NCBI RefSeq assembly: GCF_003260265.1
Contig: NZ_QITQ01000001.1
Span: 186,001 to 250,000, forward strand
Direction: 5' to 3'
Origin: Roseovarius amoyensis
GTDB lineage: Bacteria > Pseudomonadota > Alphaproteobacteria > Rhodobacterales > Rhodobacteraceae
DNA: 64,000 nt
Part shown: positions 1 through 64,000 of the stretch, piece by piece
How the letters are laid out: each line of letters opens with the position of its first letter
Numbering within the stretch: the stretch's first letter is position 1
Notes under the pieces: generated by a model
Told to the model about the DNA's origin: nothing
The model's database searches: none
The model's input: only the letters and a program-made list of their open reading frames with translations
Program-made: the position numbers and the translations under genes

Positions 1-174
1 CTTGAGCAGTTCCAGCGCGCCGCCGAAATCGGCATCCGAAGGCACGAACGCCGCGTCGAGCGACCCCTCGTAGGTGTCCGAGCCCGGCGTTCCGTCGCCG
101 CTCGACCAGGCGTCGAGCCCGTCCGCGAAAGCCGGCGGCATGAATTCGATACCGTCGGTGATTGCCTTGTTCAT
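1..174 (-). CDS. Unknown protein, N-terminal 58 codons only
   Basis: The gene runs off the left edge, so only the first 58 residues are visible. They begin MNKAITDGIEFMPPAF and are rich in Gly, Asp and Ser, with no signal peptide, membrane segment or catalytic motif. The start is the ATG complementary to 172-174, and the 190-bp gap to the cytochrome gene would hold its promoter. I have a vague memory of similar starts on large Roseobacter proteins of beta-helix or carbohydrate-binding type, but nothing here proves that, so no function is assigned. Confidence 0.6.
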   Translation of the reverse strand, partial: MNKAITDGIEFMPPAFADGLDAWSSGDGTPGSDTYEGSLDAAFVPSDADFGGALELLK

Positions 175-367
175 CGCATCCCCTTTCCGCATCCGGGCCA
201 AAGACATGCCCGAACGCCATCACAATGATCCGGCCGGAGCGCACGCCGCCGGCGAAAACGGGGAATTAGGGATGCAAGGTTAATTACGGCTCAGGACGGC
301 GCGCGTTGCGCGCGGCCCTTTCGCCGGGTTGACAGGCGGTTGTCAGCCTGCGTTCAGCAGACCCCGT

Positions 368-775
368 TCAATGCGCCTGGATGGTGCGCAGATAGGCCAC
401 CAGGTCGGCCACTGCGCCACTGGTGGTCACGCGGGTGCCGTCCTCGGCCTCGACGGTTTCGCGTCCGCCTTCGTGAAAGAAATCTCCGTAAACCGGCATC
501 TCGCTGCCATGCGAAACCAGCGGGTCGCGCCCGTCGATGCGCGCAATCACCCGGTCGAGCGGAAAGATACCGCCGTTCCCGGCCTTCAGCACTGTCAGGT
601 CGACCGGCTTTATCATCAGCACCGGGTTCATCGGCCCGTTGCCCTCAGCCATTTCGCCATGACAGGCCGAACAATAGCGCCAATAGGTTTCACGCCCGGC
701 CTCGACATCCGCCGCCATCGCGGGCACCGCCATCATCGCCGCGCCCAACAGGATTGCCGCACTTGTTCTCGTCAT
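368..775 (-). CDS. Periplasmic class I cytochrome c
   Basis: A 135-residue mono-haem cytochrome c that should carry electrons in the periplasm. Residues 1-21 form a signal peptide ending AMA. The haem-attachment motif CSACH lies at 35-39. Met93 in the SEMPVYG segment is the likely sixth ligand, and the remainder has the size of a small soluble cytochrome. No oxidoreductase partner is adjacent, so its donor and acceptor are unknown. It is divergent from a small transporter gene, and the shared promoter contains an FNR-type box at 863-876, which would fit control by oxygen. Confidence 0.88.
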   Translation of the reverse strand: MTRTSAAILLGAAMMAVPAMAADVEAGRETYWRYCSACHGEMAEGNGPMNPVLMIKPVDLTVLKAGNGGIFPLDRVIARIDGRDPLVSHGSEMPVYGDFFHEGGRETVEAEDGTRVTTSGAVADLVAYLRTIQAH

Positions 776-862
776 GCCCGTAATCCGTACTGTTGCAAGT
801 CATGATACCCACGGCCACGCGACCGCGCGCCACCACACCACCACGCCCGAAGCACACACACA

Positions 863-876
863 TTGATCTGGATCAT
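863..876. promoter_or_regulatory. FNR/FnrL-type box in a divergent promoter
   Basis: TTGATCTGGATCAT matches the FNR consensus TTGAT-N4-ATCAA at all but the last base. It lies between the cytochrome c gene (start 775, minus) and the transporter gene (start 930, plus). A c-type cytochrome is a typical target of FnrL in Rhodobacterales. Which gene it controls cannot be told from sequence alone. Confidence 0.6.
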
Positions 877-929
877 TGCTCCGCAGCATGTCATCTTGCG
901 CCGCATACCACCACCCAACAGGATTCCCG

Positions 930-1373
930 ATGCCCGTAAACACCACTTACGCCCTCGTCATGCTTGCAGCCGGTATTGGCATTCCCGTTCTTGCCGCGCT
1001 CAATGCCGCGCTGGGTGTGCGGCTCGGCTCTCCGGTGGCTGCGGCTGCTATCCTCTTCGTGGTAGCGCTTGCCGCCACCCTGCTGGCGCTTGCGTTGACT
1101 GGTCCAACGGCGGTACGGGGCGCAATCGGCGCGCCGAAGCATCTGTTTCTGGCCGGACTGCTGGTGGCGTTCTACGTGCTGTCGATCACCTTTATCGCGC
1201 CGCATTTCGGGGTCGGAAACGCCGTCTTCTTCGTGCTGCTGGGCCAAGTCATCAGCGCCGCCATAATCGACCATTTCGGGTTTTTCGGTGCACAGATTTC
1301 ACCGCTGTCGCTGACGCGCACCGGCGGTATCGCGCTGGTGACGGCAGGGGTTTTCCTGACCCAAAAGGTCTGA
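930..1373 (+). CDS. Small DMT-type inner-membrane transporter (YdcZ/DUF606-like)
   Basis: A 147-residue, very hydrophobic protein with about five predicted membrane segments. Its size and pattern fit the YdcZ (DUF606) half-size members of the drug/metabolite transporter superfamily. Family members are integral membrane proteins of mostly unknown substrate. I chose the ATG at 930 because the protein then begins directly with its first membrane helix, MPVNTTYALVMLAAGIG. It is divergent from the cytochrome gene and may share its FNR-type promoter. The substrate is unknown. Confidence 0.75.
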   Translation: MPVNTTYALVMLAAGIGIPVLAALNAALGVRLGSPVAAAAILFVVALAATLLALALTGPTAVRGAIGAPKHLFLAGLLVAFYVLSITFIAPHFGVGNAVFFVLLGQVISAAIIDHFGFFGAQISPLSLTRTGGIALVTAGVFLTQKV

Positions 1374-1456
1374 ACCGGCCCACACAGGCACTATTGAAGC
1401 CAGGCCGATTCGATCCCATTTCTGTCGGGAACACCCGCACACCGAGGATATCCGCC

Positions 1457-1726
1457 ATGCCCAAGCACCCTACCCGCCGCATGCTGCTGGCCTGGGCCGG
1501 GCTTACCGCCCTGCCCGCAGCCGCCGTGCTGGCCCAGGAAACCGAGGAACACAACCCGACCGACTTCGTCCCGCGCCGCTTCACGCCCGAGGAATTCGAG
1601 CGCCTCAGCGCAGCCGAACTACACAAGGTAAAGCTCGCCATCCGGCGCGGCCGGACCATCCTGATCGACGGCTTCACCGCCTCGGAAAGCCGCAAGATGA
1701 TCAAGGCCGCAAAGCGCAGCGACTGA
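1457..1726 (+). CDS. Small exported hypothetical protein, Tat-like signal
   Basis: An 89-residue protein. It begins MPKHPTRRMLLAWAG, with paired arginines before a hydrophobic stretch that ends at AAVLAQ, which looks like a twin-arginine or a Sec signal peptide. The mature part of about 63 residues is charged and ends AAKRSD. I recognise no domain. The gene ends 4 bp before the stop of the convergent Ldh-type gene. Its reading frame also stays open upstream, but the ATG at 1457 gives the signal peptide and is the sensible start. Confidence 0.7.
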   Translation: MPKHPTRRMLLAWAGLTALPAAAVLAQETEEHNPTDFVPRRFTPEEFERLSAAELHKVKLAIRRGRTILIDGFTASESRKMIKAAKRSD

Positions 1727-1730
1727 AACC

Positions 1731-2708
1731 CTACCCGCCCGCCAGCGCCACCGCCTGCGCCCAGGCATCAGGGTCGGGCGTGACAGGGTCGGCGGGCCGG
1801 CGCCCTGCACCGGGGATGCGCGCGCCCTCGTCCTGCGCCACGACGCCCGCCACCCGTGCGAAACGGGCTTGGAATGCGTCCGACAGGGACGGGTCTATCA
1901 GCAGGTAATAGTCGCCGATGTCGTGCGGCGCGCCCTCGACCGCCCTGAACGGGCCGATATCCGGCCCGGCCCGGCTGCCGGTCATGCCGGCGGCCAGCAA
2001 TTCGGCCATCAGGCCAAAGCCCCAGCCCTTGTGGCCGCCGGTGCTCAGCAGCGATCCGGCCAGCGCTGTCTCGGGGTCGGTCGTCGGGTTCGCCTCGGCA
2101 TCCACTGCCCAGCCTTCGGGGATGACCTCACCCGCCGCCTTGGCCATGGTGACCTTGCCCAGCGCCACCTCCGTGGTCGACTGGTCAAACAGCATCGCCA
2201 CCCCGCCCTGCCCGTCCGGCACGGCGAAAGAGATCGGGTTGGTGCCGATCACCCGTGTCCGCCCGCCCGGCGGCGCCACCACCGGCGTGGCGTTGGTGAC
2301 CCCCAGCGCGATCATCCCCTCCCGCGCGATCCGGGCGGTGAAATAGCCAAGGCTGGTACAGGTATGGGCATGCGCGATGGCCAGGCTTGCCACGCCGCAG
2401 TCGCGCGCCGCCTCGATCGCCTGCGGCCAGGCGCGGGCAAAGGCCGGCTGCGCAAAGCCGAACCGCGCATCCGCCGCCACCGCGCCCGAGCGGGGGCGGG
2501 TCACGTCCGGTTCGACATCACCCTTAACCCGGCCCGAGCGCAGTTGCTTGCAATAGCTTTCAAGGTAGTAGAGCCCGCAAATGCGGTTCCCCAGCCCCTC
2601 GGCCTCGGCCACGGCGTCGGCAACCTCTGACGCCACCCATTCCGCCGCACCGTGGCGGACCAGCGCGCGCGCCACTGTCGTCTTGATCTCCTGCAACGTC
2701 ACCTGCAT
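1731..2708 (-). CDS. Ldh family (malate/L-lactate dehydrogenase type) NAD(P)-dependent oxidoreductase
   Basis: A 325-residue protein of the YlbC/AllD/YiaK (Ldh_2) family, which oxidises 2-hydroxy acids or reduces cyclic imines using NAD(P), with a fold unlike classical lactate dehydrogenase. Family features include the conserved segment around residues 155-185 with PGGRTRVIGTNPISFAVP and the later GGHKGWGFGLMAELLA. The catalytic histidine is probably in IAHAHTCTSLGYF near residues 110-125. The ATG at 2708 follows a strong ribosome site, GGGGAGG. It appears to be transcribed alone, and its substrate cannot be predicted. Confidence 0.85.
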   Translation of the reverse strand: MQVTLQEIKTTVARALVRHGAAEWVASEVADAVAEAEGLGNRICGLYYLESYCKQLRSGRVKGDVEPDVTRPRSGAVAADARFGFAQPAFARAWPQAIEAARDCGVASLAIAHAHTCTSLGYFTARIAREGMIALGVTNATPVVAPPGGRTRVIGTNPISFAVPDGQGGVAMLFDQSTTEVALGKVTMAKAAGEVIPEGWAVDAEANPTTDPETALAGSLLSTGGHKGWGFGLMAELLAAGMTGSRAGPDIGPFRAVEGAPHDIGDYYLLIDPSLSDAFQARFARVAGVVAQDEGARIPGAGRRPADPVTPDPDAWAQAVALAGG

Positions 2709-2827
2709 GGCGCACCTCCCCTTGCCACGTTCCAGCCAGATTGGCGGGCCGGGGTCCGGGGGTCAATCGCCCATCCGGCGCGTGCCGGTTCAACATTTCG
2801 GAAAAAAGCCCGCGCCATGGCCTGCGC

Positions 2828-3511
2828 TCAGGCCGCCACCACCAGCCCGTCCTGCAGCCTGACAACCCGATCCATGCGCGCAGCCAGTTCCAGGTTGTGG
2901 GTGGCGATCAGCGCCGCCAACCCGGTGTCGCGCACCAGTTCCACCAACGTGCCGAAAACCCGGTCCGACGTCGCCGGATCAAGGTTCCCCGTCGGTTCGT
3001 CCGCCAACAGCAGCCGGGGCGAATTGGCCAGCGCCCGGCAAAACGCCACGCGCTGTTGTTCCCCCCCCGACATCGCCGAGGGCCTGTGCCCTGCGCGCTC
3101 TGCCACACCCACCCGGGTCAGCAGATCGTCCGCCCGCGCCGCCGCCTGCGCCCGCGACGTGCCGTTGGCCAGTTGCGGCAGCATGACGTTTTCACGGGCG
3201 GTGAATTCGGGCAGCAGGTGGTGAAACTGGTAGACGAACCCGACCTCGCGGCGGCGCACGATGGTGCGGCGGCGGTCGGAAAGGCCGGTCATCTCGGCCC
3301 CGCCGATGGCGACCTGCCCGGCATCGGCGGTATCAAGCAGCCCGGCGATATGCAGCAGCGTCGACTTGCCCGCGCCCGAGGGCGCCACCAGCGCCACCAT
3401 CTCGCCCGCGGCCACCTGCAGGCCTGCGCCGCGCAGCACCTGCACCTCGCCGGTGTTGCCCTTGTTATAGATCTTCTCGATCCCCTCAAGACGCAGCATC
3501 GGCTCACTCAT
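2828..3511 (-). CDS. lolD: Lipoprotein-releasing ABC transporter ATPase LolD
   Basis: A 227-residue ATPase that powers release of lipoproteins from the inner membrane towards the LolA carrier. It has a Walker A of APSGAGKST near residues 42-50, a Q-loop, the ABC signature MSGGEQQR, and a Walker B of [12 protein letters not shown]. The glycine usually seen at the start of Walker A is alanine here. The start is the ATG complementary to 3509-3511, which overlaps the end of the upstream permease gene by 8 bp. That overlap indicates one transcript and coupled translation. Confidence 0.93.
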
Positions 3512-4793
3512 AGCGCAGCGCCTCAACCGGATCGAGCCGCGCCGCCCGCCGCGCCGGAAAGAGCGTGACGACAAAGCTGAGCCCAAGCGACAGCATCACC
3601 GCCGACAGCACATCCGGCAGCTCCAGCTTGGCCGGCAGGTTATAGATGCCCCGGATCGACGGATCCCACACCTGCCCGCCCATCAACACGTTCACGAAGG
3701 AAAAGATCGGGTCGATATAAATCGCAAAGAGACACCCCAGAACCACGCCAAGCAAAGTGCCGATGACACCGGTAAAGGCGCCGCAGATAAAGAACACCCG
3801 CATGATCGACCCTTCGGTCAGCCCCATCGTGCGCAGGATGCCGATATCGCGGCCCTTGTTCTTGACCAGCATGATCAGCCCCGAGGTGATGTTCATCGCC
3901 GCGATCAGCACCAGGATCGACAGGATCACGAACATCACATTGTCCTCGACCTCGAGCGCGCGCAGGAACCCGCCAGAGGCATCGCGCCAGGTCCAGACCT
4001 GCGCCCGCTCGCCCGCCGCCGCCAACAGCGCCGGCGTCATCTCGTCCACCGTCTCTGGCGTTTTGACCATTACTTCCAGCTCGTCGGCGCGCCCCTCGCG
4101 GTTGAAAAAGCTCTGCGCCTCGGCAAAGGGCAGATAGACGCGCACGCGGTCGATGTCATAGCGCCCGGCCGAAAAGATATAGACCACCTCGTAAGCGTTG
4201 ATGCGCGGGCTGGTGCCGAACGCCGTCTTGGCACCATTGGGCGAGATCAGCTTGATGCGGTCGCCGATACCCACGTTCAGCTCGCGCGCCACGCCCGAAC
4301 CGATGGCGATGCCCGACGCGAACGCCCCGATATCGCCGACCGCAGTGGTGGGGTCGGCGATGCGCGGGATGGTGCGCAGATCATCGGGCGCGATGCCAAA
4401 CACCTCGACCCCGGCGTTGCGCTCGCGTGCGCTGGCCATCACCTGCCCCTTGATCAGCGGCGCGGCCCGTACCACCCCCGGCACGGCGCGCACGCGTTCC
4501 GCCATGGCGTCATAATCGACGATGGTGCGATCAATGCGCCCGGTCTGGTCATCGACAGTGCCGGCGTTATAGAGGGTTACATGGGCGTTGGCGCCCAGGA
4601 TGGTGTCGACGAACTCGGCCCGAAAGCCCGATCGCACCGCCAGCGTCGCGATCAGCGCGAACACCGCCAGGGTAATGCCGACCAGGCTGATCCATGTCAT
4701 CGTGCTGACACCGCCCTCGGCACGCCGCGCGCGCAGATAGCGCCAGGCGATCATCCATTCGAAACGGGCAAACGGGGCGGGAGTGGCTGCCAC
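3504..4793 (-). CDS. lolC: Lipoprotein-releasing ABC transporter permease LolC/LolE
   Basis: A 429-residue inner-membrane permease that partners LolD. It has an N-terminal membrane helix at about 23-50, a large periplasmic domain at about 50-280, and three C-terminal helices, which is the MacB/LolC-LolE topology. Only one such permease is present, so it probably forms a homodimer, as in many Alphaproteobacteria. The start is a GTG complementary to 4791-4793, supported by GAGGAG seven bases upstream; no ATG sits at this point. The upstream neighbour on the same strand is proS. Confidence 0.92.
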
Positions 4794-4923
4794 GACGGCT
4801 CCTCAGGTCGAATTTTGCGGCGGACACTGCGACTTATCCGCCCCGGGGTCAAGCGCGAGGGCTATTCCACACCTGCAAGGCAGTGCCATCGGCATCCAAG
4901 CGTAACGCGCACATCGCCCGCGC

Positions 4924-6285
4924 TCAGACGGGGGCTGAGCCGGCCTGGTGCGGGGCATAGATTTCCGCCAGCCGCGCAACCGCCGCCTCTGGCGACAACT
5001 CTTCGCTTTCGCCGGTCCTGCGGCTGGTCAGCTCGACCACGCCGGTCTTCAGCCCCCGCGGCCCGACGGTAACGCGCCAGGGAAGGCCGATCAGGTCCAT
5101 GGTGGCGAACTTGGCGCCGGCGCGGTCCTCGGTATCGTCATACAGCGGTTCCAGCCCGCGGGCAGCAAGCGCGCGATAGATCTCTTCGCAGGCCGCGTCG
5201 GTGCCGGCATCACCCTGCTTGAGGTTGACAATCCCGGCATGGAAGGGCGTCACCCCCTCGGGCCAGATGATACCACGCTCGTCATGGCTGGCCTCGATGA
5301 TCGCGCCCACCAGGCGGCTGACGCCGATGCCGTGGCTGCCCATGTGCACCGGTACCGGCTTGCCGTCGGGGCCCTGCACGGTGGCGCCCATCGGTTCGGA
5401 ATACTTGGTACCGAAATAGAATATCTGCCCCACCTCGATACCGCGCGCCTGACGGCGGCGGGCCTCGGGCACATTCTCGTTGAACACCGCCTCGTCATGG
5501 GTTTCGTCGGTGCGGGCATAACGCGAGGTGAATTCTTCTAGAACCGCCTGACACTGAGCGTGATCGTCATAGTCGATCCCGCGGTCGCCAAAGGTCAGAT
5601 CGGTGACTTCGCTGTCATAGAACACTTCCGACTCGCCCGTTTCGGCCAGCACCAGGAATTCATGGGTGTAATCGCCCCCGATCGGCCCGCCATCGGCGCG
5701 CATCGGGATCGCCTGCAACCCCATGCGTTCATAGGTGCGCAGATAGCTGACAAGGTGGCGGTTGTAGGCGTGCAGCGCGTCTTCCTTGGTGAGGTCGAAA
5801 TTGTAGCCGTCCTTCATCAGGAACTCGCGGCCCCGCATCACGCCGAAACGCGGGCGGATCTCGTCGCGGAATTTCCACTGGATGTGATAAAGCGTCTTGG
5901 GCAGGTCCTTGTAGCTCGACACGTGAGAGCGGAAGATGTCCGTGATCAGCTCTTCGTTAGTCGGCCCATAGAGCATGTCACGCCCATGGCGGTCGGTGAT
6001 GCGCAGCATCTCTTCGCCGTAGTCGTCATAACGGCCGGATTCGCGCCACAGATCGGCCGATTGCAGCGTCGGCATCAGCATCGGGATATGGCCCGCGCGC
6101 ACCTGTTCCTCGTGCACGATGTTTTCAAGCTTGCGCAACACCTTGAAGCCCATCGGCAACCACGAATAGATGCCTGCGCTGGCCTGCTTGATCATGCCCG
6201 CGCGCAGCATCAGCCGGTGGCTGACGATCTGTGCCTCGGCGGGCGTTTCCTTGAGCACAGGCAGGAAATAGCGGGACAGGCGCAT
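4924..6285 (-). CDS. proS: Prolyl-tRNA synthetase, short form
   Basis: A 453-residue class II aminoacyl-tRNA synthetase that charges tRNA-Pro. Motif 2 is visible as [25 protein letters not shown] (quoted here in part: [10 protein letters not shown]), and motif 3 lies around [14 protein letters not shown], followed by an anticodon-binding domain from about residue 350. The editing (INS) domain of the longer E. coli-type enzyme, roughly 180 residues, is absent, as is usual for Alphaproteobacteria, so mischarged Ala-tRNA-Pro would have to be cleared by a separate factor not seen here. It is divergent from the PerM-like gene across a 168-bp gap. Confidence 0.96.
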
Positions 6286-6453
6286 GGCGGCGAACCTCGT
6301 GACAAAATGGCGTTGGGCTTCCGTTTAGGCGCTCGCGCGGGGTGAGACAAGCAGTCAAGCGGGCTTGCCAACCGGCGCACGAGCGGTTTCCAAGCCTTGC
6401 AACGGATGCCGGCATGGGCGACAAGTCTCATTGTCACATCGCGCGGGGCACGC

Positions 6454-7521
6454 ATGACACTACCAGTTGGCACGCAACTGAAATACTGGGGCATCGCCGC
6501 GGCCGTATTCCTGATCACGTTGTGGTATCTCGGCGATGTCATCCTGCCCTTCGTGCTGGGCGGCGCCATCGCCTATTTTCTCGACCCCGTCGCCGACCGG
6601 CTGGAGCGAATGGGCTGCACCCGCGCCGTCGCCGTCACGCTGATCACGCTGATGGCGCTGATGATTTTTGTCATCATGGCGCTGCTGGTGATCCCGACGC
6701 TGGTGGAGCAGACAGTGAACCTGTTCAACGTGGTGCCCCGGCTGCTGGGTGATCTGCAGAACTTTCTGACCGAACGGTTCCCCGAACTGGTCAACGAGGA
6801 CTCGACCCTGCGCAAATCGCTGATCACGCTTGGCGAAACGGTCCAGGACAAGGGTGTGACCCTGCTCGAAGGGGTGGTGAGTTCGGCCGCTTCGGTGGTC
6901 AATGTGGTGTTGCTGTTCGTGATCGTGCCGGTGGTGGCGTTCTACCTGCTTTACGACTGGGACCGCATGATCGCCGAGATCGACACGCTGCTGCCGCGCG
7001 AACACGCGCCGATGATCCGCCGACTGGCACATGAGATAGATGAAACGCTTGCCAGCTTCATTCGCGGCATGGGTACGGTGTCCCTGATCCTGGGCACCTA
7101 TTACGCCGTGGCGCTGATGCTGGTGGGGCTGCAATTCGGCCTTGTGGTGGGGGCCGTGGCGGGGCTGATCACCTTTATTCCCTATGTCGGGGCGCTGGTG
7201 GGCGGTGTGCTGGCCATTGGCCTGGCATTGTTCCAGTTCTGGGGCGACTGGGTCAGCATCGGGCTGGTGGGCGGCATCTTCGTGCTGGGCCAGGTGGTCG
7301 AGGGCAACATACTGACGCCCAAGCTGGTGGGCAATTCGGTCGGGCTGCACCCGGTCTGGCTGATCTTCGCACTGGCCGTGTTCGGGGCGCTCTTTGGCTT
7401 TGTCGGCATGCTGGTGGCGGTGCCGGTCGCCGCCGCGCTAGGCGTGCTCACGCGCTTTGCCGTCGCGCAATACAAAGACAGCCGCCTGTATCGCGGCGCA
7501 GACGGAATAGACACTGACTGA
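6454..7521 (+). CDS. AI-2E/PerM family membrane protein
   Basis: A 355-residue inner-membrane protein of the AI-2E family transporter/permease group. It has paired N-terminal helices, a soluble stretch at about 75-140 with many charged residues, and a cluster of C-terminal helices including GTYYAVALMLVG and the family-typical GNILTPKLVGNSVGLHPVWL. Named members export quorum signals or act as Na+/H+ antiporters, so the substrate is open. Its stop codon TGA at 7519-7521 shares a base with an ATG that begins a 20-bp copy of the start of hdaA. In related genomes hdaA commonly follows this gene. Confidence 0.85.
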   Translation: MTLPVGTQLKYWGIAAAVFLITLWYLGDVILPFVLGGAIAYFLDPVADRLERMGCTRAVAVTLITLMALMIFVIMALLVIPTLVEQTVNLFNVVPRLLGDLQNFLTERFPELVNEDSTLRKSLITLGETVQDKGVTLLEGVVSSAASVVNVVLLFVIVPVVAFYLLYDWDRMIAEIDTLLPREHAPMIRRLAHEIDETLASFIRGMGTVSLILGTYYAVALMLVGLQFGLVVGAVAGLITFIPYVGALVGGVLAIGLALFQFWGDWVSIGLVGGIFVLGQVVEGNILTPKLVGNSVGLHPVWLIFALAVFGALFGFVGMLVAVPVAAALGVLTRFAVAQYKDSRLYRGADGIDTD

Positions 7522-7795
7522 TGCCCCGGCAGCTGAGCTTCAAAGAACCGGGATGCATCGGCCCCCCGGATCGCCCGCGATCCGGTTCGCGCCCGACCCC
7601 GCCCCCCAGGGCGGGCGCGAATTGTCTTCCGCCTTGCGCATCTTTCGACGTGGATCGCCCGACCTCGGCAATGCGCGCATGTCGCCGCGCCCTCCCTCGG
7701 GGCCGGGCGCGAACCTGCGTGGCGCCACGAACCACCAGGCCAGACAACCCGCGGAACGGCCACCGTTCACCTGCGAATTCTGAAGGCAAAAACAC
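7521..7795 (+). repeat. Duplicated hdaA start (20 bp) plus intervening structured segment
   Basis: The 20 bp at 7521-7540, ATGCCCCGGCAGCTGAGCTT, are identical to the first 20 bp of hdaA at 7796-7815. The left copy sits in a TGATG overlap with the preceding stop codon. Between the copies lie 255 bp with no credible gene. This stretch has a perfect 9-bp hairpin with a 2-base loop at 7566-7585 (CCGGATCGC/GCGATCCGG) and C-rich tracts. The left copy encodes MPRQLSF, then runs into low-complexity frame. The simplest reading is that about 255 bp entered or was duplicated within the first codons of hdaA, leaving a repeat on each side. Confidence 0.75.
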
Positions 7796-8461
7796 ATGCC
7801 CCGGCAGCTGAGCTTTGATCTGCCCGTGCGAGAGGCGCGTGGCCGTGGCGATTTTTTCGTCTCCGAGGCCAACGCGGCGGCGCTGGCGATGATCGAGGGA
7901 TGGCGCGACTGGCCCCAGCGCAAGCTGGTGCTGACCGGGCCCGAAGGCGCCGGCAAGACCCACCTTACCCATGTCTGGGCGGGGCTGAGCGGGGCCACGA
8001 TCGTGTCGGCCCAAACGCTGAACGAGGCCGACATCCCCACGCTCGCCGCCGCGCCGGTGGCGGTCGAGGATTGCGACCGCATCGCCGGTGACAAGGCGCT
8101 GGAAACCGTGCTCTTTCATCTGCACAACTTGGTGCTGGCCGAGGGGCACGCGGCGCTGTTCACCGCCACGCTGCCGCCCCGGCGCTGGCCACTTGTCCTG
8201 CCCGATCTGGCCAGCCGCATGCAAGCCACGGCGCTGGCGCGCATCGCGCCCCCCGACGACGCGCTGCTGGCGGCGGTGCTGACCAAGCTGTTCACCGACC
8301 GCCAGATTTCCCCCAGCCCCGCCACCGTGCCCTACCTGGCGCGCCGGATCGAACGCTCCTTTGCCGCCGCACGCCAGATCGTCGCCCGGCTTGACGCCTT
8401 GGCACTGGAACAAGGCCGGGCTATCACACCCGCACTGGCCCGCGAAGTGCTGGACGAGTAG
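7796..8461 (+). CDS. hdaA: HdaA, DnaA-related regulator of replication initiation
   Basis: A 221-residue DnaA-like AAA+ protein lacking the DNA-binding domain. The family binds the DNA polymerase sliding clamp and stimulates hydrolysis of DnaA-bound ATP to prevent re-initiation. The clamp-binding motif is at the extreme N-terminus, QLSFDLP at residues 4-10. Walker A is GPEGAGKTHL near residue 45. The Walker B region, AVEDCDRIA, is degenerate, as in Hda proteins. The ATG at 7796 has GAAGG upstream. Its first 20 bp are repeated at 7521. Confidence 0.88.
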   Translation: MPRQLSFDLPVREARGRGDFFVSEANAAALAMIEGWRDWPQRKLVLTGPEGAGKTHLTHVWAGLSGATIVSAQTLNEADIPTLAAAPVAVEDCDRIAGDKALETVLFHLHNLVLAEGHAALFTATLPPRRWPLVLPDLASRMQATALARIAPPDDALLAAVLTKLFTDRQISPSPATVPYLARRIERSFAAARQIVARLDALALEQGRAITPALAREVLDE

Positions 8462-8530
8462 GGTGCATGAGCGGCACCTTGAATTTTACCGTTCGCAGTC
8501 GCATTTCAGCTATTCTTGACCAGGGCCGAT

Positions 8531-10705
8531 ATGGAAACCGCAGATTTTCTGAACTCCAACATGCCACAGCCGGTGGACCTGCCCGACCTCGACAAGAACG
8601 GTCCGGGGCGGTTCTACAACCGTGAACTCAGCTGGCTGGGCTTCAACTGGCGGGTTCTGGAAGAGGCGCAGAACCTGCGCGTGCCGTTGCTGGAACGTCT
8701 GCGGTTCCTGTCGATCTCGGCCACCAACCTGGACGAATTCTACAACGTCCGCGTCGCCGGTCTGCGCGAACTGGCGCGCGAGGGGCGCACCACACCGGGC
8801 GCCGACGGGCTGACACCGGCCGAACAACTGATACTGATCGACGAAAACGCCCGCCGCCTGCTGCACAGCCAGCAGGAAACCTTTGCCGCCCTGCGCAGCG
8901 AGATGGAAGAGGCCGGCATCGCCATCCTCACCCGCGACGGGTTGACGAAAGAGGATCGCGAATTCCTGGCCCAGGCGTTTCTCGACCGGGTCTTTCCGGT
9001 GCTCTCGCCGCTGGCGATCGACCCCGCGCACCCCTTTCCGTTCATTCCCAACCTGGGTTTCTGCCTGGCGCTGCAACTTGAACGCAAGTCGGACCGCCGC
9101 GCGCTGCGCGCCCTGCTGCCGATCCCGCACCAGATCGACCGTTTCATCACCCTGCCCTCTGCCGAGGGCACCCACCGCGCCCTGCCGATGGAAGAGATGC
9201 TGCTCTTGCATCTCGACAGCCTCTTTCCGGGCTATCGCTGCCTGGCCCACTGCACCTTCAGGGTGCTGCGCGACAGCGACCTGGAGGTCGAGGAAGAGGC
9301 CGAGGACCTGGTGCGCGAATTCGAGGTCGCGCTCAAGCGCCGCCGCCGCGGCGAGGTGGTGCGCCTCAAGATTTCCGCCGGCGCGCCCGAAGGGCTGCGC
9401 GCCACCATCATGCGCGAGCTGCACGTCCGCCCCGAAGAGGTGGTCGAGATCGACGGCATGATCGGCGTTGCCAACCTCAAGGAACTGGTGCTCGAAAACC
9501 GGCCCGACCTGCTGTGGCCTGTCTTTACCTCCCGCGTGCCCGAACGCGTGCAGGACCATGACGGCGACATGTTCGCCGCCATCCGGCAAAAGGACATGCT
9601 GCTGCACCACCCCTACGAAACCTTCGACATGGTGGTGCGGTTCCTGACCCAGGCGGCGCGCGACCCCGACGTGGTGGCGATCAAGCAGACGCTTTACCGC
9701 ACGTCGGAAAACTCTCCGGTCGTGGGCGCGCTGTGCGAGGCGGCCGAGGATGGCAAGTCGGTCACCGCGCTGGTCGAACTCAAGGCCCGCTTCGACGAGG
9801 CCGCCAACATCCGCCAGTCGCGGCGGCTGGAACGGGCAGGCGCGCATGTGGTCTATGGCTTCATCGACTGGAAGACCCACGCCAAGATTTCCACCGTCGT
9901 CCGGCGCGAGGGCGACAGACTGGTGACCTATACCCATTTCGGCACCGGCAACTATCACCCCATCACCGCCCGCATCTATACCGACCTCAGCCTGTTCACC
10001 TGCGATGCGGCGCTGGGGCGCGACGCCACCAAGGTGTTCAATTACCTTTCCGGTTATGCCCTGCCCGAGCGGCTGGAGAACCTGTCGATCTCGCCGCACT
10101 GGCTCAAGGATCGGCTGCTCGAGATGATCGGGGCCGAAGCCACCCACGCGGCAGAGGGACGGCCCGCCGCGATCTGGGCCAAGATGAACGCACTGATCGA
10201 CCCCGACGTGATCGACGCGCTTTATGCCGCCAGTCAGGCGGGCGTGCGCATCAATCTGGTCGTGCGTGGCATCTGCGGGCTGCGCCCGGGCATCACGGGA
10301 TTGTCGGAAAACATCCGCGTCAAGTCGATCGTCGGGCGGTTTTTGGAACATTCCCGCATCGTCTGTTTCGGCAATGGTGCCGGGCTGCCATCGCGCGGCG
10401 CGCGCGTCTTCATCAGTTCGGCCGACTGGATGGAACGCAACCTCAACCGCCGGGTCGAAACCCTGGTCGAGATCAGGAACGCCACCGTCAAGGCCCAGAT
10501 CGTCAGCCAGATCATGGCCGCCAACATGGCCGACATCGCCCAGAGCTGGGTGATGGAGTCCGACGGCAGTTTCCGCCGCGCCGAATGGCCCGAGGGCGAG
10601 TTCGCTTTCAGCTGCCACCGCTTTTTCATGGAAAACCCGTCATTGTCGGGTCGTGGCTCTGCCGGGGCAGCAGATGTGCCGAAACTGACCCACACGGGCG
10701 ACTGA
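8531..10705 (+). CDS. ppk1: Polyphosphate kinase 1
   Basis: A 724-residue enzyme that reversibly polymerises the gamma-phosphate of ATP into inorganic polyphosphate. The N-terminal domain begins with [20 protein letters not shown]. The catalytic histidine segment is DWKTHAKIS near residue 450, and the second phospholipase-D-like site contains [12 protein letters not shown]. The length is normal for the family. I chose the ATG at 8531 over an upstream in-frame TTG. It precedes ppx on the same strand with one tiny gene between, so synthesis and breakdown of polyphosphate are encoded together. Confidence 0.96.
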
Positions 10706-10795
10706 CACCGGCGGAAAACGTCTGTTTTCAGCGTCTGCCGTGAAATCCGGGGACAGAGACCTTATATCCTGTGCCATAACGATAGGAGGTTCTCC

Positions 10796-10969
10796 ATGCT
10801 TGGATGGGCACTGACATTTCTCGTCGTCGCCATCATCGCGGGCGTTCTGGGCTTTGGCGGCATCGCAGCCGCCTCCGCCGGGATAGCCAAGGTCATCTTT
10901 GTCATCTTCCTGGTGCTTTTCGTCGTCGCCATGCTGATGAGGGCTATCAAGGGCAAGCCGCCGGTCTGA
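10796..10969 (+). CDS. 57-residue membrane protein, DUF1328 (YtjA-like)
   Basis: A very short protein that begins [21 protein letters not shown] and consists almost entirely of two hydrophobic helices with a KGKPPV tail. This matches DUF1328 small membrane proteins, which are widespread and often stress-linked but of unknown function. A strong ribosome site, ATAGGAGG, lies just ahead of the ATG. It is located between ppk1 and ppx, in the same direction. Confidence 0.88.
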
Positions 10970-11047
10970 AGCGATCCCGATGCCTGCACCGATTGACCCG
11001 CCCGCCCCGGTGTCGCATTAAGGGCCTGCTAGGAACCCGAGGGTCAG

Positions 11048-12592
11048 ATGGACCGCAGCAACGATCCGGACGATCAGGAATGGGGCCCGTTCGGGCGCCC
11101 CCTGTTTGACGAGGCGTCGGCGCAAGGGCTTAACCGCGTCGGCGTGGTCGACATAGGCTCCAACTCGGTGCGGATGGTCGTGTTTGACGGCGCCGCGCGC
11201 AGCCCGGCCTATTTCTTCAACGAAAAGATCATGTGCGCGCTGGGCAAGGGGCTGGCGGTTACCGGGCGGCTCAACCCCGAGGGGCGCGCGCGCGCCCTGG
11301 CGGCGATGCGTCGCTTTCACCTGCTGGCCGAGGGCATCGGCACCGGCCCGCTGACAGCGGTCGCCACCGCCGCCGTACGCGAGGCCGAGGACGGCCAGGA
11401 CTTCTGCAACGAGGTCCGCCGCGAAACCGGCATCCGCATCTGGACCATCGACGGCGAAGAAGAGGCCCGGCTTTCAGCCCAGGGGGTTCTGCTGGGCTGG
11501 CCGGGGTCCTACGGGCTGGTCTGCGACATCGGCGGCGCGTCGATGGAGCTGGCCGAGATCGACGCCGGCACTGTCGGGCGGCGGGTCAGCACGCCGCTGG
11601 GCCCGCTCAAGCTGTGCGACATCAAGGGCGGGCACAAGGCTCGCCGCGCGCTGATCCGCGAACGTCTGGCGGCGATCCGCTATCAGCTTGGCGAACAGCG
11701 CAACCGCCTGTTCCTGGTCGGCGGGTCCTGGCGCGCCATCGCCAAGATCGACATGGCCCGCCGCGAATACCCGCTGCATGTGCTGCACGAATACCGGATG
11801 AGCCCGAAATCGGTGCGCGAAACGGTCAAGTACATCGAAAAGAACGACATCGAGACCCTGCGCGCCCGATCCGGCGTATCATCCAACCGGATCGCGCTGG
11901 TGCCCTATGCCGCCGAGGTGCTGCGCGAGGTGGTCAAGACCTTCAAGCCGCGCGATATCGCCGTATCCAGCTATGGTATCCGCGAGGGGCTGCTTTACGG
12001 CCAGATGCCCCAGCGCCTGCGCGACCGCGACCCGCTGATAGAGGCCTGCGCATTCGCCGAATCGCGCGATGCCCGCGTTCCGGGCTTCGGCAAGGTGGTG
12101 TATGCATTCATCTTGCCGCTTTTTCGCAATGTCGGGCCCGAGCGCCGGCGTATCATCAAGGCGGCGTGCCTGTTGCACGATGTCAGCTGGCGCGCGCACC
12201 CCGACTACCGCGCCGAGGATTGTTTCGACAACGCCACCCGCGCCAACCTGGGCGGGCTCAAGCATTCCGAGCGGGTGTTTCTGGGGCTGGCGCTGCTGCA
12301 CCGCTACTCCAACAGCCGCGAAGGCACGCGTTTCGCCGATCTCAACTCGCTCGTGACGCCAACCGACGAATGGCAGGCCGAGGTGCTGGGAAAGGCGATG
12401 CGTTTCGCCGCCATGCTGCTGCCCATGCGCGACGCAAGCCTTGGCGAATTGCGCTGGTTCCCCAAGAAAAAACAGCTGGAACTGCGCCTGTCGGCCGAGG
12501 CCGGCCCATTGTTCGGAGAGGTGGCCGAGGCGCGTTTTCGTTCGCTCTGCGCCACCCTTCAGGCCGAACCTGTGGTCAAGCTGCCGCGCTGA
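11048..12592 (+). CDS. ppx: Exopolyphosphatase, Ppx/GppA family
   Basis: A 514-residue ASKHA-fold phosphatase expected to release phosphate from polyphosphate and perhaps to act on pppGpp. The N-terminal phosphate-binding loop is VDIGSNSVRMVVFDG at about 32-46, and a second loop CDIGGASMEL lies near residue 160. The C-terminal third resembles the HD-like helical domain of GppA-type proteins (ACLLHDVSW). The ATG at 11048 follows GAGGG. Its stop codon directly abuts that of the convergent gene, leaving no room for a separate terminator. Confidence 0.93.
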   Translation: MDRSNDPDDQEWGPFGRPLFDEASAQGLNRVGVVDIGSNSVRMVVFDGAARSPAYFFNEKIMCALGKGLAVTGRLNPEGRARALAAMRRFHLLAEGIGTGPLTAVATAAVREAEDGQDFCNEVRRETGIRIWTIDGEEEARLSAQGVLLGWPGSYGLVCDIGGASMELAEIDAGTVGRRVSTPLGPLKLCDIKGGHKARRALIRERLAAIRYQLGEQRNRLFLVGGSWRAIAKIDMARREYPLHVLHEYRMSPKSVRETVKYIEKNDIETLRARSGVSSNRIALVPYAAEVLREVVKTFKPRDIAVSSYGIREGLLYGQMPQRLRDRDPLIEACAFAESRDARVPGFGKVVYAFILPLFRNVGPERRRIIKAACLLHDVSWRAHPDYRAEDCFDNATRANLGGLKHSERVFLGLALLHRYSNSREGTRFADLNSLVTPTDEWQAEVLGKAMRFAAMLLPMRDASLGELRWFPKKKQLELRLSAEAGPLFGEVAEARFRSLCATLQAEPVVKLPR

Positions 12593-12988
12593 TTACAGCT
12601 CGATACTGTCGCCCGGCTCGGGCTCTGACTCCGCATCGGGATTCGGCGCAGGGTCGGTTTCGGGGTCAAGCGGCGTCTTGCGGCGAATGATGATATCGCC
12701 ATTGGGCAGCATCTCGGGCATCTGGTAATTGCTCAGATCGTCGATTTTGCCCAGCACCTCGGCCAGCGCCGGCCCCATCTCGCCCAGGAACTCACCCAGC
12801 GCCGGGCCGACCTCTTTGGCCATGCCTTGCAGATCTTCCAGCGCCGGCCCCATCTCCTGCCGCAGCCCCTCCATGAACATCTCGACCCCCCGCTCCATCA
12901 GCGAAGGCGCCTCGTCCCCCTCCTCCTGCGCGGCGGCGGGGGCGGCGAGGACAGCCATCAGGGGCAAGGCGAACAGGATCCGTGTCAT
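12593..12988 (-). CDS. Exported acidic hypothetical protein
   Basis: A 131-residue protein with a signal peptide (MTRILFALPLMAVLAAPAAAQ). The mature region is strongly acidic, with repeated EMGPAL/EVGPAL units at about 47-80 that suggest an amphipathic helix, and it ends in a Pro-Glu-Asp-rich tail. I see no catalytic motif. Close relatives in Rhodobacterales are sometimes labelled AAA+ ATPase, which nothing in this sequence supports. The ATG complementary to 12986-12988 was chosen over an upstream TTG because it starts the signal peptide cleanly. Confidence 0.72.
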   Translation of the reverse strand: MTRILFALPLMAVLAAPAAAQEEGDEAPSLMERGVEMFMEGLRQEMGPALEDLQGMAKEVGPALGEFLGEMGPALAEVLGKIDDLSNYQMPEMLPNGDIIIRRKTPLDPETDPAPNPDAESEPEPGDSIEL

Positions 12989-13091
12989 GCCTGCCAATAT
13001 AGCCCGTCATGCGCAAAATTTAAGCCTGCGTGTTGTGCCGGGGCCAAAATCGCACAAAGACACGGGAAACGGTCCCCTTTCCAGACGGCTG

Positions 13092-14126
13092 TCAAGCCAG
13101 GTCCAGGTCCAGCGTCACCGGGAAATGATCCGACGCGGCGATCAGCGCATCGCGCAACTCCGGCACGCGCAGACAGGCCGGATCGTCATAAGGGTGCCAT
13201 ATCCGCCAGCGCGGCCGAAGCTCGCGCAACCCTTCGGAAATCATGATGTAGTCCAGCAGCGCCTGCAGATAACGCCCCTCTGACGCGATATAGAACCGCG
13301 CCGTGGTGTTGACCGCGCCCACCCGCCGCGTCACCGCCCGCCGGGCGTGCGGATCGTAGAGGGGATGCTCATCATCGGCCCCCTCGCCCATCACGATCTC
13401 GACCGACGAGCGGCCGAACAGGCGCTCGTATTCGTCCAGCCCGGGACCATCATTCAGATCGCCCATCACGATCAGGTTCTCACCCGCCTCGAGATACTGC
13501 ACGATGCGCCGCCGCAGCCACACCGCCTGCGCCTGCTGCTTGCGCCGGTTGGCGATGGCCATGCGCATGATCTCGTCGTGGTTGCGCGCCCCGTGCGGGG
13601 CCTTTGATTTCAGATGCGCCCCGATGATCCGGAACGTCACGCCGCCGGCAGTCTCGGCGGCGATTTCCAGCGGCGGCTTGGAAAAACGCACCAGATCCTC
13701 GGTCGCGTCAATATCCAGATCGATCCGGAACACCCCGTCAAAACGCGGCGCGTCGGTTGCGCCCTTTTGCCCGGTGGGCGCGCCCTGCGGGTCATGCCGG
13801 CACCGCAGCCTGTCAGGGTCGTAAAGCAGCGCGATTTCCTGCTGGGTGTCGTTCTGAAACCCGACCAGCGCCCGCCGCGCCCTGAGCCCCATCAGCCGCG
13901 CGAAATTTTCCAGCGCCGGCACCGTCGCCCGCCGGCCGTTATGCCCCGGCGCCTCGATCACCATCACCGCATCGGCATCCAGTGCGGAAAAGACGATGCC
14001 CAGCGCCGCAAGCTGATCGGTGCGCGACACCCCCTGTCGGCCAGAGGGGCCGTCATCATCCAGCACATCGCCGGTATCGTCGAAAAGCGAGTCGAACCAT
14101 TCGACGTTATAGGTGGCCAGGCGCAT
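13092..14126 (-). CDS. Endonuclease/exonuclease/phosphatase family protein
   Basis: A 344-residue protein with the DNase I-like fold, whose members cleave phosphodiester or phosphomonoester bonds with Mg2+. The N-terminal TYNVEWFDSL carries the metal-binding Asn. The middle contains IGAHLKSK, and GDLNDGP and the C-terminal SDHFPVTLDL are the conserved catalytic blocks. There is no signal peptide, so it should be cytoplasmic. The physiological substrate is unknown. It lies 3 bp downstream of the DnaJ-domain gene on the same strand, so the two are probably co-transcribed. Confidence 0.85.
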   Translation of the reverse strand: MRLATYNVEWFDSLFDDTGDVLDDDGPSGRQGVSRTDQLAALGIVFSALDADAVMVIEAPGHNGRRATVPALENFARLMGLRARRALVGFQNDTQQEIALLYDPDRLRCRHDPQGAPTGQKGATDAPRFDGVFRIDLDIDATEDLVRFSKPPLEIAAETAGGVTFRIIGAHLKSKAPHGARNHDEIMRMAIANRRKQQAQAVWLRRRIVQYLEAGENLIVMGDLNDGPGLDEYERLFGRSSVEIVMGEGADDEHPLYDPHARRAVTRRVGAVNTTARFYIASEGRYLQALLDYIMISEGLRELRPRWRIWHPYDDPACLRVPELRDALIAASDHFPVTLDLDLA

Positions 14127-14129
14127 GGC

Positions 14130-14810
14130 TCAGCCCTCCTCCCCGGCGATTTCCTCCCAGGCGCGGTTGAGGTCGATGATCCGCCGCTCGGCCAGTTTCA
14201 CCGCCTCTCTGGGCACGCCGCGAGCGATCATCTTGTCAGGGTGACTGTCCAGCACCTGCCGCCGCCAGGCCTTGCGGATATCATCCAACGGCGTGTCGGG
14301 GTCCACCCCCAGCACACTGTAGGGATCAGGCTGCGCATCGGGCACGAATCGCGCGCGCGTGGCGCGAAACTGCGCCTCGCTCAGCCCGAATATATCGGCC
14401 ACGCTGGCCAGAAATCGGTCTTCGTCGGGGTGATAGATGCCATCGGCCACCGCGATGTGGAACAGTCCCTCCATCAGGTCGCTCAGCGTGCCGGTATCGT
14501 CGCCGAACATCGTCTTTATGCGGCGCGCATAGTCGTCATACCCGGCGACATCCTGACGTGCGAGGTTGAACACCCGCGCCGCGCCGGCCTCGTCTTTGCT
14601 GGCGATCTGGAACACCTCGCGGAACGCTGTCACCTCGTCGCGGGTGACCAGCCCGTCGGCCTTGGCCATCTTGGCGCCAAGGGCGATCACCGCGATGGTA
14701 AAGGCGACGCTGCGCTCGGGCGGGGTGCGCAGGCGTTCGAAGACGGCGCTCAGCGGCTCGCCCTGGGCAAGGGCTGACAGCGCCTCGGATATGCGGGTCC
14801 AGATCGACAT
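14130..14810 (-). CDS. TerB plus DnaJ-domain co-chaperone, DjlA-like
   Basis: A 226-residue protein. Residues 30-150 form a TerB-like helical domain (AKMAKADGLVTRDEV and later IAVADGIYHPDE). Residues 160-226 form a J domain with the essential HPD motif in DSHPDKM. This is the arrangement of DjlA without its membrane anchor. J domains stimulate the ATPase of DnaK. The downstream gene is the endonuclease/phosphatase gene 3 bp away, so they are likely one transcript. Confidence 0.87.
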   Translation of the reverse strand: MSIWTRISEALSALAQGEPLSAVFERLRTPPERSVAFTIAVIALGAKMAKADGLVTRDEVTAFREVFQIASKDEAGAARVFNLARQDVAGYDDYARRIKTMFGDDTGTLSDLMEGLFHIAVADGIYHPDEDRFLASVADIFGLSEAQFRATRARFVPDAQPDPYSVLGVDPDTPLDDIRKAWRRQVLDSHPDKMIARGVPREAVKLAERRIIDLNRAWEEIAGEEG

Positions 14811-14862
14811 GGCCGATACGCTATCCGCTTCGCCCGACCTTGTCAGCGCGACAGAGACCGCT

Positions 14863-15348
14863 TCAGAGAATTTTCTGCATCAAGACCAGATCCATCCAGC
14901 GCCCGAACTTGCGCCCGACCTGCGCCAACCGCCCGACCTGGGTAAAGCCCAGCCGGGCGTGAAAGGCGATCGCATCCGCGTTTTCGCCGCTGACACCCGC
15001 CACCAGCACATGCGCGCCGGCCTTGCGCGCTGCATCCTCCAGCGCCGTCACCAGCGCCCGGCCCGCGCCGCGCCCGCGCGCATCCGGCGCCACATGCACG
15101 GTGATTTCCAGCGTGTGCCTGTAGCCGGGCCCGCCACGAAACGTGCCCGCGGTGGCAAAGCCCAGCACCGCGCCATCCTTTTCCGCCACAAGGTAAAGCC
15201 CGTCCTGCTGCCGCCCGGCGATGTCCGCGGTAAGGCCCTCGGTGGTTTTTTCAATATCGGTAAAGGTGACGGCGGCATCCCGGATATAGCCGTTCCAGAT
15301 ATCGGCAATGGCGCCGGAATCAGCGGGGATGGCTTGGCGCACCCTCAT
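14863..15348 (-). CDS. GNAT N-acetyltransferase, phosphinothricin acetyltransferase-like
   Basis: A 161-residue GCN5-related acetyltransferase. The start MRVRQAIPADSGAIADIWN and the acetyl-CoA loop VAPDARGRGAGRALV at about residue 85-100 are typical, and the ending GRKFGRWMDLVLMQK matches the PAT/MnaT subgroup, which acetylates amines such as methionine derivatives. Its ATG overlaps the stop of the upstream VOC gene (ATGA), so the two are translationally coupled. The natural substrate is unknown. Confidence 0.88.
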   Translation of the reverse strand: MRVRQAIPADSGAIADIWNGYIRDAAVTFTDIEKTTEGLTADIAGRQQDGLYLVAEKDGAVLGFATAGTFRGGPGYRHTLEITVHVAPDARGRGAGRALVTALEDAARKAGAHVLVAGVSGENADAIAFHARLGFTQVGRLAQVGRKFGRWMDLVLMQKIL

Positions 15349-15959
15349 TCCAGCACACGCAACCCGTTGGGCGTGTCGATTTCGGCCCTCAGCGCCGGGG
15401 CGCCGGGCTCGAACACTACCCTTGCGTCGCGCAGCTCTGGCCCCAGCAGCGCGCCCAGCGCCGCCGCCTCGGGGTGGGCCACCACCAGTCGGCGCAGCGC
15501 ACAGCCTGACGCAGCCAGCCTTGCCGCCGGGTGCGCCTCGCCCTGCCACTCGATCACCGCCGGAAAGGCGTTGTCATAGGGCAGAACGCCGGTATCAGGC
15601 ACCGCCATGCGCCAGCGCAGATCGCCACGCGCCAGCGCCACCGCCTGCCCGGCCCCTGGATGGGCGGCGATAAGCCCGTCCAGATCGTCGGTCCGGCATA
15701 TCCATGCCTGCGGGCGCGGGCGCCCGGCAAAGCGGTCAAGGTCGAACCAGCGCGGGAATGCCGGTGCGGGGGCGTCCGGGTCGGTGGCGATCACCTCCAG
15801 GTACAGCCCGTCCGCCAGCCGCAGCAGCCGGTTGTGGGTGCCGAAATGCGCGTGCTGCCCGCCCGGTTGCAGGGCAACGCCCAGCGCCGCCTCGACCGCC
15901 TCGGTGCCTTCCTCCAGCGTCTGCGCCGCCACCGCCAAATGATCGAGCGTCAGGGTCAT
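15345..15959 (-). CDS. VOC family / glyoxalase-like domain protein
   Basis: A 204-residue protein that starts MTLTLDHLAVAAQTLEEG, the first strand of a vicinal-oxygen-chelate fold with a potential metal-binding His. It continues with the HAHFGTHNRLLRL and YLEVIATDPD segments of the glyoxalase-like family PF13468. Members bind or transform small molecules, but no specific reaction can be given. It overlaps the MAPEG gene upstream by 4 bp and the GNAT gene downstream by 4 bp, forming a tight three-gene unit. Confidence 0.82.
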   Translation of the reverse strand: MTLTLDHLAVAAQTLEEGTEAVEAALGVALQPGGQHAHFGTHNRLLRLADGLYLEVIATDPDAPAPAFPRWFDLDRFAGRPRPQAWICRTDDLDGLIAAHPGAGQAVALARGDLRWRMAVPDTGVLPYDNAFPAVIEWQGEAHPAARLAASGCALRRLVVAHPEAAALGALLGPELRDARVVFEPGAPALRAEIDTPNGLRVLE

Positions 15960-16447
15960 GTCGCAACCTCCCAAAGCGCCCACAGCGCGACCAGCACCGT
16001 GGGATAGAAACTGGCCGCAAAGCCGAACGCCCTGAGCGGCGGTGCCAGGTGATAGCCCGCCCAGAACGCCACCCGCGCCAGCGCAAAGGCCACCCCCAGC
16101 GTCACGATCACGCCAGGGCCGTATTCGCCCAGCATCACCGCCGCCGCCGGCCAGATGCAAATCGCCAGCACCAATTGTTCGGTGGTGTTGACCAGCACGC
16201 GGCGGTCAATCTCGGCCGCGCCGGTCAGCGGCCCGCCGTCGATGATGGCATCGTCGAAGAACCGCCTTTGCGCCAGCCGCCCGACCATCGCTGCCATCAC
16301 CAGCCCCGGCGCCAGAAAGGCGGTCATGATCGTGGGCATCAGCGCAAAGACCGGCAGCCTGACCCAGATCGCGCCCACGGTCAGCACAGCAACGGCCCAC
16401 AGCACCCCGGCCCCCATTCCGATTGCGATTGCCCTGCGTCTTTCCAT
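15956..16447 (-). CDS. MAPEG-family membrane protein
   Basis: A 163-residue integral membrane protein with four hydrophobic helices. The segment DRRVLVNTTEQLVLAI at about 80-96 is the family pattern, with NTxEQ in the second helix. MAPEG proteins are membrane glutathione transferase relatives, and bacterial members are mostly uncharacterised. It is the first gene of the MAPEG-VOC-GNAT unit and lies downstream of scpA, separated by a GC-rich hairpin. Confidence 0.82.
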   Translation of the reverse strand: MERRRAIAIGMGAGVLWAVAVLTVGAIWVRLPVFALMPTIMTAFLAPGLVMAAMVGRLAQRRFFDDAIIDGGPLTGAAEIDRRVLVNTTEQLVLAICIWPAAAVMLGEYGPGVIVTLGVAFALARVAFWAGYHLAPPLRAFGFAASFYPTVLVALWALWEVAT

Positions 16448-16482
16448 GCCCGGCCTTTCACCTTTCCGGCCGATATGCGCGA

Positions 16483-16499
16483 CGGGGGCAGCGCCCCCG
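16483..16499. repeat. GC-rich hairpin downstream of scpA
   Basis: CGGGGGC-AGC-GCCCCCG is a perfect 7-bp stem with a 3-base loop, 13 bp after the scpA stop. No T tract follows on the minus strand, so it is more likely an mRNA 3'-end stabiliser or a Rho-dependent end than an intrinsic terminator. Similar hairpins follow several other genes in the window. Confidence 0.6.
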
Positions 16500-16511
16500 C
16501 CCCGGCCGGCC

Positions 16512-18641
16512 TTAGCCGCGCGCCTTGCGGATCAGGTCCAGCACATTCTTGGCCGCCGTCGGGATATTGGTGCCCGGTCCGAAGATCGCCTTTACGCCGG
16601 CCTTTGTCAGGTAGTCGTAATCCTGCTGCGGAATGACGCCGCCGCAGATGACGATGATGTCGCCGGCATCGCGCGCCTTGAGCGCCTCGATCAGCTGCGG
16701 CGCCAGCGTCTTGTGCCCCGCCGCCTGCGACGAGATGCCGATCACGTGCACGTCGTTGTCGATGGCGTCCTGCGCCGCCTCTTCGGGCGTCTGGAAAAGC
16801 GGGCCGACATCGACGTCGAACCCGATATCGGCGAACGCGGTGGCGATCACCTTGGCGCCGCGGTCGTGCCCGTCCTGGCCCATCTTGACGACCAGCATGC
16901 GCGGGCGCCGCCCCTCTTCCTCGGCGAAGGTCTCGACCGCCTTCTGGATATCGGCGAAACCGTCATCGCCTTCGTAGGCGGCGCCGTATACACCCGCCAG
17001 CGTTTTCACCTCGGCGCGGTGGCGCCCGAAAACCTTTTCCATCGCCATCGAAATCTCTCCTACGCTCGCACGCGCCCGCGCGGCCACGATCGCCGCTTCA
17101 AGCAGGTTGCCACCCTCGTTTGCGCGCTGCGTCAGCTCGTTCAGCGCCGCCTCGCACCTTGCCTCGTCGCGCTCGGCGCGGATCTTTTTCAGCCGCTCGA
17201 TCTGGCTCTTGCGCACAGCGTTGTTGTCAACTTCCAGGATGTCGATGGGGTCTTCGCTTTCCTTGCGGTACTTGTTGACGCCGACGATCACCTCTTCGCC
17301 CCGGTCGATCATTGCCTGGCGGGTGGCGGCGGTTTCCTCGATCCGCAGCTTGGGCATGCCGCTTTCGACAGCCTTGGTCATGCCGCCCATCGTCTCGACC
17401 TCTTCCATCAGCGCCCAGGCCTTTTCGGCCAGCTCGTTAGTCAGGCTCTCGACGTAATAGGACCCCGCCAGCGGATCGACGGCATGGGTCACGCCGGTTT
17501 CTTCCTGCAGGATCAGCTGGGTGTTGCGGGCGATCCGCGCGCTGAAATCGGTGGGCAGGGCGATGGCCTCGTCCAGCGCGTTGGTATGCAGCGACTGCGT
17601 GCCGCCCAGAACCGCGCTCATCGCCTCATAGGCAGTGCGAATAACGTTGTTATAGGGGTCCTGTTCCTGCAGGCTGACGCCCGAGGTCTGGCAGTGGGTG
17701 CGCAACATCATCGAGCGCGGGTTCTTTGGCTCGAACTCGCTCATCACCCGGTGCCACAACAGCCGCGCGGCGCGCAGCTTGGCCGCCTCCATGAAGAAGT
17801 TCATGCCGATGGCAAAGAAAAAGCTCAGCCGCCCGGCAAACTTGTCCACATTCATTCCCCGCGCGATCGCGGTGCGCACGTATTCGCGCCCGTCGGCAAG
17901 GGTAAAGGCCAGCTCCTGCACCAGGTTCGCGCCCGCCTCCTGCATGTGGTAGCCCGAAATCGAGATCGAGTTGAATTTCGGCATTTCGTTTGCCGTGAAT
18001 TCGATGATGTCGGCCACCATCCGCATGCTCGGCTCGGGCGGATAGATATAGGTGTTGCGGACCATGAACTCCTTGAGGATGTCGTTCTGGATCGTGCCCG
18101 ACAGCACCGAACGGTCATGCCCCTGTTCCTCGCCCGCGACGATGAAACTTGCCAGCACCGGGATCACGGCGCCGTTCATGGTCATCGACACCGACACCTT
18201 GTCCAGCGGGATGCCGTCAAACAGGATCTTCATGTCCTCGACGCTGTCGATGGCCACGCCCGCCTTGCCCACATCGCCCACCACGCGGGGGTGGTCGCTG
18301 TCATAGCCGCGGTGCGTCGCCAGGTCGAAGGCGACCGACACCCCCTGCTGCCCCGCCGCCAGGTTGCGGCGGTAAAAGGCGTTGGATTCCTCCGCCGTGG
18401 AAAACCCGGCATATTGCCTGATGGTCCAGGGTCGGCCGGCATACATCGTGGCCTTGACCCCGCGGGTAAAGGGCGCCTCGCCCGGGATGGTGCCCAGGTG
18501 ATCCAGCCCCTTGGTATCTTCCTCGGTATAAAGCGGGCGGACGTCGATGCCCTCCAGCGTCTTCCAGGTCAGTTCCTCCAGCGGGCGGCCGCGCAGTTCG
18601 GCCTCTGCCAGTTCACGCCATTTGTCTGTCTTGGGTGCCAT
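16512..18641 (-). CDS. scpA: Methylmalonyl-CoA mutase, single-chain
   Basis: A 709-residue adenosylcobalamin enzyme that converts (R)-methylmalonyl-CoA to succinyl-CoA, the last step of propionyl-CoA assimilation. The N-terminal catalytic barrel includes [22 protein letters not shown] (quoted in part: [11 protein letters not shown]). The C-terminal B12-binding domain has the DxHxxG motif as DGHDRG near residue 590, with the histidine that ligates cobalt. The length is normal for the large active chain. The pccA and pccB genes lie upstream on the same strand. It is divergent from the DUF4174 gene. Confidence 0.96.
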
Positions 18642-18761
18642 TGACTTGTCCTTCCGTCATCCCTTGCGCCGCGCGACGGGCGCCTTTTTTTCGCCCGTCA
18701 GCGCCATTGCGCCTTCGCATCTTGTGCCCCGCGGCCTATATCTTGGCGCAACGGAGTACCC

Positions 18762-19217
18762 ATGAACAAAATTCTCGCCATACTCATCGTGACGATCCTT
18801 GCCGCGCTCGGCCCCGCCCCGGCCGTGCAGGCCGAAAACGGGGTTGCGGCCGACGACATCATCCTGCCCGGCGAAAGCGCCACGCTGGAGGATTTCATCT
18901 GGCTCAAACGCCCGCTGGTGGTCTTTGCCGACAGCCCCAACGACCCGCGCTACATCCAGCAGATGCAATACATCACCGACCGGCTGGAGGCACTGGCGAG
19001 CCGCGACGTGGTGGTGCTGACCGACACCGACCCGCGCGCGGGCAGCGCCCTGCGCAAAAATCTGCGGCCGCGAGGCTTTATGCTGACCCTGATCGGCAAG
19101 GACGGCTCGGTTTACCTCCGCAAACCGGCGCCCTGGTCGGTGCGCGAGATCAGCCGCGTCATCGACAAGATGCCGCTGCGCCAGCAGGAAATCCGCGACC
19201 GGCTCGGCGATAGCTGA
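18762..19217 (+). CDS. Exported DUF4174 protein
   Basis: A 151-residue protein with a signal peptide (MNKILAILIVTILAALGP... ending VQA) followed by a DUF4174 domain of about 115 residues, including WLKRPLVVFADSPNDPRY and GFMLTLIGKDGSVYLRK. The fold resembles thioredoxin-like proteins, but I see no CxxC. The function is unknown. It is on the plus strand between scpA and pccA, breaking an otherwise minus-strand cluster, and shares a divergent promoter region with scpA. Confidence 0.82.
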   Translation: MNKILAILIVTILAALGPAPAVQAENGVAADDIILPGESATLEDFIWLKRPLVVFADSPNDPRYIQQMQYITDRLEALASRDVVVLTDTDPRAGSALRKNLRPRGFMLTLIGKDGSVYLRKPAPWSVREISRVIDKMPLRQQEIRDRLGDS

Positions 19218-19228
19218 AACCGCGCCCA

Positions 19229-19747
19229 TCATCCCGCCCCCATCAGCGCAATCAGGCGTCCCGCCGCACGGTCGATCACCATCACGGTGCCGCTCTGCCC
19301 GTCATAGGCCAGCATCGCACCGGGGGCGGTCAGCCCGGCATGGACCGCCGCCAGCGCCCCATCATCCATGCAATCGCGCGCCTCCAGCGCCGCGCGGCGC
19401 ATGGCCTGGCCGGTGGCGCGGCTTGCATTGGCAATCTCGACCAGCGCGGCGTCGGGCGGCTGAACGGGATCGTCCAGCAGCGCCCGCCCGCGCCCGTTCA
19501 GCGCACGCAACATCCCGCCAACAGATCCCGCCACCGGCATCGCCGCGGCGATGGCATCGCCCTGCAGCACAAAGACACCGGCGGCACAGTCGCCCCGCGT
19601 CGCAAAGGCCACGGTTTCGCCCAGTGCAAACCACTGATCCAGACGCGCCCGCATCGCCGACTCGTCCTCGCGCGCGCACCCGGCCAGCAGGCCAAGCGCC
19701 GCGCCGGCCAGGGCAATCCGCGAAACAGGGGCGGGGCGCGCCATCAT
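19229..19747 (-). CDS. Putative lipoprotein of unknown function
   Basis: A 172-residue protein. A type II signal peptide ends at the lipobox LLAGC (Cys near residue 24), so the mature protein should be lipid-anchored. The rest is Ala-rich, with two further cysteines at about residues 54 and 127 that might form a disulfide. No known domain is apparent. It begins 4 bp after the pccA stop and is almost certainly co-transcribed with it. There are two adjacent ATG codons; the first (19747) is used here. Confidence 0.7.
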   Translation of the reverse strand: MMARPAPVSRIALAGAALGLLAGCAREDESAMRARLDQWFALGETVAFATRGDCAAGVFVLQGDAIAAAMPVAGSVGGMLRALNGRGRALLDDPVQPPDAALVEIANASRATGQAMRRAALEARDCMDDGALAAVHAGLTAPGAMLAYDGQSGTVMVIDRAAGRLIALMGAG

Positions 19748-19751
19748 CGCC

Positions 19752-21797
<2,046 letters not shown>

Positions 21798-22131
21798 CGA
21801 CTGCTCCTTATTGTGGATACCCGGTCACACACCGCGACGGGCCGTGGCGCCCATGCGCGCGCCCTGTCGCCGGCCAAACCGGGGAACGAAAAAAAAGGGC
21901 GGTCTGCGCAACACGGCGCAGAACCGCCCATGAGGGGAAGGGTAACGGTAGGGGCTTCTGGTGCCCCGGCCCTTTGGGGGAGGGCCACCACTACGTCATT
22001 AACGCTGCACGCCATGGCCCGCGCAGCCAAGCGCCGGCGCCGCACGCATCCCCGATCGGCTGCATTCCGCGCAATTGTGCACGGCTTCGGCAAAGACCTG
22101 CCCATCGCAATCATCTGACCGGCCGCGCGGG
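21798..22131. other. Intergenic region upstream of pccA (334 bp)
   Basis: The stretch holds the minus-strand terminator at 21889-21929 and, just before pccA, presumably its promoter, though I cannot point to clear -35/-10 boxes. The 21930-22131 part has another hairpin-prone sequence near 21960-21990 (GGCCCTTTGGGGGAGGGCC). A plus-strand frame of 34 codons at 22014-22118 is too short and lacks a ribosome site, so it is not called. Confidence 0.5.
21889..21929 (-). terminator. Rho-independent terminator, minus strand
   Basis: Read on the minus strand, GGGCGGTTCTGCGC and GCGCAGACCGCCC form a stem of about 13 bp with one unpaired base and a short loop, followed immediately by eight T. It would end the transcript of the pccB-side genes before pccA starts. 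Confidence 0.85.
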
Positions 22132-22491
22132 TCATTGGCCCGGCTCGACGTCAAAGACATCCGGGAAGGATGCGCGCGCCGCGTCCACGTCCAGCACCAG
22201 CAGCGCACCGTAATCAGCGGGGTCGAACGGGTCCTCGGCGGGCTTTACCTCGCGCCCGAACAGCCAGCTCAGCCGCCCGGCATCAAGGTTGCCGCGCTCG
22301 AACGGCTGATCGCCGAAATGTTCCCACAGGGCACGGACAAAGGCGGTATCGGCACGCCGGTCAGCCGGCCTGCGGTCGGCGAAGCGTTCGCGCCGGATGA
22401 TCGGCGTCGCCCCCTTGGGGTTGGCGCGTCGGATGGTGAACTGGAAATCGGTGCTGGCCAGGCGTCCGGGAAAGCCGCGATGCTTCAGCAT
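22132..22491 (-). CDS. Conserved hypothetical protein in the pcc cluster
   Basis: A 119-residue soluble protein rich in Arg, Asp and Phe. It has no signal peptide, membrane segment or recognisable domain. It begins MLKHRGFPGRLASTDFQF and ends FPDVFDVEPGQ. I recall similar genes between pccB and pccA in other Rhodobacterales, which suggests a role linked to propionyl-CoA carboxylase, but this is inference from position only. A terminator lies about 200 bp downstream. Confidence 0.7.
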   Translation of the reverse strand: MLKHRGFPGRLASTDFQFTIRRANPKGATPIIRRERFADRRPADRRADTAFVRALWEHFGDQPFERGNLDAGRLSWLFGREVKPAEDPFDPADYGALLVLDVDAARASFPDVFDVEPGQ

Positions 22492-22532
22492 GGTGCGCGC
22501 CCTCCGCCATAGGGGCGCCGCGCGGCGGTGGA

Positions 22533-22552
22533 GGCGGGCCCTGGGGCCCGCC
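22533..22552. repeat. Perfect 9-bp GC hairpin after the small lipoprotein gene
   Basis: GGCGGGCCC-TG-GGGCCCGCC is a 20-bp perfect palindrome with a 2-base centre. A second small hairpin, ATCCC-TTGC-GGGAT at 22560-22573, overlaps the lipoprotein stop codon. Neither is followed by a T tract. Confidence 0.6.
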
Positions 22553-22572
22553 CCGCGAGATCCCTTGCGGGA

Positions 22573-22719
22573 TTACTTGTACTTGCCGGTATAGACGGGC
22601 TCGACCGAAATCGGTTCGGGCTCGACCACGACGAATTCCTCTTGCTGCTGCTGCTGGCCGCAGGCAGTGACCATGGCCACAAGGCCAAGCGCAAGTATGC
22701 TCGTGACGGTTTTCGACAT
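22573..22719 (-). CDS. 48-residue lipoprotein
   Basis: A tiny lipoprotein. The signal peptide MSKTVTSILALGLVAMVTAC ends in lipobox VTAC (Cys20), followed by five glutamines and the short tail EEFVVVEPEP...VYTGKYK. The start is the ATG complementary to 22717-22719, preceded by AGGAG. The mature chain is only about 29 residues, so it probably has a structural or regulatory role in the envelope rather than an enzymatic one. Such genes accompany pccB/pccA in related genomes, for reasons unknown. Confidence 0.8.
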   Translation of the reverse strand: MSKTVTSILALGLVAMVTACGQQQQQEEFVVVEPEPISVEPVYTGKYK

Positions 22720-22933
22720 TGAAGTCTCCTGTATGTGTACACATTGCGGCGGTGCGCAGGCTGCCCCACCTGCACTGCTCCCACCGTTGCGGCCGCTTTT
22801 TTGCAACCGCGCCCTAGGATACGGGACTCACCGATTTTTTGGTACTTATCCACATCCATGCCGGGGAAATGTGACTCCAAAGCCTCAAACACGCGCGCAC
22901 ATGAGAGTCGCGCCGCAAGATATTGTGTACGCA
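22720..22933. other. Intergenic region with palindrome ATGTGTACACAT
   Basis: This 214-bp gap between the DUF6497 gene and the small lipoprotein gene contains the perfect 12-bp palindrome ATGTGTACACAT at 22733-22744, immediately upstream of the lipoprotein ribosome site, and a related ATTGTGTACGCAT at 22922-22934. TTTGCAAC occurs at about 22799-22806. The gap is long enough for an independent promoter of the lipoprotein gene. I see no gene in it. Confidence 0.4.
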
Positions 22934-23359
22934 TCAAAAAGCCTCCCAGATACAGATGCCGTTTTCGAGCCGGTAAGCCTCGAAAACCTGCCTTACATCC
23001 GGGTTGAAGCGGCCGAATTCCGACGGTTTGTCTGCCAGAGAGACGACCAGCCGCGCCGCGCTCATCCCTTCAGCGGCCGCCCTTTTGGCGGCGTCGGCGG
23101 CACACAGATGCTCCAGGTCGGCCGCGACCTCGTCCAGAGGCGCGGCCGCGTCGAACCCCGCAGCCACGTACCGAAACCGCAGCACCGGCCCCTCTTCGCG
23201 GATGGTCTCCTGCAGCATGGCCTCCAGCCCCGATGGCAGCGCCACGCGCCCCGGTTCCGCCGCGACCACGCCGGACATGGACACGGCCATCATGGCCGCA
23301 CCGCCCCCCGTCAGCCTATGTCCAGATGTCGCGTGCATCCCCTCACCGCAGCCTTTCAT
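22934..23359 (-). CDS. DUF6497 family exported protein
   Basis: A 141-residue protein matching what I recall of DUF6497, a Rhodobacterales family often mislabelled as acetolactate synthase. The N-terminus has a hydrophobic stretch (AAMMAVSMSGVVAAEP) that looks like a signal peptide after a long polar start. Two or three cysteines occur (CAAD and CIWEAF). The ATG at 23359 is preceded by GGGAGA at a good distance; ATGs at 23338 or in the MM pair are alternatives. It follows pccB on the same strand. Confidence 0.7.
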   Translation of the reverse strand: MKGCGEGMHATSGHRLTGGGAAMMAVSMSGVVAAEPGRVALPSGLEAMLQETIREEGPVLRFRYVAAGFDAAAPLDEVAADLEHLCAADAAKRAAAEGMSAARLVVSLADKPSEFGRFNPDVRQVFEAYRLENGICIWEAF

Positions 23360-23373
23360 CTATCCGACTTCTC

Positions 23374-23408
23374 CCGGCGGTGCGGGGACCTGCCCCGCAC
23401 CCCGCCGG
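23374..23408. repeat. GC-rich double-stem hairpin after pccB
   Basis: The outer arms CCGGCGG/CCGCCGG and inner arms TGCGGGG/CCCCGCA form a 14-bp stem interrupted by a 2-base bulge, 2 bp after the pccB stop. It lacks a T tract and is similar in style to the hairpins after scpA and between mraY and murD. Confidence 0.6.
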
Positions 23409-23410
23409 CC

Positions 23411-24943
23411 TTACAGCGGAATGTTGTCGTGTTTCTTCCACGGGCCGGAATGCGCCTTTTTGCGCAGCGACGCAAAGGCGCGGCAGAGCCGCCGCCGCGT
23501 GCCGTGGGGCTGGATCACCTCGTCGATGAAACCGCGTTCGGCGGCGACAAAGGGGTTGGCAAAGCGATCCTCGTAATCCTGGGCCCGCTGCGCGATCTTT
23601 TCAGGATCGCCCAATTCGCTGCGATACAGGATCTCGGTCGCCCCCTTGGCGCCCATCACCGCGATTTCCGCTGTCGGCCAGGCATAGTTGAAATCGCCGC
23701 GCAGGTGCTTGGACGACATCACGTCATAGGCCCCGCCATAGGCCTTGCGGGTAATCACCGTGACCTTCGGCACCGTCGCCTCGCCATAGGCGAACAGCAG
23801 CTTTGCGCCATGTTTGATCACGCCGCCATATTCCTGGCTGGTGCCGGGCAGGAAGCCGGGCACATCGACCAGCGTCAGGATCGGAATCTCGAAAGCGTCG
23901 CAGAAGCGCACGAATCGCGCCGCCTTGCGCGAGCTGTCGATATCCAGACAGCCGGCCAGCACCATCGGCTGGTTGGCCACGACCCCCACGGTACGCCCCT
24001 CCAGCCGGATGAAGCCGGTGATGATGTTGCCCGCAAACTCCGCCTGCAGTTCGTAAAAGTCGCCCTCGTCAGCCAGCTTTACGATCAGCTCTTTCATGTC
24101 ATAGGGCGTGTTGGCGTTATCGGGCACCAGCGTATCAAGGCTGGGTTCGATCCGCTCGGGGCTGTCGAAGAAGGGGCGAACCGGCGGCTTTTCGCGGTTG
24201 TTGAGCGGCAGGAAATCAACCAGGCGGCGGACCTCTGCCAGCGCCTCGACATCGTTTTCAAACGCCGCGTCGGCGACCGAGCTCTTGCGCGTGTGGGTGC
24301 TGGCGCCGCCCAGTTCCTCGGCCGTGACCTGTTCGTTGGTGACGGTTTTCACCACATCGGGACCAGTCACGAACATATAGGACGAATCCCGCACCATGAA
24401 GATAAAGTCGGTCATCGCTGGCGAATAGACCGCGCCGCCGGCGCAGGGCCCCATGATGACGCTGATCTGGGGGATGACGCCCGACGCCTCGATATTGCGC
24501 TGGAACACCTCGCCATAACCGGCAAGGCTGTCGACCCCTTCCTGGATGCGGGCGCCGCCCGAATCGTTCAGCCCGATCACGGGCGCGCCGTTCTGCATCG
24601 CCATGTCCATGATCTTGCAGATTTTCTGCGCGTGGGTGGCACTGACCGATCCGCCCAGAACGGTGAAATCCTGCGCGAATACATAGACCTGGCGGCCATT
24701 TACCGTGCCCCACCCGGTGATCACGCCATCGCCGTAGAGCTTTTGCTCTTCCATCCCGAAATCGGTGCAGCGGTGGGTCTTGAACATGTCGAATTCTTCA
24801 AAGCTGCCCTCGTCAAGCAGCAGGTCGACACGTTCGCGCGCGGTCAGCTTTCCCTTGGCGTGCTGGGCGTCGATCCGCTTTTGTCCGCCGCCGAGGCGGG
24901 CCTCATGGCGGCGGTCCTCGAGCACCTGCAGAATATCTTTCAT
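23411..24943 (-). CDS. pccB: Propionyl-CoA carboxylase, carboxyltransferase beta subunit
   Basis: A 510-residue crotonase-fold subunit that transfers CO2 from biotin to propionyl-CoA. Characteristic blocks are the acyl-CoA site [21 protein letters not shown] (partly quoted) with [13 protein letters not shown], and the biotin site with [17 protein letters not shown] and [16 protein letters not shown]. The ATG at 24943 follows GGGGAGAG. The upstream region contains TTTGCAAA, the half-site known for the propionyl-CoA regulator PccR, although no pccR gene is in the window. Confidence 0.96.
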
Positions 24944-25013
24944 GGCTCTCCCCTTCGCAATCTGGCCGGAAACTAAAGCCAGAGCCGACAGATACAAAGC
25001 AGAATCCCGCAAA

Positions 25014-25061
25014 TTTGCAAATCTTTAGCAGACAAGCCCGCGCGAAATGAATAATTGCAAA
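25014..25061. promoter_or_regulatory. Candidate PccR/ScfR-type operator upstream of pccB
   Basis: A perfect TTTGCAAA lies at 25014-25021, followed three bases later by TTAGCAGA (6 of 8 matches), and ATTGCAAA (7 of 8) lies at 25054-25061. In Rhodobacter sphaeroides, PccR is reported to bind TTTGCAAA-N4-TTTGCAAA in front of pccB. The second half-site here is imperfect and spaced 3 rather than 4, so this is a candidate only. Confidence 0.4.
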
Positions 25062-25163
25062 CAAACCGGCATCGCCGCCCGGCAGTTTTCGTGCATCCAC
25101 GCACAGTCGAGTGCGCCGTGCACGCCGATGGACAGGACCGGCGCAGCCGCTAGAGTGCCGCGG

Positions 25164-26396
25164 ATGACCACCGTACCGACCCCTACCCCGCGGCGGCGCT
25201 TCCTCAACCGCAAGAGCCCCCCGCATATCGTCACGCTGATCCTTTTGGCGGCGCTGGCGGCGCTGGCCATGAACATCTTTCTGCCCTCGCTGCCGGCGAT
25301 GACCGCCCATTTCGGCACCGATTACCGGGTAATACAGCTTTCGGTTGCGCTTTACCTGGCGGTCAACGCAGTGATGCAGCTGTTCATCGGCGCGATTTCC
25401 GACCGCTATGGGCGGCGCCCGGTGCTGTTGGGCGGGCTGGCGGTGTTCATTGTGGCGACGCTCGGCTGTCTTGCTGCCGGCAATATCTGGGTTTTCCTGG
25501 CGTTCCGCATGATGCAGGCCAGCATCGTCACCGCCATGGCGCTGTCACGGGCCATCGTCCGCGACATGGTGCCCGAGGCACAGGCCGCGTCGATGATCGG
25601 ATATGTCACCATGGGCATGGCGGTGGCGCCTATGGTCGGCCCGGCGATCGGCGGCGCGCTTGATGCGGCATTCGGCTGGCAGGCCAGTTTCTGGGCGCTG
25701 CTTGTGGCCGGCGCGGTGGTGCTGTGGCTGACCTGGGCCGACCTGGGCGAAACCGCACCGCGCAGCCGTGGCGGGGCCGGCCCGCAGGCGCGCGACTTTC
25801 CCGAGCTGTTCACCTCGCCCCGTTTCTGGGGCTATTCGATGACACTGGGGCTGTCGTCGGGCGCATTCTTTGCCTATCTCGGCGGCGGGCCCTATGTAGG
25901 CGATCATGTTTTCGGGCTCGACCCGGCGACGTTCGGGCTGTTTTTCGGCGCGCCGGCCGTAGGGTATTTCCTGGGCAACTTCCTGTCGGGGCGGTTTTCG
26001 GTCCGTATCGGCGTCAACCACATGGTGCTGTGGGGCACGCTGATCAACGTCGCCGGCATCGGCATCAACCTCACGCTTTTCTACGCCGGCCATGGGTCGT
26101 CTTTCACCTTTTTCGGGCTGATGACCCTGGTCGGGCTGGGCAACGGCATGGTCATCCCCAACGCCACCGCCGGGGCGCTGTCGGTGCGCCCGCATCTTGC
26201 CGGTACTGCCTCGGGCCTGTCGGGCGCGCTGATGATCGGGCTTGGCGCCGGCCTGTCGGCGCTGGCGGGTGTGATGCTGACCCCCAGCTCGGGCGCGTTT
26301 CCGCTGCTGGAACTCATGCTCACCACCGCCATCGGCGCGGTCGTCTCGATCGGGCTGGTAATCCGGCGCGAAAAGCGACTGGCCATCACGATCTGA
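25164..26396 (+). CDS. MFS drug-resistance transporter, Bcr/CflA type
   Basis: A 410-residue major facilitator protein with twelve predicted helices. Helix 1 (VTLILLAALAALAMNIFLPSLPAM, partly quoted) carries the Asn-Pro pattern of the Bcr/CflA group. The loop 2-3 motif is GAISDRYGRRPVLL, and the antiporter-type glycine-rich helix 5 is present (MGMAVAPMVGPAIGG). It probably exports drugs or metabolites by proton antiport. The ATG at 25164 was chosen over an earlier in-frame codon because the first helix follows at the usual distance. It is divergent from pccB. Confidence 0.88.
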   Translation: MTTVPTPTPRRRFLNRKSPPHIVTLILLAALAALAMNIFLPSLPAMTAHFGTDYRVIQLSVALYLAVNAVMQLFIGAISDRYGRRPVLLGGLAVFIVATLGCLAAGNIWVFLAFRMMQASIVTAMALSRAIVRDMVPEAQAASMIGYVTMGMAVAPMVGPAIGGALDAAFGWQASFWALLVAGAVVLWLTWADLGETAPRSRGGAGPQARDFPELFTSPRFWGYSMTLGLSSGAFFAYLGGGPYVGDHVFGLDPATFGLFFGAPAVGYFLGNFLSGRFSVRIGVNHMVLWGTLINVAGIGINLTLFYAGHGSSFTFFGLMTLVGLGNGMVIPNATAGALSVRPHLAGTASGLSGALMIGLGAGLSALAGVMLTPSSGAFPLLELMLTTAIGAVVSIGLVIRREKRLAITI

Positions 26397-26412
26397 GGCC
26401 AGCTACCGCGCC

Positions 26413-28101
26413 CTAGCTGTGTTCCTCGTGCGAAACCGCCGCCAGCGCGCGATTGTAGGTGCGCAGCGCATCGACATGAAATAGCGCGCCCAGCAATTCG
26501 GGCGGCGCGCCTGCACCCGACAAGCTGACCACCGGGATATAGGCCGAGCCGCTGCGCTCGAACCCGGGCATTACGGATTCCAGCGTGGCGCTGCCGTCAA
26601 TATAGGTGCCCTCCTCGATCATCTCCCAACAGCGGTCCTCGGGCGCGCCGCGCTCGCTGCCCAGCGGGCGCATGACATCCCTGGCCCTGAACATCGCCAG
26701 CAGATAGGCCTGTGGCCCTGCCGCCAGCCGTACGCCGCGGCGTTCGAGCTGGGTCAGAAAATAGGAACGATGCACAAGCTGCGCGCCCAGTGCGGTCGAG
26801 ATCGACACCGCCACCATCACCGCCAGCCCGGTCTGCCAGTCGCCGGTCAGCTCGAACACGATCAGCGTCGTGGAAATCGGCGCCCCCAGGACAGCCGCCG
26901 CCACAGCGCCCATGCCCGCCAGCGCATAGAGCGTATGCGCGCCGGAAACGTCAGGGAAAATCCCGGTGGCAATCAGCCCGAATGCCAGCCCGGTCAACGC
27001 CCCCACCATCAACGAGGGCGAAAACACCCCGCCCCCCATGCGCCCGCCAATGGTGATCGCGACCGCCACCACCTTCACCACGGCAAAGACAAACGCCTCG
27101 TGCAGGAGCAGCGACCCGGTGAGCGCCCGCGAGGTTGTCTCGTATCCGACCCCGATGATGTGCGGAAACCAGATCGCGATCAGCCCCAGTAACGCCCCCG
27201 CCGCCGCCGGCCGCAGCCAGCGCGGCATTCGCACCCGCCGCTGGAAATAGCTGGCCATGTCCTCGGCAAACAGCATCGAATGCATCAGCGCGCCGGCCAC
27301 CAACCCGCAAACGACGCCCAGCAGCAGGAACGCGGGCAGTTCGGCATAAAATTGCAACGCGGTCGCGGCGGGCAGCGCGAACTCGGTCACGTCGCCGAAT
27401 TCCAGCCGGTTGATGACGGTTCCCGCGACGCTGGCGATGACGATGGGGGCAAAGGCGTGCAACGCGAAATGCCGCAGCACCACTTCGAGCGCGAACAGCG
27501 CGCCGGCAATCGGCGCGTTGAACGACGCCGACACCGCCGCCGCCACCGCGCACCCCAACAGGTCGCGCCCGGTGACGCCATCGGCCTTGATGCGGTTGCT
27601 GACCCAGGATGCGATCACGCTGGCCATGTGCACCACCGGCCCCTCGCGCCCGCTGGAGCCGCCGCTGCCCAGGGTGATGATTGACGACGCGATGGACGCC
27701 AGCCCCGCCCGCCCCTCGACCCGGCCCTCATACAGCGCCGCACCCTCGATCACCTCGGTCACCGTGCGTGCGCGCGCGTCAGGGGTGAAGTAGTGCAGGA
27801 TGATCCCCACCGCCAGCCCGCCCAAAATGGGCACGATCAGCACCCAGTACCAGGGCAGGACCTCGGCCGCGCTGTGCACATGGGCCATGTCGCCCGCGCC
27901 ATAGGCAAAGCGTTCCAGCGCCGCGATCGCCTTGCGGAACAGGAGCGCGGCAAACCCTGACGCGATCCCGACCATCAGCGCGATCAGCCAGAACCGCACT
28001 TGCCTGGCCCAGTGAGCACGAAACAGTACCCAGCCGGCACGCACCGAACGCATTCCGGCCTTATGCTGAACAATCAGGAATCTGCGCATGGATTGTTTCA
28101 T
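26413..28101 (-). CDS. ClC-family chloride channel or H+/Cl- antiporter
   Basis: A 562-residue voltage-gated chloride channel family protein with about ten or more membrane segments. The anion-binding loops are visible as GSGGSSGREGP (residues 147-157 or so) and GGRMGGGVFSPSLMVGA. The C-terminal region from about residue 455 resembles a worn-down CBS pair (RARDVMRP... and YIPVVSLSG). Bacterial members are either channels or exchangers, and I cannot decide which from sequence alone. The ATG at 28101 is preferred to an earlier in-frame start. It is divergent from the FAD oxidase gene. Confidence 0.9.
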   Translation of the reverse strand: MKQSMRRFLIVQHKAGMRSVRAGWVLFRAHWARQVRFWLIALMVGIASGFAALLFRKAIAALERFAYGAGDMAHVHSAAEVLPWYWVLIVPILGGLAVGIILHYFTPDARARTVTEVIEGAALYEGRVEGRAGLASIASSIITLGSGGSSGREGPVVHMASVIASWVSNRIKADGVTGRDLLGCAVAAAVSASFNAPIAGALFALEVVLRHFALHAFAPIVIASVAGTVINRLEFGDVTEFALPAATALQFYAELPAFLLLGVVCGLVAGALMHSMLFAEDMASYFQRRVRMPRWLRPAAAGALLGLIAIWFPHIIGVGYETTSRALTGSLLLHEAFVFAVVKVVAVAITIGGRMGGGVFSPSLMVGALTGLAFGLIATGIFPDVSGAHTLYALAGMGAVAAAVLGAPISTTLIVFELTGDWQTGLAVMVAVSISTALGAQLVHRSYFLTQLERRGVRLAAGPQAYLLAMFRARDVMRPLGSERGAPEDRCWEMIEEGTYIDGSATLESVMPGFERSGSAYIPVVSLSGAGAPPELLGALFHVDALRTYNRALAAVSHEEHS

Positions 28102-28188
28102 TTGTGGAAACGGATTTTCTGAGCCGCCGCTTTCCCCGCCCCGCCGCATGCTCTAGTCTTGAATCCTGAACCGGGGAAAGGGGTTTGC

Positions 28189-29565
28189 ATGACGATCCAG
28201 GCTGCGATTGGCAAGTTGTCCTCCCTTTTAGGCCAACGGCTGGCGTGCTCCAAGACCGAACTGGCCCAGCACGGCGCGTCCGAGACCCATTTTCCGCTCG
28301 CCCCGCCCGATGCGGTGGCCTATCCCGAGACCACCGAAGAGGTGGCCGCGCTGATGCGCATCTGCGCCGCCCATCGCTGTCCGGTGGTGGGCTGGGGCAC
28401 GGGCACCTCGCTCGAAGGTCAGGCACAGGCGTTCCAGGGCGGGGTCTGCGTCGATTTCACCCGCATGAACCGCGTTCTCGAGGTGTCGCAGGCCGACATG
28501 CATGCGCGCGTGCAACCCGGCGTGACGCGCGAGGCGCTGAACGACGAACTGCGCGCGACCGGCCTTTTCTTTCCGGTCGATCCCGGTGCCAACGCATCGC
28601 TCGGCGGCATGGCCTCGACCCGCGCCAGCGGCACCACCGCCGTGCGCTATGGCACCATGCGCGACAATGTCATGGGGCTGGAGGTGGTCACCGCCACCGG
28701 CCAGGTCATCCGCACCGGCACCGCCGCGCGCAAGACCGCCGCCGGCTATGACCTGACGGCGCTTTTCGTCGGGTCCGAGGGCACGCTTGGGCTGATCACC
28801 GAACTTACGCTGCGCCTGCGCGGCATCCCCGAGGCGATCTCGGCCGCGGTCTGTGCCTTTGACACCGCCGCCGATGCCGTGAACTGCGTGATCGACACCA
28901 TCCAGATGGGCGTGCCGATGGCGCGGATCGAACTGGTGGATGCCGCGACCGTGCGCGCGGTCAACGCCTATGCCGGCATGAACCTGCCGGAAAAGCCGCA
29001 CCTGCTGCTGGAATTTCACGGGTCCGAGACTGGCGTCGCCGAACAGGCCGAGGTGTTTGGCGCGATCGCCGCCGATCATAGCGGCGCGCGCTTTGACTGG
29101 GCGACCAAGACCGAGGACCGCAATACGCTTTGGGCGGTGCGGCACAACGCCTTTCACGCGATCATGGCGATGCGCCCCGGTGCGCGGTCGCTGGTCACCG
29201 ACATCTGCGTGCCGATCTCGCGCCTGGCCGAGGCGGTCGAGGCGTGCCGCACCGATCTGGAAAGCGCCGGCATCGACGGCCCGATCCTGGGCCATGTCGG
29301 CGACGGCAATTTCCACGCGGTACTGATCTTTGACCCCGAAGATGCCCGCGAAGAGCAAAAGGTGATCGACGCCTCGAACCGGCTGGTGGACCTGGCGCTG
29401 TCACTGGGCGGCACGGTGTCCGGCGAACACGGGATCGGGGTCGGCAAGCTGCCGTACATGAAGCGCGAACACGGGCCCGCCTGGGCGCTGATGGGTCAGG
29501 TGAAAGCCGCGCTCGACCCCGACGGCATCATGAACCCCGGCAAGATGACGCCGCCGCGGAACTGA
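28189..29565 (+). CDS. FAD-linked D-2-hydroxyacid dehydrogenase (GlcD / D-lactate dehydrogenase type)
   Basis: A 458-residue flavoprotein of the GlcD/LDHD group, which oxidises D-lactate, glycolate or similar acids and passes electrons to the respiratory chain or a cytochrome. The FAD-binding PCMH domain spans about 38-215, with GWGTGTSLEGQ and DPGANASLGGMASTRASGT (partly quoted). The C-terminal oxidase domain ends with GHVGDGNFHAVLIFD and SGEHGIGVGKLPYM, which include the catalytic His residues. No GlcE or GlcF partner gene is adjacent, which favours a single-subunit D-lactate dehydrogenase type. Confidence 0.9.
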   Translation: MTIQAAIGKLSSLLGQRLACSKTELAQHGASETHFPLAPPDAVAYPETTEEVAALMRICAAHRCPVVGWGTGTSLEGQAQAFQGGVCVDFTRMNRVLEVSQADMHARVQPGVTREALNDELRATGLFFPVDPGANASLGGMASTRASGTTAVRYGTMRDNVMGLEVVTATGQVIRTGTAARKTAAGYDLTALFVGSEGTLGLITELTLRLRGIPEAISAAVCAFDTAADAVNCVIDTIQMGVPMARIELVDAATVRAVNAYAGMNLPEKPHLLLEFHGSETGVAEQAEVFGAIAADHSGARFDWATKTEDRNTLWAVRHNAFHAIMAMRPGARSLVTDICVPISRLAEAVEACRTDLESAGIDGPILGHVGDGNFHAVLIFDPEDAREEQKVIDASNRLVDLALSLGGTVSGEHGIGVGKLPYMKREHGPAWALMGQVKAALDPDGIMNPGKMTPPRN

Positions 29566-29689
29566 GCGCATGGCGTTTTGCCCGTCATCGCCCCGAGATG
29601 TTGAAAAGGCTTCGGCTGGCCTTTGCTTTCAATAAAGCGATCTCAACACTGTAGTTATCAACAGTGCGCCCGTAGCCGCAGCCACGGAA

Positions 29690-30055
29690 TCAGGCCACCC
29701 CCCCCTGCCCCGCCAGCCCGAGTGCGCCCGCCAGGGTAAGGTAGTGCCCAAGGTGCTGCGCCAGGCTCTGCCCGAAACCCAGCACCCCCAACACCGCCTC
29801 GGCCAGCAGCAACAACACCAGCGCCACGCCCCCCATGATCAGCCGCGCACCTGCCCGCGCCGGCACGCGGCACCGGCGGACCAGCGCACCGGCGATGAAC
29901 CAGCTCAGCGCCAGCATCACCGGCAATTCGACCGCCACCGCCGCCACCTCACCCATCCGGGGCAGCAGAACCAGCACCCGCAGCGTACCCAGCACGAACC
30001 CGAGGGAAAGGACCGCCGCGAAATAGAGGGTCCCGGCCCCCAGACCGCGCGCCAT
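29690..30055 (-). CDS. Small integral membrane protein of unknown function
   Basis: A 121-residue protein with three or four hydrophobic helices, beginning MARGLGAGTLYFAAVLSLGF. It has a positively charged loop (RRCRVPARAGARL) in the middle. No known domain is recognised. It starts 4 bp after the recN stop, so it is probably the last gene of the transcript that begins with or before recN. Confidence 0.7.
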   Translation of the reverse strand: MARGLGAGTLYFAAVLSLGFVLGTLRVLVLLPRMGEVAAVAVELPVMLALSWFIAGALVRRCRVPARAGARLIMGGVALVLLLLAEAVLGVLGFGQSLAQHLGHYLTLAGALGLAGQGGVA

Positions 30056-30059
30056 GGGT

Positions 30060-31709
30060 CTATCCCGCCATCAGCTTTTCAGCCGCCGCGCGGGCCTCGT
30101 CGGTGACAACGTCACCGGCCAGCATGCGGGCGATCTCGTCTACCCGCGCCGGGCCGGTCAGCGGCACCACGCGCGACAGCGTCTTGCCATCTTCGACCTG
30201 CTTGGCCACCTGCCAATGATGAGTGGCCCGCGCGGCCACCTGCGGTGAATGGGTCACGACCAGCACCTGCCCGCCCTCGGCCAGCCGTTCCAGCCGACGG
30301 CCCACGGCATCGGCGGTCGCACCGCCAACGCCGCGGTCGATCTCGTCAAAGATCATCGTCACCCCGGCATCCTCGCCGCGCAGGCAGACCTTGAGCGCCA
30401 GCAGAAAACGGCTGAGTTCCCCGCCAGAGGCAATGCGGTTCAGCGGCCCCGCCGGCGCTCCGGGATTGGTGGCGACGGAAAAGGTGACGCCATCGCGCCC
30501 CTCGGGTCCCGGCTCTACCTCTTCAAACCGGGTTTCGAAAACCGCGCGCTCCATCTTCAGCGGCGCCAGCTCCGCCGCCATGGCGGCGTCCAGCCGGACG
30601 GCGGCCTCGGTACGGGCCGTGCTCAGCACCGCGGCCGTAGCGTCATAATCCGCCTCTGCCGAGGCCACTGCGCGGCGCCACTCATTGATGTCGCTTTCGC
30701 CCCGCTCGACCGCCGCCAGGCGCGCGCGCAGATCGTCGGCCAGCCCCGCCAGATCATCCGGCGCGACGCCATGCTTGCGCGCCAGTGCGCGGATGGCGAA
30801 CAACCGCTCCTCGGTTGTTTCCAGCTCGACCGGGTCAAAGGTCAGCGCCTCGATGAAGCGCGCCACGCCGCTTGCCGCCTCGTCGATTTCCACCAGTGCC
30901 CGGCCGATGGCGGCGATGGGTTCGTCAAGCGCACCCTCGGCGCTCTCCGCCGCCCCTTCGAGCCAGCGCATCGCATCGCCCGCCGCGCCCTCGGCCCCGT
31001 CCGCCCCCAGCGCAGCATGGGCGCGGGCCACATCATCGCGGATGCGCGCGGCGGCTTGCATCATGCGGCGGCGGCGATCCAGCACGTCTTCCTCGCCCGG
31101 CTCTGGCGCCAACTGGTCCAGTTCCGCCACCGCGTGGCGCAGGAAATCCTCGTCGGCGCGGGCCTTTTCCAGCGCGGCCTCGGCAGCCGCCAGCCCCTGT
31201 CGCGCCTCGCGCAGCGCGGCCCATGCCGCGCGCCCCGCCGCGCGTTCATCCGCCAGCCCGCCGAACGCATCCAGCAGCGCCCGGTGCCCGCGCGGGTTCA
31301 GCAGGCCGCGGTCATCCTGCTGGCCGTGCAGTTCAACCAGCGTGTCGGAAAGGCGGCGCAGCACCTCGCCCGAGGCACGGCGATCGTTGACCCAGGCCGT
31401 CTTGCGCCCCTCGCGCGCATTCACCCGCCGCAGCAAAAGCGTATCGTCCACCGGCAAACCGGCATCGGCCAGGACGTCGCGCGCCGGATGACCGTGGGGC
31501 AGGTCGAACTCGGCCACCACCTCGCCTTCGTCGGCGTCCTGGCGCACCAGGTCGGCGCGCCCGCGCCAGCCCAGGACGAACCCTAGCGCATCCAGCAGAA
31601 TCGACTTGCCCGCGCCGGTTTCTCCCGTCAGGACGTTCAGCCCCGGCTGGAACCCCAGTTCCAGCCGGTCGATGATCAGGATGTCACGGATATCGAGGGC
31701 GCGCAGCAT
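30060..31709 (-). CDS. recN: DNA repair protein RecN
   Basis: A 549-residue SMC-like ATPase that acts early in repair of double-strand breaks. Walker A is GETGAGKSILLDALGF near residues 30-40. The centre is a coiled coil of about 300 residues rich in Ala, Glu and Arg. The C-terminus has the signature GGELSRFLLALK and Walker B with MIFDEIDRGVGG. The length is normal. It follows bamD on the same strand with 38 bp between, and no LexA-like site was recognised in front of it. Confidence 0.95.
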   Translation of the reverse strand: MLRALDIRDILIIDRLELGFQPGLNVLTGETGAGKSILLDALGFVLGWRGRADLVRQDADEGEVVAEFDLPHGHPARDVLADAGLPVDDTLLLRRVNAREGRKTAWVNDRRASGEVLRRLSDTLVELHGQQDDRGLLNPRGHRALLDAFGGLADERAAGRAAWAALREARQGLAAAEAALEKARADEDFLRHAVAELDQLAPEPGEEDVLDRRRRMMQAAARIRDDVARAHAALGADGAEGAAGDAMRWLEGAAESAEGALDEPIAAIGRALVEIDEAASGVARFIEALTFDPVELETTEERLFAIRALARKHGVAPDDLAGLADDLRARLAAVERGESDINEWRRAVASAEADYDATAAVLSTARTEAAVRLDAAMAAELAPLKMERAVFETRFEEVEPGPEGRDGVTFSVATNPGAPAGPLNRIASGGELSRFLLALKVCLRGEDAGVTMIFDEIDRGVGGATADAVGRRLERLAEGGQVLVVTHSPQVAARATHHWQVAKQVEDGKTLSRVVPLTGPARVDEIARMLAGDVVTDEARAAAEKLMAG

Positions 31710-31747
31710 CAGGACAATCCGTCAGGCGGCGGAAAGGCCGCCGGTTT

Positions 31748-32596
31748 CTACAGCCACCGGCCCTTGAGCATTTGCCGATAAACCTGCCGCAGCCAGTTGT
31801 CCCCGACCGCTTCCAGCGTCAGGCCACGCCCGGTCAACAGCTTGTAGCTGTCCTCGTACCACTCGGTCCCACGGAAGTTGTAGCCCAGGATCGCCCCGGC
31901 GGTGCGCGCCTCGTTGGTCAGGCCCAGCGAAAGATACGCCTCGACCAGACGGTGCAGCGCCTCGGCGGTGTGGGTTGTGGTCTGGAAATCCTCGACCACC
32001 ACGCGGAAACGGTTGATGGCAGCGGTAAAGTGATCGCGCTTGAGATAGTAGCGCCCGACCTCCATCTCCTTTGACGCAAGGTGGTCAAAGGCCAGGTCAA
32101 ATTTGAGCTTGGCGGCATTGGCGTATTCGCTGTCGGGGTAACGCTCGATCACCTCGCGCAGGGCCTGCAGCGCCTCAAAGGTAAGGCGCTGGTCGCGGCC
32201 GACCTCGTCGATCTGGTCGTAATAGCTGAGCGCCACCAGGTACTGGGCATAAGCGGCATCTTCGTCGGTGGGATAGAAATCGACGAACCGCTGCGCGGCG
32301 GCGCGGCTGCTCTCGTAATCCTTGGCCTCGTGATAGGCAAAGGACTGCATGATCAGCGCCCGCTTGGCCCAATCCGAATAGGGGTACAGCCTTTCGACCT
32401 CGGCAAAGACGTTCGCGGCCCTGTCGGGGGCATTCCGAGCCAGATCGTATTCGCCGCGCTCGTAGATCTGCTTGGCGGTGTATTTTTCGTAATTCACGTC
32501 GCCGCGATCGACACTGTCGGCGCCAGAGCAACCCGTCAGGGCGACCCCCGCCAGCAGCACGAAAACGAGCCCGCAACGCAACCTGGCCGTCATCAT
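31748..32596 (-). CDS. bamD: Outer-membrane assembly lipoprotein BamD
   Basis: A 282-residue lipoprotein of the BAM complex that inserts beta-barrel proteins into the outer membrane. The signal peptide ends at lipobox LTGC (Cys near residue 22). The mature part is built of TPR-like helices, with YPYSDWAKRALIMQSFAYHEAKDYESS (partly quoted) typical of BamD. The ATG pair complementary to 32591-32596 was taken as start; a GTG one codon earlier is possible. It is located between lpxC and recN. Confidence 0.93.
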   Translation of the reverse strand: MMTARLRCGLVFVLLAGVALTGCSGADSVDRGDVNYEKYTAKQIYERGEYDLARNAPDRAANVFAEVERLYPYSDWAKRALIMQSFAYHEAKDYESSRAAAQRFVDFYPTDEDAAYAQYLVALSYYDQIDEVGRDQRLTFEALQALREVIERYPDSEYANAAKLKFDLAFDHLASKEMEVGRYYLKRDHFTAAINRFRVVVEDFQTTTHTAEALHRLVEAYLSLGLTNEARTAGAILGYNFRGTEWYEDSYKLLTGRGLTLEAVGDNWLRQVYRQMLKGRWL

Positions 32597-32706
32597 CACA
32601 CACCCACCCAATTTCGATATGCCGAACGATACCCCGGCGTTGCGCCCGGTCCTAGCATATAAATCCGTGATGCAAAATCTCTTTGGCCGCTTTCGTGGTC
32701 ACCGTT

Positions 32707-33630
32707 TCAGGCGACCTCGGGAATTTCGCCGGCATGAACGCCTGCACCGGGCAAACGCGCCGCCATTTCGGCGTCGCACTCGACGATTTCACAGGCGTCG
32801 ACATCGGCGAAAAGCGCGCGCAACAGATCGTTGGTCAGGGCGTGACCGGCACGCCGGCCCTCGTAGTGGCCAAGCACAGGCAGCCCAGCAAGGCCCAGAT
32901 CGCCCAGCGCATCCAGCATCTTGTGGCGCACCGGTTCATCCGCGTGACGCAGGCCGCCGGGGCTGAGCACCCGATCGCCATCGAACACCACCGCGTTTTC
33001 ACCCGGATTGCCGCCCTGCGCCAGACCGTTGGCCAGCATCGCATCGACATCGGCCTTGCGGCAGAAGGTGCGGCTAGTGGAGAGTTCGCGCACGAAGCTG
33101 CCATTCGACATGTTCAGCAGCTTGCGCTGGCTGCCAATGGCGGCATCCTCGAAATCTATGCTGAATTCGATCAGCAGCGTTTCATGCGGTGACAGCCGCG
33201 CCATCGCGGCGCCGCGACGCACCTCGACCGGTTTGAGCACGCGAAGCGCACGCACCGGCGCGGTCGAAACCTGCAGCCCCGCCGACAGGATGGCGCGCAC
33301 GAAACCCGAGGCGCTGCCGTCCATGATCGGAATTTCTGGACCCGTCACCTCGATGAGGGCGTTGTGCACCCCGCAGCCCACCAGCGCCGCCATCAGGTGC
33401 TCGACCGTCGAAATATCGGCGCCTTTCCCGTTGATCAGACGCGTGCACAGCGGCGACTGGTCGACCATGTCCCAGCGGGCGGGAATGTCGCCTGCCCCGA
33501 CGCCCAGGTCGGTGCGGCGAAATACGATACCGAAACCGGGCCCGGCGGGCCGAATCACTGCCCGCGACGGCGCGCCCGAGTGCAGGCCGACGCCGTCGAA
33601 GCGGACTGAAGATCTGATCGTTGTCTGCAA
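32707..33630 (-). CDS. lpxC: UDP-3-O-acyl-N-acetylglucosamine deacetylase LpxC, TTG start
   Basis: A zinc deacetylase that catalyses the committed step of lipid A synthesis. Conserved blocks are STVEHLMAAL with the first zinc His, GSASGFV, and RHKMLDALGDLGL with HxxxD. Using the TTG complementary to 33628-33630 gives LQTTIRSSVRFDGVGLHSG as the N-terminus and 307 residues, the family's normal length. GAGGA lies five bases before this TTG. The frame remains open upstream to an ATG at 33759, but that would add about 43 basic residues unlike LpxC. A weak start codon may help keep LpxC levels low. Confidence 0.92.
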   Translation of the reverse strand: MQTTIRSSVRFDGVGLHSGAPSRAVIRPAGPGFGIVFRRTDLGVGAGDIPARWDMVDQSPLCTRLINGKGADISTVEHLMAALVGCGVHNALIEVTGPEIPIMDGSASGFVRAILSAGLQVSTAPVRALRVLKPVEVRRGAAMARLSPHETLLIEFSIDFEDAAIGSQRKLLNMSNGSFVRELSTSRTFCRKADVDAMLANGLAQGGNPGENAVVFDGDRVLSPGGLRHADEPVRHKMLDALGDLGLAGLPVLGHYEGRRAGHALTNDLLRALFADVDACEIVECDAEMAARLPGAGVHAGEIPEVA

Positions 33631-33861
33631 GACGTTCCTCGCTAAGCAGTGCGGGTTCGGTCCGAAACGGGGCGGCGACCGGCTGTCGCGCCGGCACTCA
33701 TGCCGGTATGCGCCTCGCGGGCCATTTGTTACGATTTTGTCTAATTTTCCCGGACGCAATTAACAACTCAATCTTTGCAACGTCCTGAAACATCCCCCAC
33801 ACAAGACCGGCAAAAATCCGCGCACGCCCCCTGCGGTATTGTCCAAAATCCTGAATACAAA

Positions 33862-33893
33862 GAAAAAAGGGCCACATTTCAGCGGCCCTTTCT
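33862..33893 (-). terminator. Rho-independent terminator of ftsZ
   Basis: AAGGGCC and GGCCCTT form a 7-bp stem with a 10-base loop just after the ftsZ stop. On the minus strand the stem is followed by TTTTTTC, a good T tract. Because the other side reads TTTCTT, it could work weakly in both directions. Confidence 0.85.
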
Positions 33894-33912
33894 TCGGTCT
33901 AAATTCGAAAAT

Positions 33913-35532
33913 TCAGTTTGCCTGCCGCCTCAGGAAAGCCGGAATTTCGATTTGTTCATCATCGTCATCCGCCAGTTCAGGCCGCACTTCGCGGGCCTGC
34001 AGGGTCGGCTGCTGGCGAACCGGACGCGGGGCTTGGGCCGCGCTGTCGCCGCTGCTGCCGGTCATCCGGTGGAGCAACGAGTTGATGCGTGAAAGCGGAC
34101 GGTCAGCCGGCTGCGCGGCCTGGGTTTCGCGCGGCGCGGAGGCGGGCTCGGCCGCCTGCGGCTGGCGCCCAACGGCAGCCTGCAACCGGGCCAGCGCATC
34201 CGCCGACGGCTCGCCCAGCGGGGCCGGACGCGGCGCCACAAAGACTTCGCGCTCGTCGGTTTCCTCGACATATTGCGCGTCGTCCTGGTAGGCGGCGGGC
34301 TGATAGGCGGGCGGGGGAACCCCGTCATCCTGGACGGCGGCTTCTTCGCCAGCCTCAAAGATGTCTTCCATCTGATCTTCGGCAGCCGCACTTTGCGGAT
34401 CGAAGCCGGTGAAAAGAGTCGGTTCGCTCTCGGTCGAGGCGGCAACAGCGGGTGTCTCCTGCTCGGCCTCGGCGGCGGCTTCCGGTGCGGTGACCATCTG
34501 TTCGCGTGCCGGTTTCAGCGGCTCTTTCAGGGACCGGCGCGGAACCGGAACGTCGCTGTGCACGTTGCGGGCGTCGATACCGGTGGCGACGACGCTGACA
34601 CGCATCACGCCTTCCATCTCGGGGTCGAGCGTCGAACCGACGATGATGTTGGCCTCTGGATCCACCTCTTCGCGGATGCGGTTGGCGGCCTCATCCAGTT
34701 CGAACAGGGTCAGGTCGTGCCCGCCGGTGATGTTGATCAGCACGCCCCTGGCGCCCTGCAGGCTGATTTCGTCCAGCAGCGGGTTGGCAATGGCCTTTTC
34801 GGCCGCCTGGATCGCGCGGCTTTCGCCCCCATCCTCGCCGGTGCCCATCATCGCCTTGCCCATCTCGTCCATCACCGCGCGGACGTCGGCGAAATCGAGG
34901 TTGATCAGGCCCGGGCGCACCATCAGATCGGTCACACCCTTGACGCCTTGGTACAGAACGTCGTCAGCCATGCTGAAGGCCTCGGTAAAGGTGGTCTTTT
35001 CATTGGCGAGGCGGAACAGGTTCTGGTTGGGAATGATGATCAGCGTATCGACCACCTTCTGCAACGCATCGACGCCGTCCTCGGCCTGGTGCATCCGCTT
35101 GCCGCCCTCGAACTGGAACGGCTTGGTCACCACGCCGACGGTCAGCACGCCCAGTTCGCGCGCGGCCTGGGCGATGATCGGTGCAGCACCCGTGCCGGTG
35201 CCGCCGCCCATCCCGGCGGTGATGAAACACATATGCGCCCCGGCCAGGTGATCGACGATCTGTTCGATGTTCTCTTCCGCCGCGGCGGCGCCGATCGACG
35301 GCTTGGCGCCTGCGCCCAGCCCCTCGGTCACCTTGACGCCCAGCTGGATGCGGGCCGGCGCGTTCGACTGGCTCAGCGCCTGTGCGTCGGTATTGGCGAC
35401 AACAAAGTCGACCCCGTCCAGCCGTTTCTCGATCATGTTGTTGACCGCGTTTCCGCCCGCGCCGCCAACACCGAAAACGGTGATCCGGGGTTTCAGATCT
35501 TCATGACCTGGCATCGTGAGGTTCAATGTCAT
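33913..35532 (-). CDS. ftsZ: Cell division GTPase FtsZ
   Basis: A 539-residue tubulin homologue that forms the division ring. The GTP-binding signature [10 protein letters not shown] lies near residue 109-118 and the synergy loop [11 protein letters not shown] near 210. The globular core ends near residue 320, followed by an unusually long linker of about 200 residues rich in Ala, Pro, Glu and Gln, typical of Alphaproteobacteria. The C-terminal peptide [12 protein letters not shown] is the docking tail for FtsA and other partners. It is the end of the ftsQAZ block, and a terminator follows. Confidence 0.97.
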
Positions 35533-35707
35533 CGCTCTGTCCGCCTGCTTGTTGCTGCCCGTGATCCCCGGGCTTTTGCGCCTCTGTGGGACCGATCCTA
35601 GCGTTTACAACGCCTTTCGTCACCCAAAAAACACCGAAAACACACAAAATATGGCCGGTTTCAGGCCGATTTTCGCGGGATTTCGCCGACGCGCGTACAT
35701 ATTGCGG

Positions 35708-37042
35708 TCACCAGTTGTCCTTGAACCATTTCACCGCCCGCCTGAGCGAGCGCGCCGGATACCGGTCGACGGGGAGGTCGAAGTCCCACCATTCATCCTG
35801 CGGGTTGGCCGCGAACAGGCACATCCCGACCGCGCTGGCAAAGCCCGGACCGGTCGCCGCCTGGGGCAGCCCGTGCACGCGCAGCGGTCGGCCCAACCGC
35901 ACCTGCTGGCCCAGGATACGGCTGGCCAGCCCGTCAAGGCCGGGCACCTGGCTGCCGCCGCCGGTCAGCACGATCTGCTGGCTGGACAGACAGCCGAAAC
36001 CGGCCGCGTCCAGGCGCGCGCGCACCTCTTCCAGTATTTCCTCCAGCCGCGGGCGCATGATGCCGATCAGTTCGGCACGCGAAATGCGGCGCCGGTCATG
36101 TTCCCAGTCGCCGGTCTCGCCGCCGATCTCGATCATCTCGCGGTCGTCCATGCCGGTGGCCACGGCACCGCCATAGAAGGTCTTGATCCGCTCGGCCACG
36201 CTGCGAGGCACCTGCAGCCCCATCGAGATGTCGCCGGTGACGTGTTCGCCGCCCATGCGCACGCTGTCGGCATAGATCATGTGTTTCTTGATGAAAATCG
36301 AGATCCCGGAAGACCCGCCGCCAAGGTCGATGCAGGCCGCGCCCAGTTCCTGTTCGTCCTCGACCAGCGCCGAGATACCCGAAACATAGGCCGACGATGC
36401 CAGACCGGCGAGTTCCAGATCGCAGCGCTTGACGCAATGGGCCAGGTTCTGCACCGCCGCGGCATCGACCGTCAGCATGTGCAGGTCGGTCGACAGCACC
36501 TGCCCGATCTGCCCGCGCGGATCCGAGAGCCCGGTCCGGTGATCCAGCGCGAAATTCACCGGCTGGGCGTGCAGCACCTCGCGCCCCTCGCCGTAATCGG
36601 GCACCTCGCAGGCGCTCAGCACCCGGCTGATGTCGTATTCGCTGACGGTGCTGTCAGCGACCTCCACCTGTCCGGCCAGCCCGTAGGATCGCGGCGCCGC
36701 GCCTGAGAAACAGGCGATGACATGATCGACGCGGATACCGGCCATCTTTTGCGCCGCCTGCACCGCGGTGCGGATCGCGCGCTCGGTCTCGGCCATCGCC
36801 GCGACCTCGCCAAAGCGGACCCCGCGCGAACGCGTCGTCGCCGCGCCCACCACCCGGAACCCCGCCTGCCCGGCCATTGTGCCGATGCCGTCGGCCTCGC
36901 GCAGCCGCTCGGAACCGTCAAAGCGCAACACCAGGCAGGCGATCTTGGATGTGCCCACATCCAGCACCGCCACAACACCCCGCTGGATCGCCGCCTTGCG
37001 CATGTTCCGCATCGCCCGTTGGGAATCGTAAAGCTCGATCAT
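35708..37042 (-). CDS. ftsA: Cell division protein FtsA
   Basis: A 444-residue actin-like ATPase that tethers FtsZ to the membrane. The phosphate-1 loop is AVLDVGTSKIACLVLRF near residue 25-42. The second loop is AACIDLGGGSSGISIF, and LTGGGSQVPGLDGLASRIL lies in subdomain 2B. The C-terminal end SLRRAVKWFKDNW is the amphipathic membrane-targeting helix. It overlaps ftsQ by ATGA. A 175-bp gap before ftsZ likely holds an extra ftsZ promoter. Confidence 0.96.
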   Translation of the reverse strand: MIELYDSQRAMRNMRKAAIQRGVVAVLDVGTSKIACLVLRFDGSERLREADGIGTMAGQAGFRVVGAATTRSRGVRFGEVAAMAETERAIRTAVQAAQKMAGIRVDHVIACFSGAAPRSYGLAGQVEVADSTVSEYDISRVLSACEVPDYGEGREVLHAQPVNFALDHRTGLSDPRGQIGQVLSTDLHMLTVDAAAVQNLAHCVKRCDLELAGLASSAYVSGISALVEDEQELGAACIDLGGGSSGISIFIKKHMIYADSVRMGGEHVTGDISMGLQVPRSVAERIKTFYGGAVATGMDDREMIEIGGETGDWEHDRRRISRAELIGIMRPRLEEILEEVRARLDAAGFGCLSSQQIVLTGGGSQVPGLDGLASRILGQQVRLGRPLRVHGLPQAATGPGFASAVGMCLFAANPQDEWWDFDLPVDRYPARSLRRAVKWFKDNW

Positions 37043-37914
37043 CGTTCGCTATCCCCTGCCATCATCTGCGTCGCGCGCCACCATTCATCGACGGCGTACG
37101 CCTTCATTCTTACCGTCGGACGGGCGGGCAGACGCATGTCGACCGCCACCACGTCCCGTTCCAGCACATCATGCACCTCATTCAGCACGATCACCCGTTC
37201 GAGCGCGCGCACCGGGTCGGTCTCGGGCAGCATGATGTGGGCGTCGTCCTGCAGCACCACGTCCCAGCGCCGCTCTCCCATCCGCACCAGCCCGACGACC
37301 CGTGTGCCCAGGGGCGCCGCTGCATCCAGGATCGCCAGCGCGCCGGGAATGTCGGCATTTGCGCCCTCGCCCGCCACCAGCGGCAGGGCGGGCCTGGCCT
37401 CGGTCCCGGCAAGCGTCGCAACCACCGCGCCGTGCCTGTCGACCAGTTTCAGCCCGTCGCGATCGCGCCACAGCGCCACCGGCACCCGCTCGCGCACCTG
37501 CGCAGCCAGCACCCCGCCGCGGCGGATGCGCAGCTCGGAGTCGGCCACCGCCGGCAGGCCCGTGATCGCCTCGCGCAGATAATCGAGGTCGATCTCGAAC
37601 GAGCTGGCGGGCAGGTCATAGGGAAATATCTCGCGGATTTCGGCCTCGACCGCGTCGCTGGCGCCTTCGATTTCCAGCAGTTGCACCATGAATTCCGGCC
37701 GCGTCTCGATCTGGCGGCGCAGATCGCCGATCGCCGCGACGATCCGTTCCTGCCGGTCCGCGTCGCCCAGAACCACTGCTCCGGCCGCAAAAGCCAGCGC
37801 AAAGGGCAGCCCGACCTTCAGTCCCCGGCGAAAGAGCGGCGTCAGCATCAGCCGCTCCAGCCGATAGGCCAGCCGCGATGGCGCCGGATCCGGGCGGTGC
37901 TTCAGCGGTTGCAC
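37039..37914 (-). CDS. ftsQ: Cell division protein FtsQ, GTG start
   Basis: A 291-residue bitopic division protein. A short cytoplasmic N-terminus is followed by one membrane helix ([17 protein letters not shown], about residues 35-51). The POTRA domain spans about 70-140 ([21 protein letters not shown], partly quoted), and a beta domain completes the protein. The start is the GTG complementary to 37912-37914, with GAGGA eight bases upstream. It overlaps the end of ddl by 13 bp and the ftsA start by 4 bp, so translation of the three genes is coupled. Confidence 0.92.
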
Positions 37915-38816
37915 GAGGCATCCTCCACCAGCCAGCGACACAGATCGGGAAACGAAATGCCCTCTGCCTGCGCCTGTTCGGGGCTCAGCGAGGTGGGCGT
38001 CATGCCGGGCTGGGTGTTCAGTTCCAGCACCACCAGCCCGTCAAGGCCGCGGGCCTCGTCCCAGCGAAAATCGGTGCGCGAAAGCCCGCGACAGCCAAGC
38101 ACCTCATGCGCCCGCAGCGCGTAATCCATGCAGGCGGCGAAAATCTCGTCGGGGACCTGGGCGGGCACCACATGGCGCGACCCGCCGACGCTGTACTTGG
38201 CGTCGTAGTTGTACCAGCCGTCGGTCAGGATATCGGTCACCGTCAGCGCCCTGTCACCCATCACCGAAGCGGTCAGCTCGCGCCCCGGCGCGTAGGCCTC
38301 GACCATCACCTGGTCCGGCATCTTGTCCGACAGGCGCGGCGGGGCATCGGCGGCGTCATGCACGATATAGACCCCGACGGAGGAGCCCTCGTTGTTGGGC
38401 TTGACCACATAGGGCGGCGACATGACGTGACGTGCGCGCACCTCTTCGGCCGGGGCGATCAGGCTTTCCACCACCGGCAGCCCGGCATCGGCAAAGGCAG
38501 CCTTGGATCGCTGCTTGTCCATTGCCAGAGCCGAGGCCAGGACGCCCGAATGGGTATAGGGCAGCCCCATCCATTCCAGCAGCCCCTGCACGCAGCCATC
38601 CTCGCCCCAGCGGCCATGCAGCGCATTAAAGACAACATCGGGCGCAAGGTCGGTGAGGCGCGCAACAAGGTCGCGCCCGGCGTCGACCTCGGTCACGTCC
38701 AGTCCCGCTTCCCGCAATGCGGCGGCGCATTCGCGCCCCGTCGAGAGCGACACTTCGCGCTCGGCCGACGGGCCGCCCATGATGACCGCCACTTTCGGGG
38801 GTGTCCTGCTCGACAT
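37902..38816 (-). CDS. ddl: D-alanine--D-alanine ligase
   Basis: A 304-residue ATP-grasp enzyme that makes the D-Ala-D-Ala end of the peptidoglycan stem peptide. The N-terminal [16 protein letters not shown] is the family signature, [15 protein letters not shown] (partly quoted) lies near residue 65, and the C-terminal metal site is [16 protein letters not shown] with E, N and the ligand loop. The ATG at 38816 was preferred to a GTG two codons earlier. murB is upstream and ftsQ downstream. Confidence 0.95.
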
Positions 38817-38875
38817 ACCCACCTTGGTGCCTCAATGTCCCGGGCCGTTTTCCGGCCCTTTTCAGTGCTTTCGCC

Positions 38876-39808
38876 TTATTGGCTGACAGGGGCCGGTTCA
38901 CCGACCCTCATGATTTCCCAATCTAGCGTTATTCCACTCGATTGAAAAACCTTTTTTCTCACCTGCTCGCCCAGCCCCTCCAGATCGGCGGCGGTGGCGG
39001 TGCCGGTGTTGATCAGAAAGTTGGGGTGTTTCTCGCTCATCTGCGCGCCGCCCTGCCTTGCGCCGCGCAGCCCGGCGTCGTCGATCAGCTTCCACGCCTT
39101 CAGATCGTGGCTGTCGTCGGCGCGCCCGGTGCTGGAATGGCCGGCCGGGTTGCGAAAGGTCGACCCGGCCGAGCGGTCGCGCGTGGGCTGGGTGGCGTCG
39201 CGGCGCGCCAACTGGTCGGCCATTTTCCGCTCCAGCGCATCCGGGTCGCCGGCAGGCCCCTCGAACACGGCCTCAGTCACGACCGCGCCGGCGGGCAGGT
39301 CGGAACCGCGATAACGCAGGTTCAGCTCCGACGCGGCCAGCGTCATCAGCTCGCCCGAGCGCGTCACCACCCGCACCCGGACCAACACGTCGGCCACATA
39401 GACGCCGTAACACCCCGCATTCATCCGCACGCCCCCCCCCACCGCGCCGGGGATGGTGCGCAGAAAGGTCAGGTCGACCCCCGCCTGCGCCGCCCGGCGC
39501 GCAACATGCGCATCCAGCGCCGCCGCCCCGGCGGTGACCTGCCGCCCCTCGACCCCGATCTGGTTGAAGCCGCGTCCCAGCCGGATCACCACCCCGCGAA
39601 TACCGCCGTCGCGCACGATCAGGTTCGACCCGACCCCCATCGGAAAGACCGGGATCGCGGGGTCCAGGTCGCGCAGGAACGCGGCAAGGTCGGCCTCGTC
39701 CGCGGGCTGAAAGAACCACTCCGCCGGGCCGCCGACGCGCAGCCAGGTCAGGTCGGAAAGCGGGCGGTCCGGTGTCAGCGGGCCGCGTGGGACGGGAAGC
39801 TCGGTCAT
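38876..39808 (-). CDS. murB: UDP-N-acetylenolpyruvoylglucosamine reductase MurB
   Basis: A 310-residue FAD enzyme that reduces UDP-GlcNAc-enolpyruvate to UDP-MurNAc with NADPH. The FAD-binding region includes [13 protein letters not shown] and [15 protein letters not shown]. The type I/II landmarks YRGSDLP and [10 protein letters not shown] are present, the latter with the catalytic Ser that protonates the substrate. The C-terminal [15 protein letters not shown] is typical. It lies between the DUF2484/membrane-protein group and ddl. Confidence 0.95.
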
Positions 39809-39886
39809 GGCGGATGTTTGCCCGTTGCCCGCGACAAGGTAAAGTGTCTTGGCAATGGCAGGATCACACGGGAACGACCTGCCGCC

Positions 39887-40168
39887 TCAGCCCTCGCCGC
39901 GCGCGGCCCCACGCCGGCGCTGCCACCAGCCGATGCCGCCGCCGATCAGCACGCCCAGGATCGCCGGGGCCGCCATCAGCGCGGCGAAGATGCTGTAACC
40001 GATCGCATCCCAGCCCTGGTTCTGCCGACCCATCCAGATCGCCCAGGCCATCAGGACCGCCAGCATCACCGTCACCAGCGGTATCACCCAGACCATGCCC
40101 TGGCGCATCGCCACGACCCCCAGGATCAGCGGGATGACAAAGCACACGAGCGGGATGACATATACCAT
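39887..40168 (-). CDS. Small membrane protein next to murB
   Basis: A 93-residue protein with three hydrophobic helices and a basic C-terminus (WWQRRRGAARGEG). It starts MVYVIPLVCFVIPLILG. I recognise no family. It follows the two DUF2484 genes by about 50 bp and precedes murB by 78 bp on the same strand, so it is probably carried on the dcw transcript. An upstream TTG start two codons earlier is possible. Confidence 0.6.
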   Translation of the reverse strand: MVYVIPLVCFVIPLILGVVAMRQGMVWVIPLVTVMLAVLMAWAIWMGRQNQGWDAIGYSIFAALMAAPAILGVLIGGGIGWWQRRRGAARGEG

Positions 40169-40217
40169 GCGCAATCCTAGCCAGCTTCGCGCACATCTGT
40201 CCAGCGCGCAGGCAGAC

Positions 40218-40463
40218 TCAGCGTACGCGCCGGCGCAGCCAGCGGCCCAGGTACAACACCGGCCAGCGCAGCAGGCTCACCCCCGCCGCCAGCACCAGCA
40301 GCCCCACCCATGGCCCGTTCTGCCAGGTGACATAGCCCAGCAGCGGAATGCCGGTGGCGATCAGCGCCCAGGCCCGGCGCCAGTGATTGTCACGACTGGG
40401 GATCATCGCGGCAAGGTTCGCGGCCAATGCCCAGAGACAGGCCAGGATCAGCGAGGTATTCAT
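40218..40463 (-). CDS. DUF2484 membrane protein, copy 2
   Basis: An 81-residue protein with two or three hydrophobic helices and a basic tail (YLGRWLRRRVR). The start MNTSLILACLWALAANLAAM parallels the neighbouring paralogue MNGSVVTLACLWVIAAAVVAL, so the two arose by tandem duplication. DUF2484 proteins occur inside the murC-murB interval of Rhodobacterales, and their function is unknown. The ATG overlaps the stop of copy 1 (ATGA). Confidence 0.8.
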   Translation of the reverse strand: MNTSLILACLWALAANLAAMIPSRDNHWRRAWALIATGIPLLGYVTWQNGPWVGLLVLAAGVSLLRWPVLYLGRWLRRRVR

Positions 40464-40741
40464 TCCGATCCCTCCTCTTGCCGTGCGCCCTGCCCTGTGC
40501 CGGGGCCGCGCAAAATGCGGCACAGCAGCACCGCCAGCGGCCGGCGGAACATCGACACCACCACGACCAGCGCCGGCAGCACGACCCACGCGCCATAGGC
40601 CCCGGCCAGCCGCCACATCAGCCAACCCGCCGCCACCAGCAAGGCCAGCCCCGGCAGGTATTGCCAGCGCCGGGGCAGTAGCGCCACCACCGCCGCGGCA
40701 ATGACCCACAGACAGGCCAGGGTCACGACCGAGCCGTTCAT
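40460..40741 (-). CDS. DUF2484 membrane protein, copy 1
   Basis: A 93-residue protein with three hydrophobic segments and a charged C-terminus (GTGQGARQEEGSE) absent from copy 2. The ATG complementary to 40739-40741 overlaps the stop of the APC permease gene by ATGA, and its own stop overlaps copy 2 in the same way. All three should be translated from one message. Function is unknown. Confidence 0.78.
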   Translation of the reverse strand: MNGSVVTLACLWVIAAAVVALLPRRWQYLPGLALLVAAGWLMWRLAGAYGAWVVLPALVVVVSMFRRPLAVLLCRILRGPGTGQGARQEEGSE

Positions 40742-41925
40742 AGCGCCTGCCCCAGGCTGGTCGCCAACGCGCCCAGCGACAGGATCAGCCCTACGGCGGG
40801 CACCAGCGCGGGCACGCGAAACGGCGCCTCGGGGGTGTGCCGCTTCATCGCCAAGAGCGCCGCGTTGACCAGCACGAACACCCCCAGCAGGATGGCCGAT
40901 GTCAGCCCGGCAAGGTTTGCAACAGGCAACAGCAGCGCCGCCGGGATCACCACCGCACCGACAAAGAGCGTCGCCACCACCGGCGTGCCCAGCCTCGGGT
41001 GGGCGTGGTGAAAGAACGCCAGCCGCTGGCTGCGCCGCCCCAAACCGAACAGAACGCGGCTGGCCATGACCATCTGCGCCAGAACGCCATTCAGCGCCGC
41101 CGCCACCGCGATGAGCGACAGAAACCCCGCACTGCCCCCACGCGACACCTGCCAGACCAGCGCCAGCGGCTGTTCGCTGGCACCCAGCCGGTCCAGCGGT
41201 ACCGCCCGCACCGCCGCCAGCGAAACCAGTGCGTAAAGCACGCTGGCAATCACCAGCGACAGCAGGATGGCACGCGGCAGAACATGCGTCGGGCGCTCGA
41301 CTTCTTCGGCCATGTTGACGATGTCCTCGAACCCGATGAAGGCAAAGAATGCCAGCACCGCGCCCGCGACGACGCCCGACCAGACGATCGCCGGCGGCGC
41401 GGAAAAGACCGCCACCGGCTCGGCCGTGGCGCCGGCAAAAATGACCAACGCCAGTCCCAGAACCTCGATGGCGGTAAAGACCGCCGCCAGCGCCAGGCTT
41501 TCCAGCACGCCCACCAGCGCCACCGCCACCAGCGCCAACCCCATGATCACGGCGCTGGCCTCGAACGGCAGATCGGTCGCGGATGTCAGGTAACCGGTGC
41601 CGCCGCGCAGCACCGCCGCCGCCGACACCGACCCTGCGGCAACAATCCCCAGCCCCACGGCGGTGCCCAGCCAAGGCACGTTGAACCCCTTGCCGACATA
41701 GATCGCCTCGCCCGCCGCCTCGGGCAGGCGGGTCGAGAACTCGGCATAGCTCAGCGCGGTCGGCGCGGCGATAAGCCCGGCCAGCAGGAACGACAGCGGC
41801 GCCCAGACGCCGGCCTCGGCTGCGACGGCGCCGACCAGCACATAGATGCCGGCCCCCACCATCACGCCGACGCCATAGGCAGTCAGCAACCCCAGACCGA
41901 TGCGGCGTTTGAGTTCGTCAGCCAT
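40738..41925 (-). CDS. APC-superfamily amino acid permease inside the dcw cluster
   Basis: A 395-residue transporter with eleven or twelve membrane helices. The N-terminal GLLTAYGVGVMVGAGIYVLVGA is the APC helix 1 pattern with its broken, glycine-rich centre (partly quoted), and FAFIGFEDIVNMAEEVERPTHVLPRAI (partly quoted) is the conserved loop after helix 6. The substrate is unknown but probably an amino acid. It begins 2 bp after the murC stop and overlaps the next gene, so it belongs to the dcw transcript. It is not part of the classical cluster. Confidence 0.87.
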   Translation of the reverse strand: MADELKRRIGLGLLTAYGVGVMVGAGIYVLVGAVAAEAGVWAPLSFLLAGLIAAPTALSYAEFSTRLPEAAGEAIYVGKGFNVPWLGTAVGLGIVAAGSVSAAAVLRGGTGYLTSATDLPFEASAVIMGLALVAVALVGVLESLALAAVFTAIEVLGLALVIFAGATAEPVAVFSAPPAIVWSGVVAGAVLAFFAFIGFEDIVNMAEEVERPTHVLPRAILLSLVIASVLYALVSLAAVRAVPLDRLGASEQPLALVWQVSRGGSAGFLSLIAVAAALNGVLAQMVMASRVLFGLGRRSQRLAFFHHAHPRLGTPVVATLFVGAVVIPAALLLPVANLAGLTSAILLGVFVLVNAALLAMKRHTPEAPFRVPALVPAVGLILSLGALATSLGQAL

Positions 41926-41927
41926 GC

Positions 41928-43330
<1,403 letters not shown>

Positions 43331-43334
<4 letters not shown>

Positions 43335-44470
43335 CGGCTTTGTCCTTTTTCTGCCAGCCCGATCACCATCTCGGCCAGCCGTTCATGTGCATCTGGCATC
43401 GCCACGCCCAGCGCGGCACGCGACATCTGTGCGGCGCCATCGGGGTTGTCCAGCACCAGAGCGATTTGTTCGGCCAGCACCTCGACCGACAACTTTCCCT
43501 CGGGGATCACCACCGCCGCGCCGGCCTGCGCCAGCCCGCTGGCGTTGGCAGTCTGGTGGTCGTCGGCGGCGTAGGGATAGGGGATAAGGATCGCGGGGCG
43601 ACCGATGACGGCGATATCAGCCAGCGACGACGCGCCGGCACGGCTGATGACAAGCTGCGCCTCGCTCATCCGGCGCGGCAGGTCGCGAAAGAACGGCTCG
43701 ACCTCGGCCGAAATGCCGTGCTCGTCGTAATAGGCCGCGACCCGTTCGCCGTCTTCATCGCGGGCCTGGTGGCTGACACGGATGTTGTGCAACAGATCAC
43801 TCTTGAGCGCGGCAATCGCCGGCGGCACCACGTCCGACAGCACCCGCGCGCCCTGACTGCCGCCGATGACGAGGATCGACATCGGGTAGTCGCCGGGCGG
43901 AATATAGCCAGCGCCGGCCCGATCCAGCACCGCGGCGCGCACCGGGTTGCCGGTATGCACGCCCTCGACCCCATCGGGCAGGCGCGTGGGCCAGGTGCCG
44001 CAGGCCACCGCATCGACACGCGTGGCGAACAGCCGATTCACACGTCCCGGCACGCCGTTCTGTTCATGGATCATCCGCGGCAGGCGCAGGATACAGGCCG
44101 CCGACAGCGCCGGAATGGAGGGATAGCCGCCAAAGCCCACCACCACGTCGGGCCGGTCGCGCAGCATCCGCCACAACGCCCCCACCACCCCGGCGACGAT
44201 GCGCGGCGCCACCAGCAGCCGGCCAAGAATGCCCCCACGGGCAAAGGTGGCCGAGGATACCTTTTCGATCTCGGTCGAATGGGGAAAGCCGCCGGTATAG
44301 CGCGCGCCGCGCGCATCCGTCGACAGCCGCACCCGCCAGCCGCGGCGCAGCATCGTCTCGGCCAGCGCCTGGGCGGGGAACATGTGCCCGCCGGTGCCGC
44401 CCGCGGCGATGATCAGATATGGCTGTCTTGCGTTCACGGCCTTGTCCTGCTCCGGTTCTCTTTCGTTCAT
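43331..44470 (-). CDS. murG: Lipid II synthase MurG
   Basis: A GT-B glycosyltransferase of about 370 residues that adds GlcNAc to lipid I on the inner membrane face. The N-terminal loop is [15 protein letters not shown], the acceptor-site HEQNGVPG lies near residue 140, and the donor-site [10 protein letters not shown] lies near residue 290. The ATG complementary to 44468-44470 gives 379 residues. A GTG at 44437, eight bases after AGGA, would give 368 and fits the family start at least as well. Confidence 0.94.
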
Positions 44471-44492
44471 TGGCACAGCCCCGCGCGGGTTT

Positions 44493-45662
44493 CTAGCGCG
44501 CGCGCCCGCCGCGCAGGATATCGTTGATCTCGCCCTGCGGACGGCTGCGGGTCAAGGCAAACAGCATTCCCACCGCGATGCCCCCCGCGATCAGCGAAGA
44601 GCCGCCATAACTGACAAAGGGCAGCGTCATTCCCTTGGCCGGCAAGAGCCGAACCGCCACGCCCATGTTGATCATCGCCTGCACCGCAAAGATCGACACC
44701 AACCCCGTGCCTGCCAGCCGGGTAAAGGTGTCGCGCTCGCGCAGCAGGCGGGTCAGCGAGCGCACGACGACCAGCGCATAAAGCGCGATGATCACCGCCA
44801 CCAGGATCAGGCCGTATTCCTCGGCCGCCACGGCGATGATGAAATCGGTGTGCGCGTCAGGCAGGCTCCACTTGACCTCGCCTTCGCCGACACCGACGCC
44901 AAAGATGCCGCCCTCGCGGATGGCGTTGATGGCAAAGCCAAGCTGGGTGTTGGGGTCGACCTCGGGGCTGAGAAAGCCGTCGATGCGGCGGGCAAAGTGT
45001 TCGGAACTGCCATAGGCCAGACTGCCGGCGCCAAAGATGCACACGAACATGCCCAGCAGTAGCCATATCGGCGCACCGGCGACGAAATACATCACGCCCC
45101 AGGCGAACAGGATCAGGCAGGCCTGCCCGAAATCGGGCTGCATCGCCAGCATCGCGACGATCGCCACCGCCAGCATCAGCGACCAGCTCTTGCCGGGGGG
45201 GCCGTTGATCTCGTCACTGGCGGCCATCAGCCACGCCGCGACAACCACGAATCCGGGCTTGAGGAATTCCGACGGCTGCACCGATCCGAATCCCAGCGAA
45301 TACCAGCGAACCGCTCCCTTGCCGAAATCGGTACCAAAGACCGGCAGCAGCGCCAGCGCCACGAAAGCGGCCAGGAAACCCAGCACCGCCAGGCGGCGCA
45401 CCAGCGCCGGCCCCATCATCGAGACCACCACCATCGCCATCAGCGCCATCACGCCGAAAATCGCCTGCCGCTCGACATAATGGAAGGGGGCAAAGCCGTT
45501 ACGCTCGGCCAGCGGCGGCGACGCGGCGAGGCCCAGCAGGATACCGATACCGAAGAGGATCAGAACGCAGGACATCGACCACTTGTCGATCGTCCGCCAC
45601 CATCGGGGGATGACCGGCTCGCCGCTTTGCGCGGGTGCCGCCCCATAGACCATTTCCGTCAT
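44493..45662 (-). CDS. ftsW: Septal peptidoglycan polymerase FtsW (SEDS)
   Basis: A 389-residue SEDS protein with about ten membrane helices that polymerises lipid II at the septum together with FtsI. Conserved segments include [17 protein letters not shown] and [14 protein letters not shown] in the first half and [19 protein letters not shown] near the end. It is separated from the upstream peroxiredoxin-like gene by 165 bp containing a hairpin at 45767-45791 (GGCAGAGGGAA/TTCCCCCTGCC, one mismatch). Confidence 0.95.
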
Positions 45663-45827
45663 GACTGCCGCCTGCCTTTGTGTCACCCCTCGTTTGCCGG
45701 GGGCCTTGTGATCATTCTAGCAGGTCGGGACGGTCGAGAAAAGCGTTTCGGTCCGGCGCCATGCCCGGCAGAGGGAAACATTCCCCCTGCCCCGGCAAAT
45801 CGCCTGATCCTTGTGGATGGCCTGATT

Positions 45828-46352
45828 TCAGCCCGCCCAGGTTCCGCGAACGGGATAGTCGTTCGCGCGGATGAACTGCACGCCGCCGGCCAGGGTTTCC
45901 AGGTCGGGGCGGGCGAAGGGGGCGTTCGAGATGTCGATAATCTGCACCTGTCCCCGGTCGTTGATGACAAAGATGCCCGGTTCGGGGAATGGGCGGTCGG
46001 TTTCCTGCGGGCTGCGCGGCTGAGATATGTAAAGCCCCAGCGCCCGCATCTGCCCGGTGTCGAGCCCATAGCCCACTGGCACCGTGACCCCCACCTCGTC
46101 GACAAAGGCACGGGCCTTTTCCTCGGGATCGCCCGAAACGGCCACCACATCGACGCCCTGCGCGTGAAAGCGGTCGTTTACCGTTTCAAGCTTGCCCATG
46201 TATTTCTTGCACAGCGGGCAGTGCAGGCCGCGATAAACCACCACCATCTGCCAGTCATGGCCGCCGCCGGGCTGTCCCAGCATCAGCGTACCGCCGCCAA
46301 GCATATGCACCTGTTGTTTCGGAAAGGTATCGCCGGCCTGAAGGGTCTGCAT
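45828..46352 (-). CDS. Peroxiredoxin-like (AhpC/TSA fold) protein
   Basis: A 174-residue cytoplasmic thioredoxin-fold protein. The segment VVVYRGLHCPLCKKYMGKLE has CPLC at about residues 46-49, where peroxiredoxins of this type keep the active-site cysteines, and VVAVSGDPEEKA follows in the usual place. It probably reduces peroxides or acts as a thiol oxidoreductase. It is located between murD and ftsW on the same strand, where the classical dcw cluster has no gene. Confidence 0.83.
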   Translation of the reverse strand: MQTLQAGDTFPKQQVHMLGGGTLMLGQPGGGHDWQMVVVYRGLHCPLCKKYMGKLETVNDRFHAQGVDVVAVSGDPEEKARAFVDEVGVTVPVGYGLDTGQMRALGLYISQPRSPQETDRPFPEPGIFVINDRGQVQIIDISNAPFARPDLETLAGGVQFIRANDYPVRGTWAG

Positions 46353-46448
46353 GTGGTTGGCTCCGTTCGCCTGTTTCGTGATCCCTGCAAGGTGGACCGC
46401 CCGCACAGGCGGCGCAATGGCTTCACGCAAACTTGACGGCGGCGAGGA

Positions 46449-47846
46449 TCAGAGCCGGGCCTTGACGCAGGCGATGAAATCCTCGCCGCGCTGTTCGAAA
46501 TTGTCGTACTGGTCGAAACTGGCCGCCGCCGGGGCCAGCAGCACCGTATCACCGGGCTGCGCCTCTTTCATGGCCCGTTCTACCGCCCGTTCCATCGTGG
46601 TGCAGATCTCGGCCTCGACACCGTCAAGCTGCATGGCAAAGCCCGCCGCCTCGCGCCCGATGACATAGGCCCTGACGACGTTTGTCAGGCCGGGTTTCAG
46701 CGCCGCAACGCCGCCCTCCTTTTCCAGCCCGCCGCAGATCCAGCGGATACTGGTGAACGCCTCCAGCGCCTTGAGCGCCGCATCCACGTTGGTGGCCTTG
46801 CTGTCATTGACAAAGGTCACGCCACCTTTTTCGGCAATCATCTGGCTGCGGTGCGGCAGTCCGGCAAAGCTGTGAAACCCCTGTTCGATGTCCCTGGGCG
46901 CCAGCCCCAGCGCCCGGCAGGCGGCATACGCCGTGCAGGCGTTCTGGTGGTTGTGCCGCCCCGGCAGGCCCTTTATCGGCCGCAGGTCGATGGCGCCGGC
47001 CTGCCGCCCCTTGCGGTATTCGCTCAGAAACCCCTTGCGGGCAAAGACCGACCAGCCCGGCCCCGCCAGCTTGCGCGTGACCGACACGCGGATAACGCGG
47101 GCGTCGCCCGGGGCCTCGGCCAGTTGCCCGGCCAGAAACACCCCCTCGGGTTCGTCCACGCCGATCACCGCGCGGTCCGGCCCGCCCTCGGCAAATAGCC
47201 GCCGTTTGGCGGCGAAATACCCCCCCTTGCCGCCGTGGCGGTCAAGGTGGTCGGGCGAAAGGTTGGTAAAGACCGCCACGTCCGGGGTCAGCGCGCGCGC
47301 CAGTTCCGTCTGGTAGCTGGACAGCTCCAGCACCACCACCCCGCCGTCGCCGGGCGGGTCGATGTCCAGCACCCCGCGGCCGATATTGCCCGCAAGCTGC
47401 GCCGACCGGCCGGCATTGCTCAGAACATGATGGATCAGCGCGGCGGTGGTTGATTTGCCGTTGCTGCCGGTGACCGCCGCCACTCGGGGCGCGGTGTCGA
47501 AATCGTCCCAGGCCCCGGTGGCCAGCGCGGCGAAAAAGAGCCCGATATCGTTGTCCACCGGCACCCCGGCCTCCAGCGCCGCCAGCACTACCGGGTGCGG
47601 AGCCGGGTAAAGATGCGCAATGCCGGGCGAAACCACCAGCCGCGCTATATCGTCCAGCGCGCCCGGGCGCGACAGGTCGGCCACCTCGAAACCTTCGCGC
47701 TCTGCCGCCTCGCGCTGTTGGGGGTTGTCGTCCCAGCAAACTGGATGCGCGTCACCGGCGCCAAGGGCGCGCGCCGCGCTGAGACCCGAACGCCCCAGTC
47801 CCAGCACACCCACGCGCGCGCCTTCGAACCCGGAAACCGGGATCAT
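46449..47846 (-). CDS. murD: UDP-N-acetylmuramoylalanine--D-glutamate ligase MurD
   Basis: A 465-residue Mur ligase that adds D-Glu to UDP-MurNAc-L-Ala. The N-terminal [16 protein letters not shown] binds UDP, the ATP loop is [14 protein letters not shown] near residue 113, and the conserved [12 protein letters not shown] and [12 protein letters not shown] blocks are present. The ATG at 47846 gives the family-normal N-terminus. The upstream 334-bp gap separates it from mraY, which is unusual because mraY and murD are usually adjacent. Confidence 0.95.
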
Positions 47847-48180
47847 GCCGCGCCCCTGCGTTCTGGGTGTCTGCGTTGGACCGCGCCCATGTGAACTGTA
47901 CTGCCCCAAGCAACGCAAGAAGAGCGGCCCGCAACTATTTCTGCTGACACGCGCCTGCTGAAAGTCCTGACATTTCTTTCAAATGATCCGCAACGCACGG
48001 GCATCCGCACCAAGGGCAGCCCCCGGCCGCGGGTGGGGGTAAAGCCCCCGCCCGGGGGGGCGGCCGGGGGCTGCCCGGCGGTTCCGCCGGGCGAGACGGC
48101 TGAAACAAGGGTTACAGAATACCGGAGACCCGCCCTGCCATGGCTTTTGCAGCCGCTCACCGACATGCCCGCAGCCATGA
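47847..48180. other. 334-bp gap between mraY and murD
   Basis: This is the longest gap inside the dcw cluster after its leader. It contains the nested hairpin at 48014-48091. The 47847-48000 part may hold an additional promoter for murD and later genes, but I cannot identify convincing -35/-10 boxes. No coding sequence with a ribosome site is seen; open frames across it are shadows of the GC-rich sequence. Confidence 0.5.
48014..48091. repeat. Large nested GC hairpin between mraY and murD
   Basis: The outer arms at 48014-48029 and 48061-48076 are a perfect 16-bp inverted repeat (GGGCAGCCCCCGGCCG). Inside, 48030-48039 and 48045-48054 form a second 10-bp stem with one G-U pair around a short loop. 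A third hairpin, CCCGGCGG-TT-CCGCCGGG (48074-48091), overlaps the outer arm, so the two folds could exclude each other. There is no T tract. Confidence 0.75.
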
Positions 48181-49263
48181 TCAGCGCACCTTCAGCGTGG
48201 CCAGCCCGACCAGCGCCAGGATCAGCGAAATGATCCAGAAACGGATCACGATCTGCGGCTCGGCCCAGCCCTTTTTCTCGTAATGGTGATGGATCGGCGC
48301 CATCAGGAACACCCGCTTGCCGGTGCGCTTGAAATACAGCACCTGGATGATCACGCTCAGCGCCTCGACAACGAACAGCCCGCCGACGATGGCCAGCACG
48401 ATCTCGTGTTTGGTCACCACCGCGATGGCGCCCAGCGCGCCGCCCAGCGCCAGCGACCCGGTATCGCCCATGAACACCGCCGCCGGGGGGGCGTTGTACC
48501 ATAGGAATCCCAGCCCGCCGCCAACCAGCCCGGCCACGAATATCATGATCTCGCCGGTGCCGGGGACGTAATGCACCTCAAGATACTCGGTGAAATCGAC
48601 CCGGCCAACCGAATAGGCGATGATGCCCAGCGCCGTCGCCGCGATCATCACCGGCATGATCGCCAGCCCATCCAGCCCGTCGGTCAGGTTCACCGCGTTC
48701 GCGGCCCCCACGATCACGATCATGGCGAAGGGCACGAAGAGCACGCCGAGGTTCAGCAGCATGTCCTTGAAGAACGGAAACGCCAGTTGGTGCTGCAGCT
48801 CGGCGGGGTGGAAATGCGTGGCCCACAACGCGGCAATGCCCGCAATGGCAAACCCCAGCAGCAGCCGCAGCTTGCCCGGGACGCCGTTGCTGGATTGCTT
48901 GGACACCTTGGCATAGTCGTCCCAGAACCCGATCAGCCCGAACGACAGCGTCACGAACAGCACCAGCCAGACATAGGGGTTGTCAAGCCGCGCCCAAAGC
49001 AGGGTCGAGGTGGCCAGCGCCCCCACGATCAGCAACCCCCCCATGGTGGGCGTGCCTGACTTGGCCAGATGCCCCTCGGGCCCGTCGGCACGAATGGGCT
49101 GGCCCTTGCCCTGACGTTTACGCAGCACGTTGATCAGCGGCGGCCCGAACAGGAAGCCAAAGATCAACGCGGTCAGAAACGCACCGCCGGAGCGAAAAGT
49201 GATGTAGCGGAAGAGGTTGAAAACATCTCCGCCATCCGACCACAGGGTCAACCAGTATAACAT
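48181..49263 (-). CDS. mraY: Phospho-MurNAc-pentapeptide transferase MraY
   Basis: A 360-residue polytopic membrane enzyme that makes lipid I from UDP-MurNAc-pentapeptide and undecaprenyl phosphate. Signature elements are [10 protein letters not shown] near residue 70, [14 protein letters not shown] near 190, and [13 protein letters not shown] near 320, which carries the HHH motif. Its ATG directly follows the murF stop (TGAATG on the minus strand), so the two are coupled. Confidence 0.97.
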
Positions 49264-50709
49264 TCAGCCTTCCTCGTCCTCGCGCGCCACCGCGCGGCCC
49301 GCCTTGCGCAGGGCATCGACCACCAGACTGATCCGGCTGCCCTTTGAGCCCTTGACCAGCACCACATCACCCGCGTCGATCAGGCGATGCGCGCGGCCCG
49401 CCAGATCCTCTGCCCGCTCGGCGTACTCACCGCGCTGCGCCTCTGGCAACGTATCCCAAAGCGCCCTCATCCGCGGGCCGGCGCAATGCACCGTGTCAAT
49501 ATCGCGCATCGACGGCAGATCCGCCAGCGCGGCGTGCATTTGCATTTCGCATTCGCCCAGTTCCAGCATGTCGCCCAGGATGGCAATGCGCCTTCCGTGG
49601 GCGATGCGGCCGATATCGTCGCGCGGGCGGGTTGATGCCAGCATGTTCAGCGCCGCAGCCATCGAGGCGGGGTTCGCGTTGAAGGCGTCATCGAACAGGT
49701 CGATGACCCAGCCTTCCTCACCACTGTCCAGTTGCAACAGCTCGCGCGTGCCGCGCCCCGAGCTGGGGTGCCAGCTGGCCAGATCGGCCACAGCCAGCCC
49801 ACGATCGGCGCCCAGCAGCCAGACCGCCGCCAGCACCGCCAGCGCGTTCTCGGCATAGTGCCGCCCCGTCGCGCCCAGCTTGTAGACCACGCGCATGCGC
49901 CACAGCCGCGCCTGCGCCACGGTCGTGTTTTCGTGCAATTCGGCCGTCAGCAGCCGGTGATGATTGCCGCTGCCTGCGCCAAAGGTGACGACGCGGCGTG
50001 CATGGCGTTCGGCAGCCTCCAGCAGGATCGGCGTGGTGGGCAGGTCGCCGTTCAGCACTGTGGCGCCGCCCGGCTCCAGCCCCTCAAAAATCGCCGCCTT
50101 TTCACGCGCGATGCCGTCAACCGAGCCGAAGAATTCCAGGTGCGCCGGGCCGACCGTCGTAACCACCGCCACATGCGGGCGCGCCATGCGCGTCAGCGGC
50201 GCGATCTCGCCGGGGTGGTTCATGCCGATCTCGATCACGGCAAAGGCGGCCTCTCGCGGCAGCCGCGCCAGCGTCAGCGGCACACCCCAGTGGTTGTTAT
50301 AGCTTGCCTCGGCCGCATGCGTCGGCCCCTGATGCGCCAGCACATGCGCCAGCATGTCCTTGGTCGACGTCTTGCCGACCGACCCGGTGACCGCCACCAC
50401 CCGCGCCTTGCTGCGCGCACGCCCGGCCCGGCCCAGTGATTCAAGCCCCGCCTGCACGTCATCGACCAGCAACAGCGGGGCATCCGCGGCCACGCCATCG
50501 GGCACATGGCTGACCAGCGCCGCCGCCGCACCGCGCGCCAGCGCATCGGCCACGAAATCATGCCCGTCGCGCGCCGCGCTCAGCGCCACGAACAAATCAC
50601 CCGGCACCAGCGTGCGGGTGTCAATCGACACCCCCGTCGCCTGCCAGTCACTGCCATTCAGTCGCCCGCCGGTGGCCGCCGCGGCCTCTGCCGCCGCCCA
50701 CAGGCTCAT
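49264..50709 (-). CDS. murF: UDP-MurNAc-tripeptide--D-Ala-D-Ala ligase MurF
   Basis: A 481-residue Mur ligase that adds D-Ala-D-Ala to the UDP-linked tripeptide. The N-terminal domain has VSIDTRTLVPGDLFVAL, the ATP loop is GSVGKTSTKDMLAH near residue 110, and DDAFNANPASMAAAL and LGDMLELG are MurF-specific. The start ATG overlaps the murE stop (ATGA). It is followed immediately by mraY. Confidence 0.95.
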   Translation of the reverse strand: MSLWAAAEAAAATGGRLNGSDWQATGVSIDTRTLVPGDLFVALSAARDGHDFVADALARGAAAALVSHVPDGVAADAPLLLVDDVQAGLESLGRAGRARSKARVVAVTGSVGKTSTKDMLAHVLAHQGPTHAAEASYNNHWGVPLTLARLPREAAFAVIEIGMNHPGEIAPLTRMARPHVAVVTTVGPAHLEFFGSVDGIAREKAAIFEGLEPGGATVLNGDLPTTPILLEAAERHARRVVTFGAGSGNHHRLLTAELHENTTVAQARLWRMRVVYKLGATGRHYAENALAVLAAVWLLGADRGLAVADLASWHPSSGRGTRELLQLDSGEEGWVIDLFDDAFNANPASMAAALNMLASTRPRDDIGRIAHGRRIAILGDMLELGECEMQMHAALADLPSMRDIDTVHCAGPRMRALWDTLPEAQRGEYAERAEDLAGRAHRLIDAGDVVLVKGSKGSRISLVVDALRKAGRAVAREDEEG

Positions 50710-52190
50710 GGTTGCACCCCGTCCAGCGCGGCCACCGCCACGCTGGCCTGTTCGCTGTCGTCGAAGGGATAGACCGCATCGCCCACTACCTGGCCGGTCT
50801 CGTGGCCCTTGCCGCAGATCAGCAGCGCATCGCCCGGCCCCAGCATGTCGACCCCGCGCAAGATCGCCTCGGCCCGGTCGCCCACCTCTGTCGCGCCGGG
50901 ACAACCTGCCATTACCTGGGCGCGGATCTCGGCCGGCACCTCGTTTCTGGGGTTGTCATCGGTGACGATGACCAGATCGGCGTTCCCGGCAGCCGCGCGG
51001 CCCATCAGCGGGCGCTTGGTGCGGTCGCGGTCGCCCCCCGCGCCGATGATCGCCACCAGCCGGCCCAGCACATGCGGGCGCAGCGCCGCAAGCGCGGTCG
51101 CCACCGCGTCGGGGGTATGGGCGTAATCGACAAAGACCGCGCCGCCATTTCGCCGCCGCGCCGCAAGCTGCATCCGCCCGCGCACCGTCCGAAGATGTTC
51201 GAGCGCGGCAAAGACACGGTCGGCGTCAGCCCCCGCGCCGATGGCCAGCCCGGCCGCCAACAGCGCGTTTTCAGCCTGGAAACCACCGATGAGCGGCAGT
51301 TCGACCTGGCCCTCGCGCCCCTGCCACTGAAACCGCAGCACCTGCCCCGCCGGGGCAAAGCTGCGCGCCATGATGCGCAGATCGGCGATCGCCGAGGTAC
51401 CCACGCTCAGAACCTCTTGCCCGCGCGCACGGGCCAGCGCCGCCATTTCGCGCCCGCGCGCGTCGTCGATGTTGATCACCGCGACGCCATCCTCGGAAAG
51501 CACGCGCAGGAACAGCCCCGCCTTGGCGGCAAAATAGGTCGCGAAATCAGGGTGATAATCCAGGTGATCCTGGCTGATATTGGTAAATCCCGCCGCTGCC
51601 AGCTGCACCCCGTCCAGCCGGCGCTGATCCAGCCCGTGGCTGGACGCCTCCATCGCCGCGTGGGTGACGCCGGCCGCCTCTGCCTCGGCCAGGATGCGGT
51701 GCAGGGTGATCGGTTCGGGCGTGGTGTGGCTGAGCGGCGTTTCATAGGCGCCCTCTACCCCGGTGGTGCCGACATTGACCGCGTCAAGGCCCATCGCCGC
51801 CCAAATCTGGCGGGTAAATGTGGCGACCGAGGTCTTGCCGTTGGTGCCGGTGACGGCGACCACGGTTTCGGGCTGCGCGCCGAACCAGAGCGCGGCGGTG
51901 AATGCCAGCGCCTGCCGGGGGTCTTCGGCCACCACCAGCGCCGCGTCATGCATCTCCAGCGCCTCGCGCGCGATCCGCGCACCGGCGGCGTCGGTCAGCA
52001 CCGCCGCCGCCCCCATGCGCAGTGCGTAGCCGATGAATTCGCCCCCGTGCACGCGCGTGCCCGGCAGCGCCGCGAACAGGTGGCCGGGGCGCACCTGACG
52101 GCTGTCCACCGACAGCCCCGTCACGGCGGTCTTCCTGCCGCCCTGGGCGGTAAGGCCGAGTTGGGCCAGTGATCTGGTCTGCGCCGCCAT
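50706..52190 (-). CDS. murE: UDP-MurNAc-L-Ala-D-Glu--meso-diaminopimelate ligase MurE
   Basis: A 494-residue Mur ligase that adds meso-diaminopimelate. The N-terminal VDSRQVRPGHLFAALPGT, ATP loop GTNGKTSVATFTRQIW near residue 110, and EASSHGLDQRRL are typical. The motif DDNPRNEVP near residue 410 is the diaminopimelate-specific DNPR motif, so the stem peptide is of the Gram-negative type. It follows ftsI by 25 bp. Confidence 0.96.
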   Translation of the reverse strand: MAAQTRSLAQLGLTAQGGRKTAVTGLSVDSRQVRPGHLFAALPGTRVHGGEFIGYALRMGAAAVLTDAAGARIAREALEMHDAALVVAEDPRQALAFTAALWFGAQPETVVAVTGTNGKTSVATFTRQIWAAMGLDAVNVGTTGVEGAYETPLSHTTPEPITLHRILAEAEAAGVTHAAMEASSHGLDQRRLDGVQLAAAGFTNISQDHLDYHPDFATYFAAKAGLFLRVLSEDGVAVINIDDARGREMAALARARGQEVLSVGTSAIADLRIMARSFAPAGQVLRFQWQGREGQVELPLIGGFQAENALLAAGLAIGAGADADRVFAALEHLRTVRGRMQLAARRRNGGAVFVDYAHTPDAVATALAALRPHVLGRLVAIIGAGGDRDRTKRPLMGRAAAGNADLVIVTDDNPRNEVPAEIRAQVMAGCPGATEVGDRAEAILRGVDMLGPGDALLICGKGHETGQVVGDAVYPFDDSEQASVAVAALDGVQP

Positions 52191-52215
52191 GTGCCCCTCG
52201 ATACGCCCTGTCGGT

Positions 52216-54000
52216 CTAGTTCGATGTCAGCGTTATACCAGCCGGCAGCGCCGGTTCAATCTCGGGCCGCAGGCCCAGGATCGGCGCCACCCGGCGGATG
52301 ATTTCTGCCGCCACCGGAACCGCCGTCCACCCGGCGGTGCGGCGGGGCTCGTCGCCCGATGTCTCGACCGGCTCGTCCAGTGTCACCACCAGGACATATT
52401 TGGGCGCATGCGCGGGGAACGCGCCAGCAAAGGTGGCGATAACCTTGTCGTCGTAATAGCCGCCGCCGTTTTCGCGCGGCTTGTCGGCGGTGCCGGTCTT
52501 GCCGGCCACCGCGTAACCCGGCACTTCGGCCATGGACGCCGTGCCCTCGCTTACCACCTTGCGCAGCATGGTCATCACCGCCGCTGCCGCCTCTTGCGAC
52601 ATCGCGCGTTCCGCCGGCTGCCTGTGCGGCTGGTGCAGCAGCGTCGGCTGCACCTTGAGGCCACCATTGGCGATGGTGGCATAGGCCGCCGCCAGATGCA
52701 GCGGGCTGGCCGACAGCCCATGCCCGTAAGAGATGGTCATCGTCGACAGTTCCGACCATTTCCCCGGCAGCAGCGGATTCGCACCTGCGGCCTCGACCAT
52801 TTCCAGCCCGGTCGGGCTCAGCAGGCCCAGCCTGTCCAGAAATTCGCGCTGGCGTTCGGCGCCGATCCGCTGGGCGATGCGCGCGGTGCCGATATTCGAG
52901 GACTTGATGATCACCTGGCTGGCCGTCAGACGAGGACCGTAATTGTGGAAATCGCGAATGCGGAACTTGCCCCACACCAGCGGCCCGCTGGTGTCGATCT
53001 GCGTATCCGGGTTCACCAGCCCCAGGTCGAGCGCCTGCGCCATCGCAAAAGTCTTGAAGGTCGAGCCGAGTTCGTAAAGCCCCTGAACCCCCCGGTTGAA
53101 CAGCGGGCTGTCGGCGGCGTTGCCCTCGACCGGCGGCAGCGGGCGGTCGTTGGGGTCGAAATCGGGCAGCGAGGCCAGCGCCACCACCTCGCCTGTCTGC
53201 ACCTCCATCAGCACCGCGGCGGCGCCGCGCGCATTCATCAGCGTCATTCCGCCGGCAAGCACCCGCTCGACCGCCGCCTGAACCGACAAGTCCAGCGACA
53301 GCACCAGCGGCTCGTGGCCTTGGGCCGGGTCGCGCAGGCGTTCGTCGAAATATTTCTCGACCCCGGCCACGCCCACCACCTCGGCCGCATGCACGCCTTC
53401 GCGACCGAAACCGGCGCCGCCCAGAACATGCGCCGCCAGCCGCCCGTTGGGGTAAAGCCGCATTTCGCGCGGGCCGAACAGCAGACCCGGCTCGCCGATG
53501 TCATGCACCGCCTGCTTCTGTTCCGGGCTGATCTTGCGCTTGATCCACAGGAAGGTGCGCTTGCCGGTGAAATCCCGCAGCAGCCGCTCATGGTCGAGAT
53601 CGGGAAAGATCTGTACCAGCGCATCGGCCGCGCCCTCGGGGTCGACCATCTGGCGCGGCTGGGCATAAAGGCTGTGAGTCTCGAAATTGGTGGCCAGTAT
53701 CCGCCCTTCGCGGTCGACGATGTCGGCCCGCTGAGCAAGGATTTGAACGCCGGCGGCGCCTGCGCGCGGCTCGACCGGTTCGGAATTTGCCAACACCCCC
53801 ATGCGCCCGCCGATCGCCAGGAAGCCGCAGCAGAACAGGAACCCTAGCGTCAGCAGCCGGCTTTCGGCACGTTGGCGCGCGCGGTCGCGCATTTCCTCGT
53901 GCCGGCGGCGGATGTTCTCGCGTTCGATAACGTCGGGGTTCTCGCCCCGTGCCCGCGCCTGCAGGATGCGCGCCAGCGGTCTCAGCGGTGTGCGGATCAT
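52216..54000 (-). CDS. ftsI: Septal transpeptidase FtsI (PBP3)
   Basis: A 594-residue class B penicillin-binding protein that cross-links septal peptidoglycan with FtsW. A single membrane helix lies near residues 45-70 (LLTLGFLFCCGFLAIGG). The dimerisation domain follows. The catalytic triad of motifs is STFK near residue 310, SSN near 360 and KTGT near 500. It overlaps ftsL by ATGA. The downstream gene is murE. Confidence 0.95.
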   Translation of the reverse strand: MIRTPLRPLARILQARARGENPDVIERENIRRRHEEMRDRARQRAESRLLTLGFLFCCGFLAIGGRMGVLANSEPVEPRAGAAGVQILAQRADIVDREGRILATNFETHSLYAQPRQMVDPEGAADALVQIFPDLDHERLLRDFTGKRTFLWIKRKISPEQKQAVHDIGEPGLLFGPREMRLYPNGRLAAHVLGGAGFGREGVHAAEVVGVAGVEKYFDERLRDPAQGHEPLVLSLDLSVQAAVERVLAGGMTLMNARGAAAVLMEVQTGEVVALASLPDFDPNDRPLPPVEGNAADSPLFNRGVQGLYELGSTFKTFAMAQALDLGLVNPDTQIDTSGPLVWGKFRIRDFHNYGPRLTASQVIIKSSNIGTARIAQRIGAERQREFLDRLGLLSPTGLEMVEAAGANPLLPGKWSELSTMTISYGHGLSASPLHLAAAYATIANGGLKVQPTLLHQPHRQPAERAMSQEAAAAVMTMLRKVVSEGTASMAEVPGYAVAGKTGTADKPRENGGGYYDDKVIATFAGAFPAHAPKYVLVVTLDEPVETSGDEPRRTAGWTAVPVAAEIIRRVAPILGLRPEIEPALPAGITLTSN

Positions 54001-54341
54001 GGCAGTGCCTCATGGCTCATGACGTCGATCGGGTTGGTGATCGGCAATTCCGGCACGGGCGGAAAGGCGACCTGGTCGATCATGCCGAACTGGTGGGGTT
54101 GCAACGGCATCAGGCCCAGCCGGTCGAAATTGAGATCAGCCAGCGAGCGCAGCCGGTCGGGCCGGTTGAGATAGGCCCATTCGGCCCGCAGCATCCGCAG
54201 ACGCTGACGCTTGAGCGAGATTTCCCGCTGCAGCGTCTCGGCCCGCGCCTGTGCCTCCTGCGTGGTATAGTTTTCGTGATAGGCCCAAAAGGCCAGGGCG
54301 ATCACGCCAAGCGCGCTGAGCACATAAAACAGGCTGCGCAT
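53997..54341 (-). CDS. ftsL: Cell division protein FtsL
   Basis: A 114-residue bitopic protein with one N-terminal membrane helix ([21 protein letters not shown], partly quoted) and a periplasmic coiled coil (about 30-75, with EAQARAETLQREISLKRQRL, partly quoted). It bridges FtsQ/FtsB to FtsWI. The ATG at 54341 is favoured over the GTG immediately before it because AGGAGG is then six bases upstream. It overlaps rsmH at its start and ftsI at its end. Confidence 0.9.
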   Translation of the reverse strand: MRSLFYVLSALGVIALAFWAYHENYTTQEAQARAETLQREISLKRQRLRMLRAEWAYLNRPDRLRSLADLNFDRLGLMPLQPHQFGMIDQVAFPPVPELPITNPIDVMSHEALP

Positions 54342-55339
54342 CACGACCCTCCTTTCGGTTGCGGAACGCCCAGCGCGCGGCGGTCAACGGCGGCGGCGGC
54401 GGCATTAGTCCGGGTTGCCAGCCGCAACCGGGCACTGCGCGCGCGGGGGTTTTCCGCTAGTTCATCGTCATCCGCCGCAAGCGCCTTGCGCTGGTCCAGG
54501 GTGAATTGCGGGTCGGTCAAGGGCGTGGCCGGCCCATGACGGCTGCCGCCCCCGCCCTTGTCGGACGTGACCTGCAGGAACCGCTTGACGATCCGGTCCT
54601 CGATGGAATGGAAACTGACCACCGCCAGCCGCCCGCCCGGGCGCAGCACGCGCGCTGCGGCCTCCAGCCCCGACACCAGCTCGGCGAACTCGTCGTTGAC
54701 CGCGATCCTCAGCGCCTGAAAACTGCGTGTTGCGGGGTGCGATTGGCCCGGCTTGGGGCGCGGCAGACAGGCGCTGACGATTTCGGCCAGCCGCGCCGTG
54801 GTGGTGATCGGCGCCTGCTCGCGCGCACGAACGATCGCCCGCGCAATGCGCCGTGAGGCGCGTTCCTCGCCGTAAAGAAAAAGAATATCCGCCAGCTCGG
54901 CCTCTGACGCTTCGTTGACCAGATCGGCCGCGCTTGGGCCCTCCTGGCTCATCCGCATGTCCAGAGGGCCATCTTTCTGAAACGAAAACCCCCGCTCGGC
55001 CCTGTCCAGCTGCATCGACGACACGCCCAGGTCGAGCACCACGCCATCGGCCTGAGAGGCATGTTTGTCCATCTCGGAAAAGATCGCCTGCACCAGTGTC
55101 AGCCGGTCGCCCCACTCAGCCGCCCAGCCCTGCGCCATTTCCAGCGCCAGCGGGTCACGGTCTATGCCGATGACGTGGTCTGCGCCGGCCTCCAGCAGTG
55201 CGCGCGCATAGCCGCCCGCGCCCAGCGTGCCATCAATCCAAAGACCGCGCACCGGCGCAACCGCCGCCAGCAACGGGCGCAAGAGTACGGGGATATGCGG
55301 TGCATTCAGGGGCCCGGCGGCTCTGGCAGCGGCAGCCAT
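54341..55339 (-). CDS. rsmH: 16S rRNA m4C1402 methyltransferase RsmH (MraW)
   Basis: A 332-residue SAM-dependent methyltransferase acting on 16S rRNA position C1402. Landmarks are the N-terminal [33 protein letters not shown] (partly quoted) for SAM binding, and [22 protein letters not shown] near residue 100. The C-terminal [12 protein letters not shown] is also diagnostic. It follows mraZ by 4 bp, and its stop overlaps the FtsL start. Confidence 0.96.
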
Positions 55340-55343
55340 GACC

Positions 55344-55847
55344 TTACTCCACTCCGGGTGGTTCGATCAGCGTCAGCGGGTCGAAATCGTCCGGCATTTC
55401 ATCCAGCCAGCCCGCCAGTTCGGCGCTGTCGGCGGCTTCATATGTGCGTGCGTTCCAGATCTCGAAATAATCGCCCATCGCGACCATCGCCGCCTCGCCT
55501 TCCAGCCCGATCTGCTGGCGCAGCCGTTGGGGCAGCACGATACGGCCATCCTTGTCGATCTCGGTGCTCCAGGCCTTGGCCAGGATCAGCCGGCTGGCGC
55601 GCTTGCGCTCGACAGAACCGCGCGGCAACTGCTTGATGCCGGCCTCGATCTCGGCCATCGCCTCGACGGTATATGCGTGAAGACAGTTCTTGAGGTGCGG
55701 CCCGTGCAGCACCACCAGACGGGGCAGCGGGTTTTCGGGACAACGCGGGTCGCCTTCGGTCAGCACGGCACGAAAATCGGCCGGGATCGACATGCGTCCC
55801 TTGCCGTCAACCTTCTGGTTGAATTCGCCGAGAAAGCTCGAAACCAC
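55344..55847 (-). CDS. mraZ: Transcriptional regulator MraZ, GTG start
   Basis: A 167-residue protein with two SpoVT/AbrB-type swapped-hairpin units: [18 protein letters not shown] at about 12-29 and [20 protein letters not shown] at about 98-117. MraZ binds repeats of TGGGN in front of the dcw cluster and represses it in E. coli. The start is GTG, complementary to 55845-55847, with GAGGAGAGG about eleven bases upstream, which is a rather weak arrangement. It is the first gene of the dcw cluster. Confidence 0.93.
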
Positions 55848-55910
55848 GCGACTGCCAGCCTCTCCTCATCCCCGTTATCATCGCTTGCGCCGCTGGCGCA
55901 TTTCCCACCT

Positions 55911-55958
55911 TCGGAAACGAAACGGCGGATTGAGCTGCTGCCAGTGCCCAATCCGCCG
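55911..55958 (-). terminator. Attenuator-like hairpin in the mraZ 5' leader (UpsM-type)
   Basis: CGGCGGATTG at 55949-55958 (minus strand sense) pairs perfectly with CAATCCGCCG at 55923-55932 across a 16-base loop. On the minus strand it is followed by TTTCGTTTCC, a broken T tract. Partial termination here would release a leader RNA and reduce read-through into mraZ, about 65 bp before its start. Confidence 0.6.
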
Positions 55959-56362
55959 CCCTCGTCCCGCCTGATGCGGGTGTCCGACTGCGCGCGCCAC
56001 CTGGGGGGATGTCTGCTCGCTCGCGCGCCGGATCTCTTTGTTCGATGAAAGCGGGTGCCTGTATGAAACCTGACTTGGGAGTTTGCCTTGGGGTCTTTTG
56101 CTGCCCCTTACTTCCCGTCCTCATCGTGCAGGAAGGAATGCCATGGAACTTCATGGAAATCAATTATTTTCTAAGCCGATTTCCCACTTCATCTTGTTCA
56201 AGGCGCCCCACAAAGGCAACATCCGGTATAGAAATGCGCGCGATAAACCCATCCACTAGTGATATGATAAATTATGGACACCACATATGGACAATATTCA
56301 ACGGGACGCCCTTACGGCAGATTTTCCCATGAAATACCGGAAGATTTTGCCATTCCATCGAG

Positions 56363-56379
56363 TTTCCCACCATTTCCCG
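56363..56379 (-). promoter_or_regulatory. Candidate MraZ box pair upstream of mraZ
   Basis: On the minus strand, CGGGA-AATGG-TGGGA fits the TGGGN-N5-TGGGN arrangement known for MraZ binding in E. coli. Three further single TGGGAAA elements in the same orientation lie at 55901-55907, 56180-56186 and 56323-56329. Confidence 0.5.
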
Positions 56380-56467
56380 GTCACAAATCGCCCCTGAGGG
56401 GCCGAATCGCGCCCGGTTCCAGGGGTGATTCGCCCCATTCCCACGCCCATGCCAGGGCCCTGAATCG

Positions 56468-56494
56468 CGAAAGGCGCCGCATGGGCGCCTTTCG
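56468..56494 (-). terminator. Hairpin downstream of acuI
   Basis: CGAAAGGCGCC and GGCGCCTTTCG form an 11-bp perfect stem with a 5-base loop, 61 bp after the acuI stop. The flanking T run is part of the stem rather than a tail, so it is a weak intrinsic terminator or a 3'-end stabiliser. Confidence 0.5.
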
Positions 56495-56554
56495 GCCGGC
56501 GTCGCCGGCGGTTTTCGTCGCAGATGCCGGTCGCGCGAGGCGGCCGGCGCCGGG

Positions 56555-57550
56555 TCAGGCGTTCACGTCAACCACGACCCGCCCGCGAACCTGACCCTTG
56601 AGGATATCCGCCCCCAGCCGCGGCAGGTCCGACAGCGTCGCCGGCTCGACCATCGCCTCCAGCTTGTCCATCGGCAGGTCGCGCGCGATCCGCGCCCAGG
56701 CCCGTTCGCGGTTGGCAAAGGGCTGCATCACGCTGTCGATGCCCAGCAGGTTGACGCCGCGCAGGATGAAGGGGGTGATCAGTGCCCCCTCGATCGCCGC
56801 GCCCCCGGCCAGCCCGATGGCCGCAACCGACGTGCCGTATTTCATCTGCTTTAGCACCCGGCCCAGCATCACGCCGGCGACGGCATCGACGCAGCCGGCC
56901 CAGACCTCGCTTTCCAGCGGCTTGCGGGTCACCTCGGCAAACTCGTCGCGCGCCACGATCCGCGCCGCGCCAAGACCCTTGAGATAGGCTTCCTGCTCGG
57001 GGCGGCCGGTGACTGCCGCCACCTCGTGGCCCAGATGCGCCAGAATCGCCGTGGCGACCGAGCCGACACCGCCCGCGGCACCTGTCACCAGCACCGGCCC
57101 GCGACCCGGCTCAAGCCCGTGATCCTCCAGCGCCATGACCGCCAGCATCGCGGTCAGCCCGGCAGTGCCCACCGCCATCGCCTGGCGGGTATCCAACCCA
57201 TCGGGCAGCGGCACCAGCCAGTCGGCCTTGACCCGCGCCTTTTGCGCGTAGCCGCCCCAATGCGCCTCGCCCACGCGCCAGCCAGTCAGCACCACCTTGT
57301 CGCCGGGCTTGTAGCGGTCATCGCTGCTGGCCTCGACGGTGCCGGCAAAGTCGATCCCCGGCACATGCGGATAGTTGCGCACCAGCCCGCCGCCCGGCCC
57401 GATGCACAGCCCGTCCTTGTAGTTCACGGTGGAATACTCGACCGCCACCAGCACCTCGGCCTCGGGCAGATCGTCCACCGAAATCTGTTTCACGGCGGCG
57501 CTCGTCTTGCCGCTTTCCGCGTCCTTATCCACCATCAATGCGTTGAACAT
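56555..57550 (-). CDS. acuI: NADPH-dependent acrylyl-CoA reductase AcuI
   Basis: A 331-residue medium-chain reductase without zinc ligands. The start MFNALMVDKDAESGKTSAAV, the segment EYSTVNYKDGLCI and the NADPH loop VTGAAGGVGSVAT near residue 155 identify AcuI/YhdH. It reduces acryloyl-CoA to propionyl-CoA in acrylate, DMSP and 3-hydroxypropionate metabolism. The product can enter the PccAB/ScpA route encoded at 16-25 kb. No dmdA or other DMSP gene is adjacent. A 34-bp palindrome lies upstream. Confidence 0.9.
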   Translation of the reverse strand: MFNALMVDKDAESGKTSAAVKQISVDDLPEAEVLVAVEYSTVNYKDGLCIGPGGGLVRNYPHVPGIDFAGTVEASSDDRYKPGDKVVLTGWRVGEAHWGGYAQKARVKADWLVPLPDGLDTRQAMAVGTAGLTAMLAVMALEDHGLEPGRGPVLVTGAAGGVGSVATAILAHLGHEVAAVTGRPEQEAYLKGLGAARIVARDEFAEVTRKPLESEVWAGCVDAVAGVMLGRVLKQMKYGTSVAAIGLAGGAAIEGALITPFILRGVNLLGIDSVMQPFANRERAWARIARDLPMDKLEAMVEPATLSDLPRLGADILKGQVRGRVVVDVNA

Positions 57551-57582
57551 CGCCTTGTCTCCTTTCGGCAGGGCCAGTCCCC

Positions 57583-57641
57583 TGCTTCTTTCTGGTTCCA
57601 AATACCCCGGGGAAGCGAGGGGCCGGCCCCTCGCTTCCCCG
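57583..57641. repeat. Intergenic repeat copy 1 with 34-bp palindrome
   Basis: TGCTTCTTTCTGGTTCCAAATACCCC starts at 57583 and recurs at 60181 with three mismatches. It runs into a perfect 34-bp palindrome at 57608-57641, with half-site CGGGGAAGCGAGGGGCC. It lies between the DinB-family gene and acuI. Similar TTCTTTCTGGTCAAAAATACCCC sequences are, as far as I recall, common between genes in Rhodobacterales. Confidence 0.75.
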
Positions 57642-57648
57642 CAAGCCT

Positions 57649-58158
57649 TCAGTCCTTGTCCGGCATGAACGCCAGGTCGCTGACCGGGGCGTTCAGCCCG
57701 GCCTGTGTCATCATCGCATGCACCTGCCCGCGGTGATGCGTCTGGTGGTTGAACATGTGAACGACGCACAGCGCCAATGGCTTGCTTTGCTCACGGCCTT
57801 TGGCGCCGGAATACCAGCTCAGGTCACCGGCAAGGCGGATCGCACTCAGCCCGTCCGCCCAGGCCGAGATACGGCCATCCAGGGCAAAGCGCTCGGCGTC
57901 CCACATCCCCAGCGTCGGACACAGATTGACGCTGTCTTTGATCCCGCCCACGGGTTTGTCAAATGCGGGGTCGAACCGGCTCATCCACAAGGCGTCGGCC
58001 CACAGAACGTGGTTGAGCGTACCGAGGATCGAGCCAAAGAACGCGCCGCGATCCGCCTTCAACCCGGCCAGCGGCACCGTCTTCAGCGCCTCTGTCAGCT
58101 GCCGGTTCTGCCAGGCATTATAACGCGCCATCACGCGGCAATAATCGGGGTCGATCAT
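57649..58158 (-). CDS. DinB-family protein
   Basis: A 169-residue four-helix-bundle protein of the DinB/YfiT-like superfamily. Three histidines in family positions can bind a metal: TLNHVLWAD near residue 50 and HMFNHQTHHRGQVHAM near 135. The superfamily includes thiol transferases and damage-induced proteins of unknown role. The ATG complementary to 58156-58158 is used. It lies 30 bp downstream of the acyl-CoA dehydrogenase on the same strand. Confidence 0.85.
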   Translation of the reverse strand: MIDPDYCRVMARYNAWQNRQLTEALKTVPLAGLKADRGAFFGSILGTLNHVLWADALWMSRFDPAFDKPVGGIKDSVNLCPTLGMWDAERFALDGRISAWADGLSAIRLAGDLSWYSGAKGREQSKPLALCVVHMFNHQTHHRGQVHAMMTQAGLNAPVSDLAFMPDKD

Positions 58159-58188
58159 TGTCCTTTCCCTGTCATCTTCCACAGCGGT

Positions 58189-59364
58189 TCACTTTTCGCC
58201 ATAGCCCTTGGGCACCGGCAGGTCGGGCAGCGACGCGGCCCGCTTCTGCAGCGCACGACCGATCACCACGCGACTGATCTCGGTCGTGCCGTCGACGATG
58301 CGCAGCATCTGCGCCAGCCGCGACAGGCGGTCCAGCCCATAGGGTTTGAGCAGGCCCATTCCCCCCAGCACCTGGGTACAGGTATTGGCGGCCTTGACCG
58401 CACAATCGGGCACGAACCGCTTGGCATGGGCGGCCATCAGCGGCCCCTCGGGCGTGCCCAGCGCCGCCGCCGCATTGCGATAGAGCAGGCGCGACGCCTC
58501 CAGGTCGGTGGCCACCTCGCCCAGCATCCACTGGATACCGTCGAGGTCCAGGTTGACGCCGCCGAACATCTTGCGCCCCTTGGCATAGGACAGCGCGGCA
58601 TCAAGCGCCGCCTCCATCAACCCGCAGCACCCCGACGCGATCGAAACCCGCGCGATGTCGATCGCCATCAACGAGCCCTGCAGCCCCTGCCCCGGCGGCA
58701 GAATGATGTTGTCCTCGCTGACGGTGACATTTTCCATGTACATTTCCGACATCGGCAAAAAGCGATAGCTGGGCGTATCGTAGAGCGGGCCGAAGGTCAG
58801 GCCAGGGGCGTCCTTGGGAATGGCGATCATCGCCATGTCCTTGTGACCGGGCTGGTCGGTGGTCTTGACCACGGTCAGGTACACATCCGCCTCGCCGGCC
58901 AGGCTGACCCAGGCCTTGGCGCCGTTGATCGTCCAGGTGCCGTCATCGTTGATGACCGCGCGCGAATACATGGTGCCGGCGTCCGATCCCGACTGCGGCT
59001 CGGTCAGGGCGAAATTCGCCAGCTTGCGGCCCGAGGTCAGCTCTTGCGCCCAAGCCGCCTTGAACGGTTCGGTGCCGTAGCCGCAGACCGCGAAGGTGCA
59101 GATATTGTGCATCGACAGGGCAAAGGCATAGGCGCCGTCGCCCTTGCCCAGTTCCTCGTAGACGCGGATGCCCTCGGACAGCGGCAGCCCCTGCCCGCCC
59201 AGCTCCTCGGGCGCGTAAAGCCCGGTCAGTCCCAGCTTTGCCGCAGCGTCAGAGGCCGCGCGCGGCCAGGCGCGCCCCTCGTTCCAGCTGTCGACCTGTG
59301 GCTTGATCACCTCTTCGCAATGGCTGCGGGCGTCGGCGAGGACCTTTTCGATATCTGCGGGCAT
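58189..59364 (-). CDS. Acyl-CoA dehydrogenase
   Basis: A 391-residue FAD enzyme that desaturates an acyl-CoA at C2-C3 and passes electrons to ETF. It has the substrate-side FALTEPQSGSDAGT near residue 125, the FAD/adenine segment RKMFGGVNLDLDGIQWMLGE (partly quoted), and the C-terminal QVLGGMGLLKPYGLDRL and RIVDGTTEISRVVIGRAL, where Glu in DGTTEI sits at the catalytic-base position of many members. Chain-length preference is unknown. It is divergent from a FadR-type regulator with an operator between them. Confidence 0.92.
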   Translation of the reverse strand: MPADIEKVLADARSHCEEVIKPQVDSWNEGRAWPRAASDAAAKLGLTGLYAPEELGGQGLPLSEGIRVYEELGKGDGAYAFALSMHNICTFAVCGYGTEPFKAAWAQELTSGRKLANFALTEPQSGSDAGTMYSRAVINDDGTWTINGAKAWVSLAGEADVYLTVVKTTDQPGHKDMAMIAIPKDAPGLTFGPLYDTPSYRFLPMSEMYMENVTVSEDNIILPPGQGLQGSLMAIDIARVSIASGCCGLMEAALDAALSYAKGRKMFGGVNLDLDGIQWMLGEVATDLEASRLLYRNAAAALGTPEGPLMAAHAKRFVPDCAVKAANTCTQVLGGMGLLKPYGLDRLSRLAQMLRIVDGTTEISRVVIGRALQKRAASLPDLPVPKGYGEK

Positions 59365-59405
59365 GTTTCTTTTCCACTTGTTGCGACTCGACTGTTGCGC
59401 ATAAA

Positions 59406-59431
59406 TTGTCAGACATTTAAATGTAAGACAA
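59406..59431. promoter_or_regulatory. FadR/GntR-type operator between divergent genes
   Basis: TTGTCAGACATTTAAATGTAAGACAA is an almost perfect 26-bp palindrome: TTGTC/GACAA ends, CATTTAAATG centre, and 3 mismatched bases on each side. Each half resembles the FadR-family consensus TNGTNNNACNA. It ends directly at the ATG of the regulator gene (59432), so binding should block both its translation start region and transcription from both promoters. Confidence 0.75.
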
Positions 59432-60160
59432 ATGAAATCCGACCCGAAACCCAGACGCGACCTTTCGACCCAGATCGCCCACGCCATCCGCGACGCCATC
59501 GTCGAGGGGCGCATGATCGTGGATGAACGCCTGCCATCCGAGGCCGAGCTTGCCGACAGGTTCGGGGTGTCGCGCCCGACCGTGCGCGAGGCGCTCAAGC
59601 GGCTGGCGGCGCAATCGCTGATCCGGACAGAGCGCGGCGCCTTTGGCGGCGCCTTTGTCAACCGCCTGTCCTATGACGAGACGCATGGCCAGCAGATCAC
59701 CACCGCGACACTGCTGCTGTCGATGAACGCGGTCAGCTTCGCCACCGCCTGCGAGGCGCGTTATGCGCTTGAGGGGGCCTGCATCACACTGGCCGCGGCG
59801 CGCCGCGACGACGAACACCTTGCCACCATGCGCGCCGAAATCGCCCGCCAGTCCGACCCGACGCTGTCGGACGAGGGTTTTTGCGCATCGGATGTGGCCT
59901 TTCACCGTGCGCTGGTCGACGCGGCGCAGAACCCGGTGCTCAGCTATCAGCTTGCCGGCGCGGTCGAGGCGATGCAGCCGCTGATGAACATGATCACCTT
60001 CACCGCGCGGTCACGCGGGGCGATCATCGACCTGCACACCCGCATCGCCGACGCGATCGGGGCCCGCGACGCCACCATCGCCACCGCCGCGCTGGAAGAA
60101 CTCGCCGCCTATACGCTCAAGCTGGGCAAGGGCGTGGCGGCCGCCCGCGCCAGGGGCTGA
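59432..60160 (+). CDS. FadR-subfamily GntR transcriptional regulator
   Basis: A 242-residue repressor or activator. The winged helix (about 10-75) has the GntR signature MIVDERLPSEAELADRFGVSRPTVREAL (partly quoted). The C-terminal FCD domain (about 95-230) carries spaced His/Asp residues for a metal or effector pocket (VAFHRALVDAAQNP, then DLHTRIADAI). It probably controls the divergent acyl-CoA dehydrogenase in response to an acyl or organic-acid ligand. No normal ribosome site precedes the ATG, because the operator takes its place. Confidence 0.88.
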   Translation: MKSDPKPRRDLSTQIAHAIRDAIVEGRMIVDERLPSEAELADRFGVSRPTVREALKRLAAQSLIRTERGAFGGAFVNRLSYDETHGQQITTATLLLSMNAVSFATACEARYALEGACITLAAARRDDEHLATMRAEIARQSDPTLSDEGFCASDVAFHRALVDAAQNPVLSYQLAGAVEAMQPLMNMITFTARSRGAIIDLHTRIADAIGARDATIATAALEELAAYTLKLGKGVAAARARG

Positions 60161-60180
60161 GTCCGGGCTTCTTTCTGCCC

Positions 60181-60215
60181 TGCTTCTTTCTGGTCAAAAA
60201 TACCCCCGCCGGAGG
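60181..60215. repeat. Intergenic repeat copy 2
   Basis: TGCTTCTTTCTGGTCAAAAATACCCCCGCCGGAGGC at about 60181-60215 repeats the element at 57583, and a partial copy, GCTTCTTTCTGCCC, precedes it at 60167-60180. It lies between the FadR-type gene and ribA, which converge. The unit continues into a GC-rich stem (GCCGGAGGC), unlike the palindrome of copy 1. Confidence 0.7.
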
Positions 60216-60230
60216 CGTCCCGCCACCCAA

Positions 60231-61328
60231 TCAGAGCAGGTGACCGGATTTCTTTGCCTTGGTCGCCAGGTAGGCGCGGTTCTGCGGTGTCTCGCCCACC
60301 CTCAGCGGCACGCGTTCAACCACCTCGATGCCGCTGCGGCGCATCATCTCGATCTTGGCGGGGTTGTTGGTCAGCAGCCGCACGGCGGAAAATCCTAGCC
60401 GCTTTAGAATCTCGGCGCCGATGCGGAAATCGCGCTCGTCATCCTCGAACCCCAGCCGGTGATTGGCCTCGACGGTGTCGAACCCCTGGTCCTGCAGCGA
60501 ATAGGCCCGCATCTTGTTGGCCAGTCCGATGCCGCGTCCCTCCTGGTTGAGATAGAGCAGCACGCCGGCGCCCTCGGCCCCCATCTGCGCCAGCGCCCCG
60601 CGCAGTTGCGGGCCGCAATCGCATTTCAGCGACCCCATCAGATCGCCGGTAAAACAAGCCGAATGCAGCCGCGCCAGTACCGGCGCATCGCGCGCGGGTG
60701 TGCCAATCTCGACGGCGTAATGCTCTTCCGCGCCGTCATGGGGACGAAAGACGTGCAGGCGGCCGGCCTCGGACACGGTCAGCGGCAGGCGGGCGCTGAC
60801 CACCGGGTCAAGCGGGCTCATCTCATCCAGGTGCGCCACGGCGGCGGCGGCGTTGATCAAGGTCAGGCGGCGCGGCGCGGCAAAGCCCGCCACGTCGCTC
60901 ATCGGCAATACCAGCGCCGCTGGCAGCAGCCGGGCCGATTTGGCCAGCTTCAGCGCCAGCCGGTGCAGATCGGCCGGCCCGTCGCGCTGGGCCGGCAGCG
61001 GCCCCTTCATCGGCACGCGCAGGTCATCGGCCGGATCGGCCACCGCGCGCACCCAGCCGGCAGAGGCGTCCGGCGGCAGCGGAATGCGCGCCAGATCACC
61101 ATCATATGCACGCGCCTTCAGCGTTTCGGCGCGCCTGGCGCTGATCGCAAGGACCGGTTCACCCCCCAGCAAGAGAATGTCGTTCAGCCGGGCCGGATCC
61201 AGCGTTTCGGCGGCCAGCACCAGCATCCCCGCTGTACCGCAAGCACCGACCAGCGCGACAGGAACGCCCATGCGCAGATCGGACCGCGCGCGGGCGCATG
61301 TCTCGGCGATGTCTGGGGTAAGGCTCAT
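60231..61328 (-). CDS. ribA: GTP cyclohydrolase II with degenerate N-terminal RibB-like domain
   Basis: A 365-residue riboflavin enzyme. The C-terminal half (about 165-365) is a complete GTP cyclohydrolase [23 protein letters not shown] supplies the three zinc cysteines (partly quoted), [13 protein letters not shown] binds the substrate, and [12 protein letters not shown] follows. The first 160 residues align in layout with DHBP synthase ([15 protein letters not shown]), but the catalytic acidic motif DDEDRENEGD of that enzyme is missing, so this half is probably inactive. The reaction is GTP to 2,5-diamino-6-ribosylamino-pyrimidinone phosphate. Confidence 0.93.
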
Positions 61329-61495
61329 GTTTCTGGTATCCGTTGGTTTGAACCGGCTCTCTCTTTACCGCCCTTTGCAACGGATTGAAACATTTGGATG
61401 TCTCCCTACACTTGGCCGTGAGCAGCCGGTCACAAACCTTGTCGTCAGGGGCCTCGCGTATCAGATCACCCTCAAAGCACGAGGACAGAGAAACA

Positions 61496-62182
61496 ATGGC
61501 ACAGTTGAAAAAGATCCTGCTGGTGGACGACGACGCCGACCTGCGCGAGGCGCTGGGCGAACAACTGCTGATGACCGAGGATTTCGACGTGTTCGAGGCC
61601 GGCACCGGCGCCGAGGCCACGACGCGGATCAAGGACACGATATTCGACCTGGTGATTCTCGATGTCGGCCTGCCCGATACCGATGGGCGCGAACTGTGCC
61701 GGCTGATGCGCAAGCAGGGCGTCAAGGCGCCGATCCTGATGCTGACGGGCCATGACGGCGATGCCGACACCATCCTGGGGCTGGATGCGGGCGCCAACGA
61801 CTATGTCTCGAAACCGTTCAAGTTCCCGGTCCTGCTGGCCCGCATCCGCGCGCAGCTGCGCCAGCACGAACAATCAGAGGACGCGGTATTCCAGCTTGGG
61901 CCCTATACCTTCAAGCCGTCGATGAAGATGCTGATCACCGAGGACGACCGCAAGATCCGGCTGACCGAGAAGGAAACCAACATCCTGAAATTCCTCTACC
62001 GCTCGACCGAGGGCGTGGTCGCCCGCGACACACTGCTGCATGAGGTCTGGGGCTATAACGCCGGCGTGACCACCCACACGCTGGAGACGCATATCTATCG
62101 ACTGCGCCAGAAAATCGAGCCCGACCCGTCGAATGCCCGCCTGCTGGTGACCGAAACCGGCGGCTATCGCCTGCTGGCCTGA
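61496..62182 (+). CDS. cenR: OmpR-type response regulator, CenR-like
   Basis: A 228-residue response regulator. The receiver domain has acidic pair DDDAD near residue 11, phospho-acceptor Asp in LVILDVGLPDTDG near residue 55, and Lys in YVSKPFKFP near residue 106. The C-terminal winged helix (about 130-228) ends LLVTETGGYRLLA. The close match to CenR, an essential envelope regulator in Caulobacter and Rhodobacter, is from memory. No histidine kinase is adjacent, which agrees with a separately encoded CenK. The ATG at 61496 follows GAGGA. Confidence 0.85.
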   Translation: MAQLKKILLVDDDADLREALGEQLLMTEDFDVFEAGTGAEATTRIKDTIFDLVILDVGLPDTDGRELCRLMRKQGVKAPILMLTGHDGDADTILGLDAGANDYVSKPFKFPVLLARIRAQLRQHEQSEDAVFQLGPYTFKPSMKMLITEDDRKIRLTEKETNILKFLYRSTEGVVARDTLLHEVWGYNAGVTTHTLETHIYRLRQKIEPDPSNARLLVTETGGYRLLA

Positions 62183-62188
62183 TTGGGG

Positions 62189-62202
62189 TTGATCGAAATC
62201 AA
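62189..62202 (+). promoter_or_regulatory. Perfect FNR/FnrL box after cenR
   Basis: TTGATCGAAATCAA is an exact match to TTGAT-N4-ATCAA and lies 7 bp after the cenR stop. TGAAAT at 62225-62230 is at the right distance to be the -10 of a class II FNR-activated promoter. The predicted start would then be near 62237. Confidence 0.7.
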
Positions 62203-62236
62203 GGGCATTTCTCACATTCTCTGTTGAAATCACCAC

Positions 62237-62311
62237 ATTCCCGACACATGTGCGGGTTATCACATGTACCTCCCTGTTGGACTGGCCCTGGCTTTGCCGG
62301 GGCCTTTTTTT
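62237..62311 (+). ncRNA. Candidate FNR-activated small RNA of about 75 nt
   Basis: The predicted transcript starts about 41 bp after the centre of the FNR box at 62189 and ends at a strong terminator. It contains a small hairpin (CCCG...CGGG at about 62240-62256), two copies of CACATGT, and a probably unpaired ACCTCCCTG stretch that could pair with ribosome-binding sites. There is no open frame with a ribosome site. The start is inferred; only the box and terminator are directly seen. It could also be just the 3' untranslated region of cenR. Confidence 0.5.
62284..62311 (+). terminator. Rho-independent terminator
   Basis: GGCCCTGGC (62284-62292) and GCCGGGGCC (62296-62304) form a 9-bp stem with one G-U pair and a TTT loop, followed by seven T. 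It ends the candidate small RNA and any cenR read-through. Confidence 0.92.
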
Positions 62312-62377
62312 GGTGATTGTTTGTTTGACGAGCCCGCGTGAAGTTGCCAGTCTGAGAACCCATCATAGGAGGATTCG

Positions 62378-62779
62378 ATGGGCATTCCGGCGCTGCGGCT
62401 TGTTAAGACCTTTGGATTTGGGGAAACCGATAGCGGAAAGTGGCTTGTAATCGAAGGTGAAGACCAAAATGGCCAACGTCTAACCCTCCGAATACCATTT
62501 ACCATTGAGGGCGAATTTCTATCAAAGTTCCAAGCAGCTTCAGCAACAGCCGCAAAGGCTCGGGGCTCGGTAATGGAGGCGGCGATCGCCAACGCTATGA
62601 ATCCTCGACAAATTGATTTTGGGGTGACTGATGAGGGAAAAATCGGCCTTCGCATGCAAATGCAAACTGGAACGACACTCGACCTTCTGATGGGCAATCA
62701 CGAGATTGATCAGTTCCGTAGCGCATTGAACGAATTGGACACATATCAGCAAAAAGGTGGTCCGGAGCGTTCGCAGTAA
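62378..62779 (+). CDS. Hypothetical protein on a lower-GC island
   Basis: A 133-residue soluble protein beginning MGIPALRLVKTFGFGETDSG, with a middle Ala-rich helix (SKFQAASATAAKARGSVMEAA, partly quoted) and the ending DTYQQKGGPERSQ. No known family is recognised, and there is no signal peptide or membrane segment. An excellent ribosome site, AGGAGG, precedes the ATG. Base composition is clearly lower in GC (by eye near half) than the flanking genes, and codon choice is mixed rather than GC-ending, which suggests acquisition from elsewhere. Confidence 0.7.
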   Translation: MGIPALRLVKTFGFGETDSGKWLVIEGEDQNGQRLTLRIPFTIEGEFLSKFQAASATAAKARGSVMEAAIANAMNPRQIDFGVTDEGKIGLRMQMQTGTTLDLLMGNHEIDQFRSALNELDTYQQKGGPERSQ

Positions 62780-62951
62780 GCTCATACTCTATAGGTACTA
62801 GAACACCACCACTTGGTTGGTAACTCGACACTGACCCAACTTTTCGGGGTTTCCCGTTGCACCCCGTGCGCCATCTAGTGCCGCCCACCCTCTGGCCCCG
62901 CGCCCACACCCATGCTAGGCGAAGGCGCCGCCACCCTTGGGAAAGCAACGC

Positions 62952-63740
62952 ATGCCCTTTACGATCGCCACCTGGAACATCAATTCCGTCCGCCTGCGCG
63001 CCGACCTCGTCACCCGGCTGATGCGCGAGGAAACCCCCGACATCCTGTGCCTGCAGGAATGCAAGAGTCCGGTCGACAAGATCCCCGCCGACATCTTTGC
63101 CGCGCTTGGTTATACCCACATGGTCGCTCGTGGCGAAAAGGGCTATAACGGCGTCGCGATCCTGTCCAAGCTGCCGATGACAGAGGCCGGGGCAGAGGAT
63201 TTTGCCGGTCTCGGCCACGCCCGCCACATCGCCGGGCGGCTGGAAAACGGGGTCACCATCCACAATTTCTATGTCCCCGCCGGCGGCGACGTGCCCGACC
63301 GCGAAGTCAACGTGAAGTTCGGGCAAAAGCTCGACTACCTCGCCGACATGCGCGACCGTTTCCACGCCGAAACGTCGGAGAAATCCATCCTCGTGGGCGA
63401 TCTCAACATCGCCCCGCGCGAAGACGACGTCTGGTCCCACAAGCAGCTCTTGAAGGTGGTCAGCCACACCCCCGAAGAGGTCGAGCGCCTGGGCGAAGTG
63501 ATGGATGCAGGCGGCTGGTGCGATGTCACCCGCCGCGATATTCCCGAGGGCCAGCTTTACAGCTGGTGGAGCTACCGCGCCCGCGACTGGGAAGCGGCCG
63601 ACCGCGGCCGGAGGCTCGATCACGTCTGGGCCAGCGCCGACATTGCCGGCGCCGCGCATTCCAGCCGTATCCTGCGCACCGCGCGGGGGTGGGAAAAACC
63701 ATCCGATCACGCCCCGGTTTTTGCCAGCTTCGACCTTTGA
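62952..63740 (+). CDS. xthA: Exodeoxyribonuclease III
   Basis: A 262-residue AP endonuclease and 3'-5' exonuclease for base-excision repair. It starts MPFTIATWNINSVRLRADLV with the metal-binding Asn and continues CLQECKSPVDKIPADIF (partly quoted) with the Glu ligand. VGDLNIAPREDDVW is the catalytic Asp/Asn block, RRLDHVWAS and PSDHAPVFASFDL complete the active site. The ATG at 62952 gives the family start. It precedes the thioredoxin-domain gene by 51 bp. Confidence 0.96.
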   Translation: MPFTIATWNINSVRLRADLVTRLMREETPDILCLQECKSPVDKIPADIFAALGYTHMVARGEKGYNGVAILSKLPMTEAGAEDFAGLGHARHIAGRLENGVTIHNFYVPAGGDVPDREVNVKFGQKLDYLADMRDRFHAETSEKSILVGDLNIAPREDDVWSHKQLLKVVSHTPEEVERLGEVMDAGGWCDVTRRDIPEGQLYSWWSYRARDWEAADRGRRLDHVWASADIAGAAHSSRILRTARGWEKPSDHAPVFASFDL

Positions 63741-63791
63741 CACAGCCGGTCGGCGCGCACATATAAGGTGCAACCGATATAGGAGACGGAC

Positions 63792-64000
63792 ATGCTTGAA
63801 CTGGGTGGAAACACCGATGCCGCGCCCCAAGCCGGGCTGATCCGGGACGTGACCGAGGCCGATTTCATGACCGAGGTGATCGAGGCATCGAACGAGGTGC
63901 CGGTCATCGTCGATTTCTGGGCGCCCTGGTGCGGCCCGTGCAAGACGCTGGGACCGGCACTGGAGGCGGCAGTGACCAAGGCCCGAGGCGCGGTGCGGAT
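63792..64000 (+). CDS. Thioredoxin-domain protein, YbbN-like (5' part)
   Basis: Only the first 69 residues are in the window. They begin [20 protein letters not shown] and contain the thioredoxin active site [14 protein letters not shown] (WCGPC near residues 47-51). The N-terminal extension of about 18 residues before the thioredoxin fold is typical of the YbbN co-chaperone, which has TPR-like repeats further on, but that part is outside the window, so a plain thioredoxin is not excluded. AGGAG lies just ahead of the ATG. Confidence 0.8.

What the first reader, a model, noticed from the sequence alone, without database searches (positions are those of the whole stretch)
62189..62311. Predicted FNR-controlled small RNA downstream of cenR
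A perfect FNR palindrome TTGATCGAAATCAA lies 7 bp after the cenR stop. TGAAAT at 62225-62230 is placed like the -10 of a class II FNR promoter, and a near-perfect terminator with seven T ends at 62311. No gene fits between, so an oxygen-regulated RNA of about 75 nt is the natural reading. It has a CCTCCC stretch between two stems, able to pair with ribosome sites, reminiscent of the role of FnrS in E. coli. I know of no description of such an RNA beside cenR.
Basis: partly seen in the sequence, partly recalled or inferred. Interest (0 to 1): 0.75.

Follow-up and report, generated by a model that had tools for sequence, protein, structure and literature searches.

The report
SorX small RNA with FNR promoter
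The spot holds SorX, an already known bacterial stress RNA cut from the tail of the cenR message; many relatives carry, just before it, what looks like an oxygen-sensing switch of its own, which may let cells also make the RNA when oxygen runs out.

Summary
In detail: a perfect FNR box lies 6 bases after the cenR stop, a -10-like TGAAAT sits at class II spacing, and a terminator with seven T ends at 62311. The RNA is not new: 62239-62309 is SorX (Rfam RF02784, 71.9 bits), published in R. [quoted passage not shown] FnrL binding at its putative promoter (as RSs2461) is published ChIP-seq, with the FnrS comparison (PMC4263372). Added here: the box is strongly enriched at one place before SorX across Rhodobacterales (35 of 56 loci, against 0-1 of 56 in five slid windows; 61 of 292 genomes by exact pattern, backward control none). 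Anchored on the box, a -10 (TA in 46 of 68) and an A at +1 (39 of 68) appear at class II distances, and the box spacer matches FnrL ChIP sites. So SorX probably has two sources: processed cenR mRNA under stress, and an FnrL-driven primary transcript of mature length. Weak points: the window's -10 lacks the usual A at -11; the box is patchy; R. sphaeroides' published 5' ends do not match; no RNA was measured.

The parts
61496..62182 (+). cenR, OmpR-type response regulator (orthologue of R. sphaeroides RSP_0847), parent mRNA of SorX
   Evidence: ORF; Response_reg and Trans_reg_C domains; cenR in the fetched relatives 78-97% identical; RSP_0847 named cenR in PMC9275681
62189..62202 (+). perfect FNR/FnrL box TTGATCGAAATCAA, centre at -41.5 of the predicted start
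   Evidence: enriched at this place in relatives; spacer letters of the boxed loci match FnrL ChIP sites
62225..62230 (+). -10-like hexamer TGAAAT (lacks the A at -11 common in relatives)
62237..62311 (+). predicted FnrL-driven primary transcript, 75 nt, starting at A 62237
   Evidence: inferred from class II geometry; A at this column in 39 of 68 distinct boxed loci
62239..62309 (+). SorX sRNA (RF02784, full model 1-73)
   Evidence: 71.9 bits, gathering 46.6, E 1.2e-15
62246..62267 (+). first hairpin of SorX (ACATGTG ... CACATGT)
   Evidence: same hairpin in the SorX model (alignments of relatives)
62268..62276 (+). ACCTCCCTG, anti-Shine-Dalgarno-like stretch, unpaired in the SorX model
   Evidence: CCTCCC present in 73 of the 75 boxed loci listed
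62284..62311 (+). intrinsic terminator (stem 62284-62304, T7 62305-62311)

Best explanation
The RNA is SorX. It has two sources. Under oxidative and other stresses it is cut from the 3' end of the RpoHI/RpoHII-driven cenR mRNA, last by RNase E (shown by others in R. sphaeroides; here inferred from synteny). When oxygen is low, FnrL binds 62189-62202 and acts as a class II activator of sigma-70 polymerase at a -10 at 62225-62230, so a primary transcript starts at about 62237 and ends at the shared terminator, giving mature-length SorX without processing (inferred). The free ACCUCCCUGUUGGAC then pairs with ribosome-binding regions such as that of potA and blocks translation (potA shown by others in R. 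sphaeroides; inferred here).
For: SorX match; SorX-family matches in 291 of 292 order and 84 of 84 genus genomes. Of the 6 perfect boxes of this genome, the other five lie before ccoN, OmpW-family, octahaem cytochrome, DksA-like (or a divergent metallo-hydrolase) and ArsR-family genes. Box (>=8 of 10) in 35 of 56 cenR-fetched loci at -106..-70 before CCTCCCTG, 0-1 of 56 in five slid windows; 29 of 79 loci with >=9 of 10 in the first 160 nt, against 0-2 for 19 permuted palindromes and at most 2 in 100 shuffles. Exact box-to-SorX pattern in 61 of 292 genomes, 26 of 112 genera, backward control 0. -10 at offset 36: TA in 46 of 68, TANNNT in 27 of 68; other offsets 16-69 at most 18 and 13; spacer score 1.75 against 1.78 for FnrL ChIP sites, shuffled maximum -0.96. 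Published FnrL ChIP-seq site at the RSs2461 promoter.
Against: The window's -10 lacks the A at -11 held by 58 of 68 boxed loci. 44 of 79 cenR-fetched loci have no box at the expected place (10 have too short a 3' UTR, 13 no CCTCCCTG within 160 nt), and the label changes at least 15 times on a weakly supported cenR tree. In R. sphaeroides the only candidate is a weak TTGCGTGAGATCAA with TATAAA at the right place; its predicted start (2,598,196) is 14 nt from the published pre-SorX 5' end (2,598,182), and a same-genus genome (L097) has no box. The window box scores near the low end of ChIP sites (15.7; range 14.5-22.8). No expression data.
Confidence: 0.72

Rival explanations
1. SorX here is made only by processing of the cenR mRNA, as published; the box and -10 are a decayed or chance remnant in this species.
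For: Published biogenesis in R. sphaeroides; CCTCCCTG kept in loci without a box, among them 10 whose 3' UTR is too short for one (0 of 10); the window's -10 lacks the A at -11.
Against: Perfect box, one of 6 in 3.8 Mb; 25 of 27 scored genus loci have a box at the place (29 fetched as best SorX matches, 2 without CCTCCCTG not scored); the relative with the most similar CenR listed, L136, has box and TATAAT.
Confidence: 0.2
2. The palindrome is a conserved RNA hairpin in the cenR 3' UTR (processing or stability), not a protein site.
For: The stretch can fold as a 5-pair stem with a 4-nt loop; the outer four pairs form in 63-67 of 68 boxed loci, as they would for a DNA palindrome too.
Against: The innermost pair forms in only 24 of 68, G-U included; the commonest combination, C-A (29), cannot pair. 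The fold of 62183-62236 is no better than shuffles (z 0.6). The loop letters follow FnrL sites.
Confidence: 0.04
3. The box is used by another Crp/Fnr regulator (Dnr/NnrR type, CrpK) or as a repressor site.
For: Such paralogues share the half-site (recalled); many genomes have several FnrL-like matches. The link of box and FnrL presence is only weak: 0 of 14 genomes without a close FnrL match (none, or E weaker than 1e-49) hold the pattern, against 61 of 278 (one-sided Fisher p 0.035; 0.042 with 58; not corrected for kinship, 4 of the 14 are one genus).
Against: Spacer preference like FnrL ChIP sites and class II position with a -10, which fits activation; ChIP-seq names FnrL.
Confidence: 0.12

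Closest known systems
SorX (RSs2461, RF02784) of Rhodobacter sphaeroides
   Same: Sequence model, hairpin plus terminator, free ACCUCCCUGUUGGA, place after cenR
   Different: Here a perfect FNR box stands at -41.5 of the mature 5' end; R. sphaeroides has a weak box overlapping the cenR stop, and 29 nt more between box and CCTCCCTG (109 against 80)
FnrS of E. coli
   Same: Works alike if FNR-activated: FNR-driven sRNA acting without oxygen (comparison already made in PMC4263372)
   Different: That paper states no sequence similarity; SorX lies inside a 3' UTR and has a second, stress-linked source
SorY (RF02651)
   Same: Shares UACCUCCCUGUUGGACUU and the terminator type
   Different: Different first stem and locus; in this genome beside a gene that reads as a LysR-type regulator (L112), no FNR box seen by eye just before it
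PcrZ and Pos19 of R. sphaeroides
   Same: sRNAs linked to FnrL control (PcrZ) or binding (RSs0019 = Pos19)
   Different: Other loci; PcrZ acts on photosynthesis genes, Pos19 is RpoE-dependent

Membership tests
SorX (RF02784) | Covariance model score above gathering (46.6 bits) | tested here: met
   71.9 bits, whole model
[quoted passage not shown]
   starts 57 nt after the cenR stop
SorX (RF02784) | RNase E processing to about 75 nt | not testable with these tools
   Published for R. sphaeroides
SorX (RF02784) | Pairs with and represses potA | tested here: inconclusive
   10-bp pairing at the start of the best own potA-family gene, rank 3 of 121 mechanical ORF starts; in G094 the strongest of 53 ORF starts is a potA-like one (L235), from loci mostly fetched for potA. 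In 13 of 30 genus loci that could be scored the median is -14.6 kcal/mol against background -10.2, but scrambled SorX medians (mean -12.3) reach -18.1. Which of them is the published potA was not settled; the own gene scores higher for PotG, under that model's cut-off
FNR class II-activated promoter | Box TTGATN4ATCAA | tested here: met
   perfect
FNR class II-activated promoter | -10 hexamer at class II spacing | tested here: inconclusive
   Clear over the boxed loci (46 of 68 TA at -12/-11); the window has TGAAAT
FNR class II-activated promoter | FNR-dependent anoxic transcription | not testable with these tools
   none; ChIP binding only, in R. sphaeroides
FnrS | Homology to FnrS | not tested
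   The whole-window Rfam scan gave SorX alone over gathering; PMC4263372 states no sequence similarity; works-like only

The most novel reading that the evidence does not exclude
SorX is a two-input sRNA: many Rhodobacterales keep a dedicated FnrL class II promoter inside the cenR 3' UTR whose primary transcript has the length of the processed RNA, so one RNA reports both oxidative stress (by mRNA cleavage) and lack of oxygen (by its own promoter), an FnrS-like anoxic arm not credited to SorX in the review passages seen, with lineages switching repeatedly between one and two sources.
Probability: 0.6. Interest if true: 0.6.

Novelty: new member of a known kind. Interest (0 to 1): 0.45.

Why it matters
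SorX is filed as a type II 3' UTR-derived sRNA (PMC7821165, passages), that is, one made by processing. A widespread FnrL promoter would make it a dual-source RNA and tie polyamine uptake and other targets to oxygen loss as well as oxidative stress. It gives an exact, testable start site in many species.

Tried and rejected
New RNA family: rejected, Rfam SorX. RNA hairpin reading of the palindrome: disfavoured. potA pairing as proof of conserved function: inconclusive, scrambled controls overlap; 17 of the 30 potA loci were dropped because the script found no ATG start. Shine-Dalgarno target scan CAGGGAGGN{4,10}ATG: 19 hits in the own genome (one of them SorY read backwards) against 3 for the backward pattern, but such sites are ribosome sites anyway; two or three are shared with a relative (a LivH/UrtB-like permease and a TolQ/ExbB-like protein, both under the curated cut-offs, and one protein with no NCBIfam match); not used. 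FnrL presence against box: only weak support, counted by eye from the tables, kinship not corrected. Three of the 61 genomes match away from the SorX site (G080 by its sequence; G098 and G187 by coordinates); the other 58 were not all checked one by one. At the looser cut of 8 of 10 the permuted palindromes reach 9 of 79 against 36, so single 8-of-10 boxes are less sure. No plasmid match. Literature on FnrL and SorX: of the held open-access library; only PMC4263372 was seen to link them, under the older name RSs2461. The SorX paper (Peng 2016) is not held and was seen only through other papers; supplements could not be read. That SorX and RSs2461 are one RNA rests on both being the processed RNA of RSP_0847 and on recall of the renaming.

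Full report
What is there. cenR ends at 62182. A perfect FNR box is at 62189-62202, a -10-like TGAAAT at 62225-62230, and a terminator with seven T ends at 62311. Only 6 perfect boxes exist in the 3.8 Mb genome, and the backward pattern gives none. The other five stand before ccoN (NCBIfam equivalog, over cut-off), an OmpW-family gene, an octahaem tetrathionate-reductase-family cytochrome (over cut-off), a DksA-like gene (or, on the other side, a metallo-hydrolase) and an ArsR-family gene (the OmpW box also faces a carboxyl-transferase gene). ccoNOQP, ompW and dksA are FnrL targets in R. sphaeroides (table in PMC2908626, section 11 read).

The RNA is known. cmscan of the whole window gives one match over gathering: SorX, 62239-62309, 71.9 bits. 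The family has matches in 291 of 292 genomes of the order (247 over the cut-off) and 84 of 84 of the genus (80 over the cut-off); some of these counts include SorY-type matches, since a second hit of this genome (L112, 48.4 bits) fits SorY better (57.1 bits, below SorY's own gathering score of 111). [quoted passage not shown] RSs2461 is a processing product co-transcribed with RSP_0847 from an RpoHI/II promoter (PMC3320616, passages). RSP_0847 is cenR (PMC9275681, passages; its main text holds none of the words SorX, RSs2461 or sRNA).

FnrL binding is known too. PMC4263372 (passages) reports FnrL ChIP-seq sites in the putative promoter regions of RSs0019 and RSs2461, compares them with FnrS, and says the effect could not be established. 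[quoted passage not shown] In the held library the term searches showed no other paper linking FnrL with SorX, though most hits were seen only as listings.

Conservation of the box. 79 cenR loci were used that had been fetched by CenR similarity alone (the 80 best of 591 were kept, one too short was dropped). In the first 160 nt after the stop, 29 of 79 hold a box with at least 9 of 10 letters; the 19 permuted palindromes give 0-2, and 100 shuffles a mean of 0.33 and at most 2; at 8 of 10 it is 36 against at most 9. Measured from CCTCCCTG, 35 of 56 loci with a long enough 3' UTR have a box (at least 8 of 10) 70-106 bases before it; five slid windows give 0, 0, 1, 0 and 1 of 56. 10 loci have a 3' UTR too short for a box, and none has one in that place; 13 had no CCTCCCTG within 160 nt. 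The 35 fall in 14 named genera (29 loci) and 6 loci without a genus, of 35 named genera seen. In the genus of the window 25 of 27 scored loci have it (29 fetched, chosen as best SorX matches). By exact pattern 61 of 292 genomes in 26 of 112 genera match, backward control none; 231 do not. On a cenR DNA tree, mostly weakly supported, the label (37 of 80) changes 15 times, against 26.7 for shuffles: clustered yet patchy; the tree cannot tell gain from loss.

Promoter geometry. 75 of 137 loci (the own-genome copies and L109 left out, the window counted) have a box of at least 8 of 10 in the first 120 nt; 68 are distinct. Anchored on the box, T, A and T at offsets 36, 37 and 41 occur in 53, 58 and 38 of 68, and A at offset 48 in 39 of 68. 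These are -12, -11, -7 and +1 of a class II FNR promoter (recalled geometry). TANNNT is at offset 36 in 27 of 68; the next best offset has 13. The four spacer letters score like FnrL ChIP-chip sites (1.75 against 1.78; shuffled mean -2.04, maximum -0.96 of 1000). The innermost palindrome pair could form in RNA in only 24 of 68, so selection more likely acts on the DNA site than on a hairpin.

The window itself. Its box is perfect, but scores 15.7 on the ChIP matrix (ChIP sites 14.5-22.8), and its -10 lacks the A at -11. The relative with the most similar CenR listed (L136, 96.9%) has box and TATAAT. Two other genus loci, L137 and L140, have no box by this test. I therefore rate the FnrL promoter as likely, not certain, in this species.

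R. sphaeroides. G094 has PuhA identical to the recalled R. sphaeroides protein, and its SorX lies at the published 2.4.1 coordinate. There a weaker box, TTGCGTGAGATCAA, overlaps the cenR stop, with TATAAA and an A at the class II distances (positions counted from its output); predicted start 2,598,196. The same half-site variant TTGCG...ATCAA stands before hemN in the ChIP-chip table. The published 5' ends (2,598,182 and 2,598,224) do not match that start, and another genome of its genus code (L097) has no box. So the promoter may be weak, or unused, in the model species.

Function. The stretch ACCUCCCUGUUGGAC is near-invariant in the loci listed. In the own genome the best potA-family gene has a 10-bp match just before its start (rank 3 of 121 mechanical ORF starts), and in G094 the strongest of 53 ORF starts belongs to a potA-like gene, but across the genus the signal does not beat scrambled controls. 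Target control under anoxia is inference.

Noticed in passing
L171 (G187:C22:400744) and L172 (G098:C1:461414): An FNR box with a -10-like TAGACA (seen in L171) at class II spacing before a different stretch that also holds ACCTCCCTG and ends in a terminator-like hairpin and T run; in L171 no SorX match, best Rfam hit below gathering. A second possible FNR-driven anti-Shine-Dalgarno sRNA, in two genomes of one genus code.
   Followed up: partly
L158 (G192), and G093:C3:706678-706922: Two SorX copies on one strand within 600 bases; in both genomes the FNR-box pattern is found before one copy.
   Followed up: partly
L112:1501-1585: SorY-like RNA beside a gene that reads as a LysR-type regulator in the window's own genome; shares the UACCUCCCUGUUGGACUU core with SorX.
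   Followed up: partly
L109:1432-1500 (G094:C4:2598156-2598224): R. sphaeroides has 29 nt more than the window between box and CCTCCCTG, with a GC-rich hairpin-like GGCGGGCTCGCCCGC.
   Followed up: no
L223 (G000:C44:63632): A CAGGGAGG ribosome-site-like stretch complementary to SorX before a gene that reads as ornithine-cyclodeaminase-like, lying between two potA-family genes.
   Followed up: no
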